From assembly GCF_000733845.1 (NCBI RefSeq), contig NZ_JPOI01000001.1, positions 2,209,501-2,273,500 of the forward strand: a stretch of 64,000 nucleotides of DNA, given 5' to 3'. Of the stretch, positions 1-64,000 are shown one piece after another. The DNA is from Geobacillus vulcani PSS1. GTDB taxonomy: Bacteria > Bacillota > Bacilli > Bacillales > Anoxybacillaceae. Both the position numbers and the translations under genes were made by a program. The first letter of the stretch is position 1. Every line of letters begins with the position of its first letter. The notes below the pieces were generated by a model. That model was not told the origin of the DNA. It ran no database searches and saw only the letters and a list, made by a program, of their open reading frames with translations.

Positions 1-288
1 TTATTAAGCGCCAAGAACATTCAAAGGGTCAAAGCGCAGCTGGAGAAGGATATTAGCCGGCGGATGCGGGAGGTCTTGAACAGCGTGCAGAAAGAAATGA
101 AAATTGATGTGTTCGGCTTTGCTGATGCGTTTTACAAAAAATATCCACATCAATGGCACCGCATGAAACCACGCTGGGAGGATATTTTCCCCAACCTGCC
201 TGTTGAGCTGAACATCACAGTGAAAGTGCGCAGGCCGGGAATGAATTTCTCTCCGCAAGGCGTGCCGGAACCAGAGGTGAAAAAATGA
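1..288 (+). CDS. Ger(x)C-family spore germination lipoprotein, C-terminal part only
   Basis: The reading frame is already open at base 1, so the N-terminus (signal peptide and lipobox) lies outside the window. The visible 95 residues carry the typical end of GerAC/GerBC/GerKC-type proteins: a basic amphipathic helix, then VDVFGF-like 'IDVFGFADAFYKKYP', a Trp-rich stretch and a final beta-strand 'NITVKVRRPGM'. In the family these lipoproteins are the C subunits of nutrient germinant receptors in the spore inner membrane. The stop overlaps the next start by 4 nt (ATGA), so the two are co-translated. Family assignment is by remembered C-terminal pattern; which receptor it belongs to cannot be told here. 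Confidence 0.8.
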   Translation, partial: LLSAKNIQRVKAQLEKDISRRMREVLNSVQKEMKIDVFGFADAFYKKYPHQWHRMKPRWEDIFPNLPVELNITVKVRRPGMNFSPQGVPEPEVKK

Positions 289-512
289 ACGCTTGGCTGA
301 TCCTAGGAATGCTGCTGATTGTCGGACTGATTTGGTGGTATGAGTGGTCGCGGCTCGGAAAGGCGCAAAAAAGAGAAAAAACGGCAGTCGCTGTTCTGCT
401 TTGCTTAGGCGCCGTGTTGGCCGCCATGTTGATCATCAATCCGGATCTGCCGGGCCCGTCACAAATGATTCACGCTCTGTTTCGACCTTTAGGGGAAATA
501 CTTGAAAAATAG
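285..512 (+). CDS. Small two-helix membrane protein linked to the Ger(x)C gene
   Basis: The product has 75 residues and two hydrophobic segments (about 3-20 and 36-52), separated by a basic loop 'RLGKAQKREK'. The start ATG overlaps the stop of the upstream germination gene, and GAGGTG about 10 nt upstream serves as ribosome binding site. Small hydrophobic proteins at the end of germinant-receptor operons (the D-subunit type) also have two helices, so an accessory role in the receptor is a reasonable inference. I recognise no named family. Confidence 0.7.
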   Translation: MNAWLILGMLLIVGLIWWYEWSRLGKAQKREKTAVAVLLCLGAVLAAMLIINPDLPGPSQMIHALFRPLGEILEK

Positions 513-560
513 GGAACATCATTTGTTCTCGTTTCTGAATGGTGTTGGCGCACAAATGGA

Positions 561-594
561 AAGCTAGCCGCAAAAAAACACGGCTAGCTTTTAT
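561..594 (+). terminator. Terminator of the germination operon
   Basis: A perfect 10-bp stem (AAGCTAGCCG at 561-570, CGGCTAGCTT at 581-590) with an A-rich loop is followed by TTATATA. The following stretch to about 778 shows no convincing gene on either strand. Confidence 0.75.
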
Positions 595-778
595 ATATGA
601 CAGCGATCCTCTTCGCTAGGTGATCGATCCAAGCGCTGTCCTAAGGACAGTGTACGGAAACAAGAAGGCTCCTGCCTAAAACAAGCTTGCTCCGATTCGA
701 ACTTTGCAGTGGAATTCTGTCGCTGTTGCTCGCGTCCGGACAAGGGCGGCCGCAAGGGAAGATAAGAGCCGTTTTTTC

Positions 779-913
779 TCAATGGCTGTTTCGTTCCCGC
801 GCTTCGTCCGGCGTGTCGAGCCGAGCCGCTCCTTTATAGGAGAGGGACTGGTCGCGGTCTGACTCGACGCGCCGCGATTGCTTCAGCTTTTTTTCCTGTC
901 GATCTTTTCCCAT
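779..913 (-). CDS. ypzI: YpzI-family small basic protein
   Basis: This 44-residue highly charged protein (MGKDRQEKKLK..., then RVESDRDQSL) matches my memory of B. subtilis YpzI, which sits at the same place next to yphA. The start is fixed by AAAGGAG (minus strand) 8 nt upstream of ATG at 913. The open frame continues upstream to 1093 but overlaps yphA and lacks a ribosome binding site. It is likely a small cytosolic or spore-associated protein; its function is unknown. Confidence 0.75.
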   Translation of the reverse strand: MGKDRQEKKLKQSRRVESDRDQSLSYKGAARLDTPDEARERNSH

Positions 914-1038
914 TTCATCATGGCTCCTTTCTGCTTCGGTACAGCGATCATTTTTACTATGAACGAAAGCTGTTTTTTCTATGCGGGAATGAACGTTCAT
1001 AAAAGATGACATAATGGACATAATAAGGAGTGGAAAAG

Positions 1039-1635
1039 ATGGAAGGAGTCTATTTTTATTTCTTTTTTTGGGCGTTATGGATTGTAGCGACATTTTTGAT
1101 GAAAAAGACCGTCGAGCGGACGAAGCTGGCTGCGTTTTCGCTATTCATGATCAGTTCGGCTTCCATAACGGTGAAGATCAGTCCTATTCAGATGGGGGCG
1201 TCCTTTTTTGTGCTTTTTTTCTCCTCTTGTTACGTGGCGGTCACACAGCGGCCATGCGGATGGCTGCGGATGGCGCTGTCAGCGACCGGCTTGGCGTTTG
1301 CCTATGCCGCTTTTCGTCTGCTTGCCTTGTTTGATCCGGTCTGGATTTGGCTTGACGGCCAATGGATGCTTGGCTGGTGGCTCGCTTTCGTCAGCGCCTT
1401 GTTTCACCGCGATGCAACAGCCCGCCTTCTTTGTCTGGCGCTCGGCGGATGCCAAGGGGAAATCGTGTATGCCATGGCTGTTTCCCGCATGACACCGGAT
1501 GATGTGATCGGGGCATTTTCATTTTTGGATGCAATGTCGATCAGTGCGTCGTGCTTGCTCGTTTGGGAATCGATCCGCTTCCTCTCGCTGCAGCTTGAGG
1601 AAAAACGGCCTGTAAGGAGGATGAGGCAGCCGTGA
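1039..1635 (+). CDS. yphA: YphA-family integral membrane protein
   Basis: The protein has 198 residues, mostly hydrophobic, with about six predicted transmembrane helices and a short basic C-terminal tail 'EEKRPVRRMRQP'. AAGGAG at 1025-1030 lies 8 nt before ATG 1039; an in-frame GTG at 1030 overlaps that ribosome binding site and is rejected. The last codons overlap the GTG start of the next gene by 4 nt. It matches B. subtilis YphA by position, size and hydrophobicity; no biochemical role is established to my knowledge. Confidence 0.75.
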   Translation: MEGVYFYFFFWALWIVATFLMKKTVERTKLAAFSLFMISSASITVKISPIQMGASFFVLFFSSCYVAVTQRPCGWLRMALSATGLAFAYAAFRLLALFDPVWIWLDGQWMLGWWLAFVSALFHRDATARLLCLALGGCQGEIVYAMAVSRMTPDDVIGAFSFLDAMSISASCLLVWESIRFLSLQLEEKRPVRRMRQP

Positions 1636-2534
1636 ACGAATACACGTTTCCGATTTTATACGGTGTTGCCGCTGGGGTGTTGACGCGGCTTTATTTGTTG
1701 CGCACCGATTACCGGCAATACCCGACGTATTTGCACGGTCGGACGATCCATATCGCCTTAGGGGCCATTGCCGCCGGCCTGGGAACGGTCGCCGTGCCGG
1801 CGATTATGGAAAAAGAGTTCGCAGCGATCACATTTTTGGCCTTGGCCGCCTCACAATTTCGCGACGTGCGCAATATGGAGCGCAATACGTTGAATGAATT
1901 GGACCAGTATGAACTCGTGCCGCGTGGAAAAACGTACATTGAAGGGATCGCCATCGTGTTTGAGGGGCGGAACTATTTAGTGATTTTTGTTTCCTTCCTA
2001 TCAACGCTTGCCTATTTAGTATGGAATGTGTGGGCGGCTGTCTTGGCGAGCATCATTGGCTTGATGGCGGCGCGGCGGTTTATGAGCGGAAGCCGGCTGA
2101 AAGACATTGCCGACGTCCAATATGTCAAGCCGCATTTTGAAGGGGCAGGGCTGTATGTTGACAACATCTACATCATGAACATTGGTTTGCCGGCTCGGCG
2201 CGAAGAAATTTTGCGCTATGGAATGGGGTTTATTTTAACGCCGAAAAATTTCAACGCCCGCACGACGATCGCCAACCTCGGGCAGCGGCAGGCGATTTTG
2301 CATGACGTATCAACGGCGCTCGGCATTTATCGCGATTCAGGGACGCCGGCGCTCGTGCCGCTCGCGAAGCGGGACTTAAATGACGGGCGCGTCGGTGTTT
2401 TTATTTTGCCGCAAGTAGAGGATGTCGAGAAGGCGAAGGCGGTCATTGAAAACGTTCCGGTGCTCGAGAGCGCCATCCGCATGCCGGCGAAACGGCGCTG
2501 GAAGCGAAGAGGGGGCGGCGGTGATGACGCATGA
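1632..2534 (+). CDS. seaA: YIEGIA-family protein (SeaA/YphB), spore envelope assembly
   Basis: This 300-residue protein has a hydrophobic N-terminal half (about 5-25, 37-60, 108-146) and carries the diagnostic hexapeptide YIEGIA (about 102-107), which names the family. GTG start is preceded by AAGGAGG at 1614-1620 and overlaps yphA. In B. subtilis the homologue (YphB/SeaA) is linked to spore envelope development. The C-terminal part (about 160-300) is soluble and ends in a basic tail 'AKRRWKRRGGGGDD'. An 11-nt overlap with the next gene implies co-translation with a partner subunit. Confidence 0.82.
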   Translation: MNEYTFPILYGVAAGVLTRLYLLRTDYRQYPTYLHGRTIHIALGAIAAGLGTVAVPAIMEKEFAAITFLALAASQFRDVRNMERNTLNELDQYELVPRGKTYIEGIAIVFEGRNYLVIFVSFLSTLAYLVWNVWAAVLASIIGLMAARRFMSGSRLKDIADVQYVKPHFEGAGLYVDNIYIMNIGLPARREEILRYGMGFILTPKNFNARTTIANLGQRQAILHDVSTALGIYRDSGTPALVPLAKRDLNDGRVGVFILPQVEDVEKAKAVIENVPVLESAIRMPAKRRWKRRGGGGDDA

Positions 2535-2709
2535 AAAAATGATTTTGGCCATTGTGACGACCAAGGGCGAAACTGTCGCCGGCGGCGCGCCGATCTTTAT
2601 TTGCCAGACAAAAGAGGAAATGGAACAGATCGCCGCCAATTTAGAGGCGATTTTGGATGGCATCGCCCATGAATTGAGCGAGGGGCTTCTTATTATCGTC
2701 AAACATTAG
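2524..2709 (+). CDS. Putative capping complex subunit for YIEGIA
   Basis: This 61-residue protein begins MTHEKMILAIVTT and is always found next to YIEGIA genes in my memory of Bacillus annotations, where it carries this name. The fold looks like alternating strands and one long helix 'EEMEQIAANLEAILDGIAHEL'. ATG 2524 is used rather than GTG 2521 directly before it; the ribosome binding site is a weak GAGGGGGC. It overlaps seaA by 11 nt. The molecular function is untested as far as I know. Confidence 0.7.
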   Translation: MTHEKMILAIVTTKGETVAGGAPIFICQTKEEMEQIAANLEAILDGIAHELSEGLLIIVKH

Positions 2710-2738
2710 TTGTTGAGCGTTTCGCTTTTTGATAAAAT
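2710..2738 (+). promoter_or_regulatory. Candidate sigma-A promoter for der
   Basis: TTGTTG at 2710-2715, a 17-bp spacer and TAAAAT at 2733-2738 lie right after the YIEGIA-capping gene and before der. Predicted initiation near 2745 places the hairpin at 2755 inside the first 40 nt of the transcript. Confidence 0.5.
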
Positions 2739-2754
2739 AAAGCAGCTGCAGTAT

Positions 2755-2780
2755 GCCCTTTTCGAAAAGGGCGTTTTTTC
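2755..2780 (+). terminator. Intrinsic terminator or attenuator upstream of der
   Basis: GCCCTTTTCGAAAAGGGC forms a near-perfect self-complementary hairpin at 2755-2772, followed by GTTTTTT. It would end seaA-operon transcripts. Because a promoter-like sequence lies just upstream, it could also attenuate der. Confidence 0.7.
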
Positions 2781-2819
2781 ACGAGGAACGATATAAAAAT
2801 GTCGATAAAGGGTGGTAGC

Positions 2820-4130
2820 ATGGCAAATCCAGTCGTGGCCATTGTCGGCCGTCCGAATGTGGGGAAATCGACGATTTTCAACCGCATCGTCGGGGAGCGC
2901 ATTTCCATCGTCGAAGACGTACCCGGAGTGACGCGCGACCGCATTTACAGCCGGGCCGAATGGCTGAACCATTCGTTTTACTTGATCGATACCGGGGGCA
3001 TTGACATCGGCGACGAGCCGCTGCTTGTGCAAATTCGTCAGCAGGCGGAAATCGCGATCGATGAGGCGGATGTCATCATCTTTATGACAAACGGCCGGGA
3101 CGGCGTGACCGCGGCCGATGAAGAAGTGGCCAAGCTGCTTCGCCGGTCGAACAAGCCGGTTGTGCTCGCGGTGAACAAAATCGACAATCCGGAGATGCGC
3201 GATTTGATTTATGACTTTTATGCCCTCGGCTTTGGAGAGCCGTATCCGATTTCCGGAGCGCACGGGACGGGGCTTGGTGATTTGCTTGACGCCGTCGTCC
3301 GTCATTTCCCGAAAGGCGGCGGGCAGGAGTATGAGGAAGACGTGATTAAATTTTGCCTTATTGGCCGGCCAAATGTCGGCAAATCATCGCTGGTCAATGC
3401 CATTTTAGGCGAAGAGCGGGTCATCGTCAGCGACATCGCCGGTACGACGAGGGATGCCGTCGACACCTCGTTCGTGCGCGAAGGGCAGGAATATGTTATC
3501 ATTGATACGGCAGGGATGCGCAAGCGAGGAAAAATTTACGAAAGCACGGAAAAATACAGCGTCTTGCGCGCGTTAAGGGCCATTGAGCGCTCGGACGTCG
3601 TGCTTGTCGTGCTAAACGCCGAAGAAGGCATCATCGAGCAGGACAAAAAAATCGCCGGATATGCCCATGAGGCCGGACGCGGCGTCATTTTGGTCGTCAA
3701 TAAATGGGATGCGATTGAAAAAGACGACAAAACGATGGTCGAGTTTGAGCGGAAGATTCGCGATCATTTTCCATTTTTGGATTATGCACCGATTTTATTC
3801 GTGTCGGCGAAGACCAAACAGCGGCTGCATAAGCTCTTGCCGCTCGTCCGGCTTGTGAGCGACAACCATGCGATGCGCGTCCAGACCAATGTGCTCAATG
3901 AAGTCATTATGGATGCGGTGGCGATGAATCCGACGCCGACGCACAACGGCAAGCGGTTAAAAATTTATTATATGACGCAAGTCGCCGTCAAACCGCCGAC
4001 GTTTGTCGCGTTTGTCAATGATCCGGAATTGATGCATTTTTCATATGAACGGTTTTTGGAAAATCGCATCCGTGATGCGTTCGGTTTTGAAGGCACGCCG
4101 ATTAAAATCATCGCCCGTCCGCGGAAATAA
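2820..4130 (+). CDS. der: Der (EngA), double-GTPase ribosome assembly factor
   Basis: This 436-residue protein has two consecutive Era-like GTPase domains, each with a GRPNVGKS P-loop (about residues 9-16 and 183-190), a DTAG/DTGG G3 motif and an NKxD G4 motif (NKID, NKWD). They are followed by the C-terminal KH-like domain. It is essential for 50S subunit maturation in bacteria. Start: an upstream ATG at 2799 is in frame, but GGGTGG just before ATG 2820 acts as ribosome binding site, and 436 residues equals the B. subtilis length. Confidence 0.97.
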
Positions 4131-4408
4131 GAAGGAAAGCGCCAAGAGAGCTCGCGAAACCCACGATTCTTCCTTGGCTGGAGGGAAGGGCGCCGGCAGC
4201 GGGAAAGCGGGGCCGGGCGTGCTCATCGGCGACAAGCGCCGCGGGATTCACCAAGGGGCCGGAATCAAGCAAACCGGCCGAGCGCGCTTCTGCGCGGATG
4301 GATGGCGGGAGCGGAAGCCATAGCCGTGAAAGCCGGATGGACGAGAACGAAGCGATGCGGCTGCTCTTTTTCGAGATTGCGACAATCGGACGAAGGAAGT
4401 GGGAAACG
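4131..4408 (+). other. GC-rich intergenic stretch between der and gpsA
   Basis: The 278 bp contain frames that stay open on both strands simply because of high GC content; none has a ribosome binding site plus a recognisable product. The gpsA frame itself is open back to 4298, but AAGGAAGTGG before ATG 4409 and the family start ([15 protein letters not shown]) fix the true beginning. Confidence 0.6.
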
Positions 4409-5443
4409 ATGGAGAATATCGCCGTACTGGGGGCGGGAAGCTGGGGCACGGCGTTGGCGCTCGTTTTGGCCGACAACGGGCACCGCGTCCGGCTTTGGAG
4501 CCATCGGGCGGAGCAAGCCTGGGAGATCAACGAACGACGGACGAACGAAAAATATTTGCCAGGCGTCCGTCTGCCGGAAGCCATCATTGGTTACGATGAT
4601 CTTTGCGCTGCGCTTGACGGCATTTCCATCGTCGTGCTGGCCGTACCGACGAAGGCGATCCGCGATGTGCTCAAACAAGCGCGCCCCTGCTTGACGGCAC
4701 CGATCACGGTCGTTGCCGTCAGCAAAGGAATCGAGCCGGGGACGCATAAGCGGGTGTCGGAAATGGTCATCGAGGAAATGGGCGAATGGCTTGTGGATGT
4801 TATTGTCCTTTCCGGGCCGAGCCATGCCGAAGAGGTCGTGCTCCGGCATCCGACGACCGTGGCGGTATCATCGCCCAATATGGAAGCCGCGCGCCGCATC
4901 CAAGACATCTTTATGAACCATCACTATTTTCGCGTGTATACGAACCCGGATTTAATCGGCGTCGAAGTCGGTGGAGCGCTGAAAAATATCATCGCCTTGG
5001 CCGCCGGCATCAGCGACGGGCTCGGCTACGGGGATAACGCCAAAGCCGCTCTTATTACCAGGGGGCTCGCCGAGATCGCCCGCCTCGGCTGCGCCCTCGG
5101 CGCTAATCCGATGACGTTCGCCGGTTTGACCGGAGTCGGCGATTTGATCGTCACGTGCACGAGCGTTCATTCCCGCAACTGGCGGGCCGGCTACATGCTC
5201 GGTCAAGGAAAAAAGCTGGACGAGGTGCTCGAGAGCATGGGAATGGTCGTCGAAGGGGTGCGGACGACAAAAGCCGCCTATGAACTGGCGAAAGAGCTTG
5301 GTGTGAAGATGCCGATCACCGAAGCTCTCTATGACGTATTGTTTGCGGGAAAAGACCCGAAAGAGGCGGTCGATTCGCTCATGGCGCGTGGAAAAAAGGA
5401 GGAAATGGACGACTTGAACCATATTTTTGCCGAACAAGAATGA
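4409..5443 (+). CDS. gpsA: NAD(P)H-dependent glycerol-3-phosphate dehydrogenase
   Basis: GpsA reduces dihydroxyacetone phosphate to sn-glycerol 3-phosphate for phospholipid synthesis in the cytoplasm. The 344-residue protein opens with the Rossmann motif GAGSWGTA (about 8-15), has the active-site lysine region '[13 protein letters not shown]' (about 184-196) and the helical C-terminal domain with '[11 protein letters not shown]'. The start is set by AAGGAAGTGG just upstream. It follows der as in B. subtilis; GlpD near the end of this window catalyses the opposite oxidation. Confidence 0.96.
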
Positions 5444-5538
5444 TGAAAATAGGCCAATGGCGGTACAAGTCGTCTTCGTTTTGCATACAATATGGCGAAC
5501 CATCATCGGCTTGAGCTTCCGGAAGGGTATGAGGCGAT

Positions 5539-5580
5539 GCTGAAGTAAAGAAAGCCCCGCTTTACTTCAGCTTTTTTTTT
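5539..5580 (+). terminator. Terminator after gpsA
   Basis: A 12-bp perfect stem (GCTGAAGTAAAG at 5539-5550, CTTTACTTCAGC at 5560-5571) is followed by nine T residues. Confidence 0.92.
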
Positions 5581-5585
5581 GCCAA

Positions 5586-5594
5586 TGCTATAAT
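5586..5594 (+). promoter_or_regulatory. Extended -10 promoter for yphE-yphF
   Basis: TGCTATAAT is a perfect -10 (5589-5594) with the TGn extension. No clear -35 is possible because the position is occupied by the preceding terminator. It lies about 30 nt before yphE. Confidence 0.6.
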
Positions 5595-5624
5595 TATAGT
5601 TGTCGAAAAAAAGGAGGGGCCCCC

Positions 5625-5828
5625 ATGTCACCGGCGTTAGCGAAAATGTGGATCGCCATCGCCTCGATGGTGTTTATGTTTATTTCTGTCGGCTTCATTT
5701 ATTTAAGCCGCTATAAGGTCAAGATGAAATGGCTTCGCTTCCTGTTGGCGCTCATCGCCTACATTCTTTTAATTTTCGCCGGCATCATCATCATTTTCGT
5801 CGTATTCAGCGGACCAACACCGCAATAG
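5625..5828 (+). CDS. yphE: YphE, DUF2768 small membrane protein
   Basis: This 67-residue protein has two transmembrane helices (about 9-29 and 36-62) joined by a short basic loop 'RYKVKMKW'. A strong AAGGAGGGG precedes ATG. Size, topology and position between gpsA and yphF/spoIVA match B. subtilis YphE (DUF2768). The family is restricted to spore-formers in my memory and its function is unknown. Confidence 0.85.
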   Translation: MSPALAKMWIAIASMVFMFISVGFIYLSRYKVKMKWLRFLLALIAYILLIFAGIIIIFVVFSGPTPQ

Positions 5829-5845
5829 GCAAAAAGGTGGGAAAG

Positions 5846-6568
5846 ATGAAACGAATCGCTCGCTTGTTGTTGTCATGTATATGTTTGGCCATGATTTCCG
5901 GCTGCCTGTATCCACAAGAGCGGTTGAAACAAAACCAAATTCCTTACAAAGACCAAGTGGCGGCCGTCCAATCGGCAGTTGATGAATACCGGAAGGCGAC
6001 CGGCGGGCTTCTGCCGATCAAAACACGCGACATGAACACGCCGATGTATTTGAAGTATCCAGTCGATTTTCAAAAACTCGTTCCCCGCTATATGCAGGAG
6101 CCGCCGGGAAACGCCTATGAAAGCGGGGGCGTCTTCCAGTATATGATCATCAATGCGGAAACGAACCCGACGGTCAAGCTTCTTGATTTGCGATTGGCTG
6201 AGCGCGTCCGTGATTTAAAGCTGCGGCTGCGCATGTATACGGACAAGCATAAGTATCCGCCGTTTCAAGACGTCGTTGCGCCGGGCGTATTTACGCTCGA
6301 TTACAAAAAGCTCGGTTACAAAGAGCCGCCGTATGTCGTCAGCCCGTTTTCCGGCAACAACTTGCCGTTTGTCATCGACGGGAATGGGGAAATTTATATC
6401 GACTATCGTTCTGATTTGTATGCGGCGTTGAAAAAATATGCGCACCACTACAAGCCAGGCGACGACATTCGCCCGATTTTGACTGACCATTCGCTTTTTG
6501 TGCCGGCGTACTCGTTGCCCTATACGATCGATGCCAAGACGAATGAACCGATTTTTTTCATAAAATGA
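5846..6568 (+). CDS. yphF: YphF-family lipoprotein
   Basis: This 240-residue secreted lipoprotein has a basic start MKRIAR, a hydrophobic core and the lipobox ISGC with Cys about residue 20, so the mature protein is expected to be lipid-anchored outside the membrane. The rest is soluble with alternating helices and strands; I see no enzymatic motif. ATG 5846 is chosen over upstream in-frame codons because AAAAAGGTGGG lies just before it and the signal peptide begins there. It is co-transcribed with yphE (17-nt gap) and sits upstream of spoIVA as in B. subtilis. Confidence 0.88.
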   Translation: MKRIARLLLSCICLAMISGCLYPQERLKQNQIPYKDQVAAVQSAVDEYRKATGGLLPIKTRDMNTPMYLKYPVDFQKLVPRYMQEPPGNAYESGGVFQYMIINAETNPTVKLLDLRLAERVRDLKLRLRMYTDKHKYPPFQDVVAPGVFTLDYKKLGYKEPPYVVSPFSGNNLPFVIDGNGEIYIDYRSDLYAALKKYAHHYKPGDDIRPILTDHSLFVPAYSLPYTIDAKTNEPIFFIK

Positions 6569-6575
6569 GTCATCT

Positions 6576-6616
6576 TCCCTTCTCTAGGAAAATACATTCT
6601 AGAGAAGGGATTTTTT
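6576..6616 (+). terminator. Terminator after yphF
   Basis: A 12-bp perfect stem (TCCCTTCTCTAG at 6576-6587, CTAGAGAAGGGA at 6599-6610) is followed by six T residues. Confidence 0.93.
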
Positions 6617-6624
6617 CTATTTTA

Positions 6625-6655
6625 GTCATAACCGAATCGGACAACATCATATGCA
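6625..6655 (+). promoter_or_regulatory. Possible sigma-E promoter for spoIVA
   Basis: GTCATAA (6625-6631) and CATATGCA (6648-6655) resemble the sigma-E -35 and -10 elements with 16 bp between, slightly longer than usual. The known mother-cell control of spoIVA makes the site plausible, but the match is loose. Confidence 0.3.
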
Positions 6656-6724
6656 TATAGTGTCCTGCTCTATTGGTTCATCTCGCTGTTTCTAATAACG
6701 ACCGAAGAACTGGAGGGGAGTCAT

Positions 6725-8203
6725 TTGGAAAAGGTCGATATTTTTAAAGATATCGCCGAGCGGACTGGGGGCGACATTTATTTAGGGGTGGTCGGCGCCG
6801 TCCGCACCGGAAAATCGACGTTTATTAAACGGTTTATGGAGTTGGTGGTCATTCCGAACATTAAAAACGAAGCCGATAAAGCGCGCGCCCAAGATGAACT
6901 GCCGCAAAGCGCCGCCGGCAAGACGATCATGACGACAGAACCGAAGTTCGTGCCAAACCAGGCGGTGACGGTGAAAGTGGATGAGGGTCTTGAAGTCAAC
7001 ATCCGTCTTGTCGATTGTGTCGGTTACGCTGTGCCCGGCGCAAAAGGATATGAAGACGAAAACGGGCCGCGGATGATTCACACGCCTTGGTATGAAGAGC
7101 CGATCCCGTTCCAAGAGGCGGCGGAAATCGGGACAAGAAAAGTCATCCAAGAACATTCGACGATTGGAGTCGTCATTACGACAGACGGCACGATCGGGGA
7201 AATTCCGCGTCAAGACTACGTCGAAGCGGAAGAACGGGTGATTGGCGAGCTGAAAGAAGTCGGCAAGCCGTTCATTATGATCGTCAACACTGTTCGGCCC
7301 CACCATCCGGAAACCGAAGCGCTTCGTCGCGAGCTTGCCGAAAAGTACGACATCCCGGTGCTCGCCATGAGCGTGGAAAGCATGCGCGAAGCCGATGTGT
7401 ATAACGTGCTTCGTGAAGCATTATATGAATTTCCGGTGCTTGAAGTGAATGTCAACTTGCCGAGCTGGGTGATGGTGCTTCGCGAAGATCATTGGCTGCG
7501 CGAAAGCTACCAAGAAGCGGTTCGCGACACCGTCAAAGACATTAAACGGCTGCGCGACGTCGACCGGGTTGTGCAGCAGTTTGCCGAGTACGATTTCATC
7601 GAAAAAGCGCAGCTCGCCGGCATCGAAATGGGGCAAGGGATCGCCGAAATTGACTTGTACGCGCCGGATGAGCTGTACGATCAAATTTTAAAAGAAATCG
7701 TCGGTGTCGAGATCCGCGGCAAAGACCATCTGCTTCAGTTGATGCAAGATTTCGCCCATGCGAAGGCGGAATATGATCAAATCGCCGACGCCTTGAAAAT
7801 GGTCAAACAAACCGGCTACGGAATCGCTGCTCCCGCTTTGTCCGACATGAGCCTTGACGAACCGGAAATCATCCGCCAAGGGTCGCGCTTTGGCGTCCGT
7901 CTGAAAGCCGTTGCGCCGTCGATTCATATGATCAAAGTCGACGTCGAATCGGAGTTTGCGCCGATCATCGGCACGGAAAAGCAAAGCGAAGAGCTCGTCC
8001 GCTATTTAATGCAAGACTTCGAAGACGATCCGCTGTCGATTTGGAACTCTGACATTTTCGGACGTTCCCTCAGCTCCATCGTCCGTGAAGGCATCCAAGC
8101 GAAACTGGCGCTCATGCCGGAAAACGCCCGCTACAAGCTGAAAGAAACGCTTGAGCGCATCATCAACGAAGGCTCCGGCGGCCTCATCGCGATTATTTTA
8201 TAG
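6725..8203 (+). CDS. spoIVA: SpoIVA, spore coat basement-layer ATPase
   Basis: SpoIVA coats the forespore outer membrane in the mother cell and polymerises on ATP hydrolysis to form the platform for coat and cortex assembly. The 492 residues equal the B. subtilis length. The N-terminal TRAFAC-type domain carries the Walker A motif GAVRTGKST (about 23-31); a TEPKFVP segment (about 75-81) and 'VDCVGYAVPGAKG' follow. The start is TTG preceded by GAGGGGAG at 6713-6720. It stands alone between two terminators. Confidence 0.97.
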   Translation: MEKVDIFKDIAERTGGDIYLGVVGAVRTGKSTFIKRFMELVVIPNIKNEADKARAQDELPQSAAGKTIMTTEPKFVPNQAVTVKVDEGLEVNIRLVDCVGYAVPGAKGYEDENGPRMIHTPWYEEPIPFQEAAEIGTRKVIQEHSTIGVVITTDGTIGEIPRQDYVEAEERVIGELKEVGKPFIMIVNTVRPHHPETEALRRELAEKYDIPVLAMSVESMREADVYNVLREALYEFPVLEVNVNLPSWVMVLREDHWLRESYQEAVRDTVKDIKRLRDVDRVVQQFAEYDFIEKAQLAGIEMGQGIAEIDLYAPDELYDQILKEIVGVEIRGKDHLLQLMQDFAHAKAEYDQIADALKMVKQTGYGIAAPALSDMSLDEPEIIRQGSRFGVRLKAVAPSIHMIKVDVESEFAPIIGTEKQSEELVRYLMQDFEDDPLSIWNSDIFGRSLSSIVREGIQAKLALMPENARYKLKETLERIINEGSGGLIAIIL

Positions 8204-8245
8204 AAAAGCGGAGGCCGCGCGCCCAAGCTCCCGAGGAAAAATGTT

Positions 8246-8290
8246 CCCCGCCCGCAGAAGTGCTTGCACTTCGAGGGCGGGGGTTATTTT
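8246..8290 (+). terminator. Strong hairpin inside the duplicated element
   Basis: The outer stem is CCCCGCCC (8246-8253) with GGGCGGGG (8275-8282). The inner stem is GAAGTGC/GCACTTC. GTTATTTT follows. It may terminate spoIVA transcripts. Confidence 0.65.
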
Positions 8291-8347
8291 GCGGAAGGGA
8301 GCTAGCGGCCGGAGCTAGACAGAAAAGAAAAGCGGAGGCCGCGCGCC

Positions 8348-8373
8348 AAGCTCCCGAAAAGGGGGCTTTTTTT
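8348..8373 (+). terminator. Terminator at the second repeat copy
   Basis: AAGCTCCC at 8348-8355 pairs across a GAAAA loop with GGGGGCTT and is followed by a T run. Confidence 0.75.
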
Positions 8374-8856
8374 GATGCCATTTTTTCAGTTGCTAAGCGG
8401 CAAAGGGAAAAAATCGCCAAAACCCTTGAGAAATCAGGATTGGCACTTGATTATAGGCATGGCGTTATGGTAATCTTTTATCTGAAATCGTTGTTTTGGT
8501 GAAATATGCCTAAAATTGGCCGTTTTTGCGAAAAAAGATGTTGAATTTCCGCGGTCAATTGGTTAAGATTAGGCATGTCACCGCCTGTTGGCGGGAAGAA
8601 GGCGGTTTCCTTGTCCTTTGCTTCGTTTGCGCTCGGCAAAAACAGGAGAAGCCCAAACGGTTGGGAAGAGGCTTCAGCCGGCGGCATAGGCGCATCTCCT
8701 GCGGACTGTCGCGAGGCAAACATAGAATGATTGGTTGCGCCGGCGCGGCGCGCGAGCCTTCTTGCCGCTGGAATTGGATGTCTATGTATAGAAAAGCAGA
8801 AAAGTGTGCACAAATGGTAGTAAACAAGACCAGCTCCTTGGGAGGAGGTGAATGGC
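8374..8856 (+). other. Gene-free region upstream of hbs
   Basis: Frames here are not convincing: no ribosome binding site joins a recognisable product on either strand. Several GC-rich hairpins are visible (for example CCGCC-TGTT-GGCGG near 8583 and CCCAAACGGTTGGG near 8653). The hbs promoters are expected here; the best short match, TTGCCG near 8761 with a poor -10, is not convincing enough to call. Confidence 0.5.
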
Positions 8857-9129
8857 ATGAACAAAACGGAATTGATCAACGCGGTCGCTGAAACAAGCGG
8901 TCTTTCGAAAAAAGATGCAACAAAAGCCGTTGATGCGGTGTTTGATTCGATTACAGAAGCGCTGCGAAAAGGCGATAAAGTGCAATTAATCGGTTTTGGA
9001 AACTTTGAAGTGCGCGAGCGCGCCGCCCGGAAAGGACGCAATCCGCAAACGGGCGAAGAAATGGAAATTCCGGCAAGCAAAGTTCCTGCATTCAAACCGG
9101 GCAAAGCGTTGAAAGATGCTGTCAAGTAA
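8857..9129 (+). CDS. hbs: Histone-like DNA-binding protein HU
   Basis: This 90-residue homodimeric nucleoid protein bends and compacts DNA. The sequence, with [10 protein letters not shown] at the start, [20 protein letters not shown] for the beta-arm and the end KALKDAVK, appears to be identical to the classic G. stearothermophilus HU (HBst) as I remember it. GGAGGAGGTG precedes; ATG 8857 is the known start rather than GTG 8848, which lies inside the ribosome binding site. Confidence 0.98.
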
Positions 9130-9154
9130 GCCTACATAGCAGGAGCGCAGAAGG

Positions 9155-9187
9155 GAAGGGCAGGTGATCCACCGCCCTTCTTTTTTG
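9155..9187 (+). terminator. Terminator after hbs
   Basis: The stem GAAGGGC + GGTG (9155-9166) pairs with CACC + GCCCTTC (9170-9180) and is followed by TTTTTT. Confidence 0.9.
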
Positions 9188-9256
9188 TTTTTTTTGGCTC
9201 CCTATGCTAGAATCGGATTACATGCAGCTTTTATGATGCAGGAGGATGTTGTTTGT

Positions 9257-9823
9257 ATGCCAGAGATCAATGTTGCGCAAATTGAATATGCGGTCCGCCT
9301 CATTCTTGAGGCGATCGGGGAAGATCCAGACCGCGAAGGGCTCGTCGATACGCCAAAGCGGGTGGCGAAAATGTATGCCGAGGTGTTCGCTGGGTTGCAG
9401 GAAGACCCGAAGCAGCACTTTCAAACCGTATTCAGCGAGGAACATGAGGAGCTTGTGCTCGTCAAAGATATTCCGTTTTATTCGATGTGCGAACACCATT
9501 TGGTGCCGTTTTTTGGCGTTGCTCACGTCGCCTATATTCCGCGGGGAGGGAAAGTGACCGGACTGAGCAAGCTTGCTCGAGCCGTTGAGGCGGTGGCGCG
9601 TCGCCCGCAGCTGCAAGAGCGCATCACGGCGACGATTGCTGATTCGATCGTCGAGGCGCTTGAGCCGCATGGGGTGATGGTCGTCGTTGAAGCGGAGCAT
9701 ATGTGCATGACGATGCGCGGGGTGAAAAAACCGGGGGCCAAAACAGTGACAACCGCGGTGCGAGGCGTGTTTGAAACAGATGCCAACGCCCGCACTGAAG
9801 TGCTTTCGTTAATCAAAGCGTAA
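9257..9823 (+). CDS. folE: GTP cyclohydrolase I (FolE/MtrA)
   Basis: FolE converts GTP to 7,8-dihydroneopterin triphosphate, the first step of folate synthesis. The 188 residues include the zinc ligands in 'MCEHHLVPF' (about 76-84) and 'EHMCMTMRG' (about 145-153). ATG 9257 follows GGAGGATG; codons further upstream overlap the hbs terminator. It is paired with mtrB as in B. subtilis, where the two form the mtrAB operon. Confidence 0.97.
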
Positions 9824-9835
9824 GGAGGGAAGAGG

Positions 9836-10060
9836 ATGTACACAAACAGCGATTTTGTCGTCATTAAAGCGCTCGAAGACGGGGTGAACGTCATCGGGCT
9901 GACGCGCGGCGCGGACACAAGATTTCACCATTCGGAAAAGCTTGACAAAGGCGAAGTGTTGATCGCTCAGTTCACGGAACATACGTCGGCGATCAAAGTG
10001 AGAGGAAAAGCGTATATTCAAACGCGCCACGGTGTGGTTGAATCGGAAGGCAAAAAGTAA
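9836..10060 (+). CDS. mtrB: TRAP, trp RNA-binding attenuation protein
   Basis: When loaded with tryptophan, the 11-mer TRAP ring binds repeated NAG triplets in RNA. The 74-residue product is nearly identical to the crystallised G. stearothermophilus TRAP as I recall it. Lys35, Lys54 and Arg56 correspond to the RNA-contacting Lys37, Lys56 and Arg58 of B. subtilis numbering, and the [12 protein letters not shown] segment lines the Trp pocket. AAGGAGGG lies about 8 nt upstream. A matching target is visible in the same window at 16828-16892. Confidence 0.98.
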
Positions 10061-10103
10061 ACCGGCAAATTTCTAGCAAACTAGAGCGTTTTCGACAAAA
10101 TTA

Positions 10104-10112
10104 TGTTATAAT
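10104..10112 (+). promoter_or_regulatory. Extended -10 promoter for hepS-menH-hepT
   Basis: TGTTATAAT (TATAAT at 10107-10112) has a TGn extension. The -35 position at 10084-10089 is poor. It lies about 50 nt upstream of hepS. Confidence 0.6.
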
Positions 10113-10162
10113 GAGTCCGTCATGGCGGTGCGGATATTTTTGGGGGGACAAGGGTGAGAAGA

Positions 10163-10954
10163 GTGAATGACATCATGGTGAAATTGGCGTCATTGAAGGA
10201 ACAAATCGAACGGCAGCTGGACCATCCGTATTTGCGCGCGCATGTGCCGACGCCGGCTGTCGACGAAGATCGGCTGCTGCTTTCGCTGTCGATGATGACT
10301 GATGCTTCGGCGGCGCCGAATGAGCCGGACCGGTGCATCATCGCCATGATGCTCATGCAAATCGCCCTTGACACCCATGATCAGGTGACAGACCGCGGCG
10401 GCGATTTGCGGACGCGGCAGCTTGTCGTTTTGGCCGGCGACTTGTACAGCGGGCTTTATTACGACTTGCTGGCGCGCTCGGGCGATGTCGCGCTCATCCG
10501 TTTGTTTGCCGAAGCGGTCCGTGAGATTAATGAGCAAAAAGTGCAGCTGTACGAAAAAAAGGTGGAGCGGATCGAGACGCTGTTCGCCGCGGTCGGCACG
10601 ATCGAGTCGGCATTGCTTGTGAAGCTTGCCGAGCGCATCGGGGCGCCGCAATGGGGGGAATTTGCCGGCCATTACTTGCTGTTGCGGCGCTTGCTGCTCG
10701 AGCAAGCAGCGTTCGTCCGCACCGGGTCATCGGTGCTGTTTGAACAAATGGCGCATATCGCCTTTCCGTGGGCTAAAGGGCTGACGAAAGAACAAAAGCG
10801 GCATTTGCTTCGCCTTTGCGAGCGTTATATCGACCATTGCAAGGAAGCGCTGCTTTCGGCCGACTTGCCGATGAATGACCTGCTGCGGTTCCGTATGGCG
10901 GAACTTGCCGGCCGATTTCAAGCCATTGTCAAAAAGTCGGTGGAAGAAGGGTAG
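10163..10954 (+). CDS. hepS: Heptaprenyl diphosphate synthase component I
   Basis: This small regulatory subunit pairs with HepT to make the C35 side-chain precursor of menaquinone-7. The 263-residue helical protein has no DDxxD motif, as expected for this subunit; 'SALDTHD'-like [13 protein letters not shown] (about 71-83) is family-typical. I chose GTG 10163 because the B. subtilis protein aligns from there (MxDIxxxLAxL) and AAGGGTGA lies 5 nt upstream; GTG 10154 and ATG 10175 are alternatives. It is the first gene of the old gerC locus. Confidence 0.9.
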
Positions 10955-10958
10955 AACG

Positions 10959-11663
10959 ATGCATCAATCGAAAGAAGAACGAGTCCATCGCGTATTTGAA
11001 AACATTTCTGCACATTATGACCGGATGAATTCTGTCATCAGCTTCCGCCGCCATTTGAAATGGCGCGAGGACGTCATGCGGAGGATGAATGTGCAAAAAG
11101 GGAAAAGGGCGCTCGACGTGTGTTGCGGAACGGCCGATTGGGCGATTGCGCTGGCTGAGGCGGTTGGACCGAAGGGGGAAGTGTACGGTCTTGACTTCAG
11201 CGAAAACATGCTGAAAGTCGCCGAGCAAAAGGTGAAGGCGCGCGGCCTCGACAACGTCAAGCTCATTCACGGCAACGCCATGCGGCTGCCGTTTCCCGAT
11301 AATTCGTTCGATTATGTGACGATCGGCTTCGGCTTGCGCAACGTCCCTGATTATATGACGGTGCTGAAAGAAATGCACCGAGTCACCAAGCCGGGCGGCA
11401 TGACCGTCTGTCTGGAAACGTCGCAGCCGACGTTGTTTGGTTTCCGCCAGCTTTACTATTTTTATTTTCGGTTTATTATGCCGCTGTTTGGCAAACTGTT
11501 GGCGAAAAGCTATGAGGAATACTCATGGCTGCAGGAATCGGCGCGTGAATTTCCAGGACGGGACGAGCTGGCCGAGATGTTCCGCGAAGCCGGTTTCGTC
11601 GATGTCGAGGTCAAACCGTACACGTTCGGCGTAGCGGCCATGCATTTAGGCTATAAACGATGA
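10959..11663 (+). CDS. menH: Demethylmenaquinone methyltransferase
   Basis: The enzyme methylates demethylmenaquinone with S-adenosylmethionine, the last step of menaquinone synthesis. The 234 residues have the SAM motif I '[13 protein letters not shown]' (about 48-60), 'GLDFSENML' and the UbiE signature '[10 protein letters not shown]' (about 124-133). It lies 4 nt downstream of hepS, between the two heptaprenyl synthase subunits, so head-group and side-chain steps are co-expressed. This is the ubiE/menG family; the B. subtilis name is menH (gerCB). Confidence 0.96.
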
Positions 11664-11678
11664 GTCAAGGTGAACACC

Positions 11679-12641
11679 ATGAAGTTAAAGGCGATGTATT
11701 CGTTTTTAAGCGATGATTTGGCGGCGGTCGAAGAGGAGCTCGAGCGGACGGTCCGGTCGGAATACGGGCCGCTGGGGGAAGCGGCGCTCCATTTATTGCA
11801 AGCGGGCGGAAAGCGGATCCGTCCCGTTTTTGTCTTGCTGTCCGCCCGTTTTGGCCATTATGATTTTGAACGGATTAAACATGTAGCCGTAGCGCTTGAA
11901 CTCATCCATATGGCATCGCTCGTTCACGACGATGTCATCGATGACGCCGACGTTCGGCGCGGCCGCCCGACGATCAAGGCGAAATGGAGCAACCGCTTTG
12001 CCATGTATACAGGTGATTACCTCTTCGCTCGTTCGCTTGAGCGGATGGCGGAGCTTTCCAGTTCGCGCGCTCATCAAGTGCTGGCGAAAACGATCGTGGA
12101 AGTGTGCCGTGGGGAAATCGAGCAAATCAAGGACAAATACCGATTCGACCAGCCGCTTCGCACGTACTTGCGGCGCATCCGCCGGAAAACGGCGCTATTG
12201 ATCGCCGCGAGTTGCCAGCTTGGCGCCCTTGCCGCCGACGCGCCGGAGGCGGTGGCCAACCGACTGTATTGGTTCGGCCATTACGTCGGCATGTCGTTTC
12301 AAATTACCGATGACATTCTTGATTTCACGGGTACGGAAGAGCAGCTCGGCAAGCCGGCTGGAAGCGACTTGCAGCAAGGAAACGTCACCCTCCCGGTGCT
12401 GTATGCCCTTTGCGATGAACAGGCGCGAGCGAAAATTACGGCCGTCAACGCGGACACTGACGCCAAAGAAATGTCAGCGGTGCTGGCGGTCATTAAACAG
12501 ACGGATGCCATCGAACGATCGTATGCGCTAAGCGACCGCTATTTGGAAAAAGCGCTCCGCCTGCTTAACGAGTTGCCGGCCAACGAAGCGCGCACGCTGC
12601 TCCATGATCTCGCTCTCTACATTGGGAAAAGGGATTATTAG
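11679..12641 (+). CDS. hepT: Heptaprenyl diphosphate synthase component II
   Basis: This is the catalytic trans-prenyltransferase subunit that extends farnesyl diphosphate with isopentenyl units. The 320 residues carry 'GGKRIRP' (about 44-50), the first aspartate-rich motif 'HDDVIDDAD' (about 84-92) and the second 'QITDDILDF'. AAGGTGA at 11667-11673 selects ATG 11679 over GTG 11670, giving the length of the characterised G. stearothermophilus enzyme. It works with hepS. Confidence 0.96.
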
Positions 12642-12658
12642 CGCTTTCAAGGACGCTG

Positions 12659-12687
12659 TTGCCAACGGCGTGGAACCATGATACTAT
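12659..12687 (+). promoter_or_regulatory. Sigma-A promoter for ndk
   Basis: TTGCCA at 12659-12664, a 17-bp spacer and TACTAT at 12682-12687 lie about 50 nt upstream of ndk. Confidence 0.6.
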
Positions 12688-12739
12688 GATGGGTGGGAAC
12701 CCGTTTCCCAGTACATACGACAGTAGAGGTGGAGAGCGA

Positions 12740-13189
12740 ATGGCAGAACGGACATTCATCATGGTGAAACCGGACGGGGTTCAGCGCAATTTGATCGGCG
12801 AGATTGTCGCTCGCTTTGAAAAAAAAGGCTTCCAGCTTGTCGGCGCGAAGCTGATGCAGGTGTCGCGCGAACTGGCCGAGCAGCATTACGCTGAGCATAA
12901 AGAGCGCCCGTTTTTCGGCGAGCTCGTCGACTTTATCACCTCGGGGCCAGTGTTTGCCATGGTGTGGGAGGGCGAGAACGTGATCGCCGCCGCCCGGCAA
13001 ATGATGGGGAAAACGAATCCGCAGGAGGCTGCCCCTGGCACGATCCGCGGCGATTTTGGCCTGACGGTCGGCAAAAACGTCATCCACGGCTCCGACTCGC
13101 CGCAAAGCGCCGAACGCGAAATCAACTTGTTCTTTAAAGAAGAAGAGCTCGTCCGCTATTCGAAACAGATCAACGCATGGCTGTACTGA
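12740..13189 (+). CDS. ndk: Nucleoside diphosphate kinase
   Basis: Ndk transfers the gamma-phosphate between nucleoside triphosphates and diphosphates through a phosphohistidine. The 149-residue protein has '[13 protein letters not shown]' (about 8-20) and the active-site His in 'NVIHGSDS' (about 112-119). GTGGAGAG lies before ATG. It has its own promoter and terminator, separating it from the hep genes and from cheR. Confidence 0.98.
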
Positions 13190-13196
13190 TGCGAAG

Positions 13197-13221
13197 ACCG
13201 GCCGCCATTCGGCCGGTTTTT
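13197..13221 (+). terminator. Terminator after ndk
   Basis: ACCGGCCG (13197-13204) pairs with CGGCCGGT (13210-13217), followed by T5. Confidence 0.9.
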
Positions 13222-13261
13222 GCCGTTTTTGTATATTGACAGGGGAGAGGAACAGGCGACG

Positions 13262-14032
13262 ATGGACGATTACGCACAGTTCATTGCCAAAGTGAAGCGA
13301 AAAACAGGCATTGACTTATCACTATATAAGGAGGCGCAGATGAGGCGGCGTTTGGCGTCGTTGTACATGAAAAAAGGGCTAAAAAGCTTTGCCGAGTTGT
13401 TTGCGGCGATGGAGAAAGAGCCAGCGCTATGGCATGAATGCTTGGATCGGATGACGATCAACGTCTCGGAGTTTTACCGGAACGCCAAGCGTTGGGAAGT
13501 GCTTGAGCACACCATTTTGCCGCGGCTCTTGGCGGAAAACCCGCGCCCGAACGTGTGGAGCGCTGCCTGCTCAACCGGCGAGGAGCCGTATACGCTCGCG
13601 ATGGTGCTTGCAAAACGATTGCCGCTTCACCGCGTGTCGGTGTTGGCGACCGACATTGACGATAATGCGCTCGTCCGCGCGCGTCTCGGTTTGTACAGCG
13701 AGCGGTCGCTTGTAGAGCTGCCGGAGGAAATGAGAAAAAAGTTTTTTACGAAAGACGGCGAGTATTATAAAATAAACGAAAAGATTAAACAAACGGTCAA
13801 GTTTCAAAAGCACAACTTGCTCGCGGATCCGTTTCCTTGCAACATGGATTTGATCGTCTGCCGCAACGTGCTCATTTATTTTACGGAAGAGGCGAAGCGG
13901 ATGCTGTATCGCAAATTTCACGACGCGCTCCGGACGGGAGGTGTGCTGTTTGTCGGCAGCACCGAGCAGATTTTCAATCCCGGCTTGTACGGTTTTGAAG
14001 TCGAGGAGACGTTTTTTTACCGAAAAAAATAG
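13262..14032 (+). CDS. cheR: Chemotaxis protein methyltransferase CheR
   Basis: CheR methylates glutamates of chemoreceptors using SAM. The 256 residues equal the B. subtilis length. The N-terminal helical CheR domain is followed by the Rossmann SAM-binding domain with '[15 protein letters not shown]' (about 100-114) and '[12 protein letters not shown]' (about 198-209). ATG 13262 follows GGGGAGAGG. It sits between ndk and aroC as in B. subtilis, far from other chemotaxis genes. Confidence 0.96.
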
Positions 14033-14131
14033 CTCACGCCGGCTTCTTTTTTTCCTGAAACTATTTTCATTTTTCGAATTTATGATATATTTTTACTTAA
14101 ACGCGTTAAAGACCTGAAGGGAGAGACAAAC

Positions 14132-15298
14132 ATGCGGTATTTGACGGCAGGGGAATCGCATGGGCCGCAATTGACGGCCATTTTGGAAGGAGTACCGGCC
14201 GGGCTCGCGCTATGCGCCGAGCATATCAATAAAGAGCTGGCGCGTCGGCAAAAAGGGTACGGACGCGGCCGCCGCATGCAGATTGAAAAAGACGAAGTGA
14301 AAATCACAGGCGGCGTCAGGCACGGGAAAACGCTCGGCTCGCCGATTGCGCTCGTTGTCGAGAATCGCGATTTTAAACATTGGCAAACGATTATGGCGGT
14401 TGAGCCGATGGATGACGAAGCGGAAGTGAAGCGGAAAGTGACGCGTCCGCGCCCAGGGCATGCTGATTTAAACGGCGCCCTGAAATACGGACATCGCGAC
14501 ATGCGCAACGTGCTCGAGCGCTCGTCAGCAAGAGAAACAACGGTGCGTGTGGCGGCCGGGGCGGTGGCAAAACGCATTTTGGAAGAGGTCGGCATCCGCG
14601 TCGCCGGCCATGTCATCGAAATCGGCGGCGTGCGCGCCAAGAAGCTTGATTATCGTTCGCTTGAGGAATTGCAGGCGGTGACGGAAGAATCGCCGGTGCG
14701 CTGCTTTGACCCGGAGGCAGGGAAAAAAATGATGGAAGCGATCGATTGGGCGAAGAAAAACGGCGATTCGATCGGCGGCATCGTGGAAGTGATCGTTGAG
14801 GGCGTTCCGGCTGGAGTCGGCAGCTATGTCCATTACGACCGAAAGCTTGATGCAAAAATCGCCGCGGCGATCGTCAGCATCAACGCGTTTAAAGGCGTTG
14901 AATTCGGGATCGGCTTTGAAGCGGCGCGCCTCCCGGGAAGTGAAGTGCACGATGAAATCGTTTGGAGCCCGGAAGAAGGCTTTTCGCGCCGAACGAATCG
15001 GGCGGGCGGCTTTGAAGGCGGGGTGACGACCGGGATGCCGATCGTCGTTCGCGGAGTGATGAAGCCGATCCCGACGCTGTACAAGCCGCTTCAAAGCGTG
15101 GATATCGAGACGAAAGAGCCGTTTGCGGCAAGCATTGAGCGATCGGATAGCTGCGCCGTGCCGGCGGCGAGCGTTGTCGCTGAGGCCGTTGTCGCCTGGG
15201 AAGTGGCGGCGGCGATCGTTGAGCAGTTTGGGCAGGATCGGATGGACTTGATTAAAGAAAATGTGGAACGCGCCCGCCGCTATGCAAAGGAGTTTTAA
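14132..15298 (+). CDS. aroC: Chorismate synthase
   Basis: This enzyme converts 5-enolpyruvylshikimate 3-phosphate to chorismate with reduced FMN; it is called aroF in B. subtilis. The 388 residues start [14 protein letters not shown], the family signature with the catalytic His (about residue 10). '[22 protein letters not shown]' region (about 109-130) and '[14 protein letters not shown]' follow. AGGGAGAG precedes ATG. It leads the aroC-aroB-aroH part of the aromatic supraoperon, 2 nt before aroB. Confidence 0.98.
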
Positions 15299-15300
15299 CC

Positions 15301-16401
15301 ATGATCGAACGGACGATTGAAACGGCGACGAAGCGCTATCCGCTTCTTTTGGGCGATGGAGCGGCCCGCGAGTTGCCAAAGTTGCTTCGATCGCTCGCCT
15401 GCCCGCCGGGGACAAAACTTTTCATCGTTACCGACGATACTGTGGCGCCTCTTTATTTGGATGAGGTGCGGGGGTTGCTTGCCGCCGCTGAGTACGACGT
15501 GTACACCTACGTCATTCCGAGCGGGGAGGCGGCCAAGTCCTTTGATAATTATTACGCCTGTCAGACAGCGGCATTGCAGTGCGGCCTTGACCGCCGTTCG
15601 GTCATCATTGCGCTTGGAGGCGGCGTTGTCGGCGATTTGGCCGGGTTTGTCGCCGCCACCTATATGCGCGGCATCCGCTATATACAAATGCCGACGACCC
15701 TTTTGGCCCATGACAGCGCCGTCGGCGGCAAGGTCGCCATCAACCATCCGCTCGGCAAAAATATGATCGGCGCTTTCCACCAGCCAGAGGCGGTCGTGTA
15801 CGACATCTCTTTTTTGCGTACTTTGCCCGATCGCGAGCTTCGGTCCGGGTTTGCCGAGGTGATCAAGCATGCGTTGATTCGCGACCGCTGCTTTTACGAA
15901 TGGCTGCGCGCGGAAATCAAGACGCTCGCCGACTTGCAGGGCGACAAGCTCGCCTATTGCATTGAAAAGGGCATTGACATTAAGGCGTCCGTCGTCCGTG
16001 AGGATGAAAAAGAAACCGGGGTGCGCGCCCATTTGAATTTCGGCCATACGCTTGGCCATGCGCTGGAAAGCGAGTTAGGCTACGGCGTGCTCACCCATGG
16101 GGAGGCGGTCGCGGTTGGCATGCTGTTTGCGGTCTTTGTCAGCGAACGATTTTACGGCCGGTCGTTCGCCGAGCATCGATTGGCTGATTGGTTCGCAGGA
16201 TACGGCTTCCCGGTGTCGCTGCCGACAACGGTTCAGACGCGCCGCCTGCTTGCGAAGATGAAAGGCGACAAAAAAGCGTACGCCGGCACAGTGCGAATGG
16301 TGCTTCTTTGTGAGATCGGTGACGTGGAAGTGGTGGAACTCGAAGATGACAACCTGCTCACGTGGCTGGACGAGTTTTCCAAACAGGAGGGGAAAGGATG
16401 A
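15301..16401 (+). CDS. aroB: 3-dehydroquinate synthase
   Basis: AroB cyclises DAHP to 3-dehydroquinate, step 2 of the shikimate pathway, with NAD and a divalent metal. The 366-residue protein has the NAD-binding '[13 protein letters not shown]' (about 104-116), '[16 protein letters not shown]' (about 121-136) and the metal ligands in '[11 protein letters not shown]' (about 245-255). The last codons overlap aroH by 4 nt. Confidence 0.98.
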
Positions 16402-16778
16402 TTCGCGGCATTCGCGGAGCGATTACGGTGGATCGAAATGACGCCGAGGAAATCGTGGCGGCAACTGAAACGTTGCTTCGTGAAATGATCCGCGCAAACG
16501 ATGTCGCCGCTGCTGATGTGTCGTTTGTGCTCATTTCCGTCACCGACGACATCACCGCCGCGTTTCCGGCGCAGGCGCTGCGCCGTTTGGACGGCTGGAC
16601 GTATGTACCGGTCATGTGCATGAGGGAAATTCCGGTGCCTGGTTCCTTGCCGCGCTGCATTCGCGTCATGATGACGGTGGCGACTGAGAAACACCAAGAA
16701 GAGATCTGCCACGTGTATTTAAAAGGAGCGGTTGTGTTGCGCCCGGATTTGTCGTTGACAAAAAAAACTGAAATGTAA
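16398..16778 (+). CDS. aroH: Chorismate mutase, AroH class
   Basis: This is the monofunctional trimeric enzyme converting chorismate to prephenate. The 126 residues begin [14 protein letters not shown], with Arg6 corresponding to the substrate-binding Arg7 of B. subtilis, and have '[16 protein letters not shown]' (about 78-93) holding the catalytic Arg. The ATG overlaps the aroB stop. The 3' end of the gene contains the -35 of the trp promoter. Confidence 0.97.
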
Positions 16779-16784
16779 TATAGT
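16755..16784 (+). promoter_or_regulatory. trp operon promoter
   Basis: A perfect -35 TTGACA (16755-16760), an 18-bp spacer and TATAGT (16779-16784) are present. The -35 lies inside aroH and the -10 directly follows its stop codon. Predicted start is near 16791, giving a leader of about 225 nt before trpE. Confidence 0.85.
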
Positions 16785-16798
16785 TAAAATAACTTCTT

Positions 16799-16821
16799 TG
16801 CCCCCTTAACGCAGCGAGGGG
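16799..16821 (+). promoter_or_regulatory. 5' stem-loop of the trp leader
   Basis: CCCCCTT (16801-16807) can pair with AGGGG (16817-16821) close to the 5' end of the leader RNA. B. subtilis has an analogous 5' stem-loop that contributes to TRAP binding, so a similar role is inferred. Confidence 0.5.
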
Positions 16822-16827
16822 TGTTGG

Positions 16828-16892
16828 AAGCTGAGCAAGAGTGGAGAGCGAGCGTAGGGTAGATGAGAATGAGCGAGTTTAGCTGAGGTGAG
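16828..16892 (+). promoter_or_regulatory. TRAP binding site: run of NAG triplets
   Basis: About a dozen NAG triplets (mostly GAG, some TAG, first AAG) lie mostly 2-3 nt apart: AAG 16828, GAG 16833, 16839, 16844 and 16850, TAG 16855 and 16860, GAG 16865, 16871 and 16875, TAG 16880, GAG 16885 and 16890. One spacer (16871 to 16875) is only 1 nt. This is the RNA target expected for the TRAP ring encoded by mtrB at 9836. TRAP binding should favour the terminator that follows. Confidence 0.9.
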
Positions 16893-16915
16893 CGTTTTTT
16901 CATTCGCCGGCATCT

Positions 16916-16947
16916 GCCCAAAGACGGTCGTCTTTGGGCGTTTTATT
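16916..16947 (+). terminator. trp attenuator (leader terminator)
   Basis: GCCCAAAGAC (16916-16925) pairs with GTCTTTGGGC (16930-16939), followed by GTTTTATTTT. It lies just after the TRAP site, as in the B. subtilis attenuator. Confidence 0.9.
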
Positions 16948-17015
16948 TTCCCCTCTCTTTTTTCGCCTCATAAACCCTCATTCTCCGCCCGCTGATCATG
17001 AAGGGAGGAGAAGTG

Positions 17016-18542
17016 ATGTCTGCTGATGGGCTGACCGCTTTTTTGGCAGAAGCGAACGAATTTCGCACCATCCCGATTGTGCGTAAATTTGTAGCCGATG
17101 TCATTGAGCCGCTCGGCGTGTTTGCCAATTTGCGCGAGGAAGCCGTGTTTTTGCTTGAAAGCAAGGATGACGAATCGCCATGGGCGCGCTATTCGTTCAT
17201 TGGCGTGGCGCCGTTTTTGACGCTGGAGAGCGAAACCGGCGAAACGTTTTCGGTGAAAGACGAAAACGGGAACAAACCAATCACCGCACCGACGCTGAAA
17301 GAAGCGTTTCAATGGGTCGAGCGGACGCTTGCCGTCAAGCCGCTCGCCGAGACGGTGCCGTTTACAGGCGGTGCAGTTGGGTTTTTAGGCTACGATTTCA
17401 TTTCCGCCATCGAAAAAGTGCCGCGCCATCAAAACCGCGATTTGCCGATGAAGACGGCCTATTTCGTGTTTTGTGAATCGTTGTTTGCGTTTGACCACCA
17501 AAAGCGTGAATTGCTCGTCATTCACTATATTCGGTTGAGCGGCAACGAAACGGAGGAAGAAAAAATCGAAGCGTACCGCGCGGCCGAACGGCGCATGGCC
17601 GATCTCGCAGCGAAAGCGGCCCGCATCCGCACCGAGCAGCCGCTCTTGCCGGCGGAAGGCGAATCGGGGCGGCCCGCCTCGTTTGCCAAAGCAGTGTCCA
17701 ACTATGACAAAAAACAGTTTTTGCGCGATGTGGAGACTGTGAAACGGTACATCGCGGCCGGTGATGTGTTTCAAGCGGTTCTGTCCCAGCGCTTCTGCGT
17801 GCCGGTTCAAGCCGGAGGCTTTGCCATTTATCGGTTGCTCCGCTACATCAACCCGTCACCGTACATGTTTTATTTCCAGCTTGGCGATGTGGAAATTGTC
17901 GGCAGTTCGCCGGAAAAACTCGTTCAAGTGCACCGTGGGCGCGTTGAGATCGATCCGATTGCCGGCACACGGCGGCGCGGCCGATCGCCGGAAGAAGATG
18001 AGAGGCTGGCTGATGAGCTGTACCACGACCCGAAAGAACGGGCTGAGCATTATATGCTTGTCGATTTGGCGCGCAACGACATCGGCCGGGTCGCCAAGTA
18101 CGGAACAGTCGAGGTGCCGGTGTTGCTTCAGATCGGAAAGTTTTCACACGTGATGCACTTAATTTCCAAAGTCGTCGGTGAACTGGACGACAACGTTCAC
18201 CCGATCGATGCACTCCTTGCCGCCTTTCCGGCTGGAACGGTGAGCGGGGCTCCGAAAGTGCGGGCGATGCAAATTTTGCAGGAACTCGAGCCGACGGCGA
18301 GGGGGCTGTATGCCGGAGCGATTGCCTATATCGGGTTTGACGGCAACATCGATTCATGCATCGCCATCCGGACAGCGGTCGTGAAAGACGGTTATGCCTA
18401 TGTGCAAGCCGGCGCCGGCATTGTCGCCGACTCCGTTCCGGAACTGGAGTGGAAAGAGACGCGTAATAAAGCGAGCGCCTTGATGAATGCGATTGAACAA
18501 GCGGAACGACTATTTGCGAAAGGGGAGAGGGTCGTATGTTGA
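17016..18542 (+). CDS. trpE: Anthranilate synthase component I
   Basis: TrpE makes anthranilate from chorismate and ammonia. The 508-residue protein has the feedback tryptophan site near 'VFLLESKDD' (about 42-50) and chorismate-binding motifs such as 'GSSPEKLV', 'PIAGTRRRG' and 'GAGIVADS'. ATG 17016 is preferred over ATG 16998 because GGGAGGAGAAG lies between them and serves as ribosome binding site. It overlaps trpD by 7 nt. No trpG is present here; in Bacillus it is in the folate operon. Confidence 0.97.
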
Positions 18543-19555
18543 AGCAGCTGCTTTCGAAATGTGCGGAAGGAGAAGCGTTGACGGAGGACGAAGCGTATGC
18601 GGCGATGAATGTCATCATGTCCGGCGAGGCGACGGACAGTCAAATCGCCAGTCTGTTGTCCATGCTCCGCCTGCGCGGAGAGACGGTCGATGAGCTCGTC
18701 GGATTTGTGCGGGCCATGCGCGACCGGATGACTGCCATTGAGGCTAGTGATGATGTCATCGATACGTGCGGCACGGGCGGCGATGGGGCGGCGACATTCA
18801 ACGTTTCCACCGCCGCGGCGATCGTCATTTCATCGCTCGGTGTCAAAGTCGCTAAGCACGGCAACCGCGCTGTTTCGTCAAAAAGTGGCAGCGCCGATGT
18901 GCTCGAGCGGCTCGGCATCGACATTCCAACGTCGCCGTCGGCGGCCAAACAGGCGTTGGAAACGAAAGGGTTGGCGTTTTTGTTCGCCCCGCTCTATCAC
19001 GCGGCGATGAAACACGCCGCCGGGCCGCGGAAGGAAATCGGGTTCCGCACCGTTTTCAACTTGATCGGCCCGCTCGCCAATCCGGCGCGTTGCAAGCGGC
19101 AAGTCGTCGGCGTCTATTCGACCCGCTACGCTGAGAAATTGGCGGAGGCGATGCGCCGCCTCGGCTCGAAACATGTGTTGTTTGTCACCGGGCGCGATGG
19201 GCTTGATGAATGCAGCATTGCGGCAGAAACGGATGTTGTGGAATTGAAAGACGGGGCGATCCGCCGCTTTGTCATCGCTCCAGAAGATGTTGGCTTGCCG
19301 CGCGGCAAGCTTGCCGATGTGCAAGTGCGCGATCCGGCAGAGAGCGCCGCGCTTCTTGAGGCGGTGATGGCGGGAACAGCGCCGGAGAGCGCCATCAATA
19401 TCGTTGTGCTGAATGCCGGCGCCGCTCTGTATGCCGCCGGCAAAGCAGAAACGATTGCCGAAGGAGTGGCGAGAGCGAAAGAGGCACTTTTGTCCAAAAC
19501 CGCATACGAACAACTGCAACGCCTGCGGGCGAAGGAAGTGGTTCATGATGCTTAG
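18536..19555 (+). CDS. trpD: Anthranilate phosphoribosyltransferase
   Basis: TrpD joins anthranilate and PRPP. The 339 residues have the helical N-domain, then the PRPP motifs 'DTCGTGGDGA' (about 79-88) and 'VAKHGNRAVSSKSGSADVLE' (about 104-123). The gene overlaps trpE by 7 nt and trpC by 11 nt, showing translational coupling. Confidence 0.98.
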   Translation: MLKQLLSKCAEGEALTEDEAYAAMNVIMSGEATDSQIASLLSMLRLRGETVDELVGFVRAMRDRMTAIEASDDVIDTCGTGGDGAATFNVSTAAAIVISSLGVKVAKHGNRAVSSKSGSADVLERLGIDIPTSPSAAKQALETKGLAFLFAPLYHAAMKHAAGPRKEIGFRTVFNLIGPLANPARCKRQVVGVYSTRYAEKLAEAMRRLGSKHVLFVTGRDGLDECSIAAETDVVELKDGAIRRFVIAPEDVGLPRGKLADVQVRDPAESAALLEAVMAGTAPESAINIVVLNAGAALYAAGKAETIAEGVARAKEALLSKTAYEQLQRLRAKEVVHDA

Positions 19556-20324
19556 GGAAATTTTAGCAGCCAAACGGGAAGAAGTGGAAACGTTGACGCT
19601 GCCGGCGCCATGGCCAGAGCGAAAGCGCCGACCATTGGCAGCGGCGCTCCGCCGGCCGCGGCGGATGCTTGGCTTGATCGCTGAGGTGAAAAAAGCGTCG
19701 CCGTCAAAAGGCATCATTCGCCCGGATTTTGACCCGGTGGCCATCGCGAAAGCGTATGAACGCGCCGGTGCCGACGCCATCAGCGTGCTGACGGATGAAC
19801 GGTATTTCCAAGGGCATCGCCGCTATTTGCAAGCGGTGAAAGAAGCGGTTAATGTTCCCGTGCTCCGCAAAGATTTCATCATCGATCGGCGGCAAGTCGA
19901 AGAAAGCGCCCGACTCGGGGCGGATGCGATTTTATTGATCGGCGAGGCGCTCCCACCGGAAACACTTGAGGAGCTCTATCATGAAGCGTACAGCTCGGGG
20001 ATCGAATGTCTGGTCGAAGTGCATGCGAAAGAGACGCTCGAGCGGATTTTCGATCGGTTTACGCCGGAGATCGTCGGCATCAACAACCGCGACTTGCATA
20101 CCTTTGTGACAACGCTTGAGGCGACCAAAACGCTCGCTCCGCTCATCCCGCCATCGTGCATCATCGTCAGCGAAAGCGGGATCGGTTCCTACAACGATGT
20201 GAAGACGGTTGAATCGTATGGAGCACAGGCCATGCTCGTCGGCGAGTCGCTCATGCGCCAAGACGATGTGGAGCGGGCGGTCTATCGGCTGTTTGGGGAG
20301 GAAGATGGGGATGATTCGAATTAA
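19545..20324 (+). CDS. trpC: Indole-3-glycerol phosphate synthase
   Basis: This (beta/alpha)8 enzyme converts CdRP to indole-3-glycerol phosphate. The 259 residues have 'LIAEVKKASPSKG' (about 44-56), 'VLRKDFIID' (about 106-114), 'GINNRDL' and 'SESGI'. Two adjacent ATGs (19545, 19548) follow AAGGAAG; either may be used. The start lies inside the end of trpD. Confidence 0.97.
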   Translation: MMLREILAAKREEVETLTLPAPWPERKRRPLAAALRRPRRMLGLIAEVKKASPSKGIIRPDFDPVAIAKAYERAGADAISVLTDERYFQGHRRYLQAVKEAVNVPVLRKDFIIDRRQVEESARLGADAILLIGEALPPETLEELYHEAYSSGIECLVEVHAKETLERIFDRFTPEIVGINNRDLHTFVTTLEATKTLAPLIPPSCIIVSESGIGSYNDVKTVESYGAQAMLVGESLMRQDDVERAVYRLFGEEDGDDSN

Positions 20325-20952
20325 ATATTGCGGCAACCGTTCGGCTGAAGACGTGCAGGCTGCTATCGTGAGCGGGGCTGATTACCTCGGTTTTATTTTC
20401 GCCGAAAGCAAGCGGAACGTCTCTCCGAGTGAAGTGCAACAGTGGCTTGCGCCCCATGAGCTTGGCGCCAAACAGCTTGTCGGCGTCTTTGTCAACGCTC
20501 CCGTTGAACAGATCGCCGCTGTCGCCGCCGAGCTGCCGCTTCATGTCATCCAATGCCACGGCCGGGAAACGCCGGCGGAGCTGGCGGCAGTGAAAGAGAC
20601 GGTGCCGTTTTCCGTCTGGAAGACAATCCACCATGGCGATAGGGCGCTTGCGGCGATGAGGCAGTACGCTGGCATTGCCGATGGCTACGTTGTCGACAGC
20701 CGCGTCGCCGGCGCCTGGGGGGGGACGGGCATCGCCTTTGACTGGACGGCAGTGCCAGGCTATTTGGAAGAGGCGGCCCGCCAAGGCGTGCCATGCTTCA
20801 TTGCCGGCGGCATCACTCCGGACAATATTGATCGGCTGCTTGTCTATCGACCAGATGGCATCGATATCAGCAGCGGCATTGAAACGGATGGACGCAAAGA
20901 TCCAGCGAAGATGAAGCAAATCGAAGAAAAAATCAAACATCACGAGTGTTGA
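20311..20952 (+). CDS. trpF: Phosphoribosylanthranilate isomerase
   Basis: TrpF isomerises phosphoribosylanthranilate to CdRP. The 213-residue barrel starts MIRIKYCGNRS, where Cys is the general base of the family (KxCG), and has 'FVNAPVEQI' and 'FIAGGITPDNI' (about 163-173) with the phosphate-binding loops. It overlaps trpC by 14 nt; an ATG at 20305 is also possible. The gene is followed by an unusual 366-bp gap before trpB. Confidence 0.96.
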   Translation: MIRIKYCGNRSAEDVQAAIVSGADYLGFIFAESKRNVSPSEVQQWLAPHELGAKQLVGVFVNAPVEQIAAVAAELPLHVIQCHGRETPAELAAVKETVPFSVWKTIHHGDRALAAMRQYAGIADGYVVDSRVAGAWGGTGIAFDWTAVPGYLEEAARQGVPCFIAGGITPDNIDRLLVYRPDGIDISSGIETDGRKDPAKMKQIEEKIKHHEC

Positions 20953-21318
20953 TGATTCGCTATGTACGGAAAAACATAGAAATGATATGGCTGAACACAA
21001 GCTTTTCCGCCCTCTTCTCCCGAACAAGAGCGTTGGCTGGCAAACCGAATTGGCCCGCAAAGCGCTCATTGTTCGAGGAGGGCATGCGGCAGCATGTCCA
21101 GGGCAAGCGAACCGCTTGCCGACTACGGCAGAAAAGCTCGGAATAGAGCCTTCTCAACAGACTTTTGATTGGTTAATCAACACGTCTGATCAAACATTAT
21201 TCTTAAAAACGAAGGGCCAAAAGACGGCGCTGACGCTCGGACGATTGACCAACCGCAGGACTTTGAAGAAATGCGCCTCTTCGTTTTTCAACTTTTATGA
21301 AGGAGAAGGTGGGGTTAG
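20953..21318 (+). other. 366-bp non-coding insertion between trpF and trpB
   Basis: In B. subtilis trpF and trpB are adjacent or overlapping, but here 366 bp intervene. Frames stay open only by chance and have no ribosome binding site or recognisable product. Visible features are a hairpin GGCAAGCG-AAC-CGCTTGCC near 21110, an inverted repeat TTGATTGGTTAATCAA at 21165-21180 and a weak hairpin GAAGA/TCTTC near 21265-21282 followed by GTTTTT. A local promoter for trpBA or a decayed mobile element could explain it; neither is shown. Confidence 0.6.
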
Positions 21319-22536
21319 ATGATCGAACACGTTCCGAATGAATACGGCCGGTTTGGCGATTTCGGCGGCAAGTTTGTCCCTGAGACGCTCATGCTTCCGC
21401 TTGAAGAAATCGAAGCGGAGCTTGACAAAGCGCTTGCCGATGAATCGTTCAAACAAGAATACATTCGCATTTTGCAGCATTACTCCGGCCGTCCGACTCC
21501 GCTCACATTCGCGTCGAATTTGACACAACGGCTTGGGGGCGCGAAAATTTATTTAAAGCGCGAAGATTTAAACCATACGGGCGCCCATAAAATCAACAAC
21601 GCGATCGGCCAGGCGCTTTTGGCAAAACGGATGGGCAAGAAAAAGCTGATCGCGGAAACCGGCGCCGGCCAGCACGGCGTCGCCGCGGCGACGGTAGCCG
21701 CTCATTTCGGCATGGACTGCATCGTCTTTATGGGCGAAGAAGACATGAAGCGCCAGGAGCTGAACGTATTTCGCATGAAGCTGTTGGGCGCCGAAGTCGT
21801 GCCGGTTTCAAGCGGCAATCGAACATTGAAAGATGCGACGAACGAAGCGATTCGCTATTGGGTCGCCCACTGCGACGACCATTTTTACATGATCGGCTCG
21901 GTCGTCGGTCCGCATCCGTATCCGAAAATGGTGCGCGAGTTTCAGCGTGTGATTGGCGATGAAGCGAAAGAACAGTTTCTCGCCCGTGAAGGGAAGCTGC
22001 CGGATGTCATCGTCGCCTGTGTCGGCGGCGGCAGCAACGCCATCGGCATGTTTTACCCGTTTTTGCAAGATGACGTCCGTCTTGTCGGCGTCGAAGCGGC
22101 CGGCAAAGGGATCGACACTCCGCACCATGCGGCGACCATCACCAAAGGGACGAAAGGAGTCATCCACGGGGCGATGACCTACCTATTGCAAGACGAGTAC
22201 GGGCAAATTCTCGAGCCGTATTCGATTTCTGCCGGCTTGGATTACCCCGGCGTCGGGCCGGAACATGCGTATTTGGCGAGCATTGGCCGCGTCTGCTACG
22301 AAAGCGCGACCGATGAAGAAGCGATCGCCGCGTTCCAATTGTTGGCGCAAACAGAGGGCATCATTCCAGCCATCGAATCGGCCCATGCAGTGGCAAAAGC
22401 GGTTGAACTCGCCCGCCGGATGCCCACGGATGAAACGGTGCTGATTTGCCTGTCCGGCCGCGGCGATAAAGATGTGCAAACGATGATGCGCTATCTTGGC
22501 GCGAAGGAAGGTGAAGACATTGCCGCTGTCCGTTAA
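21319..22536 (+). CDS. trpB: Tryptophan synthase beta chain
   Basis: TrpB condenses indole and serine with PLP. The 405 residues include the PLP lysine in '[18 protein letters not shown]' (about 81-98), 'ETGAGQHG' (about 113-120) and the phosphate loop 'GGGSNAIG' (about 235-242). A strong AAGGAGAAGGTGG leader precedes ATG, as expected for a gene no longer coupled to trpF. It overlaps trpA by 17 nt. Confidence 0.98.
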
Positions 22537-23326
22537 TCCGCCGCTATTTATCCCGTTTATCGTCGCCGGTGACCCGACCCCCGCTGTGACGATCGATCTC
22601 GCCTTGGCGCTTGAGGAAGCCGGTGCTGACATATTGGAGCTTGGCGTGCCGTACTCGGACCCGCTCGCTGATGGACCGACGATTCAACGCGCCGCCGCAA
22701 GGGCGCTTGACGGGGGCATGACGCTGCCGAAAGCCATTCAGCTTATTGGCGAGATGCGAAAAAAAGGGGTAAACATTCCGATTATTCTCTTTACGTATTA
22801 CAATCCTGTGTTACAATTAGGAGAAGAATCCTTTTTTGCTTTAGCGCAGGAAAATGGCGCCGACGGCGTGCTCATCCCGGATTTGCCGTTTGAGGAAAGC
22901 GGTCCGCTCCGCGAACTTAGTGAACGGTTTGACATCCCGCTCATTTCGCTTGTCGCACCGACGTCGAAGCAACGGATCGAACGGATCGCTTCGGCGGCGC
23001 AAGGATTTTTGTACTGCGTCTCCTCGCTTGGCGTCACCGGCGTGCGCGAGACGCTGCCGGAGACGCTCGGCGACTTCCTCCGTGAAGTGAAGCGGCATAG
23101 CCGCGTCCCGGTCGCCGTTGGCTTTGGCGTTTCGGCGCCGGAGCAAGTCGCGATGTTAAAAGAGGTGTGCGACGGCGTTGTCGTCGGCAGCGCGCTTGTG
23201 CAAAAAGTCGAGCAGCTGGCTCCGAGGCTGCAGGCGCTGGATGAAAGGGGAGCAGCCGTCGCCGAGTTTGCTGCCTATGCCCGTTCGCTTGCCGCGCCGC
23301 TTCGGGAGCCGTGTTCTTCGCGCTAA
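22520..23326 (+). CDS. trpA: Tryptophan synthase alpha chain
   Basis: TrpA splits indole-3-glycerol phosphate and channels indole to TrpB. The 268-residue barrel has the catalytic Glu in '[16 protein letters not shown]' (about 43-58), Asp in 'LIPDLPFEE' and the phosphate loop 'GFGVSAPEQ'. The start is TTG 22520, because AAGGAAGGTG lies 6-7 nt before it; GTG 22511 would lie inside that site. It is the end of trpEDCFBA, with hisC following 32 nt later. Confidence 0.96.
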
Positions 23327-23358
23327 AAGTTCCGAAATTGGAGGAGTTGGCGACAATC

Positions 23359-24456
23359 ATGCAAGTAAAGGAATCGCTCCGGGGGCTTTCTCCGTACCAG
23401 CCGGGAAAATCGATCGAAGAAGTCAAGCGGGAATATGGCTTGTCTGAGATTATCAAACTTGCTTCTAACGAGAATCCGTACGGTTCGTCGCCAGCGGCAA
23501 AAGTAGCCATCGCCGCTGAGCTTGACCGTCTCGCCGTCTATCCGGACGGTTACGCCCGCACGTTGCGCGAAAAAGTGGCGAAGCATCTTGGTGTCAAGGA
23601 AACACAGCTTCTGTTTGGCAACGGTTCGGATGAGGTGGTGCAAATTTTTTGCCGCGCCTTTTTAGAGCCGGGGACAAACACGGTCATGGCGGCGCCGACG
23701 TTCCCGCAATACCGGCACAACGCCGTCATCGAGCGGGCTGAGGTGCGCGAAGTGCCGCTCGTTGACGGACGGCACGACTTAGAGGCGATGCTTGCGGCCA
23801 TCGATGAAAACACGCGCATCGTTTGGATTTGCAACCCGAACAACCCGACGGGCACGTATGTGAATGACACCGAGCTGCGCTTCTTTTTGGATCGCGTGCC
23901 GCCGCACGTGCTCGTGGTCGTGGATGAAGCGTACTACGAATATGCGACGGCGCCCGACTACCCGCAAACGGTGCCGCTGTTAAACGAGTACGAGCAGCTT
24001 GTCGTCATGCGCACGTTCTCGAAAGCATACGGGCTCGCTGCGCTCCGCGTCGGCTACGGCGTGGCGAGCGAGACGCTCATCCGCGCCGTCGAGCCAGCGC
24101 GCGAGCCGTTTAACACGTCGACCATCGCCCAAGCGGCCGCGGCGGCCGCCCTTGACGATCAAGCGTTCATCCGCGCCTGCGTCGAACGAAATCGTGCTGA
24201 GCTTGAACGGTATTATCGCTTTTGCGAGGAGAACGGTCTGAAGTATTACCCGTCGCAAACAAACTTTTTGTTCATTGATTTCGGGTTGGATGGCGACGAA
24301 GTGTTCCGATATTTGCTTGAGCGAGGCGTCATTGTCCGCTCCGGTCAAGCGCTTGGGCTGCCGACCGGCGTGCGCGTGACTGTTGGCACGAAAGAGCAAA
24401 ACGACCGGGTGTTGGAACTCGTTTTGCAACTGCTTCGGGAAAAACAGCTCGCTTGA
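23359..24456 (+). CDS. hisC: Histidinol-phosphate / aromatic aminotransferase
   Basis: HisC is a PLP enzyme that in Bacillus serves both histidine synthesis and phenylalanine/tyrosine transamination, explaining its place between trp and tyrA. The 365 residues have 'NPNNPTGTY' (about 157-165), 'DEAYYEY' and the PLP lysine in '[17 protein letters not shown]' (about 217-233). GGAGGAG lies 13 nt before ATG 23359, a somewhat long spacing; a TTG at 23347 is too close to it. Confidence 0.96.
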
Positions 24457-24488
24457 CCGTTCAGCGGCGGGATAAATAGAAAAGATCA

Positions 24489-24515
24489 GCCCGCTGCTTT
24501 TCGCAAGCAGCGGGC
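24489..24515 (+). other. Hairpin between hisC and tyrA
   Basis: An 11-bp perfect stem (GCCCGCTGCTT at 24489-24499, AAGCAGCGGGC at 24505-24515) has no T run. It may be an mRNA processing or stability structure within the operon rather than a full terminator. Confidence 0.6.
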
Positions 24516-24543
24516 GCATCGTTGCATAAAGTAGGTGGGACGA

Positions 24544-25647
24544 TTGGAAGGAAACGTGTTCATTGTCGGCCTCGGCTTGATCGGCGGATCGATTGCACTG
24601 GCGATTAAAAAAGCGCATCCGGAGGCGGTGATCATCGGCTACGATGTCAATGAGCGGCAGCTCGGTCTGGCCCGTTCGCTCAAAGTCATCGATGAAGCCG
24701 CACGCTCATTGGCAGAAGCGTACGAACGGGCGGATTTGATCGTTTTGGCCGCCCCGGTCATGCAGACGGAGGCGCTGCTTTCATCCATGCCGCTTGAGCG
24801 GCTGAAGCCGGGCGTCATTGTGACGGATGTGGGCAGCACAAAGCGGCGCATCGTCGAACGGGCGCGCCGCCTGCTTGAGTGCGGCGTGGCTTTCATCGGC
24901 GGCCATCCGATGGCCGGGTCGCATAAAAGCGGGGTGGCGGCGGCTAGAGCTCACCTGTTTGAAAACGCCTTTTACATTTTGACGCCGACGGACGATGTGC
25001 CGTCGCAGCAAGTCGAAGCGTTGAAACAGTGGCTTGCGGGAACGAAAGCACAGTTTGTCATCTTGACGCCCGAGGAACATGACCGCATCACCGGGGTCAT
25101 CAGCCATTTTCCGCATCTGATTGCAGCGAGCCTCGTCCACCAGGCGCGCGAGTACGAGTGCGAAAATGCGCTTGTCAGCCGGCTGGCGGCCGGGGGCTTC
25201 CGCGACATCACCCGCATTGCGTCGAGCAATCCGGAAATGTGGCGCGATATCTTGATCCATAATAAGCGGGAGATGCTGGCTTTGTTTGACCGATGGATGG
25301 CGGAGATGGAAAAGCTTCGCTCCTTTGTCGAAGAGGAAAACAGCCCGGCCATTTACCATTACTTTCTGGAAGCCAAGCAGTTTCGCGACGGACTGCCGAC
25401 ACGGACAAAGGGGGCGATTCCGTCGTTTTACGATTTGTATGTCGACGTGCCGGATTATCCGGGCGTCATCTCCGAAGTGACCGGCTATTTGGCCGAGGAA
25501 AACATCAGCATCACGAACATCCGCATCATTGAAACGCGCGAAGAAATTTACGGCGTGCTCCGCCTCAGCTTCCAAAGCGAAGACGATCGGGCGCGGGCGA
25601 AAGCGTGCCTTGCGAAACATACGAGCTACGCCATCTATGAAGGATAG
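24544..25647 (+). CDS. tyrA: Prephenate dehydrogenase with C-terminal ACT domain
   Basis: TyrA oxidatively decarboxylates prephenate to 4-hydroxyphenylpyruvate for tyrosine. The 367 residues have the NAD-binding 'VGLGLIGGSIALAIK' (about 7-21), the catalytic His region 'GGHPMAGSHKSG' (about 119-130), and an ACT domain from about 296 ('LYVDVPDYPGVISEVTGYL') that probably mediates tyrosine feedback. The start is TTG 24544 preceded by AGTAGGTG; GTG 24535 falls within that site. Confidence 0.95.
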   Translation: MEGNVFIVGLGLIGGSIALAIKKAHPEAVIIGYDVNERQLGLARSLKVIDEAARSLAEAYERADLIVLAAPVMQTEALLSSMPLERLKPGVIVTDVGSTKRRIVERARRLLECGVAFIGGHPMAGSHKSGVAAARAHLFENAFYILTPTDDVPSQQVEALKQWLAGTKAQFVILTPEEHDRITGVISHFPHLIAASLVHQAREYECENALVSRLAAGGFRDITRIASSNPEMWRDILIHNKREMLALFDRWMAEMEKLRSFVEEENSPAIYHYFLEAKQFRDGLPTRTKGAIPSFYDLYVDVPDYPGVISEVTGYLAEENISITNIRIIETREEIYGVLRLSFQSEDDRARAKACLAKHTSYAIYEG

Positions 25648-25671
25648 CAATCAAAATGGTGGAGGGGTTCC

Positions 25672-26955
25672 ATGCAGCTGCCAACGAACGTATCATCACT
25701 CCGGGGAACGATTGAGGTGCCCGGCGACAAATCCATTTCCCATCGCGCTGTCATGCTTGGGGCGCTTGCTTCTGGACGAACGGTGATTGACCATTTTTTG
25801 CCTGGGGCGGATTGTTTAAGCACCATTGATTGTTTTCGTAAACTTGGCGTCGACATTCGCCGAGACGGAACGACCGTTGTTGTCGAAGGAACCGGCCCTG
25901 ATGGATTGCGTGAGCCCGCCGCTGTGCTTGATGTCGGCAACTCTGGGACGACCGCGCGCCTGTTGCTTGGCATTTTGGCCGGCCAGCCGTTTCACGCCTG
26001 CTTGGTCGGCGACGAATCGATCGCCAAGCGGCCGATGGGGCGAGTGACGGAGCCGCTTCGCCAAATGGGGGCACGCATTGACGGACGTGAAGGAGGGCAT
26101 TATACGCCGCTTTCGATTCGCGGCGGCGCGCTTCGCCCGCTCCGTTACACTTCGCCGGTGGCGAGCGCACAAGTCAAATCAGCCGTTTTGCTTGCAGGCT
26201 TGTTCGCCGACGGCGTAACGTCGGTCACCGAGCCGCACCGCTCGCGCGACCATACGGAGCGGATGATTCGATTGTTCGGCGGCGAGGTGGGTGTCGACGG
26301 TTTGACGGTTTCGGTCGCTGGGCCGCAGCGCTTGCGCGGGACGCACGTTTACGTTCCCGGCGATATTTCGTCAGCCGCCTTTTTCCTTGTCGCCGGCGCC
26401 ATTGCGCCAAACAGCGAAATTGTGCTGAAAAACGTGGGCTTAAATCCAACGCGGACCGGCATCATCGATGTGCTTGCACAAATGGGGGCGGATATTGCGA
26501 TTGACAACGTCCGCCACGAGGAAACCGAGCCGGTCGGTGACATTACGGTCCGCACGTCGACGCTTCGAGCAGTCGAAATCGGAGGGGATCTGATTCCAAG
26601 ATTGATCGACGAGATTCCGATCATTGCCTTGCTCGCGACGCAGGCGGAAGGAACGACCGTCATCAAAGACGCGAGCGAATTGAAGGTGAAAGAGACGAAT
26701 CGGATCAATACGGTCGTCACCGAGTTGAAAAAATTCGGCGCCGACATCGAAGCAACCGACGATGGTATGATCATCCGCGGCAAAACGCCGCTTTATGCCG
26801 ACGGGATTGTTGTCGACAGTCATGGCGACCACCGCATCGGCATGATGCTCGCCGTTGCTGCCTGCATCGCCAAAGGGACGGTCCGTCTCGAGCGTTCGGA
26901 AGCGGTCGCCGTTTCCTATCCGACGTTTTTTGCTGATCTCCGTTCGCTGCTGTAA
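25672..26955 (+). CDS. aroA: 3-phosphoshikimate 1-carboxyvinyltransferase (EPSP synthase)
   Basis: The enzyme joins PEP to shikimate 3-phosphate; it is aroE in B. subtilis. The 427 residues have '[11 protein letters not shown]' (about 14-24), '[12 protein letters not shown]' (about 88-99) and 'RDHTERM'. GGTGGAGGGG lies before ATG. It is the last gene of the aromatic supraoperon and is followed by a GC-rich hairpin. Confidence 0.98.
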
Positions 26956-26958
26956 GGC

Positions 26959-26995
26959 CTCCCGCCCCAAGAGGGCGGGCGGTCATATTTTGTGT
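26959..26995 (+). terminator. Terminator of the aromatic supraoperon
   Basis: CCCGCCC (26961-26967) pairs with GGGCGGG (26973-26979), with flanking C/G pairs; the following tract TCATATTTTG is T-rich but interrupted. Confidence 0.65.
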
Positions 26996-27222
26996 TGTTC
27001 GTTCATATATTGTCAGTGAGAGGAAGGGCTCCGCATTTTTGAAAGCGGATACATTTCCTGTTTCTGAATGAAGAAACAACGCACCTTCCAGACGGCGAGC
27101 GGTTTGGTTGCGGAAACGGCCATGATCGATTATCATCATTCATGTTCCCATTGTAACAGTACATAACGATTTGAATGGCAAAGGCGGATGGCCGCCTGCC
27201 GCAAGAGAGGGCTGACGAAACG

Positions 27223-29067
<1,845 letters not shown>

Positions 29068-29069
<2 letters not shown>

Positions 29070-29097
29070 AAACCTTGCCGCCGGCAAGGTTTTTCTT
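29068..29097 (+). terminator. Terminator after ypiB
   Basis: AAAACCTTGCC pairs across GCC with GGCAAGGTTTTT; further T residues follow. Confidence 0.85.
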
Positions 29098-29157
29098 TTG
29101 CCGAAAAATATGGTATGGTGATGAAGGGAAGAAACTTTAAGGCAAAGGAGAGTGCGA

Positions 29158-29613
29158 ATGAAGTGGACAGGCGAGGACGTCGCCCTCTATGAACAAGAGC
29201 GCGACTACATCGACACGGCGCTTCTTCCGCTTCTGCCGGTGGCTTTCGGCCAAGGAGCGAAGCGGCTCGCTTCCGGCGGGGAGCTTGTCGGGCTCATTGC
29301 GGCTGAGGTCGAGCGACAGCTGAAGGGCCGGGTGTTTTTGTTGCCGTCGTTTGTGTATTTTGCCGATGAGCCGCGAGCGCTGCTTACTGAAAGGCTGGCG
29401 GATTGGACCAACCGGCTTAGACGGGAAGGAATGAAGCATTTGTTTTATGTGACGTGCGACCGTTCGTGGCAAGAGGGCGAAGAAGCCGACCGCGTTTGGG
29501 TCGTTCCGGTTGTTCCGCTCGAGAGCATGGGTGAATCGTACAAGCACGAGCTTGTCAGAGAGCAGGCCGCCGAGCTGCTCCGCTTTCTCGTCGGTCGCTG
29601 GATGCAAGAGTAG
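29158..29613 (+). CDS. ypiF: YpiF, DUF2487 protein
   Basis: This is a 151-residue soluble protein of unknown function. AAAGGAGAG lies 8 nt before ATG 29158. Trp-rich segments ('LADWTNRLR', 'DRSWQEGEE', 'RVWVVPVVPLES') match my memory of YpiF/DUF2487, found upstream of qcrA in B. subtilis. It is separated from qcrA by a good promoter, so it need not be co-regulated with it. Confidence 0.85.
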   Translation: MKWTGEDVALYEQERDYIDTALLPLLPVAFGQGAKRLASGGELVGLIAAEVERQLKGRVFLLPSFVYFADEPRALLTERLADWTNRLRREGMKHLFYVTCDRSWQEGEEADRVWVVPVVPLESMGESYKHELVREQAAELLRFLVGRWMQE

Positions 29614-29648
29614 ACGCGGCAAAGTCCGACGTTTTGCCGCCTGCGATA

Positions 29649-29677
29649 TTGACCTTGTCCAGCAATTGAGCTATCAT
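29649..29677 (+). promoter_or_regulatory. qcrABC promoter
   Basis: TTGACC (29649-29654), a 17-bp spacer and TATCAT (29672-29677) lie about 80 nt upstream of qcrA. Confidence 0.7.
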
Positions 29678-29757
29678 TAGAATGTCCTAGTTTTCCATAT
29701 GTGTTATACATACAATCGTCCGGTGCGGACTTGATTTTGCATAGAGGGGGGAAGACG

Positions 29758-30267
29758 ATGAGCGACAACAAACATCGCGTAACGAGACGTCAGTTTTTAA
29801 ACTACACGCTGACCGGCGTCGGCGGTTTTATGGCGGCAGGGATGCTCATGCCGATGCTTCGTTTTGCTTTCGACCCGATCTTGAAGGATGAAGCAGGGAC
29901 GGAGATGGTCGCGGTAGCAGACGTCAAAGAGATTACGACCGAACCGAAGCGCTTCGACTTTAAAGTGAAGGTGAAAGACGCTTGGTACGAGTCGGAAGAG
30001 CCAAAATCAGCATGGGTGTATAAAACGGACAAAGGGGAGATCATCGCCCTGTCGCCGATCTGCAAACACCTCGGCTGTACGGTCGACTGGAACACGGACA
30101 AGGAACATCCGAACCAATTTTTCTGCCCATGCCACTATGGGCGCTATGAGAAGGATGGCACGAACGTTCCGGGAACACCGCCGCAAGCTCCGCTTGACCG
30201 TTATGAGTACAAAGTGAAAGACGGCAAGCTGTATTTAGGCAAGGCGAAACCAAGAAAGGAGGCGTAA
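29758..30267 (+). CDS. qcrA: Rieske iron-sulfur subunit of menaquinol:cytochrome c reductase
   Basis: QcrA carries the 2Fe-2S cluster of the b6c-type complex III. The 169 residues start with a twin-arginine-like signal anchor (TRRQFLNYTLTGVGGF, about 8-23). The two Rieske motifs are 'CKHLGC' (about 102-107) and 'CPCHYG' (about 123-128). ATG 29758 follows AGGGGGGAAG. It forms an operon with qcrB (3-nt gap) and qcrC. Confidence 0.97.
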   Translation: MSDNKHRVTRRQFLNYTLTGVGGFMAAGMLMPMLRFAFDPILKDEAGTEMVAVADVKEITTEPKRFDFKVKVKDAWYESEEPKSAWVYKTDKGEIIALSPICKHLGCTVDWNTDKEHPNQFFCPCHYGRYEKDGTNVPGTPPQAPLDRYEYKVKDGKLYLGKAKPRKEA

Positions 30268-30270
30268 TGC

Positions 30271-30945
30271 GTGTTAAACAAGCTGTACGACTGGGTGGAT
30301 GAGCGCTTAGATATTACGCCTTTGTGGCGGGATATTGCCGATCACGAAGTTCCGGAGCATGTCAACCCGGCCCATCACTTTTCTGCCTTTGTCTATTGTT
30401 TCGGCGGGCTGACGTTTTTTGTCACGGTCATTCAAATTTTGTCCGGCATGTTTTTGACGATGTACTACGTCCCGGATATTAAAAATGCGTGGGAATCGGT
30501 GTATTATTTGCAAAACGAAGTGGCGTTCGGCCAAATTGTGCGCGGCATGCACCACTGGGGGGCGAGCCTTGTCATCGTCATGATGTTTTTACATACGCTG
30601 CGCGTCTTTTTCCAAGGGGCGTATAAAAAGCCGCGTGAAATGAACTGGATCGTCGGTGTATTGATCTTTATGGTGATGATGGGTCTTGGCTTCACCGGCT
30701 ACTTGTTGCCTTGGGACATGAAAGCGCTGTTTGCGACGAAAGTTGGTTTGCAAATCGCGGAAGCGACGCCGCTCATCGGCCCGGCGATCAAGACGCTGTT
30801 GGCTGGGGACCCAGAAATTGTCGGTGCGCAAACGCTGACGCGCTTCTTTGCCATTCATGTCTTCTTCTTGCCGGCCGCTTTACTCGGCTTAATGGCAGCG
30901 CACTTTTTAATGATTCGCAGACAAGGCATTTCCGGTCCGCTATGA
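30271..30945 (+). CDS. qcrB: Cytochrome b subunit QcrB
   Basis: This membrane subunit binds two b hemes and the menaquinol sites. The 224 residues contain four transmembrane helices with paired His ligands (for example 'GMHHWGASLVIVMMFLHTLR', about 92-111, and 'AIHVFFLPA', about 195-203). The GTG start follows AAAGGAGG. The length corresponds to a cytochrome b6-type protein, with helices for subunit IV encoded in qcrC. Confidence 0.97.
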   Translation: MLNKLYDWVDERLDITPLWRDIADHEVPEHVNPAHHFSAFVYCFGGLTFFVTVIQILSGMFLTMYYVPDIKNAWESVYYLQNEVAFGQIVRGMHHWGASLVIVMMFLHTLRVFFQGAYKKPREMNWIVGVLIFMVMMGLGFTGYLLPWDMKALFATKVGLQIAEATPLIGPAIKTLLAGDPEIVGAQTLTRFFAIHVFFLPAALLGLMAAHFLMIRRQGISGPL

Positions 30946-30995
30946 TCGGTCGGCCCGACGTTTGCAGGCGATAGAAAAAAGGAGGGAACCACGCA

Positions 30996-31760
30996 ATGCA
31001 TCGCGGAAAAGGAATGAAATTCGTCGGCGATTCCCGTGTTCCCGCGGTGAGAAAACCGAATATTCCAAAAGACTATTCGGAATATCCCGGGAAAACGGAA
31101 GTGTTTTGGCCGAACTTCCTGCTCAAGGAATGGCTGGTCGGCTCGGTCTTTCTCGTCGGTTTCTTATGCTTGACGGTCGCCCATCCGTCGCCGCTTGAGC
31201 GGATCGCCGACCCGACGGACACGACGTACGTGCCGCTGCCTGACTGGTATTTCTTGTTCTTATACCAATTGCTCAAATATTCGTATGCGTCTGGGCCGTA
31301 TACGGTCGTCGGCGCGATCATCATCCCAGGATTGGCGTTCGGCGCGCTCTTGTTGGCGCCGTTTTTGGACCGCGGCCCGGAGCGTCGTCCTTGGAAGCGT
31401 CCGGTAGCGACCGGGATGATGCTGTTGGCGCTTGCGGCGATGATTTATTTGACATGGGAAGCGGTCGTCACGCACGACTGGAAAAAAGCGGCTGAACAAG
31501 GGAAAATTCGGGCGGAAGTGAAAATTGACACGAATGCGGAAGGCTATAAAATCGCCCAAGCGAATACATGTACATCGTGCCACGGACAAAACTTGTCCGG
31601 CGGCGCTGGTCCGTCGCTCATCGGCACCGGCTTGAAACCAGAAGAAATCGCGAAAATCGCGAGAGAAGGGAAAGGCAACATGCCGCCTGGCGTCTTTAAG
31701 GGCACGGATGAAGAGTTGAAAAAACTGTCCGAATTCATCGCCGGACTAAAAGCGGAATAA
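30996..31760 (+). CDS. qcrC: Cytochrome b/c fusion subunit QcrC
   Basis: The 254-residue fusion has a subunit IV-like part (about 40-150, with the quinol-site-type 'PLPDWYFLFLYQLLKY', about 76-91) and a C-terminal cytochrome c domain with the heme motif CTSCH (about 192-196) and an axial Met in 'GNMPPGVF'. This is the arrangement known from Bacillus bc complexes. AAAGGAGGG precedes ATG. Confidence 0.97.
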   Translation: MHRGKGMKFVGDSRVPAVRKPNIPKDYSEYPGKTEVFWPNFLLKEWLVGSVFLVGFLCLTVAHPSPLERIADPTDTTYVPLPDWYFLFLYQLLKYSYASGPYTVVGAIIIPGLAFGALLLAPFLDRGPERRPWKRPVATGMMLLALAAMIYLTWEAVVTHDWKKAAEQGKIRAEVKIDTNAEGYKIAQANTCTSCHGQNLSGGAGPSLIGTGLKPEEIAKIAREGKGNMPPGVFKGTDEELKKLSEFIAGLKAE

Positions 31761-31773
31761 TCGTTTCGACACG

Positions 31774-31806
31774 AAAAAGCTGACTCGCGTTAGTCAGCTT
31801 TTTTCG
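31774..31806 (+). terminator. Terminator after qcrC
   Basis: AAAAAGCTGACT and AGTCAGCTTTTT form a 12-bp stem around a 6-nt loop, ending in T residues. Confidence 0.92.
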
Positions 31807-31835
31807 TGCCAACATGAAACCGAGGCGAGGTGCAG

Positions 31836-32459
31836 ATGATGGCATGGTTTTATGCGCTGTTGGCTTCCCGGCCGGTTGTTTGGTTGCTCTTGTTCGCCAA
31901 CGCGGCCGGCACCATCTATGGATATTATTGGTATCGCTATCAACTTGCCGATACGCCGCCCGTCTTTTTGCCGTTTGTTCCTGACAGTCCGACGGCGAGC
32001 CTTTTTTTTCTTGTTGTCCTTGTGGCATGGCTTTTCGGCAGGTCGGCGCCGCTTTTTGAAGCGTTGGCTTTGGTGACGCTTGTTAAGTATGGAATTTGGG
32101 CAGTCATTATGAATGTGCTCGTTTGGCGCGTCACCGGCACGCTCGATTGGGCCGGCTGGATGCTCATCGTTTCGCACGGGGCGATGGCGATCGAAGGAAT
32201 GCTGTATGCCCGGTTTTATCGATTCCGCTTCCTTCACCTTATGCTAGCGGCCGTGTGGACGCTGCATAACGATGTCATTGACTACGTGTTTGGCATGATG
32301 CCGCGCTACAGTGTGCTAGCTGACTACGCCAACGAAATCGGCTATTTTACGTTTTGGTTGAGCATCGCATCGATTGCCGTTGCGTATCAGCTTGGCGTTC
32401 GCCTCCGGCGCCAGCCGCTTCTGCCGGGCGGCATGTCTTTCCGGCAGGCATCAGAGTAG
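31836..32459 (+). CDS. ypjA: YpjA, DUF1405 membrane protein
   Basis: The 207-residue protein is largely hydrophobic with about five to six helices; 'WTLHNDVIDYVFGMMPRY' (about 142-159) is a conserved-looking polar stretch between them. GAGGTG precedes two adjacent ATGs (31836, 31839). It matches B. subtilis YpjA by position after qcrC; function unknown. Confidence 0.85.
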   Translation: MMAWFYALLASRPVVWLLLFANAAGTIYGYYWYRYQLADTPPVFLPFVPDSPTASLFFLVVLVAWLFGRSAPLFEALALVTLVKYGIWAVIMNVLVWRVTGTLDWAGWMLIVSHGAMAIEGMLYARFYRFRFLHLMLAAVWTLHNDVIDYVFGMMPRYSVLADYANEIGYFTFWLSIASIAVAYQLGVRLRRQPLLPGGMSFRQASE

Positions 32460-32568
32460 AGCGTTGAACACAAGGAGGAACGTTGGGCGGCAGCTTTCTA
32501 TATAGCAGTTGCCTGGTCTACTCTTGTCCACTCCTTCATACATTGTACTAGTGGATGAGGGAGGGACG

Positions 32569-33360
32569 ATGATGAAGCGAATCGGGCTAGCCATGCTGTT
32601 GTCGCTCGCCTTTTTATGGCCAGCACCCATTGGCGCGGCTGGACAAACAAACGGTTGGGAGCAGTTGGATGATATTTCCGACGAGGCGCTGCAATTGGCG
32701 AAAAACGGTCGTTTTGCCGAAGCAAAAGAAGTGCTCCGCTATTTTTCTGAGCGGTTTTTCGCCCTTGGGGCAAAAGAACGGTTGAAATCGGCCGATGAAT
32801 TGCGGGCGGTGACCGTGACGCACGAGCAGGCAGTCAAGGCGATGACGGCGCCGATCTCCGCGGAAGACAAAGTGGCGGCAATCACCCAGTTTCGCCTTGT
32901 TGTTGACGCCATCCATTCGACATACCAGCCGCTTTGGACGGAGATGGAACCGGCTGTCATGGAGGCGTTTGCCGCGGTCGAAAAGGCGGCACAACAAGGC
33001 GAGCAGAAAGCGTATGCCGCTGCCCTTCGCCAGTTGCTTGACCGTTATACATTGATCGAGCCGAGTGTGAAAATTGACGTGCCGCCGGATATCGCGACAA
33101 AGGTCGATGACGATCTGGAGGCGCTGCAGGCAGCCGCGTTTTGGCAACGCAGCGAAGACGAGCAGCGCGAGCAACTCGCCGATGCCCGTCAAGATCTTGA
33201 AGCGCTGTTTGCCGGGGTGAAAAAGGACGAGGCTGATCCGTCGCTGATTTGGGTGATGATTTCCACTGGCGGAGTGATCGTGCTGACGCTGACGTACGTT
33301 GGCTGGCGGAAGTACAAAGGAGAAAAGGAAGAGAAGCGAGCGCGGCAGCCGGAAGACTAA
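32569..33360 (+). CDS. ypjB: YpjB, sporulation-linked membrane protein
   Basis: The 263-residue protein has an N-terminal signal peptide (about 1-24, ending PIGAAG), a helical extracytoplasmic domain and a C-terminal transmembrane anchor (about 224-243, followed by the basic tail 'RKYKGEKEEKRAR'). GAGGGAGGG lies before the tandem ATGs 32569 and 32572. The family is tied to sporulation in Bacillus by expression; no enzymatic motif is visible. Confidence 0.85.
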   Translation: MMKRIGLAMLLSLAFLWPAPIGAAGQTNGWEQLDDISDEALQLAKNGRFAEAKEVLRYFSERFFALGAKERLKSADELRAVTVTHEQAVKAMTAPISAEDKVAAITQFRLVVDAIHSTYQPLWTEMEPAVMEAFAAVEKAAQQGEQKAYAAALRQLLDRYTLIEPSVKIDVPPDIATKVDDDLEALQAAAFWQRSEDEQREQLADARQDLEALFAGVKKDEADPSLIWVMISTGGVIVLTLTYVGWRKYKGEKEEKRARQPED

Positions 33361-33377
33361 GCGCCGGCGCTTTTTGC

Positions 33378-33407
33378 GAGGGGGAAGCGTTTCCCCCTCT
33401 TTTTTGT
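33378..33407 (+). terminator. Terminator after ypjB
   Basis: GAGGGGGAA (33378-33386) pairs with TTTCCCCCTC (to 33399), followed by T7. It faces the convergent ypjC, 90 bp away. Confidence 0.9.
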
Positions 33408-33497
33408 TGTCCTGTCGCTTTGTGCAAGCACTTCCTCCGCACTTTCAAGCGGCGCTTGTCGGGCTTGTTCGGGCTGGACTTTCGCGCCAGCGGATTT

Positions 33498-34370
33498 TTA
33501 TGGTTCCAGCGGCCGCTTTTGTTCATCAAGCGTAAACCCTTCACCGAGCACATCATGCACATCGGTGACTGCGACGAACGCATGTGGGTCAACGGATATA
33601 ATGACACTTTTTAAGCGCGGCAGTTCGTTTTTGGCGACGACGCAATACAAAACGTCACGGTCGCGCTTCGTATACGAGCCGCGGCCTTTGAGCACGGTGA
33701 CGCCGCGTTCCATCTCCGTCAAAATGCGGCTGGCGATCTCTTCGCTTTTTTCCGAGATGATCGTCGCTCCTTTCGCTGCATACCCGCCCTCTTGCATAAA
33801 ATCGATGACCCGGGCGGCGATAAAAACGGCGACAAGGGTATACATGGCCTCGCGATAGGATAAGTAAAGAAGAAGCGAAAGCGTGATGACGGTGGCGTCA
33901 AAAGCAAACATCGTTTTTCCCATGCTGATGCCTTTATATTTATGGACAAGGCGGGCGATAATATCGACGCCTCCGGTTGTGCCGCCGTAGCGGAAAATAA
34001 TGCCGAGGCCGACGCCGATAAAGACGCCGGCAAACAAGGCGGCGAGCGTCATGTCATGTCGAAGCGGCATATGAATCATGTAACGTTGAAAGATGGACAA
34101 AAATACAGAAACGGCGACCGTGCCGATGACGGTATAGAGAAACGTCTGGCGGCCGAGCAGTTTCCAGCCGATGAAAAAGAGCGGGATGTTGAGCGCCAAG
34201 TTGGTGACCGCTGGATCCAGTCCGAACAAAAAATAAAGAAGGAGCGTAATGCCGGTAAATCCGCCTTCCGCCAAATTGTTTTGCATGTTGAAATGAACGA
34301 GCCCGAAGGCGAAAATGGCGGCGCCAAGCAAAATAAACACGCAGTTTTTGATCTTTAGTCCAAAAATCAT
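33498..34370 (-). CDS. ypjC: YitT-family membrane protein YpjC
   Basis: The 290-residue protein has about five to six transmembrane helices (about 10-175) followed by a soluble DUF2179 domain ('VTVLKGRGSYTKRDRDVLYCV', about 221-241). Members are predicted inner-membrane transporters or channels without a known substrate. The minus-strand ribosome binding site GGAGGGACGG lies before ATG 34370; the frame is open further upstream but lacks a site. It is the only gene on this strand in its neighbourhood. Confidence 0.9.
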   Translation of the reverse strand: MIFGLKIKNCVFILLGAAIFAFGLVHFNMQNNLAEGGFTGITLLLYFLFGLDPAVTNLALNIPLFFIGWKLLGRQTFLYTVIGTVAVSVFLSIFQRYMIHMPLRHDMTLAALFAGVFIGVGLGIIFRYGGTTGGVDIIARLVHKYKGISMGKTMFAFDATVITLSLLLYLSYREAMYTLVAVFIAARVIDFMQEGGYAAKGATIISEKSEEIASRILTEMERGVTVLKGRGSYTKRDRDVLYCVVAKNELPRLKSVIISVDPHAFVAVTDVHDVLGEGFTLDEQKRPLEP

Positions 34371-34407
34371 ACCGTCCCTCCGTCCGCAAAAATAGTCGGC
34401 GCCCTTA

Positions 34408-34436
34408 ATTATAGAGGAACTCGTCCGTATAGGCAA
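34408..34436 (-). promoter_or_regulatory. ypjC promoter
   Basis: On the minus strand TTGCCT (34436-34431), a 17-bp spacer and TATAAT (34413-34408) lie 38 nt from the ypjC start. Confidence 0.7.
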
Positions 34437-34478
34437 TGATGAGCGAAAACGGACGGAATGGACAGCGGGCGAAAACAT

Positions 34479-34507
34479 TTGTCAAATGCGCCGCTTTTCG
34501 CTAACAT
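34479..34507 (+). promoter_or_regulatory. Promoter of the ypjD-dapB-mgsA-bsh-cca-birA operon
   Basis: TTGTCA (34479-34484), a 17-bp spacer and TAACAT (34502-34507) are present. It is divergent from the ypjC promoter and 24 nt before ypjD. Confidence 0.65.
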
Positions 34508-34530
34508 GGAAACAGGCGAGGTGACAAGCC

Positions 34531-34866
34531 ATGCAGGAGAAAACGATGAAACAAATGCAGCAGGAAGTGGATGACTATATCGGCCAATTCAAAGAAGGCT
34601 ATTTCAGCCCGCTCGCCATGCTGGCGCGGCTGACGGAAGAGCTCGGCGAGCTGGCGCGAGAGGTGAACCACTACTACGGGGAAAAACCGAAAAAGGCGAC
34701 CGAACAAGAAAAAACGGTGGAAGAAGAGTTGGGCGATTTGCTGTTTGTGCTCATTTGCTTTGCCAATTCGCTCGGCATTGATTTGCAGGCGGCGCACGAC
34801 CGGGTGATGGACAAGTTCCGCACCCGCGACCGCGACCGTTGGACGCGGAAGGAGGAAGGGTCATGA
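34531..34866 (+). CDS. ypjD: MazG-like nucleotide pyrophosphohydrolase YpjD
   Basis: The 111-residue all-helical protein carries the MazG metal-binding pattern '[13 protein letters not shown]' (about 33-45) and '[11 protein letters not shown]' (about 64-74), i.e. ExxE plus ExxD. Such enzymes hydrolyse (d)NTPs to monophosphates. GAGGTGAC precedes ATG. It overlaps dapB by 4 nt, as in B. subtilis. Confidence 0.93.
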
Positions 34867-35660
34867 CGATTCGCATTGTCATCGCAGGGCCGCGCGGCCG
34901 CATGGGCCGAGAAGCAGTTGCGCTCGTGCAGCAAACAGATCACTTTGAACTAGCCGCGGTCATCGACCGTCGTTACGATGGACAAAATTTAGCGGAGATC
35001 GACGGATTTTCCGGCGTCAACGCCCCGATTTACACCGATGCGTCCCGCTGTTTTGACGAGGTGAAGCCGGATGTCTTGATCGATTTGACCACGCCGGAAG
35101 CCGGAAAGCGGCACACCGAGCTGGCGCTGCGTCACGGCGTTCGCCCTGTCGTCGGTACGACCGGATTTACGCCGGAAGAGATCGAGCGGTTGACCGAGCT
35201 GGCGGAAGAGAAAGAAGTCGGCGCCATCATTGCACCGAACTTTGCCATCGGAGCAGTGTTGATGATGAAATTCGCCCGCATGGCGGCCAAATATTTCACG
35301 GATGTGGAAATCATTGAATTGCACCATGACCAAAAGCTTGACGCTCCGTCGGGAACGGCGTTGAAGACAGCGCAGCTCATTGCCGAAGTGCGACCGTCGA
35401 AAAAGCAAGGCCACCCGAACGAAAAAGAAACGCTTGCCGGCGCGCGCGGAGCCGCTTACGACGGCATTCCGATCCACAGTGTCCGTCTGCCGGGCTTTGT
35501 CGCTCATCAAGAAGTGATTTTCGGCGGCAACGGCCAGACGTTGACGATCCGCCACGATTCGTTCGACCGCCGCTCGTTTATGTCCGGGGTGAAGCTGGCA
35601 GTGGAAACAGTGATGCATTTACATACGCTTGTCTATGGGCTGGAGCATATTTTGGAATAG
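34863..35660 (+). CDS. dapB: 4-hydroxy-tetrahydrodipicolinate reductase
   Basis: DapB makes tetrahydrodipicolinate for lysine, peptidoglycan diaminopimelate and spore dipicolinate. The 265 residues have the nucleotide-binding 'GPRGRMGRE' (about 8-16), 'VVGTTGFT' (about 97-104) and the active site '[16 protein letters not shown]' (about 156-171). The start is coupled to ypjD (ATGA overlap) with AAGGAGGAAGG upstream. Confidence 0.97.
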
Positions 35661-35691
35661 TGTGCAAACTGCGCAAACGGGGGAGAACGGA

Positions 35692-36111
35692 ATGAAAATC
35701 GCGTTGATTGCCCATGATCAAAAAAAGGAAGAGATGGTCGCCTTTGCGACCGCCTATGCGCCTGTGCTGGCAAACCACGAATTGTACGCCACCGGCACGA
35801 CCGGCTTGCGCATCCAGGAGGCGACCGGTCTTTCGGTTCACCGTTTCCAATCAGGGCCGTACGGAGGCGACCAAGAAATCGGGGCGATGATCGCCCGCAA
35901 TGAAATGGATCTGGTCATTTTTTTCCGCGATCCGCTCACCGCTCAGCCGCATGAGCCGGACATCAGCGCATTGATGCGGCTTTGCGACGTCTATGCCGTG
36001 CCGCTGGCGACGAACATCGGCACGGCCGAGCTGCTCATCCGCGCGTTGGAGCGCGGCGATTTGGCATGGCGAAGCATTGTGCGCGGCCGAACAAAAGGCG
36101 GGGAGGAATAG
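35692..36111 (+). CDS. mgsA: Methylglyoxal synthase
   Basis: MgsA converts dihydroxyacetone phosphate to methylglyoxal and phosphate, an overflow route. The 139 residues have 'AHDQKKEEM' (about 7-15), '[10 protein letters not shown]' (about 34-43) and '[12 protein letters not shown]' (about 56-67) with the catalytic aspartate. GGGGGAGAACGG precedes ATG. Linkage to bacillithiol genes is functionally sensible, since bacillithiol helps detoxify methylglyoxal in Bacillus. Confidence 0.96.
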
Positions 36112-36131
36112 GAAACAGAAAGGTGACAGCG

Positions 36132-36842
36132 ATGATGGAGACGTGTGATTTGTTGGCGTTCGGCGCCCATCCGGATGATGTCGAAATCGGCATGGGAGGG
36201 ACGATCGCCAAATACGTACGCCGCGGGTACCGTATTGTCATTTGCGACTTGACGAAAGCCGAGCTGTCGTCCAACGGCACGGTCGACGAGCGGCAGAGAG
36301 AGGCGGCGGAGGCGGCCCGCCGGCTCGGTGTATCCGAGCGGTTCAATCTCGGACTGCCTGACCGCGGCCTTTACATCGAGGAAGAGGCGATCCGTCAGAT
36401 CGCAGCGGTCATCCGCCGCTGCCGGCCGCGCCTTGTATTCGCCCCCTATTGGGAAGATCGACATCCGGATCACGGGCGATGCGCCCGCCTTGTCGAGGAA
36501 GCGGTCTTTTCCGCCGGCATTCGCCGCTATGGCGTTGGAGAGCTTGGTGATGCGCATCGTGTTCGGGCGGTGTATTATTATATGATCAATGCCTTTTGTC
36601 GCCCGCATTTTCTCATCGATATTAGCGAAACGATCGACGACAAGCTGGCCAGTTTGCGCGCCTATGAGAGCCAATTTCAAAAACGGGCTGGCTCAGTTGA
36701 CACCCCGCTGACCAACGGCTACATCGAGATGATTGAAAGCCGCGAGCGCTGGTTCGGTCAACAAATCGGTGCGGCGTATGCGGAAGGGTTTTTGACGAAA
36801 ACGCCGATTCATCTTTCCAATTTGTTTGAGGAGGAGCGATGA
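36132..36842 (+). CDS. bshB1: Bacillithiol biosynthesis deacetylase BshB1
   Basis: BshB1 is the zinc deacetylase that converts GlcNAc-malate to GlcN-malate. The 236-residue LmbE-family protein has the metal and catalytic motif '[12 protein letters not shown]' (about 11-22) and 'DRHPDHGRC' (about 110-118). AAAGGTGA precedes tandem ATGs 36132 and 36135. The stop overlaps the bshA start by 4 nt. Confidence 0.95.
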
Positions 36843-37975
36843 AGCTGAAAATCGGGATTGTCTGCTATCCGACAGTCGGAGGCTCCGGGGTGGTCGCCAC
36901 TGAGCTTGGCAAGCTGCTGGCGGAGCGGGGGCATGAGATTCACTTTATCTCATCGAGCATGCCGTTTCGCTTGAATAAAGTGTACGGCAATATTTATTAT
37001 CATGAAGTGACGGTCAACCAATATTCTGTTTTTCAATATCCGCCGTACGATTTGGCATTGGCAAGCAAAATTGCTGAGGTGGCCAAGCGGGAACGGCTTG
37101 ATGTGCTTCATGCCCATTACGCCGTTCCTCATGCCGTCTGCGCGGTGTTGGCGCGGCAAATGGTCGGCGAGCTGCCGATCATCACGACGCTGCACGGCAC
37201 GGATATCACCGTGTTAGGCTATGACCCATCGCTTTCCGATATGATCAAATTTGGCATCGAGCAGTCGGATATCGTTACGGCGGTGTCTGACGCCCTTGCC
37301 CGACAGACGTATGAACTGCTCGATGTGCAAGCGACGATCCATACCGTCTACAATTTTGTCGATGAACGCGTCTACCGTCGCCGGGAAGCGAGCCATTTAC
37401 GGCGCGAGTACGGCATTCGTGACGATGAACGGGTTGTGATCCATGTCTCGAATTTCCGGAAAGTGAAGCGCGTGCCTGATGTAGTGCGAGCGTTTGCCAT
37501 CGTGCGCCAGCACGTGCCAGCCAAGCTCTTGCTTGTCGGCGACGGCCCGGAAATGACCGTCGTCTGCCGGCTTGTGAAAGAGCTTGGTCTGCAAGACGAT
37601 GTCCGCTTTTTAGGAAAGCAGGATAAACTCGAAGAGCTGTATTCGATCAGCGATATAATGATGCTTTTGTCGGAAAAAGAAAGCTTCGGGCTCGTATTGC
37701 TTGAAGCGATGGCGTGCGGCGTTCCGTGCATTGGCACGGCCATCGGCGGGATTCCGGAAGTGATTGAGGATGGGAAAACCGGGTTTTTATGCCCGCTTGG
37801 CGATGTCCAAGAGGCGGCAAGACAGGCGGTGGCGCTGTTGACGGACTGCCGGTTGCACGCTGAGATGGCGAGACAGGCGGTGCAAACAGTTGAGCGCAAG
37901 TTCCGCTCGGCCGACATCGTCGGGCAGTATGAACAGCTGTACGTTTCGCTTGCGGCAAGGAAGGTGAAGCGATGA
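36839..37975 (+). CDS. bshA: Bacillithiol glycosyltransferase BshA
   Basis: BshA transfers GlcNAc from UDP-GlcNAc to L-malate, the first bacillithiol step. The 378-residue GT4 enzyme has '[16 protein letters not shown]' (about 9-24), 'HAHYAVPHA' (about 90-98) and the nucleotide-sugar motif '[16 protein letters not shown]' (about 280-295). It overlaps bshB1 and cca by 4 nt on each side. Confidence 0.96.
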
Positions 37976-39186
37976 AACCGCCGTTTGAACAGGCGCTCGG
38001 CATTATCCAACAATTGAAGCGGCATGGTTATGAGGCGTATTTTGTCGGCGGCGCAGTGCGCGACTTGTTGATCGGGCGTGCGATCGGCGACGTCGATATC
38101 GCGACAAGCGCGCTGCCGGAAGAAGTGATGCGCTTGTTTCCGAAAACCATCGACGTCGGTTCGAAACACGGCACGGTCGTCGTCGTGCATGAAGGAACAG
38201 CGTACGAAGTGACGACATTCCGCACGGACGGCGATTATGAAGACCATCGCCGTCCGGAGTCGGTGACGTTCGTTCGTTCGCTTGAGGAAGACTTAAAGCG
38301 GCGTGATTTCACGATGAACGCCATTGCCATGGATGAACATGGAACGATCATTGATCCGTTTGGCGGACAAGAGGCGATCGAGCGTCGGCTCATTTGCACG
38401 GTCGGGGCGGCGGACGAAAGGTTTCGTGAAGATGCGCTTCGCATGATGCGGGCTGTTCGCTTTGTCAGCCAACTTGGATTTGCGCTTGCTGAGGACACGA
38501 AGCGGGCGATTGTCCAAAACGCACCGCTTATGGCCCACATTTCTGTCGAACGGATGACCATGGAAATGGAAAAGCTGCTCGCCGGTCCGTTCGTCGCCGA
38601 GGCGCTGCCGCTGTTGGCCGATACCGGGCTGTCCGCTTATTTGCCTGGACTGGCCGAAAAAGAGCCGCTGCTGCGCTCGGCTGCCGCCTTCCGCTGGCCG
38701 TGGCTTTCGGAGCGCGAAGAGCGCTGGGCGCTTCTTTGCCGCGCGCTTGATGTCAAAGACATTCGTCCGTTTTTGCGCGCCTGGAAGCTTCCCAACAAAG
38801 TCATCGATGAAGCTGGCGCCATTTTGGCGGCGCTCGATGATGTCCCTAGGCCGGAGGCGTGGACGAACGAACAGTTGTTTTTGGCCGGCCTCAAGCGGGC
38901 GCTATCGGTTGAAGCGGTGCGCGCTGCGCTGATCGGCGCGCCGCCTGAACGGCATCATGAAGAGCTTCGCCGTCGCTTTGCGTCGTTGCCGATCAAAACG
39001 AAAGGGGAGCTTGCCGTCAATGGGAAAGACGTCATTCGCTGGGCTGGAAAACCGGCCGGTCCGTGGGTGAAAGAGACGTTGGATGCCATCTGGCGGGCGG
39101 TCGTCAGCGGCGAAGTCGAAAATGAGAAGGAGCGGATTTACGCATGGCTCATGGAGCGCAATCGGACACACGAAAAAAACTGTTAG
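37972..39186 (+). CDS. cca: CCA-adding tRNA nucleotidyltransferase
   Basis: The enzyme adds or repairs the 3' CCA of tRNA without a template. The 404 residues match the length of the crystallised G. stearothermophilus class II enzyme. Motifs: '[12 protein letters not shown]' (about 24-35), the metal aspartates 'DVDIAT' (about 40-45), '[10 protein letters not shown]' (about 111-120) and the nucleotide-selecting '[12 protein letters not shown]' (about 154-165). It overlaps birA by 43 nt. Confidence 0.98.
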
Positions 39187-40133
39187 AGTTGTTTGCCGAA
39201 GCGAACGGCGAGTTTTTGTCCGGGCAAAAAATCAGCGAACAGCTCGGCTGTTCGCGGGCGGCGGTATGGAAGCATATCGAGGAGCTGCGCAAAGAAGGAT
39301 TTGAACTCGAAGCAGTGCGCCGCCTTGGCTACCGGATTATCAGCACTCCAGATAAAGTGACGGCCAATGAAGTCCAGCTTGGCTTAAAAACGGACAAACT
39401 TGGCCATGCCATCCACTTTTTTGACGAGGTCGATTCAACGCAACGCATTGCCGCGAGACTCGCGTACGAAGGGGCGCCGGAAGGAACGCTCGTCGTCGCG
39501 GAAGAGCAAAAGGCTGGGCGAGGGCGCTTGGATCGGAAATGGTTTTCCCCGAAAGGGACGGGCATTTGGATGAGCCTCATTTTGCGGCCGCCCATTCCGC
39601 CGCAGCAGGCTCCACAGTTGACGCTCGTGGCTGCGGTGGCCATCAGCCAAGCGATTCAAGAAATAACCGGGCTTGTCCCAGACATTAAATGGCCGAATGA
39701 CATTTTGCTTAGCGGCAAAAAATGCGTCGGCATTTTAACGGAGCTGCAAGCCGATCCTGACCGTGTTCATTCGGTCATCATCGGCATTGGCATCAATGTC
39801 AATCAAACGATCGAGCAGTTTCCGGAGGATATCCGAGCCATCGCCACATCGCTGGCCATTGAAAAGGGCGCGCGCGTGAAGCGCGCACCGCTCATTCAGG
39901 AAATTTTGTTCCGACTTGAGCGGCTGTACAAGCAATATTTAGAACACGGCTTTCGCCCGATTAAGCTTCTTTGGGAAGGGTACGCCGTCTCGATCGGCAA
40001 GCCGGTAACGGCCAGAACATTGGGTGGGGCGATTCGCGGCATTGCCCGCGGCATCACCGATGACGGACGGCTCATTTTGGAAGACGAGCAAAACCATGTT
40101 CATTATATTCATTCTGCCGATATCCAGCTGTAA
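39144..40133 (+). CDS. birA: Biotin-protein ligase and biotin repressor BirA
   Basis: BirA biotinylates acetyl-CoA carboxylase and, as biotinyl-AMP complex, represses biotin genes. The 329 residues have an N-terminal winged helix ('ISEQLGCSRAAVWKHIEEL', about 30-48), the biotinyl-AMP loop 'GRGRLDRKWFSP' (about 125-136) and 'IKWPNDILLSGKK' (about 180-192). AAGGAG lies 12 nt before ATG, and the start is inside cca. It is the last gene of the operon; no biotin operator is seen nearby. Confidence 0.96.
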   Translation: MAHGAQSDTRKKLLELFAEANGEFLSGQKISEQLGCSRAAVWKHIEELRKEGFELEAVRRLGYRIISTPDKVTANEVQLGLKTDKLGHAIHFFDEVDSTQRIAARLAYEGAPEGTLVVAEEQKAGRGRLDRKWFSPKGTGIWMSLILRPPIPPQQAPQLTLVAAVAISQAIQEITGLVPDIKWPNDILLSGKKCVGILTELQADPDRVHSVIIGIGINVNQTIEQFPEDIRAIATSLAIEKGARVKRAPLIQEILFRLERLYKQYLEHGFRPIKLLWEGYAVSIGKPVTARTLGGAIRGIARGITDDGRLILEDEQNHVHYIHSADIQL

Positions 40134-40141
40134 ATTGGCAC

Positions 40142-40170
40142 TAGAAAAATTGTGACAATTTTGTTAAAAT
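40142..40170 (+). promoter_or_regulatory. panBCD promoter
   Basis: TAAAAT (40165-40170) has a TGn extension (TGTTAAAAT) and a modest -35 TAGAAA (40142-40147) at 17 bp. It gives a leader of about 220 nt before panB. Confidence 0.55.
40146..40162. promoter_or_regulatory. Perfect palindrome in the panB promoter spacer
   Basis: AAAATTGTGACAATTTT is a perfect 7+3+7 inverted repeat filling the interval between -35 and -10. This is typical placement for a repressor operator. The factor is unknown; it does not resemble the Bacillus biotin operator as I remember it. Confidence 0.5.
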
Positions 40171-40176
40171 ACAAAG

Positions 40177-40355
40177 CGAGGAAAAGGGCAGTATCTTTCG
40201 CAAGAAGAACTGCACCGAGGCCGACAGCATGAATAGGTGAAAGAAATGATCTGCCTTGATCCTTTTTGAAGGACTAGGACAGAGGGATGAACGAAACCGG
40301 CGGTGGTTTTATGGCGTCCTTCTTTCTCAAGGCGGGAAAGAAGGACGTTTTGTTT
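40177..40355 (+). ncRNA. Structured panB leader RNA, candidate 'pan' motif with terminator
   Basis: The leader holds a hairpin at 40188-40213 (GCAGT pairing with ACTGC, inner TCTT/AAGA, single A and A-rich bulges), a small hairpin TCCTT/AAGGA at 40260-40273, and then a strong terminator at 40315-40355. The 'pan' RNA motif described upstream of pantothenate genes consists of hairpins with conserved bulged A residues, often in tandem. The first hairpin and the setting fit it, but I cannot run the covariance model. The architecture (promoter, leader, terminator, gene) implies attenuation of panBCD. Confidence 0.5.
40315..40355 (+). terminator. Attenuator-type terminator before panB
   Basis: A 12-bp perfect stem (CGTCCTTCTTTC at 40315-40326, GAAAGAAGGACG at 40336-40347) is followed by TTTTGTTT, 44 nt upstream of the panB start. 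Confidence 0.9.
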
Positions 40356-40398
40356 CGGGCGGTTCATCTCCTCTGCAGCCAAAGAGGAGGGAACGAAA

Positions 40399-41238
40399 GT
40401 GAAAGCGAAAACCGATTTTTTCCACATGAAGCAGGCGGGCGAGCCGATCGTGATGGTGACCGCCTACGATTTTCCGTCCGCGAAACTTGCAGAACAGGCT
40501 GGAGTCGACATGATTTTGGTCGGCGATTCACTTGGCATGGTTGTGCTCGGGTATGATTCAACGATCCCGGTGACGGTCGATGATATGATCCACCATACGA
40601 AGGCGGTTCGTCGCGGTGCACCGAACACGTTTATTGTCACCGACATGCCTTTTATGTCCTACCATGCATCCAAAGAAGAGGCGTTGCAAAACGCTCGCCG
40701 CATCATGCAAGAGTCAGGGGCGAACGCTGTTAAAGTCGAAGGAGCGGATGAAGTCGTCGACATGATCGCCGCGCTGACGAAAGCCGGCGTGCCGGTCGTC
40801 GCCCATCTCGGGTTGACGCCGCAATCGGTCGGCGTCCTTGGCGGCTATAAAGTGCAAGGCAAAGATGCCGAAAGCGCGAAAAAGCTGATCGATGATGCGA
40901 AACAATGCGAGCAGGCGGGAGCGATCGCCCTTGTCTTAGAGTGTGTTCCGAAGCAGCTCGGGGCGGCCATGGCCCGGGAACTCACCATTCCCGTCATCGG
41001 CATCGGCGCTGGGGGGGAGGTCGACGGCCAAGTGCTCGTGTATCACGATTTGCTTGGCTACGGTGTCACCCGCGTTCCGAAGTTTGTGAAACAATACGCG
41101 TCCATCCAAGAGACGATCGTTGAGGCGTTAGCCAACTATGTCGCTGATGTCAAGCTGCGCCAGTTCCCCGAGCCGGCGCACACGTTTACGATGAAGGAAG
41201 AAGAATGGGTGGCGCTTTACGGAGGAAAACAAGGATGA
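40399..41238 (+). CDS. panB: Ketopantoate hydroxymethyltransferase
   Basis: PanB adds a hydroxymethyl group from methylene-THF to ketoisovalerate. The 279-residue barrel has '[16 protein letters not shown]' (about 20-35) and '[13 protein letters not shown]' (about 39-51) with the Mg-binding Asp. GTG 40399 follows AAAGAGGAGG by 8 nt. Upstream in-frame codons lie within the leader terminator and are rejected. The 3' end overlaps panC by 4 nt. Confidence 0.97.
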
Positions 41239-42137
41239 TTGTGATGGATCGGATTGCGGCGATGCAGGCGCTCATGCGCCAATATCGCCGTGAAGGAAAG
41301 ACGATCGGGTTCGTTCCGACGATGGGCTATTTGCATGAAGGGCATACGTCCCTCATCGATCGAGCGCGCGCAGAAAATGACATCGTCGTCCTAAGCGTTT
41401 TCGTCAACCCGCTTCAGTTCGGACCGAACGAAGACTTTGCCCGTTATCCGCGCGATTTCGAGCGCGACCGGCGCATCGCCGAACAGCACGGGGTCGACGT
41501 CTTGTTTCATCCGGAAGCGGACGAGATGTATCCGGAGCCGCTTACCGTACGAGCGATCGTTCAAGCACGCGCCGACGTGCTGTGCGGACGGTCGCGCCCC
41601 GGCCATTTTGACGGCGTGGCGACGGTGCTCATTAAGCTGTTCAACATCGTTATGCCCGACCGAGCGTACTTTGGGATGAAAGATGCCCAACAGGTGGCGG
41701 TTGTCGACGGCTTGATCCGCGATCTCAATTTTCCAATCGAGCTCGTGCCGGTGCCGACGGTTCGCGAGGCGGACGGGCTGGCGAAAAGCTCGCGCAACGT
41801 TTATTTGTCGCCGCAAGAACGGAGTGAGGCGCCGGCGCTGTATGCGGCGCTTCAAGCGGCCGCTTCCGCCGTCGAACGAGGGGAGCGGAGCGCAGCGGCC
41901 ATCCGCCGGATGGTTAGAGAGCGTATTGAAGCGCATACGCACGCTGAGATCGATTATGTCGAAGTATGTTCATATCCGGATTTAACGCCGCTCGAGACGC
42001 TTGCCGGGACAGTGCTGATCGCTGTCGCCGTCCGATTCGCGAGCGCCCGGTTGATCGACAACATCATCATCGAGTTGCCCAAAACCGGCGAACAAGGGGA
42101 TGAAAAGGGGGAGCAAGCATGTTTCGCACGCTCATGA
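41235..42137 (+). CDS. panC: Pantothenate synthetase
   Basis: PanC condenses pantoate and beta-alanine with ATP. The 300 residues have the nucleotidyl-transferase signature '[15 protein letters not shown]' (about 29-43), '[12 protein letters not shown]' (about 56-67) and '[12 protein letters not shown]' (about 179-190). GGAGG lies about 11 nt before ATG 41235; ATG 41244 is an alternative. It overlaps panB by 4 nt and panD by 19 nt. Confidence 0.97.
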
Positions 42138-42502
42138 ATGCCAAAATTCACCGCGCTCGTGTAACCGAGGCCAATCTCGATTACGTCGGCAGCATTACGA
42201 TCGATGAAGATATTTTGGATGCCGTCGGCATTGTGCCTAATGAAAAAGTACAGGTAGTGAACAATAATAATGGAGCCCGTTTTGAAACATACGTCATCCC
42301 CGGCGAGCGCGGCAGCGGCGTCTTTTGCCTAAACGGCGCCGCCGCCCGCCTTGTGCAAAAAGGGGACGTCATTATTGTCATCTCGTATGTGCTCGTTCCG
42401 GAGGAAAAAATTTCTGCACATCGACCGAAAATCGCGATTATGGACGAAAACAACCGGATTGTGCAACTCATTGCCGAAGAGCCGGCACATACGGTTTTGT
42501 AA
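42119..42502 (+). CDS. panD: Aspartate 1-decarboxylase
   Basis: PanD makes beta-alanine from aspartate using a self-generated pyruvoyl group. The 127-residue proenzyme has the cleavage site Gly24-Ser25 in 'YVGSITID', and Tyr/Asn residues of 'CLNGAAARL' typical of the active site. A GGGGGAG ribosome binding site lies within the panC end. It completes the panBCD operon. Confidence 0.98.
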
Positions 42503-42510
42503 TGAGGGGG

Positions 42511-42541
42511 AAAAGGGGGCTTTCCGCCCCTTTTCGTTTTG
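42511..42541 (+). terminator. Terminator of panBCD
   Basis: AAAAGGGG (42511-42518) pairs with CCCCTTTT (42527-42534), followed by CGTTTT. It ends only 13 nt before dinG. Confidence 0.85.
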
Positions 42542-42553
42542 AGGTGATCGTTT

Positions 42554-45289
42554 ATGGCAACGCGTTTTGTCATCATTGATTTAGAGACAACCGGAAATGG
42601 ACCGAAAAAAGGCGATCGGATCATTCAGCTCGGCATGGCGGTCGTCGAAGATGGCCTGATTGTCGAGCGGTTTGCCAGCTTTTTTAACCCGGAACAGCCT
42701 ATTCCGCTGTTCATTCAGCAGCTGACGAACATCAACGAACAGATGGTCGAAGGAGCGCCGCTGTTTGCTGACAAGGCGGGCGAGATCGCCGCCATGATGC
42801 ACGGTGCTTACTTTGTCGCCCATAACGTTGACTTTGATTTGCCGTTTTTGCAGGCCGAGCTTGAACGGGCTGGCTGGCCGCCGTTTGCCGGTCCGACGAT
42901 TGATACGGTCGAGCTCGCCCGCATCGTACTGCCGACTGCCGAAAGCTATAAGCTCGGGGATTTGGCGAGACAGCTCGGCCTTCACCACGATCGTCCGCAT
43001 CAAGCGGACAGCGATGCGGAAGTGACTGCCAAGCTGTTCATCGCCTTGCTTGAGCGGCTGCACCGTCTGCCGCTCATGACGCTTGAGCAACTGCGCCGCT
43101 TCGCCCGCCATTTGAAAAGCGATATTTATTTGCTCCTTGATGCGGTCATCGCTGAAAAGCGGAACAAGGCGCCGGCCGACCGCGCTGTCGCCGTATACCG
43201 CGGCATTGCGTTGAAAAAATCGGCGCCGGAGCCGGACGAGAGCGACCGGCGCCGGCGCCCCGCTTTGGCTTCATTCGCTGCCTTTTGCGAACAGGAGCCG
43301 CCCCTTCCGCTTCCCGGCTATCAACGGCGTGCGGGGCAGTGGGAGATGATGCGGCTCGTTTATGAGGCGCTGTCGACGTCCCAGCACGCGCTCATTGAAG
43401 CAGGGACCGGACTTGGCAAATCGCTTGCCTATTTAATTCCCGCTGCTTTTTTTGCCTGTGAGCAGCAAGAGCGGGTCGTCATCAGCACACACACCCTCCA
43501 GCTGCAGGAGCAGCTCATTCGCCGCGATTGGCCGGTATTGCGGCAAATCGCGCCGTTTCCGCTCCGCATTGCTGTTTTGAAAGGAAAGCAAAATTACTTA
43601 TCCCTTGACAAGTTCGCGTCGTTTTTGTCGGAGCCGTCTGACACGTACGATGCGGCGCTCTTGAAATGTCAGATGCTCGTTTGGTTGCTTGAGACCGACA
43701 GCGGCGACTTGGACGAATTGAATGTGTCATCCGGCGCCCGTCTCCTATTGTCAGCACTTGCCATCGGTGAAGAGGAAGACGGTGGGCGGCATCATTTTTT
43801 CGCCCGGGCGAAAGAGCGTTCCGAACAGGCGGATGTGGTCATTACCAACCATGCGCTTTTGCTTCATGATTTGACCGGCCCGGCGCCGCTTTTGCCGCCG
43901 TTTCGTCATCTGATCATCGATGAGGCGCACCGGCTTGAAGATGCCGCCGCTCGGTGTTTTGGCGAGCAGATTGACTATGTGTCGTTTCGCCTGCTGACCG
44001 CCAAAATCGCGCAGACGATCGCGAAATGGCTAGAAGCGGAACAGGCCACACCGAATGGGGCTCTTGTCCGTTGCCAGCGGCGCCTTGAGGAGCTGCAGTT
44101 TGAAGGGGACGAGCTGTTCCGCCTGTTGCGCCGCTATGCGTTGGACAAAAGGCCAGCTCGCGCTGGACGTTGCCGCTATCGCTTTTCGCCGACGGACGAA
44201 CAGAGCCGGGCGTGGCAGGCGGCGGTGGAGTTATGTTGGCGTCTGCGCGATTTGACAGCGTTGTTATTCGCTGAAGTGAAGCCGCTCCTATCCGCTGATG
44301 CGAGTGGCGATTTCCCCCCGTCCGCCTTGCTGTCGGCCGATTTGGCGGCTCTCAATCGGCAAATGGTTGCGCTTGTGCGTTTGCTGACTGAAAAGGAGCC
44401 GGGTGTCGTCCGGTGGATCGAGGCGGATGAAAAAGGGGCGGCGAACGCTGTCCGCCTTTACTCGCAGCCGGTTGACCTTGCTGATTTTTTCGCCGATCAA
44501 CTGTTTATGAAAAAACGGAGCGTCGTGTTGACGTCGGCGACGCTCACTGTCCGCGGCCAGTTCACGTATATGGCCGAGCGCCTCGGCCTTGAGGATTTTT
44601 ATCCACTTTGCCGCTTGTTTCCGCCGCCGTTTCGTTACGAGGAGCAGGCCGCGCTCTTCGTGCCGGCGGACATGCCCCTCGTTTCTGCCGTGCCGCTTGA
44701 AGATTACGCTGAGGCGGTCGCCGCTTCGGTGCTTGTGATCGCCCGACGCCTTGGACGGCGGGTGCTTGTGTTGTTTCCTTCGTATGAATTGTTGAAACTG
44801 ACGGTTGATGCGTTGAAGACCGAGGAAGAAGGCGAGCCGTTTGTTTTGATCGCTCAAGGGGTGCAAAGCGGCAGTCCGGCAAAGCTTTTGCGGACGTTTT
44901 TACAGTTTGAGCATGCGGTGTTGTTTGGGACGAGCAGCTTTTGGGAAGGGGTCGATCTGCCAGGTTCAGCGCTCGACGTGCTTGTCATCGCACGCTTGCC
45001 GTTTGCGCCTCCGGACGATCCAGTGATGGAGGCAAAAAGCGAGCGCATTCGCTTAGGGGGCGGCGATCCGTTTTCTGAGCTGGCCCTTCCTGAGGCCGTG
45101 CTTCGTTTTAAGCAGGGGTTTGGCCGTCTCATTCGCACTGAAGACGACAAAGGGGCTGTATTTGTGCTGGATCGGCGGCTGATGGTCTCTCCATACGGAG
45201 CGGATTTTCTCGCCTCCTTGCCTCCGCTTTCCGTGCATGAGGGCGTGCTTTCTGAGCTGCTCGACAAGGCGGAAACTTGGCTTACTTAA
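42554..45289 (+). CDS. dinG: DinG-type helicase with N-terminal 3'-5' exonuclease
   Basis: The 911-residue protein has a DEDDh exonuclease domain (about 1-170: 'IIDLETTGNGP' with D and E ligands, 'AHNVDFDLPFL', and a later HQADSDAE) fused to an XPD-like superfamily-2 helicase. Walker A is 'GTGLGKSLAYL' (about 286-296), the DEAH box 'IIDEAHRLED' (about 455-464) and motif VI 'QGFGRLIR'. Cysteines for a 4Fe-4S cluster are not obvious, as in other Gram-positive DinG/CasDinG-type proteins. GAGGTGATCG precedes ATG. Confidence 0.95.
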   Translation: MATRFVIIDLETTGNGPKKGDRIIQLGMAVVEDGLIVERFASFFNPEQPIPLFIQQLTNINEQMVEGAPLFADKAGEIAAMMHGAYFVAHNVDFDLPFLQAELERAGWPPFAGPTIDTVELARIVLPTAESYKLGDLARQLGLHHDRPHQADSDAEVTAKLFIALLERLHRLPLMTLEQLRRFARHLKSDIYLLLDAVIAEKRNKAPADRAVAVYRGIALKKSAPEPDESDRRRRPALASFAAFCEQEPPLPLPGYQRRAGQWEMMRLVYEALSTSQHALIEAGTGLGKSLAYLIPAAFFACEQQERVVISTHTLQLQEQLIRRDWPVLRQIAPFPLRIAVLKGKQNYLSLDKFASFLSEPSDTYDAALLKCQMLVWLLETDSGDLDELNVSSGARLLLSALAIGEEEDGGRHHFFARAKERSEQADVVITNHALLLHDLTGPAPLLPPFRHLIIDEAHRLEDAAARCFGEQIDYVSFRLLTAKIAQTIAKWLEAEQATPNGALVRCQRRLEELQFEGDELFRLLRRYALDKRPARAGRCRYRFSPTDEQSRAWQAAVELCWRLRDLTALLFAEVKPLLSADASGDFPPSALLSADLAALNRQMVALVRLLTEKEPGVVRWIEADEKGAANAVRLYSQPVDLADFFADQLFMKKRSVVLTSATLTVRGQFTYMAERLGLEDFYPLCRLFPPPFRYEEQAALFVPADMPLVSAVPLEDYAEAVAASVLVIARRLGRRVLVLFPSYELLKLTVDALKTEEEGEPFVLIAQGVQSGSPAKLLRTFLQFEHAVLFGTSSFWEGVDLPGSALDVLVIARLPFAPPDDPVMEAKSERIRLGGGDPFSELALPEAVLRFKQGFGRLIRTEDDKGAVFVLDRRLMVSPYGADFLASLPPLSVHEGVLSELLDKAETWLT

Positions 45290-45348
45290 AGCGGGCTTTG
45301 TTTCTCATAAAGATGGACAAAACGGTGCAATCTAAAGGTGTCAGGCGG

Positions 45349-45375
45349 CAAAAAATCCCCCGCATGAAGCGGGGG
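45349..45375 (-). terminator. Terminator-like hairpin facing the minus strand
   Basis: CCCCCGC (45357-45363) pairs with GCGGGGG (45369-45375). The T run is on the minus strand (A tract at 45349-45355 on the plus strand). No minus-strand gene is visible to be terminated. Confidence 0.6.
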
Positions 45376-45392
45376 AAAGAAGCAAATTGGCG

Positions 45393-45448
45393 TTGACGGT
45401 GTAGGCGGGCAAATTTGTTATGAAATGGTCGGACAAACCTGCTATAAT
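45393..45448 (+). promoter_or_regulatory. Tandem promoters for ypmA-ypmB-aspB
   Basis: The first is TTGACG (45393-45398), 17 bp, TGTTAT. The second, better one has the extended -10 TGCTATAAT (TATAAT 45443-45448) with ATGAAA 17 bp upstream. Confidence 0.55.
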
Positions 45449-45626
45449 AGGGAAGAAGCACAACTGCGATGACAGTTTGCGCCTTGCCGCTTGGCTTTGT
45501 CGGCTTGGCCGCAGAGGTGCGAAGAAGCACGCCTTTGATGTCACCTTCGCTGTATTTGTATTGTTGCCGGAGCCGCCGGCGTGTATAAGTAACAAAATTT
45601 GCGCCGCACAGGAGGAAACGACGAAA

Positions 45627-45797
45627 ATGGAAAGCAAAATCGAAGTGCTCGCTACCGTCAAAGTTCAGCACTCCGACGACTTGTACAAAATTGTCGACTG
45701 CTTGAACCGAACGCTAAAGCGCGACAATTTGATGTTTGGCCTTGCCTTGGATGAAAACGACAAGCGCCAAGCCATCTTTACGATTTATCGGACGTGA
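45627..45797 (+). CDS. ypmA: YpmA, DUF4264 protein
   Basis: This is a 56-residue protein with AGGAGG about 11 nt upstream. The pattern MESKIEVLATVKVQ... then 'DLYKIVDCLNRTLK' suggests a small alpha/beta fold. It matches B. subtilis YpmA by size and place between dinG and ypmB. Function unknown. Confidence 0.85.
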   Translation: MESKIEVLATVKVQHSDDLYKIVDCLNRTLKRDNLMFGLALDENDKRQAIFTIYRT

Positions 45798-45803
45798 TCG
45801 ACC

Positions 45804-46280
45804 ATGAAAAAGTGGGGTTGGTTCGCTCTGCTTTTTTTTGGATTCCTCATTTGGCAGGCATGGTCGATTTATAACGAGGCGATGGCGCCCAAACGGCTGA
45901 TGGTGGAACATGCGTTGGCGCGGGCGAAGGAAGCCGCTGGGCTTGCTGATGTGAAGAAAGTCTATACATATTATGGCGACGAAGCGTGCACCGTATTCAT
46001 CGGAAGAACGAAACAAGGGAAAGCGATCGTCGTTTGGGTGCCTGAAAAAGAAGGGAATGTCGTTGTCAAGCGCGCGGACAGCGGCATCAGCGAGACGGAA
46101 GCGCGTGCCATTTTGCAGCGCGATCGCCGTCCGCGGCGCATCATCGACGCGACGCTTGGCATGGAAAAAGGCGTGCCTCTTTGGGAGTTGACATATATTG
46201 ATGCAGAGGGAAGGTATTCTTTTTATTACCTTCATTTTGCGGATGGGGCCTTTCTGAAGAGGTACAGTTTTCAACAGTGA
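45804..46280 (+). CDS. ypmB: YpmB, membrane-anchored PepSY-type protein
   Basis: The 158-residue protein has an N-terminal transmembrane helix (about 4-22) and an extracytoplasmic domain with a PepSY-like strand-helix pattern ('ALARAKEAAGLADVKKVYTYYG', about 38-59). It probably works at the outer face of the membrane. It lies 6 nt after ypmA and 22 nt before aspB, so it is co-transcribed with both. Confidence 0.85.
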   Translation: MKKWGWFALLFFGFLIWQAWSIYNEAMAPKRLMVEHALARAKEAAGLADVKKVYTYYGDEACTVFIGRTKQGKAIVVWVPEKEGNVVVKRADSGISETEARAILQRDRRPRRIIDATLGMEKGVPLWELTYIDAEGRYSFYYLHFADGAFLKRYSFQQ

Positions 46281-46302
46281 GGACGTGAAGGGGGAAGAAA
46301 CG

Positions 46303-47484
46303 ATGAAACTGGCAAAACGGGTGGCGTCGCTGACGCCATCGGCGACATTGGCCATTACGGCGAAAGCAAAGGAACTGAAAGCGGCCGGATACGACGTGAT
46401 CGGCTTAGGAGCCGGCGAACCGGATTTCAACACGCCTAAGCACATTATCGAGGCGGCGATCAAGGCGATGAATGAAGGGCATACGAAATATACGCCATCA
46501 GGCGGATTGCCGGCGTTAAAAGAGGAAATCATCAAAAAGTTTGCCCGCGATCAAGGGCTTTCGTACGAGCCGGCGGAAATCATCGTTTGTGTCGGGGCGA
46601 AGCACGCGCTTTATACGCTCTTTCAAGTGCTGCTTGATGAAGGCGATGAGGTCATCATTCCGACGCCGTATTGGGTGAGCTACCCGGAGCAAGTGAAGCT
46701 GGCGGGCGGCATTCCGGTTTATGTTGAGGGACTTGAGGAAAACAACTTTAAAATGACGCCGGAACAGTTGAAAGCGGCCATTACACCTCGGACCAAAGCG
46801 GTCATTCTCAATTCTCCGAGCAATCCGACCGGCATGATTTATACGGCCGAGGAGCTGAAAGCGCTCGGGGAAGTATGCTTGGCGCATGGCGTGTTGATCG
46901 TTTCGGACGAAATTTATGAAAAATTGATTTACGGCGGGGCGAAACATGTGTCGATCGCCGAGCTGTCGCCGGAGCTGAAGAAGCAGACGGTCATCATCAA
47001 TGGCGTATCGAAATCGCACTCGATGACAGGGTGGCGCATCGGCTACGCGGCTGGACCGAAGGACATCATTCAAGCGATGACCGATTTAGCAAGCCATAGC
47101 ACATCGAATCCGACATCGATCGCTCAATATGCGGCTATTGCCGCTTACAGCGGACCGCAGGAGCCGGTCGAACAAATGCGCCAAGCGTTTGAAGAACGGC
47201 TCAACATCATTTACGACAAACTTGTGCAAATTCCAGGCTTCACCTGCGTCAAACCGCAAGGAGCGTTTTATTTGTTCCCGAATGCCCGGAAGGCGGCGGA
47301 TATGGCCGGCTGCCACACGGTCGATGAGTTCGTCGCCGCCTTGTTGGAGGAAGCGAAAGTCGCGCTCGTGCCCGGTTCTGGGTTTGGGGCGCCGGACAAC
47401 GTCCGCTTGTCGTACGCGACCTCGCTTGAGGCGCTCGAGACAGCGGTCGAGCGCATCTGCCGGTTTATGGAAGCACGGGCCTAA
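46303..47484 (+). CDS. aspB: Aspartate aminotransferase, class Ib
   Basis: AspB interconverts aspartate/2-oxoglutarate and oxaloacetate/glutamate with PLP. The 393 residues equal B. subtilis AspB. Motifs: 'GLGAGEPDFNTP' (about 33-44), 'NSPSNPTG' (about 170-177) and the PLP lysine in 'NGVSKSHSMTGWRIGY' (about 233-248). AAGGGGGAAG precedes ATG 46303; the in-frame ATG at 46285 lies before it and is rejected. Confidence 0.97.
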   Translation: MKLAKRVASLTPSATLAITAKAKELKAAGYDVIGLGAGEPDFNTPKHIIEAAIKAMNEGHTKYTPSGGLPALKEEIIKKFARDQGLSYEPAEIIVCVGAKHALYTLFQVLLDEGDEVIIPTPYWVSYPEQVKLAGGIPVYVEGLEENNFKMTPEQLKAAITPRTKAVILNSPSNPTGMIYTAEELKALGEVCLAHGVLIVSDEIYEKLIYGGAKHVSIAELSPELKKQTVIINGVSKSHSMTGWRIGYAAGPKDIIQAMTDLASHSTSNPTSIAQYAAIAAYSGPQEPVEQMRQAFEERLNIIYDKLVQIPGFTCVKPQGAFYLFPNARKAADMAGCHTVDEFVAALLEEAKVALVPGSGFGAPDNVRLSYATSLEALETAVERICRFMEARA

Positions 47485-47522
47485 GGTGCTTGGCGCCAAG
47501 GTGTCAGGGTGGAAAGAAAAGG

Positions 47523-47553
47523 GCGGCTTTGTTTGGCGCAAAGCCGCTTTTTC
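47523..47553 (+). terminator. Terminator after aspB
   Basis: GCGGCTTTG (47523-47531) pairs with CAAAGCCGC (47539-47547), followed by T5. Confidence 0.9.
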
Positions 47554-47652
47554 CGCGTCGGTTGGAGCGGTGGACTGTCGGTTGGCTCCAGGCGGCTGCT
47601 CCGAAGGGCGCTTGGTGGGTGCAGCATCGTTTGGCGCTGCTTTGGCTGGTCA

Positions 47653-47681
47653 TTGCCGTGACGCCGACGGAACGGTATAAT
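47653..47681 (+). promoter_or_regulatory. asnS promoter
   Basis: TTGCCG (47653-47658), a 17-bp spacer and a perfect TATAAT (47676-47681) are present. The predicted start near 47688 leaves a short leader, so no T-box is present. Confidence 0.75.
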
Positions 47682-47722
47682 AGCAAATGATGGACGTGTC
47701 GATTATTGGAGGGAATCAGTGC

Positions 47723-49015
47723 GTGAAAACGACGATTGCGGAAGTGAATCAATACGTAGGACAACAAGTGACGATCGGCGCTTGGCTCGCGAACAAGCGC
47801 TCAAGCGGGAAAATCGTCTTTTTGCAACTGCGCGACGGCACTGGCTTTATTCAAGGAGTCGTTGAAAAGGCGAACGTCTCGGAAGAAGTGTTTCAGCGCG
47901 CAAAAACATTGACGCAAGAAACGTCGCTCTATGTGACGGGCACGGTGCGCATTGACGAGCGCTCCCCATTTGGCTACGAGCTGTCGGTTGCCGATTTGCA
48001 AGTCATTCAAGAAGCGGTTGACTATCCGATTACGCCGAAAGAGCACGGCATCGAGTTTTTGATGGACCATCGCCATCTTTGGCTTCGGTCGCGGCGCCAA
48101 CATGCGATCATGAAAATTCGCAACGAAGTCATCCGGGCGACGTATGAGTTTTTCAACGATCGTGGGTTTGTGAAAATCGACGCCCCGATTTTGACTGGCA
48201 GTGCACCGGAAGGAACGACCGAACTGTTTCATACGAAATATTTTGATGAGGAGGCCTATTTGTCGCAAAGCGGCCAACTCTATATGGAAGCGGCGGCGAT
48301 GGCGCTCGGCAAAGTGTTCTCGTTCGGCCCGACGTTCCGCGCCGAAAAATCGAAAACACGCCGCCATTTAATTGAGTTTTGGATGGTGGAGCCGGAAATG
48401 GCGTTTTATGAGTTTGAAGACAATTTGCGACTGCAAGAAGAGTACGTCTCCTACCTTGTGCAGTCGGTGCTCGAGCATTGCCGGCTTGAACTCGGACGGC
48501 TCGGGCGCGACGTGTCGAAGCTCGAGTTGGTCAAACCGCCGTTTCCGCGCCTAACGTATGATGAGGCGATCAAGTTGCTGCATGAAAAAGGATTGACCGA
48601 CATTGAATGGGGCGATGACTTCGGTGCGCCGCATGAGACGGCCATCGCTGAAAGTTTTGACAAACCGGTGTTCATCACCCACTATCCGACCTCTCTGAAG
48701 CCGTTTTATATGCAACCGGATCCGAACCGTCCCGACGTTGTGCTATGCGCCGATTTGATTGCGCCGGAAGGATACGGAGAAATCATTGGCGGCTCCGAGC
48801 GGATTCACGATTATGAGCTGCTCAAGCGCCGTCTGGAAGAGCACCATTTGCCGCTTGAAGCGTATGAATGGTATCTGGATTTGCGCAAATACGGTTCTGT
48901 GCCGCATTCTGGGTTCGGGCTCGGCCTTGAGCGCACCCTCGCTTGGATTTGCGGCGTTGAACATGTGCGCGAGACGATTCCGTTCCCGCGGCTGCTCAAC
49001 CGGCTTTATCCGTAA
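47723..49015 (+). CDS. asnS: Asparaginyl-tRNA synthetase
   Basis: This class IIb synthetase charges tRNA-Asn. The 430 residues equal the B. subtilis length. An OB-fold anticodon domain (about 1-105) is followed by the catalytic domain with '[22 protein letters not shown]' motif 2 region (about 205-226) and motif 3 '[15 protein letters not shown]' (about 400-414). GTG 47723 follows GGAGGG; ATG 47687 coincides with the predicted transcription start and is rejected. Confidence 0.96.
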
Positions 49016-49044
49016 AAAACCCCCTGCAAAAAGGGGGTTTTTTC
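49014..49044 (+). terminator. Terminator after asnS
   Basis: AAAAACCCCC pairs with GGGGGTTTTTT across a TGCAAAAA loop. Confidence 0.93.
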
Positions 49045-49055
49045 GCCGCTGTCAT

Positions 49056-49063
49056 GTTATACT
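49056..49063 (+). promoter_or_regulatory. Extended -10 promoter for dnaD
   Basis: TGTTATACT (TATACT at 49058-49063) lies about 20 nt before dnaD and directly after the asnS terminator; no clear -35. The short distance to ATG 49083 leaves a leader of about 13 nt. Confidence 0.45.
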
Positions 49064-49082
49064 ATAGTTGAGGTGCATCGGC

Positions 49083-49790
49083 ATGGAAAAGAAAAAGGTG
49101 GCCGAATGGCTGGCGCAAGGAAGCATCGCCGTCCCGAAGCTGCTGCTTGGCCACTACAAGCAGCTTGGGTTGAGCGAGGGGGAGCTCGTCTTGCTTTTGC
49201 ATATGCAGTCGTTTTTCGAAGAAGGCGTCTTGTTTCCGACGCCGGCCGAGCTGGCCGAAAGAATGACGGTCTCGGCAGCGGAGTGCATGGACATGGTGCG
49301 TCGGCTCTTGCAAAAAGGGATGATCGCTATTGAAGAGCATACGGATGAACAAGGCATTCGCAACGAAAAGTATACGCTTGAACCGCTTTGGGAGAAGCTA
49401 GTGCATCATTTGTACACCCAAGCGGCTCAACAGGGGGAACTCGGCCGGCAGGAGGAAGAGGAGAGCTTATATACTGTTTTTGAGCAGGAGTTTGGCCGCC
49501 CGCTCTCCCCGTTCGAGTGTGAAACGCTTGCGATGTGGATCGATCAAGACGGCCATGAGCCGGCCATCATTAAAGCGGCGCTGCGCGAAGCGGTGCTGTC
49601 GGGAAAGTTGAATTTCCGCTACATCGATCGCATTTTGTTTGAATGGAAAAAGAACGGCATTCGCACGATTGAACAAGCGCACGACTACGGCAAAAAGTTT
49701 CGCAAACCGAAATTGTCCTCCCGTTCGGCGAAACAGACGACGGGGGAATTTAAACAGACGATCCCGTTTTTCAACTGGCTTGACTCGTAA
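49083..49790 (+). CDS. dnaD: DnaD, replication initiation and primosome protein
   Basis: DnaD acts with DnaA, DnaB and DnaI to load the replicative helicase. The 235 residues have a winged-helix DDBH1 domain (about 1-120) and the DDBH2 domain with the YxxxIxxxW signature 'YIDRILFEWKKNGI' (about 180-193). GAGGTG precedes ATG 49083. It has the same dnaD-nth neighbourhood as B. subtilis, but here with an insertion before nth. Confidence 0.96.
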   Translation: MEKKKVAEWLAQGSIAVPKLLLGHYKQLGLSEGELVLLLHMQSFFEEGVLFPTPAELAERMTVSAAECMDMVRRLLQKGMIAIEEHTDEQGIRNEKYTLEPLWEKLVHHLYTQAAQQGELGRQEEEESLYTVFEQEFGRPLSPFECETLAMWIDQDGHEPAIIKAALREAVLSGKLNFRYIDRILFEWKKNGIRTIEQAHDYGKKFRKPKLSSRSAKQTTGEFKQTIPFFNWLDS

Positions 49791-49816
49791 CGAGAGGCGC
49801 TGTCTCTCGTTTTTGT
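49791..49816 (+). terminator. Terminator after dnaD
   Basis: CGAGAG (49791-49796) pairs with CTCTCG (49804-49809), followed by TTTTTGTTTG. Confidence 0.8.
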
Positions 49817-49849
49817 TTGTCCAAAATGGCCGATTGAACCGGTTGGGAT

Positions 49850-49947
49850 TATGTCAAGAAAATAGACACATAAAATGGAGAAACGCCCTTCGTTTGGTGG
49901 CCTCTTGATAAGGAGAACGGTTGGCCCCCCTTCCCCTTATCAAGAGG
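49850..49947. repeat. Possible IS-end relic with a 13-bp inverted repeat
   Basis: CCTCTTGATAAGG (49901-49913) and CCTTATCAAGAGG (49935-49947) form a perfect inverted repeat. Just upstream, TATGTCAAGAAAATAGACAC (from 49850) reads on the minus strand as an outward TTGACA, a pattern common at insertion-sequence ends. Exact family not identified. Confidence 0.4.
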
Positions 49948-50094
49948 ATGAAGAAAACGCTATATTGCGACTTCATTCAGAGAAGTGCGAAGGGTGTCCG
50001 TTCCGCTCGGCTTTGCACAACTTCCGAGTATGGACGTACGATGCAGTGGAGTCTTGTCTATCACGAACAGAAACAGAAGACTCGTTAACGACTG

Positions 50095-50431
50095 GATTTA
50101 GGGATAAAATCATCCTTAGCTGCCGTGAGCAATGGCATGATATTTCCCAACATCCATCACTCACCTAAAGTGGAAAATATTGAAAAAACCATCAAGCGCA
50201 TGCAAAGACAATGGTCTCGAAAATAGGAAATGAAGAAAACCGAAACCAGAAGGAGGTGAACTCCGTTACAGAAAAACGGAAAACATAAAGAAATTGGAAT
50301 TCCTTGTTCTGAAAAAACGTCGAAGGCTAAAAAATATCCAGCTGCACTACACCCGCCAGATCACAACGAGGTTGGTGAAAGCCAAGCCAGCGTATGTGGT
50401 GATCGAGGATTTAAATACAAGTGGGAGGTAA
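50095..50431 (+). pseudogene. Decayed TnpB (IS605 OrfB-family) transposon gene fragment
   Basis: Two frames give TnpB-like peptides. The first (50095-50223) reads DLGIKSSLAAVSNG, with the RuvC-I Asp region, and ends KRMQRQWSRK before a TAG. The second, to a TAA at 50429, includes VKAKPAYVVIEDLNTSG, the RuvC-II Glu region. Both match the standard TnpB order (DxGI...; xxRxQRxLSRK; xxVIEDLNVxG). The gene lacks its start, zinc finger and C-terminus and contains stops and frameshifts, so it is dead. No intact TnpA or target-site pair is seen. Confidence 0.75.
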
Positions 50432-50530
50432 ACGAGAACAGCTTCGGCGAAATCGGGCGTGATGAACAAGGAAGGAAACAGAAACTTAACGCTCTATAAA
50501 GTTTTGTAAGTTTTCTGTAACGGAGACGAG

Positions 50531-51202
50531 GTGCTGACAAAGCAACAAATCCGCTACTGTTTGGATGAGATGGCGAAAATGTTTCCGGATGCGCACTGCG
50601 AGCTGGTGCATCGCAATCCGTTTGAGCTGCTGATTGCAGTCGTTTTGTCGGCGCAATGCACTGATGCGCTCGTCAACAAGGTGACGAAACGGCTGTTTGA
50701 AAAATATCGGACGCCGCACGATTATATTTCCGTGCCGCTTGAGGAGCTCGAGCAAGATATCCGCTCGATCGGCTTATATCGGAACAAAGCGCGAAACATT
50801 CAAAAGCTGTGCGCGATGCTGATTGACAAGTACAACGGCGAAGTGCCGCGCGACCGCGATGAATTGATGAAGCTGCCGGGCGTCGGGCGCAAGACGGCGA
50901 ACGTCGTTGTGTCCGTTGCGTTCGGCGTGCCGGCCATCGCGGTTGATACACACGTTGAGCGCGTCAGCAAACGGCTCGGCTTTTGCCGCTGGGATGACTC
51001 GGTTTTGGAAGTCGAGAAGACGCTGATGAAAAACATCCCAAAAGAAGAATGGTCGATCACCCACCATCGGATGATTTTTTTCGGCCGCTACCATTGCAAG
51101 GCGCAGGCGCCGCAATGTTCAGCATGTCCACTTCTTCACTTATGTCGTGAAGGAAAAAAACGAATGCGGAAACGAGAGGAAAAGATGACAAACGAGAAGT
51201 GA
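50531..51202 (+). CDS. nth: Endonuclease III
   Basis: Nth is a bifunctional DNA glycosylase/AP lyase that removes oxidised pyrimidines. The 223 residues have the helix-hairpin-helix 'LPGVGRKTANVV' (about 114-125) with the catalytic Lys, the catalytic Asp in 'AVDTHVERV' (about 137-145) and the 4Fe-4S cysteines in 'CKAQAPQCSACPLLHLC' (about 188-204). GTG start follows GGAGACGAG; the alignment with B. subtilis Nth begins at this codon. Confidence 0.96.
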   Translation: MLTKQQIRYCLDEMAKMFPDAHCELVHRNPFELLIAVVLSAQCTDALVNKVTKRLFEKYRTPHDYISVPLEELEQDIRSIGLYRNKARNIQKLCAMLIDKYNGEVPRDRDELMKLPGVGRKTANVVVSVAFGVPAIAVDTHVERVSKRLGFCRWDDSVLEVEKTLMKNIPKEEWSITHHRMIFFGRYHCKAQAPQCSACPLLHLCREGKKRMRKREEKMTNEK

Positions 51203-51266
51203 AAGGGGGCTGACAAAAGGCGGCATGGATGCGGGGGCATGGGCGGTCGCATGCCGGCTTGCCATG

Positions 51267-51306
51267 AAAAAACGGATGGCGCAAAAGGCCATCCGTTTTT
51301 TTTGGA
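51267..51306. terminator. Bidirectional terminator between nth and ponA
   Basis: AACGGATGGC (51271-51280) pairs with GGCCATCCGTT (51287-51297). An A tract precedes and a T8 tract follows, so it can serve both the plus-strand nth and the minus-strand ponA. Confidence 0.9.
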
Positions 51307-51314
51307 TGCAATTG

Positions 51315-54035
51315 TTATGGACGGCTTCCGAAGCCTGCTCTGGATCCGTTTTTTAACGGCGGGGAGACAGGCAACGCTCCGCCGTTTGAGCCGGTGCCGC
51401 CGTTCGTGCCGTTCGTTTGTCCGCTGCTGTTCGTTCCTTGGTTGTTTGTTCCTTGGTTGTTTGTTCCTTGATTGTTTGTTCCATCCGTTTGGCCATTGTT
51501 TGTGTTGGTCCCGCCGCTGTTGCCATTTTCTTGTCCGCCGCTCGCGCCGCCGTTTTGTTCATTGTTGTTCCCCTGGCCGTTTTCGTTTCCGTTATTCCCG
51601 CTGTTGCCTTGATCGGTGCCGCCGTTTTGCCCGCCGTTGTTTTGGTTATTGTCGCCCGGTTGTTGTGGTGCGGGAGTTTGATTTTCTCCGCCGGGGACAT
51701 GAACGCTGGTAATGGCCGGTTTGCTCATTCGTTCGCCGTCTTTCGCGTACACGGCGATCGTGTAGGTAGCGCCTGGCTCCGGATTTCCAATCGTGATGGA
51801 CCGTTCTTTCGTTGTGACCGTGTTGGTTTGGCCTTTGCTGTCTTTGATGCGCACTTCAAAAACCGTATCATCCGTTTGTTCAGCGTAGGACCAAGAGATA
51901 GAGAGCATGTTGGCCACTTGATCGTACGTGGCAGTCAAATCTTTCACCGCCGGCAGCTCTTCCGGCTCGTCGTTTGCCGTTTCCGTCGGTTCGGTGCCGC
52001 GCACAAATAGTTCGTACGTAATTTCGCTTTCCGGCGTGTATTTGCCGGCGAGCTTCGGCGGGTTCGTGCCTTTTTTGATCGGCAGCTTGACGACGCTGTC
52101 CGGTTGTTTGAATTCCCCACTGCCGTCATCGATATGGGACATTAAGTTTTTCAACAAGTATTTCGGGATTTTTTGTTCCTCTATACTAAGTTTTGCCGTG
52201 CTGCTTCGCTTGCTGAAGCCAACCCAAATAGCCGCCGTATAGTTTGGCGTATAACCGACAATCCAGCTGTCCGGCACATCGTCTCTTTGGAGGCCAAATT
52301 TGGCGCCGTCTTCGCCGTAGTTCGTCGTTCCTGTTTTGCCTGCGAGCTCAAGCCCTGGGACATTCGCTAATATACCAGTTCCGGAACGGATGACCGTTTT
52401 CAGTACGTCGGTGATCATATAAGCAGTATAGTCGTGCATCACCCGTTTCGGTTTTGGCTGCAAATCCATTTCTGTACCGTCTGGGAAGACGATTTTCGTC
52501 ACGGCATACGGCTTGGTGTAAATCCCGTTGTTGCCAAAGGCTGTGTAGGCGCCGGCCATTTGCAACGGTGACACATAGTTGGATACTCCCCCGATCGCAT
52601 ATGGCTCATATACTTCACTAAAGCCCATGCCAAGACGATTGGCAAACTCCATCGCCCGTTCTTTGCCGACGGCTTGGAACGTTTTTAACGCCGGAATGTT
52701 GCGCGATTTTGCCAGTGCTGTCCGCAAGGTGATTGGACCCATATATCCCCCGCCGGCGTTGCGGATCGGCGTTCCGTCTGAATACGTATACGGCTCGTCA
52801 ACGAGAATGTGCGCCGTTGACCATTTTAAATATTCGATCGCTGGACCGTAATCCAAAATCGGCTTGATCGTCGAACCGGGCTGGCCGACCGGTTTGATGG
52901 CGTAGTTGAAGCCAAATTCGACGTGATCGCGGTGGCGCCCGCCGCCTAACGCGCGAATGGCGCCTGTTTTTGTGTCGACGACGGCGATGCCGGATTGCAG
53001 ATCTTTCTTATTGGTAAAGTAGTTGTCAGAGTTTAATAGCTTTTCTACGTATGTTTGAACGTCTTGGTCGAGCGTAGTATAAATTTTCAGCCCATCTTCA
53101 AAGACGTTGACGTTCGCTTTGTCGGTCACTTCTTTGATCACTTCGTCAATGAAAGCGTCATACGGCACGGAGCTTTGCGGTTTTTTCCGCTCAGCGAGCA
53201 TCGACTGGATCGGCACTTGTTTCGCTTTTTCCGCTTCTTCCCGGCTGATAAAGCCATGTTTCACCATGAGCGACAATACGGTATCGCGCCGTTTTTTCGC
53301 GGCTTCTGGATGGTCATACGGATTATACCGGTTTGGACTTTGCGGCATGCCGGCTAACAGCGCCGCTTCCGGAAGGGTAAGCTTTTTCAAGTCTGTCTTG
53401 CCAAAATAATATTCAGCGGCCCGCGCGACGCCATAAATGCCGTCGGAATAATAAATTTTGTTCAAATACATTTCCAAAATTTCATGCTTTGAATATTTCT
53501 GTTCAAGCTGCAGCGCGAGCCATGCCTCTTGCGCTTTTCGCTTCAACGTCTTTTCTGGCGACAAAAACGTCATTTTGACGACTTGCTGGGTGATCGTGCT
53601 GCCGCCTTCCGCACCAAATCCTTCCTTGATGTTGGCAAGGACGGCGCCAGCCAAGCGGACGACATCGATGCCGTGATGTTCATAAAAGCGGGCGTCTTCC
53701 GTTGCCAGCACGGCATCTTCAAGCACTTTGGGCACGTCTTTATATGAAATGTATGTCCGCTTGTAGCCGCCAAGTTCGGCGACTTTCTTCCCATTCATAT
53801 CGTACACGATGGAAGAGAGCGGATCTTTAATTTTTGCTTCATCAAGCGGGGGCGCGTCCTTGACGAAGTAGGCGAACGCTGCCACGCCGCCGACAGCGGC
53901 GATTGCAATGATGAACAATATCGCAATGGCGATTGTTTTTAGCCAAGCGGTCCCTTTTTTCGTTTTCACTTTCTTCTGTTTCGTTTGTTTCGCTGCCTGC
54001 TTTCGTTCCACGCGAGAACGATACTCACCAGACAT
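51315..54035 (-). CDS. ponA: Penicillin-binding protein 1A (class A PBP)
   Basis: This bifunctional peptidoglycan glycosyltransferase/transpeptidase is anchored in the membrane. Layout of 906 residues: basic N-tail, TM about 34-56, GT51 domain with 'LATEDARFYEHHGIDV' (about 111-126) and 'GGSTITQQ', transpeptidase with SxxK 'STIKPIL', 'KSRN' and 'GKTGTTNYG', a fibronectin-III-like domain, and a low-complexity tail rich in Gly/Asn/Thr/Gln. ATG 54035 is used; TTG 54041 lies upstream. It follows recU by 33 nt, the conserved recU-ponA operon. Confidence 0.96.
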   Translation of the reverse strand: MSGEYRSRVERKQAAKQTKQKKVKTKKGTAWLKTIAIAILFIIAIAAVGGVAAFAYFVKDAPPLDEAKIKDPLSSIVYDMNGKKVAELGGYKRTYISYKDVPKVLEDAVLATEDARFYEHHGIDVVRLAGAVLANIKEGFGAEGGSTITQQVVKMTFLSPEKTLKRKAQEAWLALQLEQKYSKHEILEMYLNKIYYSDGIYGVARAAEYYFGKTDLKKLTLPEAALLAGMPQSPNRYNPYDHPEAAKKRRDTVLSLMVKHGFISREEAEKAKQVPIQSMLAERKKPQSSVPYDAFIDEVIKEVTDKANVNVFEDGLKIYTTLDQDVQTYVEKLLNSDNYFTNKKDLQSGIAVVDTKTGAIRALGGGRHRDHVEFGFNYAIKPVGQPGSTIKPILDYGPAIEYLKWSTAHILVDEPYTYSDGTPIRNAGGGYMGPITLRTALAKSRNIPALKTFQAVGKERAMEFANRLGMGFSEVYEPYAIGGVSNYVSPLQMAGAYTAFGNNGIYTKPYAVTKIVFPDGTEMDLQPKPKRVMHDYTAYMITDVLKTVIRSGTGILANVPGLELAGKTGTTNYGEDGAKFGLQRDDVPDSWIVGYTPNYTAAIWVGFSKRSSTAKLSIEEQKIPKYLLKNLMSHIDDGSGEFKQPDSVVKLPIKKGTNPPKLAGKYTPESEITYELFVRGTEPTETANDEPEELPAVKDLTATYDQVANMLSISWSYAEQTDDTVFEVRIKDSKGQTNTVTTKERSITIGNPEPGATYTIAVYAKDGERMSKPAITSVHVPGGENQTPAPQQPGDNNQNNGGQNGGTDQGNSGNNGNENGQGNNNEQNGGASGGQENGNSGGTNTNNGQTDGTNNQGTNNQGTNNQGTNSSGQTNGTNGGTGSNGGALPVSPPLKNGSRAGFGSRP
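51433..51477. repeat. Three 15-bp tandem repeats in the ponA tail
   Basis: The unit GTTCCTTGGTTGTTT occurs at 51433-51447 and 51448-51462, and with one change at 51463-51477. It encodes the minus-strand pentapeptide repeats NNQGT of the PBP1A C-terminus. Slippage could change the tail length between strains. Confidence 0.85.
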
Positions 54036-54068
54036 AAGCAAATCCTGCCTTTCTTACAAGTTTTTACT

Positions 54069-54671
54069 TCAACGAGTGAAGTACACGCTGTCTACTACAC
54101 TAATATAATCAATTCTCGGCTGGTAGCCAAGCGGAATGGAATGTCCGTGCTGTTCAATCTCTTGTTTCGGAATCGACTTTCGTCCGCCGGCTTCCTGTTC
54201 GTTCCACCAAGCGATCAAATGAGAGGCGTCAAGCAAATACGTTTCATTGAGCAAAGAAAAACGCAAAATCGCAAAACAAATGCCGCCGTGGGCGACGACT
54301 TGCTCCATATGGCGGATTTGATGAGCGTGGAAATTTTTCAGCGGAAACGCCGTTTTGTTTTTTGTCTCTTTCGCCTCAAAGTCGATGTACTTGCCGCGGT
54401 ACACACCGTTGTAGTCGGTCGTCGACGCTTGTCGGAAGTAGGCTTCGGTAATGACGGCGGCGCTCCGTTTCGGATAGTCGACGCGCACGATTTGCACCGG
54501 GGTCGGCTTTTTATGGATGACAGCGATGCCGTGTTCCCGGTAATATTCATTCGTCGCGTTTAAGTCGTCTTCGAGCGTCATGCCGCGATTGGCATAATCG
54601 ACCGTCGGCCGGCGCGTTGCGTTCGGCTTGTTTCCGCGATACTCTTTTCCGCTTGGGTATTTGAGTGTCAT
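54069..54671 (-). CDS. recU: Holliday junction resolvase RecU
   Basis: RecU cleaves Holliday junctions and modulates RecA in Gram-positive bacteria. The 200 residues begin [13 protein letters not shown] and have the nuclease residues in '[22 protein letters not shown]' (about 87-108) plus the stalk region before it. AAGGAG abuts an upstream in-frame ATG (54680), so ATG 54671 is the better start. Confidence 0.96.
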
Positions 54672-54698
54672 CGCGTTCATCTCCTTTGAATGGTTTTT

Positions 54699-54707
54699 AT
54701 TATACCA
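54699..54707 (-). promoter_or_regulatory. recU-ponA promoter (-10)
   Basis: On the minus strand TATAAT (54704-54699) has a TGn extension (TGGTATAAT). The -35 is weak. It lies about 28 nt from the recU start. Confidence 0.55.
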
Positions 54708-54923
54708 TACGCTCTGGTCATATGCGCCTTTTTTCTTTTTGATCCTCTCTGACCGGAAAGTCCCTCATCTCGACCGAAAGCAGGCGCGGGGGAGGGAGGC
54801 AATGTCGAATGGCGGCTGCTTGCCACTTTCTTTGCCGAATTCGTTCTACTTTTGTCGCCGCGGCAGGAGTCGTCCTTCCCGCCGCGAATGGAATATCATC
54901 ATGCGAGAAATGGGGGAGAGGGA

Positions 54924-55166
54924 ATGGAAAAACGGCTCGTTAAAAAAGAGGAGATCGAAAAGCAGCTTCAGGAAATTGTCGCACTCATTGAGCAAGTCGA
55001 TGCGAAAATGGAAAAAGTGATCGCCGATGTCATCGAAGAGCGTTATGAGCAAAATCAAGCGCAGCTCGGACGCCTTGAAGGGAAGATTGCCGGCGTGGAA
55101 CAGCGGCTTGAGAAGGAGAAGCAGAGTGCTGCACTTCCGCTTTCGTCGAAACTGTATTTGGTGTGA
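54924..55166 (+). CDS. Small coiled-coil protein (YppD-like position)
   Basis: This is an 80-residue, strongly charged protein predicted to be almost entirely helical coiled coil ('EIEKQLQEIVALIEQVDAKMEKV', then 'QAQLGRLEGKIAGVEQRLEKE'). GGGGGAGAGG precedes ATG 54924. Length and position opposite recU and before yppE suggest B. subtilis YppD, but I am not certain of the sequence match. Function unknown. Confidence 0.65.
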   Translation: MEKRLVKKEEIEKQLQEIVALIEQVDAKMEKVIADVIEERYEQNQAQLGRLEGKIAGVEQRLEKEKQSAALPLSSKLYLV

Positions 55167-55186
55167 GCCGGTCGGTATGGTATCAT
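55158..55186 (+). promoter_or_regulatory. yppE promoter
   Basis: TTGGTG (55158-55163), a 17-bp spacer and TATCAT (55181-55186) with TGG before it. It begins inside the end of the upstream gene. Confidence 0.55.
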
Positions 55187-55282
55187 AAAACAGAAGCGCG
55201 TCGCGGCAAAACGCATCCGTTCTCCGGGCCGCAGGACACATGGGCAAACCGGATTTGCCGGCATGGATAAGGAGGAATCGCC

Positions 55283-55666
55283 ATGGAAAAGGAACTTAAG
55301 GCGTTGACGGAGCGGCTGCAACAATACAACGAACAGCTGCTTTTGATCGCCCGGCGCGCCCGCGAGCGGAACGAGCAGCCGGATTTTTTTGCTGACGTGA
55401 AACCGATGGCCGAAGAGGTGCAGGCCGCTGCCGAACGGTGGAAGGACGCCGCTTCCCGCTGGATTCGCCATGCGCGGCCGAAATATGTCCATGAACAGCA
55501 AATTGAAGCCGCCGCCGACCATATGGCGAAGCTGTGTGTCGAGGCATTTTATCCGTCCGTTTCTGAGCGCCGCATCAAGCAATACAGTCAGGCCGTCGCT
55601 TATACGCTGGCGCTTGTCAAGGAACGGCTTGACGACACAAGCGAAGCGGGCAAGGAGAGTCTTTGA
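55283..55666 (+). CDS. yppE: YppE, DUF1798 protein
   Basis: The 127-residue soluble protein is predicted as a helical bundle ('LTERLQQYNEQLLLIARRARERN', about 8-30). AAGGAGG precedes ATG. It matches B. subtilis YppE (DUF1798), whose structure is known but whose function is not. It has its own promoter and terminator. Confidence 0.88.
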   Translation: MEKELKALTERLQQYNEQLLLIARRARERNEQPDFFADVKPMAEEVQAAAERWKDAASRWIRHARPKYVHEQQIEAAADHMAKLCVEAFYPSVSERRIKQYSQAVAYTLALVKERLDDTSEAGKESL

Positions 55667-55692
55667 AGGGGCAGGAGAAAGCGGACGTACGG

Positions 55693-55734
55693 AAAAAGCT
55701 GTCCCCTGCGAAACAAGAGGGACAGCTTTTTGTT
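55693..55734 (+). terminator. Terminator after yppE
   Basis: AAAAAGCTGTCC (from 55693) pairs with GGACAGCTTTTT (to 55731). The next minus-strand gene ends just beyond it, so it may serve both directions. Confidence 0.88.
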
Positions 55735-55905
55735 TTACGTGTCTTTCCCTGTCGTGATCGAGACCGGGCCGCCTTCTGCAGTAGCGACGGTGTTGATCTC
55801 GTATTCGACCCGCTCAGTGTGCTTGGGCGGCGCTGGTTTTCCATGTTTCGGCTTTTCATGGTCATGGCCTTTCAATTTATGGTTAAAATGGACACCTCGA
55901 CCCAT
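55735..55905 (-). CDS. Small His-rich protein of unknown function
   Basis: The 56-residue product begins MGRGVHFNHKLKGHDHEKPK and has many His, Lys and Pro residues in its first half, then a strand-like 'VEYEINTVATAEGG'. AAGGGGG lies 7 nt upstream of the ATG on the minus strand, and codon use resembles the neighbours. I do not recognise the family; small basic proteins of this kind in ypp regions are often spore-associated, which is only a guess. Confidence 0.65.
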   Translation of the reverse strand: MGRGVHFNHKLKGHDHEKPKHGKPAPPKHTERVEYEINTVATAEGGPVSITTGKDT

Positions 55906-56025
55906 CGCCAATCCCCCCTTGTACGGCAATTCTTCTTGCCTCTTTAGGGTGGGAAGAAACATCGTTTTTTATGCGTCTTGAGGAACAGAGGGCAAAAAAA
56001 AGAAGGGAAAAGCTCCCTCATCGTC

Positions 56026-56226
56026 TTACAGCCCAGCGTATTCGCCTGCTTCATCCGGCTGAGAGGCGCCGACTTTTTCGAGCTCACGCACGAGATCGCG
56101 GTACTCAGCGAGCGAAATTTCCCCGCGCAAATACAGACGGCGGGCAAAATCAAGCAGTTCGTTCGCCTCAGCCGGTTCGCAATGTTTGACCGCCATAAAC
56201 TTATGCTTTAACTCCGTCACGTTCAT
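56026..56226 (-). CDS. yppF: YppF-family small protein
   Basis: The 66-residue protein begins MNVTELKHKF and has 'ELLDFARRLYLRGEISLAEYRDL' (about 23-45), a helix-turn-helix-like pair of amphipathic helices. AAGGGGG lies about 12 nt upstream. It matches B. subtilis YppF in size and location near yppG. Function unknown. A possible minus-strand terminator lies at about 55996-56020. Confidence 0.75.
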   Translation of the reverse strand: MNVTELKHKFMAVKHCEPAEANELLDFARRLYLRGEISLAEYRDLVRELEKVGASQPDEAGEYAGL

Positions 56227-56328
56227 TGGTGCTTTTCCCCCTTCCCCTTTCTTACATCGTACCATGAAAATAGGGAGGAAGGCCGATTTCGGAAAATTAA
56301 AACTTCCGACAAGAGATGACATGTCCGT

Positions 56329-56358
56329 ACACGCCATCGGGCGCCGTCACATATACTA
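56329..56358 (+). promoter_or_regulatory. Possible sigma-K promoter for yppG
   Basis: ACAC (56329-56332) and CATATACTA (56350-56358, fitting CATAnnnTA) are 17 bp apart. It is about 150 nt upstream of yppG, whose family is associated with the spore coat. Confidence 0.35.
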
Positions 56359-56510
56359 GTGGCAGCCCACCTCTTCGGCCTGGAAGGTTGGTGGCTCATC
56401 AGCATGAATGTTGTTCGTTTGCGTGCGAAACAGCGCACGGCCGCATCTTGCCTGTACGAGCCGCTTTCTAGGCAAGGGGGAATGGACACCAACAATGGGG
56501 GAGAAGGAAT

Positions 56511-56858
56511 ATGCATCGTTACTCGCGCCCGGTTTTACCACCGCCCACGTATGGTCCGTATGGCTTAGGCAGCCATTATCATCCTTACTTCCACTATGGA
56601 GGTTCATCTTTTCCATCGGCGCCGGGGCACTGGCCCTTTTTTCCGTCCACCCATGCCGTCCCGCCTTCCCATCCGGCGTCATATCCAAAGCCGGGGCCGC
56701 TTTTGCCGCCGCCGCGCCCGTCGTTTCTCGCCCAGTTTAAAAACAGCGACGGAACCTACGATATCAACAAAATGATGAGTACAGTGGGGCAAATGATCAA
56801 TACCGTCAATCAAGTGAATGGCGTGCTGAAAGGGCTGCTTGGTACGTTTAAAAAATGA
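56511..56858 (+). CDS. yppG: YppG-family probable spore coat protein
   Basis: The first half of this 115-residue protein is Pro/Tyr/His/Gly-rich low complexity (about 1-70, for example 'YHPYFHYGG'), typical of coat proteins. The second half is a compact conserved helix region 'DINKMMSTVGQMINTVNQVNG' (about 84-104). GGAGAAGG precedes ATG. It matches B. subtilis YppG. Confidence 0.85.
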   Translation: MHRYSRPVLPPPTYGPYGLGSHYHPYFHYGGSSFPSAPGHWPFFPSTHAVPPSHPASYPKPGPLLPPPRPSFLAQFKNSDGTYDINKMMSTVGQMINTVNQVNGVLKGLLGTFKK

Positions 56859-56897
56859 AACCGCGGCATGGCGTGACGGTCGGGCGCTTGAAAGACA

Positions 56898-56936
56898 AAG
56901 AGGGTGTCCCAAAAGGGATCGGGACACCCTTTCTTA
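56898..56936 (+). terminator. Terminator after yppG
   Basis: GGGTGTCCC (56902-56910) pairs with GGGACACCC (56921-56929), followed by TTTCTT. Confidence 0.85.
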
Positions 56937-57005
56937 TGACACAATCATTATGTTGTGTTTTGTTTAAGGGAAATTACCTTTTTGGGTCAGCCCCTTTTCA
57001 CGTTG

Positions 57006-57260
57006 TCAAATGAGCAGCTCATACACTTCATTGAGCTGATATACGCGCTCATAATCGCGCTCATCCATCGCATAGCGGATTTCATGAGGCAAAATGCGGT
57101 CCAAAAAGGCGCTTTCTTCTTGCGTCAAGTCGCGGACAAATTCCCCTTCGCCTCGGTATGGTTTGCTGATCAGTTTTTTGTAAATGCGTTTTGGGGTGTC
57201 GTCGTGGTGATCCAAATAGTTGGACAGCACTTCGCGCAAATAGGCAAGGGTTTGTTCCAT
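57006..57260 (-). CDS. csgA: CsgA, sigma-G-dependent sporulation protein
   Basis: The 84-residue protein aligns by memory with B. subtilis CsgA: TLxYLRExLSN at the start, 'KPYRGEGEFVRDL' in the middle and the end 'LNEVYELL'. It is a small forespore protein of unknown biochemical role. AAGGAGGAGG lies upstream. ATG 57260 is used (GTG 57263 is adjacent), and its first base is shared with the stop of ybxH (TGATG), so translation is coupled. Confidence 0.9.
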   Translation of the reverse strand: MEQTLAYLREVLSNYLDHHDDTPKRIYKKLISKPYRGEGEFVRDLTQEESAFLDRILPHEIRYAMDERDYERVYQLNEVYELLI

Positions 57261-57445
57261 CACCGGCCTCCTCCTTCAAAAAAAGAGAGAAACTCTTTGC
57301 TTACGTTCGTTCGGCCGTTGGCATATGGGTTTTCCTCCGTTACGCGGTCTGGATCGAGATTCGTTTTGATGACAAGCATCGGCTCATCCGACGGCTCGTT
57401 GATCAGTCGGTCGTTCAATTGTTTGAAATCGGGCAGTTTCACCAT
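57260..57445 (-). CDS. ybxH: YbxH, DUF5370 small protein
   Basis: The 61-residue protein begins MVKLPDFKQLNDRL and ends EFLSFFEGGGR. TAGGAGGTG lies 8 nt before ATG 57445. In B. subtilis ybxH also accompanies csgA. A sigma-G-type promoter is visible upstream, so both are expected in the developing forespore. Confidence 0.85.
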   Translation of the reverse strand: MVKLPDFKQLNDRLINEPSDEPMLVIKTNLDPDRVTEENPYANGRTNVSKEFLSFFEGGGR

Positions 57446-57472
57446 TCGTTTTACACCTCCTAGTAAGTAGCG

Positions 57473-57501
57473 TAGCTTGTCAGCCGGGAAAGTATGTATG
57501 C
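57473..57501 (-). promoter_or_regulatory. Sigma-G-type promoter for ybxH-csgA
   Basis: On the minus strand GCATA (57501-57497), a 17-bp spacer and CAAGCTA (57479-57473) fit the sigma-F/G pattern (GYATR, then CAtnnTA). The start site would lie a few bases before the ybxH ribosome binding site. Confidence 0.6.
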
Positions 57502-57556
57502 ATCGTTTTGGCCGCGGCAAGGCAAGCGAGTGGCAAACAGTAAGGGGGTGATGGCG

Positions 57557-57694
57557 GTGACGAACCGCAACGACAATCGGAAGCGGAAAAACAAATCCCC
57601 GAACCACCGCGAGGAAATCGCCAACGAATGGGTGGATCAAAAAAGAACGCTGGAAGAGGGCGAACATTCCGGAAATTCACCCCATAAACAATAG
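57557..57694 (+). CDS. Small hydrophilic protein, probably spore-associated
   Basis: The 45-residue product reads MTNRNDNRKRKNK, then 'HREEIANEWVDQKRTLEEG'. AAGGGGGTGA lies just upstream, giving GTG 57557 as best start; ATG 57551 is too close to the site. It is very polar and charged, like many Bacillus small spore proteins, but I do not recognise the family. It is followed by its own terminator. Confidence 0.6.
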   Translation: MTNRNDNRKRKNKSPNHREEIANEWVDQKRTLEEGEHSGNSPHKQ

Positions 57695-57710
57695 GAAGCT
57701 GGATAAGAAA

Positions 57711-57745
57711 CAAGCCGCTCCCCATGAGGGGAACGGCTTGTTTCA
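57711..57745 (+). terminator. Terminator after the 45-residue gene
   Basis: CAAGCCG and CGGCTTG form the outer stem, TCCCC and GGGGA the inner; TTTC follows. Confidence 0.8.
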
Positions 57746-57810
57746 CGTCCAAGCGCGGCGCTGGCCGCTGCCAAAATGGCTTTTGAATGTACACACAGGC
57801 TGGATCGTCT

Positions 57811-58275
57811 TCAGTCGATATCGATATATTTTCGTTTTTGCGGCAGCTGGATGGTGAGCGTCCCATTTTGAAACGACGCTTTCACTTCATGCTCAGCGAC
57901 TGGATACGGAAACGGAATCAGCCGCGCCACCCGCCGCCGTGCGTGGCGGCGTTCGTATACCTGGCCATGGCTGTCTGACGATTCCATCCATTCATGATGG
58001 TCGATGATCAGCTGCAAACCGTCTTCCTGCCATTGCAGGCTAATTTGTTCGCGCTTGATGTCAGGCAGCCGAACAATGATTTGGTAATCGTGCTTCGTCT
58101 CTTTCACTTCGATCGGAATGTACGCTTCAGCAAACGTTTGGGCGAAATAGTCATCGAGCGTTTCAAACAGTTTTTGCAACGGCCGTTCATCAAACCATTG
58201 ATTCATCATTTTCCGCAAATGATGGAACGGGTGATGGCCTCCCCCGCTGGCTGGCGGTTGAAACGATTCATTCAT
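57811..58275 (-). CDS. Hsp20/alpha-crystallin family small heat-shock protein
   Basis: This 154-residue ATP-independent chaperone has a His-rich N-terminal region ('GGGHHPFHHLRKMMNQW', about 12-28) and the alpha-crystallin domain (about 52-150), with 'IPIEVKETKHDYQIIVRLPDI' as first strands. The usual A-x-x-x-x-G-V-L is replaced by 'SFQNGTLTIQLP' (about 135-146). AAAGGAGGAG lies before ATG. CotM/CotP-like coat proteins have the same domain, so a spore role is possible. Confidence 0.9.
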   Translation of the reverse strand: MNESFQPPASGGGHHPFHHLRKMMNQWFDERPLQKLFETLDDYFAQTFAEAYIPIEVKETKHDYQIIVRLPDIKREQISLQWQEDGLQLIIDHHEWMESSDSHGQVYERRHARRRVARLIPFPYPVAEHEVKASFQNGTLTIQLPQKRKYIDID

Positions 58276-58505
58276 TGCGCTCTCCTCCTTTTTTCAAAAC
58301 AGCGAAATGGTTCTGTCGGGACGCTGCCGATTGGCAAAGCGATTCATTGTCAATGTATGTACAGAGCGCAAAAAAAGCTACTTCATACTTTTTTAGAGAG
58401 TTTTCATCTTGTTTTAACCCGGATGGAATATAATGACACCACCATCCATGAGATGCACATCAATAACGCTGCTGGTTGTCCGGCGGCGGGAGGAGGGATG
58501 GCGCG

Positions 58506-58628
58506 ATGCATTGGGTTCATTGGCTGGTGACATTGTTTTTTTCTGGAACAGCCGTGTCGCTTCTTTCTTATCAAGTGTTGGAAATCGTTCAAGCCATTGT
58601 CGATTGGATCGTCGACCGCCATTCATGA
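58506..58628 (+). CDS. 40-residue single-helix membrane protein
   Basis: The product begins MHWVHWLVTLFFSG and has one hydrophobic helix (about 5-22) followed by an amphipathic segment 'VLEIVQAIVDWIVDRHS'. GGGAGGAGGG lies 8 nt upstream of ATG, an excellent site. The frame was too short for ordinary gene calling. It lies just upstream of the two-component genes; relation unknown. Confidence 0.6.
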   Translation: MHWVHWLVTLFFSGTAVSLLSYQVLEIVQAIVDWIVDRHS

Positions 58629-58714
58629 ACAGTTGGCCGGACCGCCTTTTGGCGGCGTGCTTTTCAGGGCAGCCCGCCAATGGCGTTCCACTCTTTTTCG
58701 CCCGCTGCTCGCCG

Positions 58715-58743
58715 TTGGCGGTGGGCGTTTTGTTGTGTATAGT
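58715..58743 (+). promoter_or_regulatory. Promoter of the two-component operon
   Basis: TTGGCG (58715-58720), a 17-bp spacer and TATAGT (58738-58743) lie 74 nt before the response regulator. Confidence 0.65.
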
Positions 58744-58817
58744 AAAAATGAAACGAAAGAAATCGGGGATGTGCAAAGGTGGAAGCCGCAACAGCTGCAA
58801 GAGAGGAGGAGCAACGG

Positions 58818-59492
58818 ATGAACGGACGTATTTTATTGATTGAAGATGAAGCCGGGCTCGCCCGGTTTTTGGAGCTTGACTTGACACACGAAGGCTTTGA
58901 CGTGCATGTGTGCGCCGATGGACGCGAAGGGCTTGAGCGCGCTCTCTCGGAGCAGTGGGATCTCATTTTGCTTGATGTGATGTTGCCGCGTTTAAATGGC
59001 ATGGAAGTATGCCGTCGCATCCGAGCGGCGAAATCGACGCCGATCATTATGATCACCGCGCGCGACAGCGTGTTTGACCGCGTCATGGGGCTCGATAATG
59101 GGGCCGATGACTACATCGTCAAACCGTTTGCCATTGAGGAGCTGCTCGCCCGCATCCGCGCCTTGTTCCGCCGCGTTCATCCGGAAGCGAACGGCCAAGT
59201 GTTGACGTTTAAAGATTTAGTCGTTGACGTGCAGGCGCGCACCGTGAAAAAAGGAGACGAGTTTATTGAGCTGACAAAGCGGGAATACGACTTGCTCGTC
59301 GCCTTTATGCAAAACATCAATGTCGTCTTGACGCGTGATGCGCTGCTTGACAAAGTGTGGGGATTTGACGCCGAAGTCGAGACGAACGTTGTCGATGTGT
59401 ATGTCCGCTACTTGCGGCAAAAGCTTGACGAACACGATAAAGAGCGATATATCCAAACGGTGCGCGGCGCGGGATACGTGATGCGGCCATGA
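58818..59492 (+). CDS. OmpR/PhoB-family response regulator, ArlR-like
   Basis: The 224 residues comprise a receiver domain (acidic 'EDE' about 8-10, phospho-Asp in 'LILLDVMLP' about residue 53, Lys in 'YIVKPF' about 103) and a winged-helix output domain ending '[14 protein letters not shown]'. Segments such as [11 protein letters not shown] and [16 protein letters not shown] closely resemble Staphylococcus ArlR and Bacillus YkoG. GGAGGAG precedes ATG 58818. It overlaps the kinase gene by 4 nt. Confidence 0.9.
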
Positions 59493-60886
59493 AGAGAGGG
59501 GCTATTCGCCGGTTTTCGCTGAAAGGGAAGCTGACCGTTTTGTCGGCCGGGGCGATTTTCGTTACGTATTTTGTGTTTACGTTTTTGCAATACCATATGG
59601 TCAAACAATGGCTGCTCAAAGAAGAAGAAAAAACGATGGAACAAACGGTGGCGGAAATTGAAACGTATTACGCGGAAAAACGTAATCTATCGTGGGAGGA
59701 AATTCGCCGCAGCCGCGCGTTTTTGGAAAGGTTGAATGAGCGCTACCAACTCATTCGCGTCACGGATGAAAAAGGAAACGTCATCGTCTCCGTTTCCAAC
59801 GGGGCAGCGGTGTCGCTATCGCCGAGCGAGATGCCCGACAAGCGGAAAATGGATGAGCATTTCATCAACAATGAGCGATTTTTGCTGCTCCGTCAGCCGC
59901 TTCATATCGGCAACTTGCATGGGACGATCGAAATCGCCCGCCGGCTGGCAAGGTTTCAACAAGTGACCAATACGCTTTTTCTCATCATGACGGTGATCGG
60001 CTTTTTGGCCATGGCGGCAAGCGCTGTCGCCGGCCGGTTCGTGGCGCAAAGCTTTGTCCGGCCGCTGCAAACGCTGGCCAAAACGATGGCGGACATTCAA
60101 AACGACGGGCTGAAACGGCGCATTGATGTGCCTCCGGCGCGCGATGAAATGACGGAACTGATGCTCGTGTTCAACAGCATGATGGATGAAATTGAGCGAT
60201 CGTTCGCCATGCAGCGGCAGTTTGTTGAGGATGCGTCCCATGAGTTGCGCACGCCGATCGCCATTTTGCAAGGCCATCTTTCGTTGCTGCAGCGTTGGGG
60301 CAAGCATAATCCAGAGATTTTAGAGGAGTCGCTCGAGGCGGCGGTGAAAGAAGCGGAGCGGCTGAAGCGGCTCGTTTTGGAGCTTCTTGACTTGTCGCGC
60401 GCCGAGGCGATTGCGGTGCCGGATGAAGTGACACCGATGGATGTTGCAGCGGCTGTCGGACAAGTCGTCAAAAATTTCCGCGTCTTGCACCCGGATTTTC
60501 AATTTCTGATTGACCAGCCGGATAAGCCGATTGCGCGCGCGGCGATGGCGAAGCATCATTTTGAACAATTGCTGTTCATTTTGCTTGACAATGCGGTAAA
60601 ATATTCTCAGCGAGTGAAACAAATCGCGATTTCCTTGCGCGAGGAAGGGCCGTTTGTCATCGTGTCTATCCGCGATTATGGCATCGGCATCCCGAAAGAG
60701 GAGCTGAAAAACGTCTTTTTGCGCTTTTACCGCGTCGACAAGGCGCGCAGCCGCGAACAGGGCGGCGCCGGGCTCGGCCTTTCGATCGCCAAGGAGATCA
60801 TCGATAAGTACGGCGGGCAAATTGCGATGGAAAGCGAAGTTGGGAAAGGAACGACGGTAGAGCTCGCCATTCCGAAAGCGGAATAG
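59489..60886 (+). CDS. Sensor histidine kinase, ArlS-like
   Basis: The 465 residues have a TM helix (about 15-37), an extracytoplasmic sensor (about 40-155), a second TM (about 160-182), HAMP, the HisKA box '[20 protein letters not shown]' (about 246-265) with phospho-His, and an ATPase domain with 'DNAVKYS', 'DYGIGIP' and '[13 protein letters not shown]'. It is the cognate partner of the preceding regulator; the signal is unknown. Confidence 0.93.
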
Positions 60887-60903
60887 GAGAGGAGCGTGAG
60901 GCA

Positions 60904-61059
60904 ATGGGACATCCCCATGAGGAAGAGGCGGCAAGCAAAAAGGTGATTCATCATCTCGTTGAGAAATTCCGCAAGCGCGGGGTGAAAATCGCCACATGCA
61001 AACCGCGAACCATGATGTCACTGTCATGCTTAGATGAGATCGACAAAATGAGAGGATGA
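60904..61059 (+). CDS. 51-residue small protein of unknown function
   Basis: The product begins MGHPHEEEAASKKVIHHL and contains two Cys (in 'IATCKPR' and 'LSCLDEI'). GAGAGGAG lies upstream with about 10 nt spacing. It fills the gap between the kinase gene and glpP. The His/Cys content could bind a metal, which is a guess. Confidence 0.6.
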   Translation: MGHPHEEEAASKKVIHHLVEKFRKRGVKIATCKPRTMMSLSCLDEIDKMRG

Positions 61060-61074
61060 ATCGAAGAAAAGAAA

Positions 61075-61629
61075 ATGGAAGCGAAACAGCGCATCATTCC
61101 GGCCATCAAAACGATGAAGCAATTTGACGCCTTTTTGTCAAGCGGTTACACGGTCGGCGTGTTGCTTGAGGTGCATATTGCCCAGTTAAAAAGCATCTTT
61201 GCCTATGCGCGCCGGCATGGCAAGGAGTTGATCATTCACGTCGACTTGGTGCAAGGGCTGAGTCATGATGAACATGCGGCGGAATATCTTTGCCAGGAAT
61301 TTCGCCCGCATGGCCTGATTTCCACGAAAGCGGGCGTCATTATGAAGGCGCGCCAAAAGCGTGTCTTGGCCGTGCAGCGCATCTTTTTGCTTGATTCGCA
61401 CGCGTTGGAGAAAAGCTATCAGATGATTGCGAAAACGAATCCCGACTGCATCGAAGTCATTCCGGGTGCCATGCCGCACATCATCCACGAAGTAAAAGAA
61501 CGGACCGGGAAGCCGATTTATGCCGGTGGACTTATCCGCACCGTCGATGATGTCGAGCGCGCGTTGGAAGCTGGGGCGGTGGCGGTGACCACGTCCAACG
61601 AAACATTATGGCGCCACTACAATGGATAA
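61075..61629 (+). CDS. glpP: Glycerol-3-phosphate-responsive antiterminator GlpP
   Basis: GlpP binds the leader RNA of glp genes when glycerol 3-phosphate is present and prevents termination. The 184 residues form a small barrel with '[13 protein letters not shown]' (about 58-70), '[13 protein letters not shown]' (about 82-94) and '[14 protein letters not shown]' (about 147-160). The ribosome binding site is weak (GAAGAAAAG). It lies directly upstream of its expected target, glpD. Confidence 0.93.
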
Positions 61630-61659
61630 TGCGTTGAGCTGGCCAAATCGGCCGCAGTC

Positions 61660-61668
61660 TGCTACAAT
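61660..61668 (+). promoter_or_regulatory. glpD promoter (extended -10)
   Basis: TGCTACAAT (TACAAT 61663-61668) lies 30 nt before the leader hairpin; no good -35 at 17 bp. Confidence 0.5.
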
Positions 61669-61698
61669 AAAAGCAACACAAGTTAATCATCAGTCAGG

Positions 61699-61772
61699 AG
61701 ACAAGGAGAGACCATGCACACATGGTAGGCGAAGGCTTATCGTGTTTGCACTGGTCTCTTTTTGTCTTTTTT
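61699..61772 (+). promoter_or_regulatory. GlpP-controlled terminator in the glpD leader
   Basis: AGACAAGGAGAGACCA (61699-61714) pairs with TGGTCTCTTTTTGTCT (61752-61767) through 16 positions including two G-U pairs, enclosing a 37-nt loop; T residues follow. This is the inverted-repeat terminator known from B. subtilis glpD, and GlpP is encoded just upstream. Confidence 0.85.
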
Positions 61773-61789
61773 CAAAGGAGGAGTCAAGC

Positions 61790-63466
61790 ATGACATTCTC
61801 AAGCAAACAGCGGAACGATGTTCTCGAGGCAATGAGCGAAAAGCCATACGATCTGTTGGTGATCGGCGGGGGGATCACCGGGTGCGGCATCGCCCTGGAT
61901 GCCGTCTCGCGCGGCATGACGGTCGCGCTTGTCGAAATGCAAGATTTCGCCGCCGGCACGTCAAGCCGGTCGACCAAGCTCGTCCACGGCGGCTTGCGCT
62001 ACTTGAAGCAGTTCGAGGTGAAGCTCGTCGCCGAAGTCGGGCGCGAACGGGCGATTGTGTATGAAAACGGCCCGCACGTCACCACACCGGAGTGGATGCT
62101 GCTGCCCATTTATCGCGGCGGGACGTTTGGCAAATGGAGCACGTCGGTCGGCCTTTGGCTGTATGACCGGCTGGCCGGCGTCAAGCCGAGCGAGCGGCGC
62201 ACGATGCTTAACGCCCGGCAGACGTTGGAAAAAGAGCCGCTCTTAAAGCGCGACGGCCTCCTTGGCGGCGGCTATTACGTCGAGTACCGGACGGACGATG
62301 CCCGCTTGACGATCGAGGTGATCAAAAAAGCGGTCGAGCTTGGCGCCGACGCCGTCAACTATGTAAAGGCGGAACAGTTTTTGTACGACGAGCGCGGCCG
62401 GATCATCGGCGCCCGCTGCCGCGACCTGCTCGGCGGACGAGTGTATGACATTCGCGCCAAAAAAGTCGTCAATGCCGCTGGGCCATGGGTCGATGCACTG
62501 CGCGACAAAGACGGTTCGAAAACGGGCAAACGCCTCCAACTGACCAAAGGCGTCCATATCGTCATCGACCAAAAGCGGTTTCCGCTCAAGCAAGCCGTTT
62601 ATTTTGACACCCCGGACGGCCGGATGGTGTTTGCCATTCCCCGCGACGGGAAGACGTATGTCGGCACGACCGATACGTTTTATAACGGCGACCCGGCCCA
62701 CCCAACGATGACGGACGAAGACCGCGACTACTTATTGCAAGCGATTCACTACATGTTTCCGTCTGTCGGCATCACCGCGGCCGATGTGGAATCAAGCTGG
62801 GCCGGCGTCCGCCCGCTCATCTATGAAGAAGGGAAAGACCCATCGGAAATTTCCCGCAAAGACGAGATCTGGACGTCGCCGTCCGGCCTCATTACGATCG
62901 CTGGCGGCAAGCTGACCGGCTACCGGAAAATGGCCGAGACCGTCGTTGATCTTGTTGCCAAGCAGCTGGAGAAAGAAGAAGGAAACGTGTTTCAGCCGTG
63001 TCGGACGAAACAATTGCCGATTTCCGGCGGCGATGTCGGCGGCTCGCACCGCCTCCCTGCCTTCATCGCTGAAAAGGCGGACGAAGCGGTGCGCTACGGA
63101 TTAACGAAAGAAGCGGGAGCGCGGCTGGCGAGACAATACGGCACGAACGTTGATCGGCTGTTTGCTTTAAGCAGGCAATACGACCGTTCATCTGGTGTAA
63201 CGCGCGAAACGTTCATCCGCCTCGTCTATGCCATGGAGGAAGAAATGGCGGCCAAACCGGCCGACTATTTCATCCGCCGCACCGGCGCGCTGTTGTTTGA
63301 CATTGATTCGGTCCGGCGGGAGAAAGAGGCAGTGGTGGCGTTTATGGCGCGGTATTTGGGGTGGACGGAAGAAGAGCGGGACGTGTATAAGAAAGAACTC
63401 GACAAGGAACTGCGACGAGCGGTGTTGGGGGAAGCGGATGAGATAGTAAATAAAGAAAGAATCTAG
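61790..63466 (+). CDS. glpD: Aerobic glycerol-3-phosphate dehydrogenase
   Basis: GlpD oxidises glycerol 3-phosphate to dihydroxyacetone phosphate with FAD and passes electrons to menaquinone at the membrane. The 558 residues have the FAD motif '[19 protein letters not shown]' (about 24-42), '[15 protein letters not shown]' (about 58-72), 'GPWVD' and '[11 protein letters not shown]'. GGAGGAG precedes ATG 61790, right after the leader terminator. Confidence 0.97.
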
Positions 63467-63473
63467 AAGGACC

Positions 63474-63503
63474 GGCGCTCAAGATTGAGCGCCTCTTTTT
63501 TTG
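63474..63503 (+). terminator. Terminator after glpD
   Basis: GGCGCTCAA (63474-63482) pairs with TTGAGCGCC (63485-63493), followed by TCTTTTTTT. Confidence 0.93.
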
Positions 63504-63517
63504 ATTAAATTTAGTAA

Positions 63518-64000
<483 letters not shown>

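Follow-up and report, generated by a model that had tools for sequence, protein, structure and literature searches.

A pan RNA as a candidate OFF attenuator in the panBCD leader of Geobacillus vulcani PSS1, and the wider gene set led by its relatives in Bacillota

The panBCD genes of Geobacillus vulcani PSS1 are preceded by a pan RNA, a standard member of a known RNA family, and we propose that it may work as an OFF attenuator in which a terminator competes with an antiterminator that borrows a strand from one of the RNA's own hairpins. Taken whole, with a second layer through a further helix (P3) and the CoA pool as signal, this is our best explanation of the data, and we hold it with slightly better than even confidence. 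Comparison of sequences establishes the family membership, the terminator, the complementarity of the antiterminator, the covariation of P3 and the gene contexts. The Rfam model of the family stops at an AGAGGG tail; the antiterminator, P3 and a hairpin over the panB Shine-Dalgarno sequence are added here, as are the contexts with transporter and kinase genes.

The stretch analysed, called the window throughout, comprises 64,000 nucleotides. The sole Rfam match above cut-off within it was the pan model (RF01749) at 40185-40286 on the forward strand, which scored 53.6 bits against a gathering cut-off of 36.2 (E 1.6e-6 over the full 64 kb). The match is full-length (model positions 1-92) and was the single pan match found in the whole genome. 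LhrC and SNORA19 in the window, and MIR8008 in a distant locus discussed below (L190), scored far under their Rfam cut-offs. The score bears out the preliminary description, which had proposed, without database searches, that the leader is a pan RNA. As in the motif described by Weinberg et al. 2010 (PMC2864571), two hairpins in tandem, each with an A bulged out on both strands, lie upstream of panB, panC or panD, here panB (from 40399) followed by panC and panD, and the element itself shows no difference from that motif. Pan leaders have also been listed in two transcriptome papers (PMC4342826, PMC4634765). The structured elements that had been seen lined up before panB are all present; the full P2, the antiterminator, P3 and the Shine-Dalgarno hairpin had escaped notice. 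The features, all on the forward strand, are as follows.

40142-40170, forward: candidate promoter, -35-like TAGAAA and extended -10 TTGTTAAAAT (40161-40170), from a consensus scan and family comparison
40185-40286, forward: pan RNA element (RF01749), from the covariance score
40186-40216, forward: hairpin P1 with bulged A40193 and A40214, from the covariance alignment, letters checked
40251-40282, forward: hairpin P2 with bulged A40259 and A40279, from the covariance alignment, letters checked
40277-40289, forward: antiterminator 5' strand, made of the P2 3' strand and the AGAGGG tail, from folds ending at 40333 and 40336 and a comparative test
40280-40292, forward: 5' strand of helix P3 (CAGAGGGATGAAC), from the fold ending at 40380 and a comparative test
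40313-40349, forward: intrinsic terminator stem-loop, its 5' arm being the antiterminator 3' strand, from a terminator search, folds and comparison of leaders
40350-40357, forward: T-rich stretch 3' of the terminator stem (TTGTTTCG; the T run starts at 40348), read from the sequence
40362-40375, forward: 3' strand of helix P3 (GTTCATC-T-CCTCTG), which likewise complements the Shine-Dalgarno region, from the fold and a comparative test
40367-40390, forward: hairpin hiding the panB Shine-Dalgarno sequence (40367-40374 with 40383-40390), from the fold ending at 40398 and an accessibility comparison
40385-40390, forward: panB Shine-Dalgarno sequence AGGAGG, from the fold ending at 40398
40399-41238, forward: panB, GTG start, from the open reading frame and its reading
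41235-42137, forward: open reading frame taken to be panC, from PanC matches in relatives and partly from family knowledge
42119-42502, forward: open reading frame taken, from family knowledge, to be panD

P1 and P2 each carry one unpaired A per strand, with a spacing of five paired positions in the covariance alignment. Unpaired A residues had been noted on both sides of the first hairpin; those of P1 are A40193 and A40214. Both hairpins extend further than had been drawn: the bulged hairpin placed at 40188-40213 is real and forms only the inner part of P1, and P2, whose lower stem had been missed, has the pairing noted at 40260-40273 as its tip.

The element sits between an open reading frame read as birA (39144-40133) and panB. 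The promoter-like pair TAGAAA/TAAAAT at 40142-40170 is at chance level by consensus alone (3 such pairs found versus 2.4 expected in 4 kb); an extended -10 (TTGTTA[AC]AAT) occurs upstream of the pan element in 39 of 41 leaders from the same family. Genes resembling birA keep company with pan RNAs elsewhere too, 5' of the element in the window and within pan-led operons of distant Bacillota (L206, L250, L271, L272, L287). We know of no reason for this association.

At E ≤ 0.001, pan matches were obtained in 41/41 genomes of the same bacterial family, in 202/249 of an order sample, in 172/299 of a class sample and in 83/199 genomes of a broad phylum sample (the phylum of genome G557). Among the 174 leaders read from the family, order and class searches, the first pan gene was panB in 168 and panC in five; the remaining leader (L172) had no pan-gene match and lies on a contig that ends 358 nt further on. 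In one genus (g166), seven genomes carry a pair of pan loci, and in the four where both were read (L161/L162, L163/L164, L166/L167, L168/L169) panB and panC(D) form split operons, each with its own pan RNA.

An intrinsic terminator lies between the RNA and the coding region. What had been described as a perfect 12-bp stem with a T tract is indeed a terminator; its stem comprises 16 pairs when G-T is included (40313-40349), and the T-rich stretch runs to about 40355-40357. Terminator scores of ≤ -12 were found in 226 of 247 distinct pan leaders, compared with 19.4% of dinucleotide shuffles of sampled leaders. The set of 247 combines the 174 leaders above with 70 from the broad phylum and six from a pattern scan, less three duplicates.

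The 5' arm of this terminator can pair instead with the end of the pan element: in the fold, 40281-40289 pairs with 40315-40323 and 40277-40279 with 40325-40327. In 53 of 89 representative leaders, against 3.1 expected, the 5' arm of the terminator contains CCTTCT, a complement to the AGAGGG or AGAAGG with which the pan element ends. A first, narrower test that used the sequence from just before AGAGGG onward gave no own-specific signal (324/2000 permutations). The signal emerged once the P2 3' strand was included (1/5000 and 9/5000), and also in a larger set: in 148 representatives, the P2 3' strand and tail paired with the leader's own terminator arm at -12.62 kcal/mol versus a permuted mean of -11.01 kcal/mol (0/5000). 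The pairing is own-specific inside sequence classes as well (CAG, 0/5000, n = 93; CGG, 3/5000, n = 48), with weaker pairing across classes. The effect is modest in size, and a control using part of P1 also deviated (13/5000 and 0.4 kcal/mol in the 148-representative test; 8/5000 in the earlier test), so part of the antiterminator signal reflects composition or kinship. Ungapped covariation columns anchored on AGAGGG/CCTCT were set aside: the expected register reached z values up to 3.4 and a neighbouring register 4.2. The CCTCT anchor is present in only 45/89 representatives, and the duplex test was relied on instead. A conserved terminator together with a conserved pairing that excludes it supports the attenuator architecture that had been suggested for this leader.

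Folding of nascent transcripts is consistent with such competition. In the best fold of RNA ending at 40336, the lower stem of P2, together with its two bulged A residues, has given way to the antiterminator; only the P2 tip stays, and the P2 5' strand (40251-40258) pairs with 40328-40335. Once the terminator 3' arm has been made (RNA to 40352), the model gives a pairing probability of 0.96 for the terminator and 0.70 for P2. A fold ending at 40329 with five extra 5' bases retains P2, which means that the outcome depends on the end point. Across representatives, the antiterminator before synthesis of the 3' arm had a mean probability over the tail of 0.58, exceeding 0.5 in only 53 of 89. Pairing of the P2 5' strand with the terminator loop was rejected as a general mechanism: it occurs in 24 of 41 own-family leaders, which are close kin, and in 1 of 57 representatives elsewhere, and is a local feature.

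A further helix, P3, encloses the terminator in Bacilli. In the window its 13 pairs, seen when the RNA is folded to 40380, join 40280-40292 to 40362-40368 and 40370-40375. Among 88 representatives, P3 strands paired with their own partners at -16.35 kcal/mol versus -12.13 kcal/mol with strands of other leaders (0/2000 permutations), and masking the CCTCT core left the signal in place (-8.09 versus -5.93 kcal/mol, 0/5000, n = 84). The signal was present both among leaders of the order (n = 48) and among the other leaders of the class (n = 40), each at 0/5000. Of the controls, the P1-P2 linker was flat (2831/5000) and the reversed strand weakly deviant (168/5000). The sets were restricted to panB leaders with a terminator found and a start within 200 nt, all others being dropped (159 leaders, 89 representatives). 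On this comparative evidence we regard P3 itself as real.

P3 competes with the hairpin over the panB Shine-Dalgarno sequence. In the fold model of the window, its probability falls from 0.91 at 40380 to 0.03 at 40398, when the Shine-Dalgarno sequence has been made and hidden. Modelled Shine-Dalgarno accessibility is lower for panB (0.21, n = 48) than for panC of the same loci (0.39, n = 47; p 2e-8). The notion that blocking the AGAGGG tail hides the Shine-Dalgarno sequence did not hold up: with the tail forced unpaired, only 4 of 48 leaders lost more than 0.2 in access. Few leaders respond because the Shine-Dalgarno sequence is mostly paired in the model already, and a translational layer via P3 is therefore weakly supported by these models. 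Between the pan element and panB, one clade (L049, L051, L053, L063, L066) carries a long, conserved insertion that has a stem of its own, approximately 20-110 nt 3' of the element; in two of these leaders (L049, L066) an Rfam scan gave no other family there.

It could be argued that the stem at 40313-40349 serves the upstream birA as a constitutive terminator, that the antiterminator and P3 are by-products of strong conservation, and that the pan RNA acts otherwise, on translation or RNA stability. The tail and the terminator arm are indeed strongly conserved, the P1 control was slightly positive too, and in three loci (L157, L261, L263) the coding region begins almost directly 3' of the pan element. 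However, in 226/247 leaders a terminator lies 3' of the RNA element, here also 3' of the promoter-like -10; moreover, the antiterminator pairing is own-specific within classes, and P3 is own-specific with the conserved core masked while the linker control stays flat. We consider this explanation rather unlikely.

Three parts of the proposed mechanism are inferred: that it switches off, what P3 does and that the CoA pool is the signal. By default, the P2 tail would pair with the terminator 5' arm, and RNA polymerase would read on. When the end product is plentiful, a factor, either a protein or the metabolite itself, would hold the bulged-A hairpins P1-P2 and the AGAGGG tail; with P2 held, the antiterminator would be blocked and transcription would stop just after 40349. 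The direction rests on geometry, since P2 and the antiterminator share a strand and a held P2 would mean termination. On transcripts that escape, the same tail may in Bacilli enter P3 and tie up the strand to which the panB Shine-Dalgarno sequence is otherwise paired. In L263, the pan element finishes with a Shine-Dalgarno-like GGAGG, 8 nt short of the start codon, a layout compatible with the bound state being off. OFF riboswitches of Bacilli such as SAM-I and FMN likewise share a sensor strand with an antiterminator that excludes the terminator. In contrast to these, the pan platform has a further helix that encloses the terminator and overlaps an anti-Shine-Dalgarno sequence.

The genes that follow pan RNAs in more distant Bacillota bear on the signal. 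In the 199 broad-phylum genomes we read 90 of 91 pan loci, using BLAST against exemplars to call the first gene recognised over a range of 2500 nt; two loci (L202, L216) repeat earlier ones, and two others (L227, L228) are identical. Synthesis genes came first in 77 of the 90: a DUF2520 gene, presumably panG-like, in 58, panB in nine, panC in nine and panD in one. The other first genes were birA (four), an ECF S component (three), a PanS-like transporter (two, both followed by panC), BioY (two) and an OPT transporter (one), with none recognised in one locus. Transporter, birA or amidohydrolase genes thus start 12 of the 90 loci, 11 of which score above the Rfam pan cut-off and one below (L286, 34.0 bits); five of the 12 contain a pantothenate kinase. 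Overall, an ECF S component was present in eight loci, a type III kinase in four and a type II kinase in one, the last in a locus (L238) where the pan RNA leads an OPT-family transporter and the kinase.

Both kinase exemplars pass curated NCBIfam cut-offs, and those for ECF S, BioY, OPT and DUF2520 pass Pfam cut-offs; the PanS-like exemplar has NCBIfam PanS as its best match, below cut-off (298.9 versus 400). The best solved relative of one ECF S protein is 4RFS chain S (E 1e-5), which is called PanT of L. brevis in two papers (PMC7755397, PMC11521937). In NCBIfam the ECF S proteins come closest to models of folate and thiamine types, without reaching the cut-offs, and pantothenate as the substrate of these proteins may be taken as a lead from sequence similarity. 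In L244 and L282 an amidohydrolase-like gene, approximately 120 nt 3' of the pan element, separates it from birA; the L244 protein matches NCBIfam NF006560 at 226 bits, below the cut-off of 340, and a salvage enzyme for the pantothenate family of compounds would be a guess.

Some of these genomes appear to lack synthesis genes. G887 has a single pan RNA, before birA-ECF S-CoaX, and neither panB, panC nor panD was found there; panB and panD were not found in G979, panC and panD not in G929 and G934 (where panB is present with two matches each), and panD not in G945, genome completeness not being given for any of the five. An RNA that senses an intermediate of pantothenate synthesis (ketopantoate, pantoate or beta-alanine) would suit the synthesis genes that follow in 77/90 broad-Bacillota loci and in 173/174 loci of Bacilli, yet it sits poorly with the 12/90 loci that start with transporter, birA or amidohydrolase genes and with G887, G929 and G934. 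The five genomes make a pathway intermediate an unlikely signal, and we rate this reading very unlikely overall. We take the CoA pool to be the probable signal because genes for biosynthesis, for uptake and for pantothenate kinase all follow this RNA. This gene set suggests an end product, possibly CoA rather than pantothenate, and a kinase gene under pan control would fit a signal beyond the kinase, CoA first, better than pantothenate.

Whether such a signal would be read by a protein or by the RNA itself divides two further readings. Sensing of CoA or pantothenate could fall to a dimeric RNA-binding protein with P1-P2 as its site, the attenuator being the same and the RNA binding no metabolite; we give this about even chances. 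It agrees with the discoverers' idea of a dimeric protein-binding site (PMC2864571), with a small core whose hairpins each offer one bulged A per strand, five pairs apart, and with the single-hairpin versions in other phyla described below. The PyrR leader of Bacilli is a protein-dependent attenuator, and a small hairpin binding site placed before a terminator/antiterminator, as in PyrR-type leaders, would fit the protein-dimer idea. To our knowledge, no protein has been assigned to pan. We found no candidate and noticed no regulator gene common to the pan loci read. The five genomes make PanB or PanC an unlikely universal binder, and the same applies to PanD, given that G887 has the RNA and none of the three genes was found there (completeness not given).

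Alternatively, the tandem hairpins could be a riboswitch proper, with CoA or a compound that lies past the pantothenate kinase step as the direct ligand. The regulon spans synthesis, uptake and kinase genes, as expected for an end-product sensor, the expression platform has mutually exclusive helices, and two reviews name CoA among cofactors without a known riboswitch (PMC9971707, PMC10043782). Against this, the conserved core is small and 16 years have passed without a reported ligand in the literature searched, and we consider direct binding unlikely. That pan RNAs are the missing natural CoA-sensing class, which would bind CoA or a post-kinase compound and repress pantothenate synthesis, uptake and phosphorylation together, is an equally improbable proposition. 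As far as the literature searched reaches, pan is still an orphan with an unproven ligand, as the preliminary description had it; that search, with subscription papers, preprints and supplements outside its reach, turned up no work on what pan responds to, on its platform or on its occurrence before transporter genes. A paper about regulons under RNA control (PMC3766115) contains none of the five words looked for in it.

A pattern scan beyond Bacillota revealed single P2-type hairpins before panB in Desulfobacteraceae (L188, L193, L194), in a Deltaproteobacterium (L190) and in an Acidobacterium (L185); a Clostridiales genome has one before a DUF2520-like gene (L180). Among these six, L190 alone scored above the Rfam cut-off and L193 just below, the others giving no match to E 0.1. 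The P2 3' strand pairs with the terminator arm through 8 to 11 pairs in L188 and L190, weakly in L193, and elsewhere in L185 and L194. Since the single-hairpin versions mostly fall below the cut-off, the pan family is, on this sequence evidence, wider than its Rfam model. Further pattern matches in or beside unrelated reading frames (L175, L178) or with none of the expected genes (L192) were taken as chance. The exact P2 pattern gave two matches in 297 genomes of the phylum of L188, both in genomes already in the set, and a regex count of loci without P1 (26/90) was too crude to count as a result.

The pan motif was described in 2010, and in the literature searched we met no account of what it senses. 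With the switch defined and a broader range of genes behind it, that question narrows to a few candidates: CoA, phosphopantetheine, phosphopantothenate, pantothenate, or a protein that signals one of them. With the strands of the switch defined, compensatory mutants become feasible.
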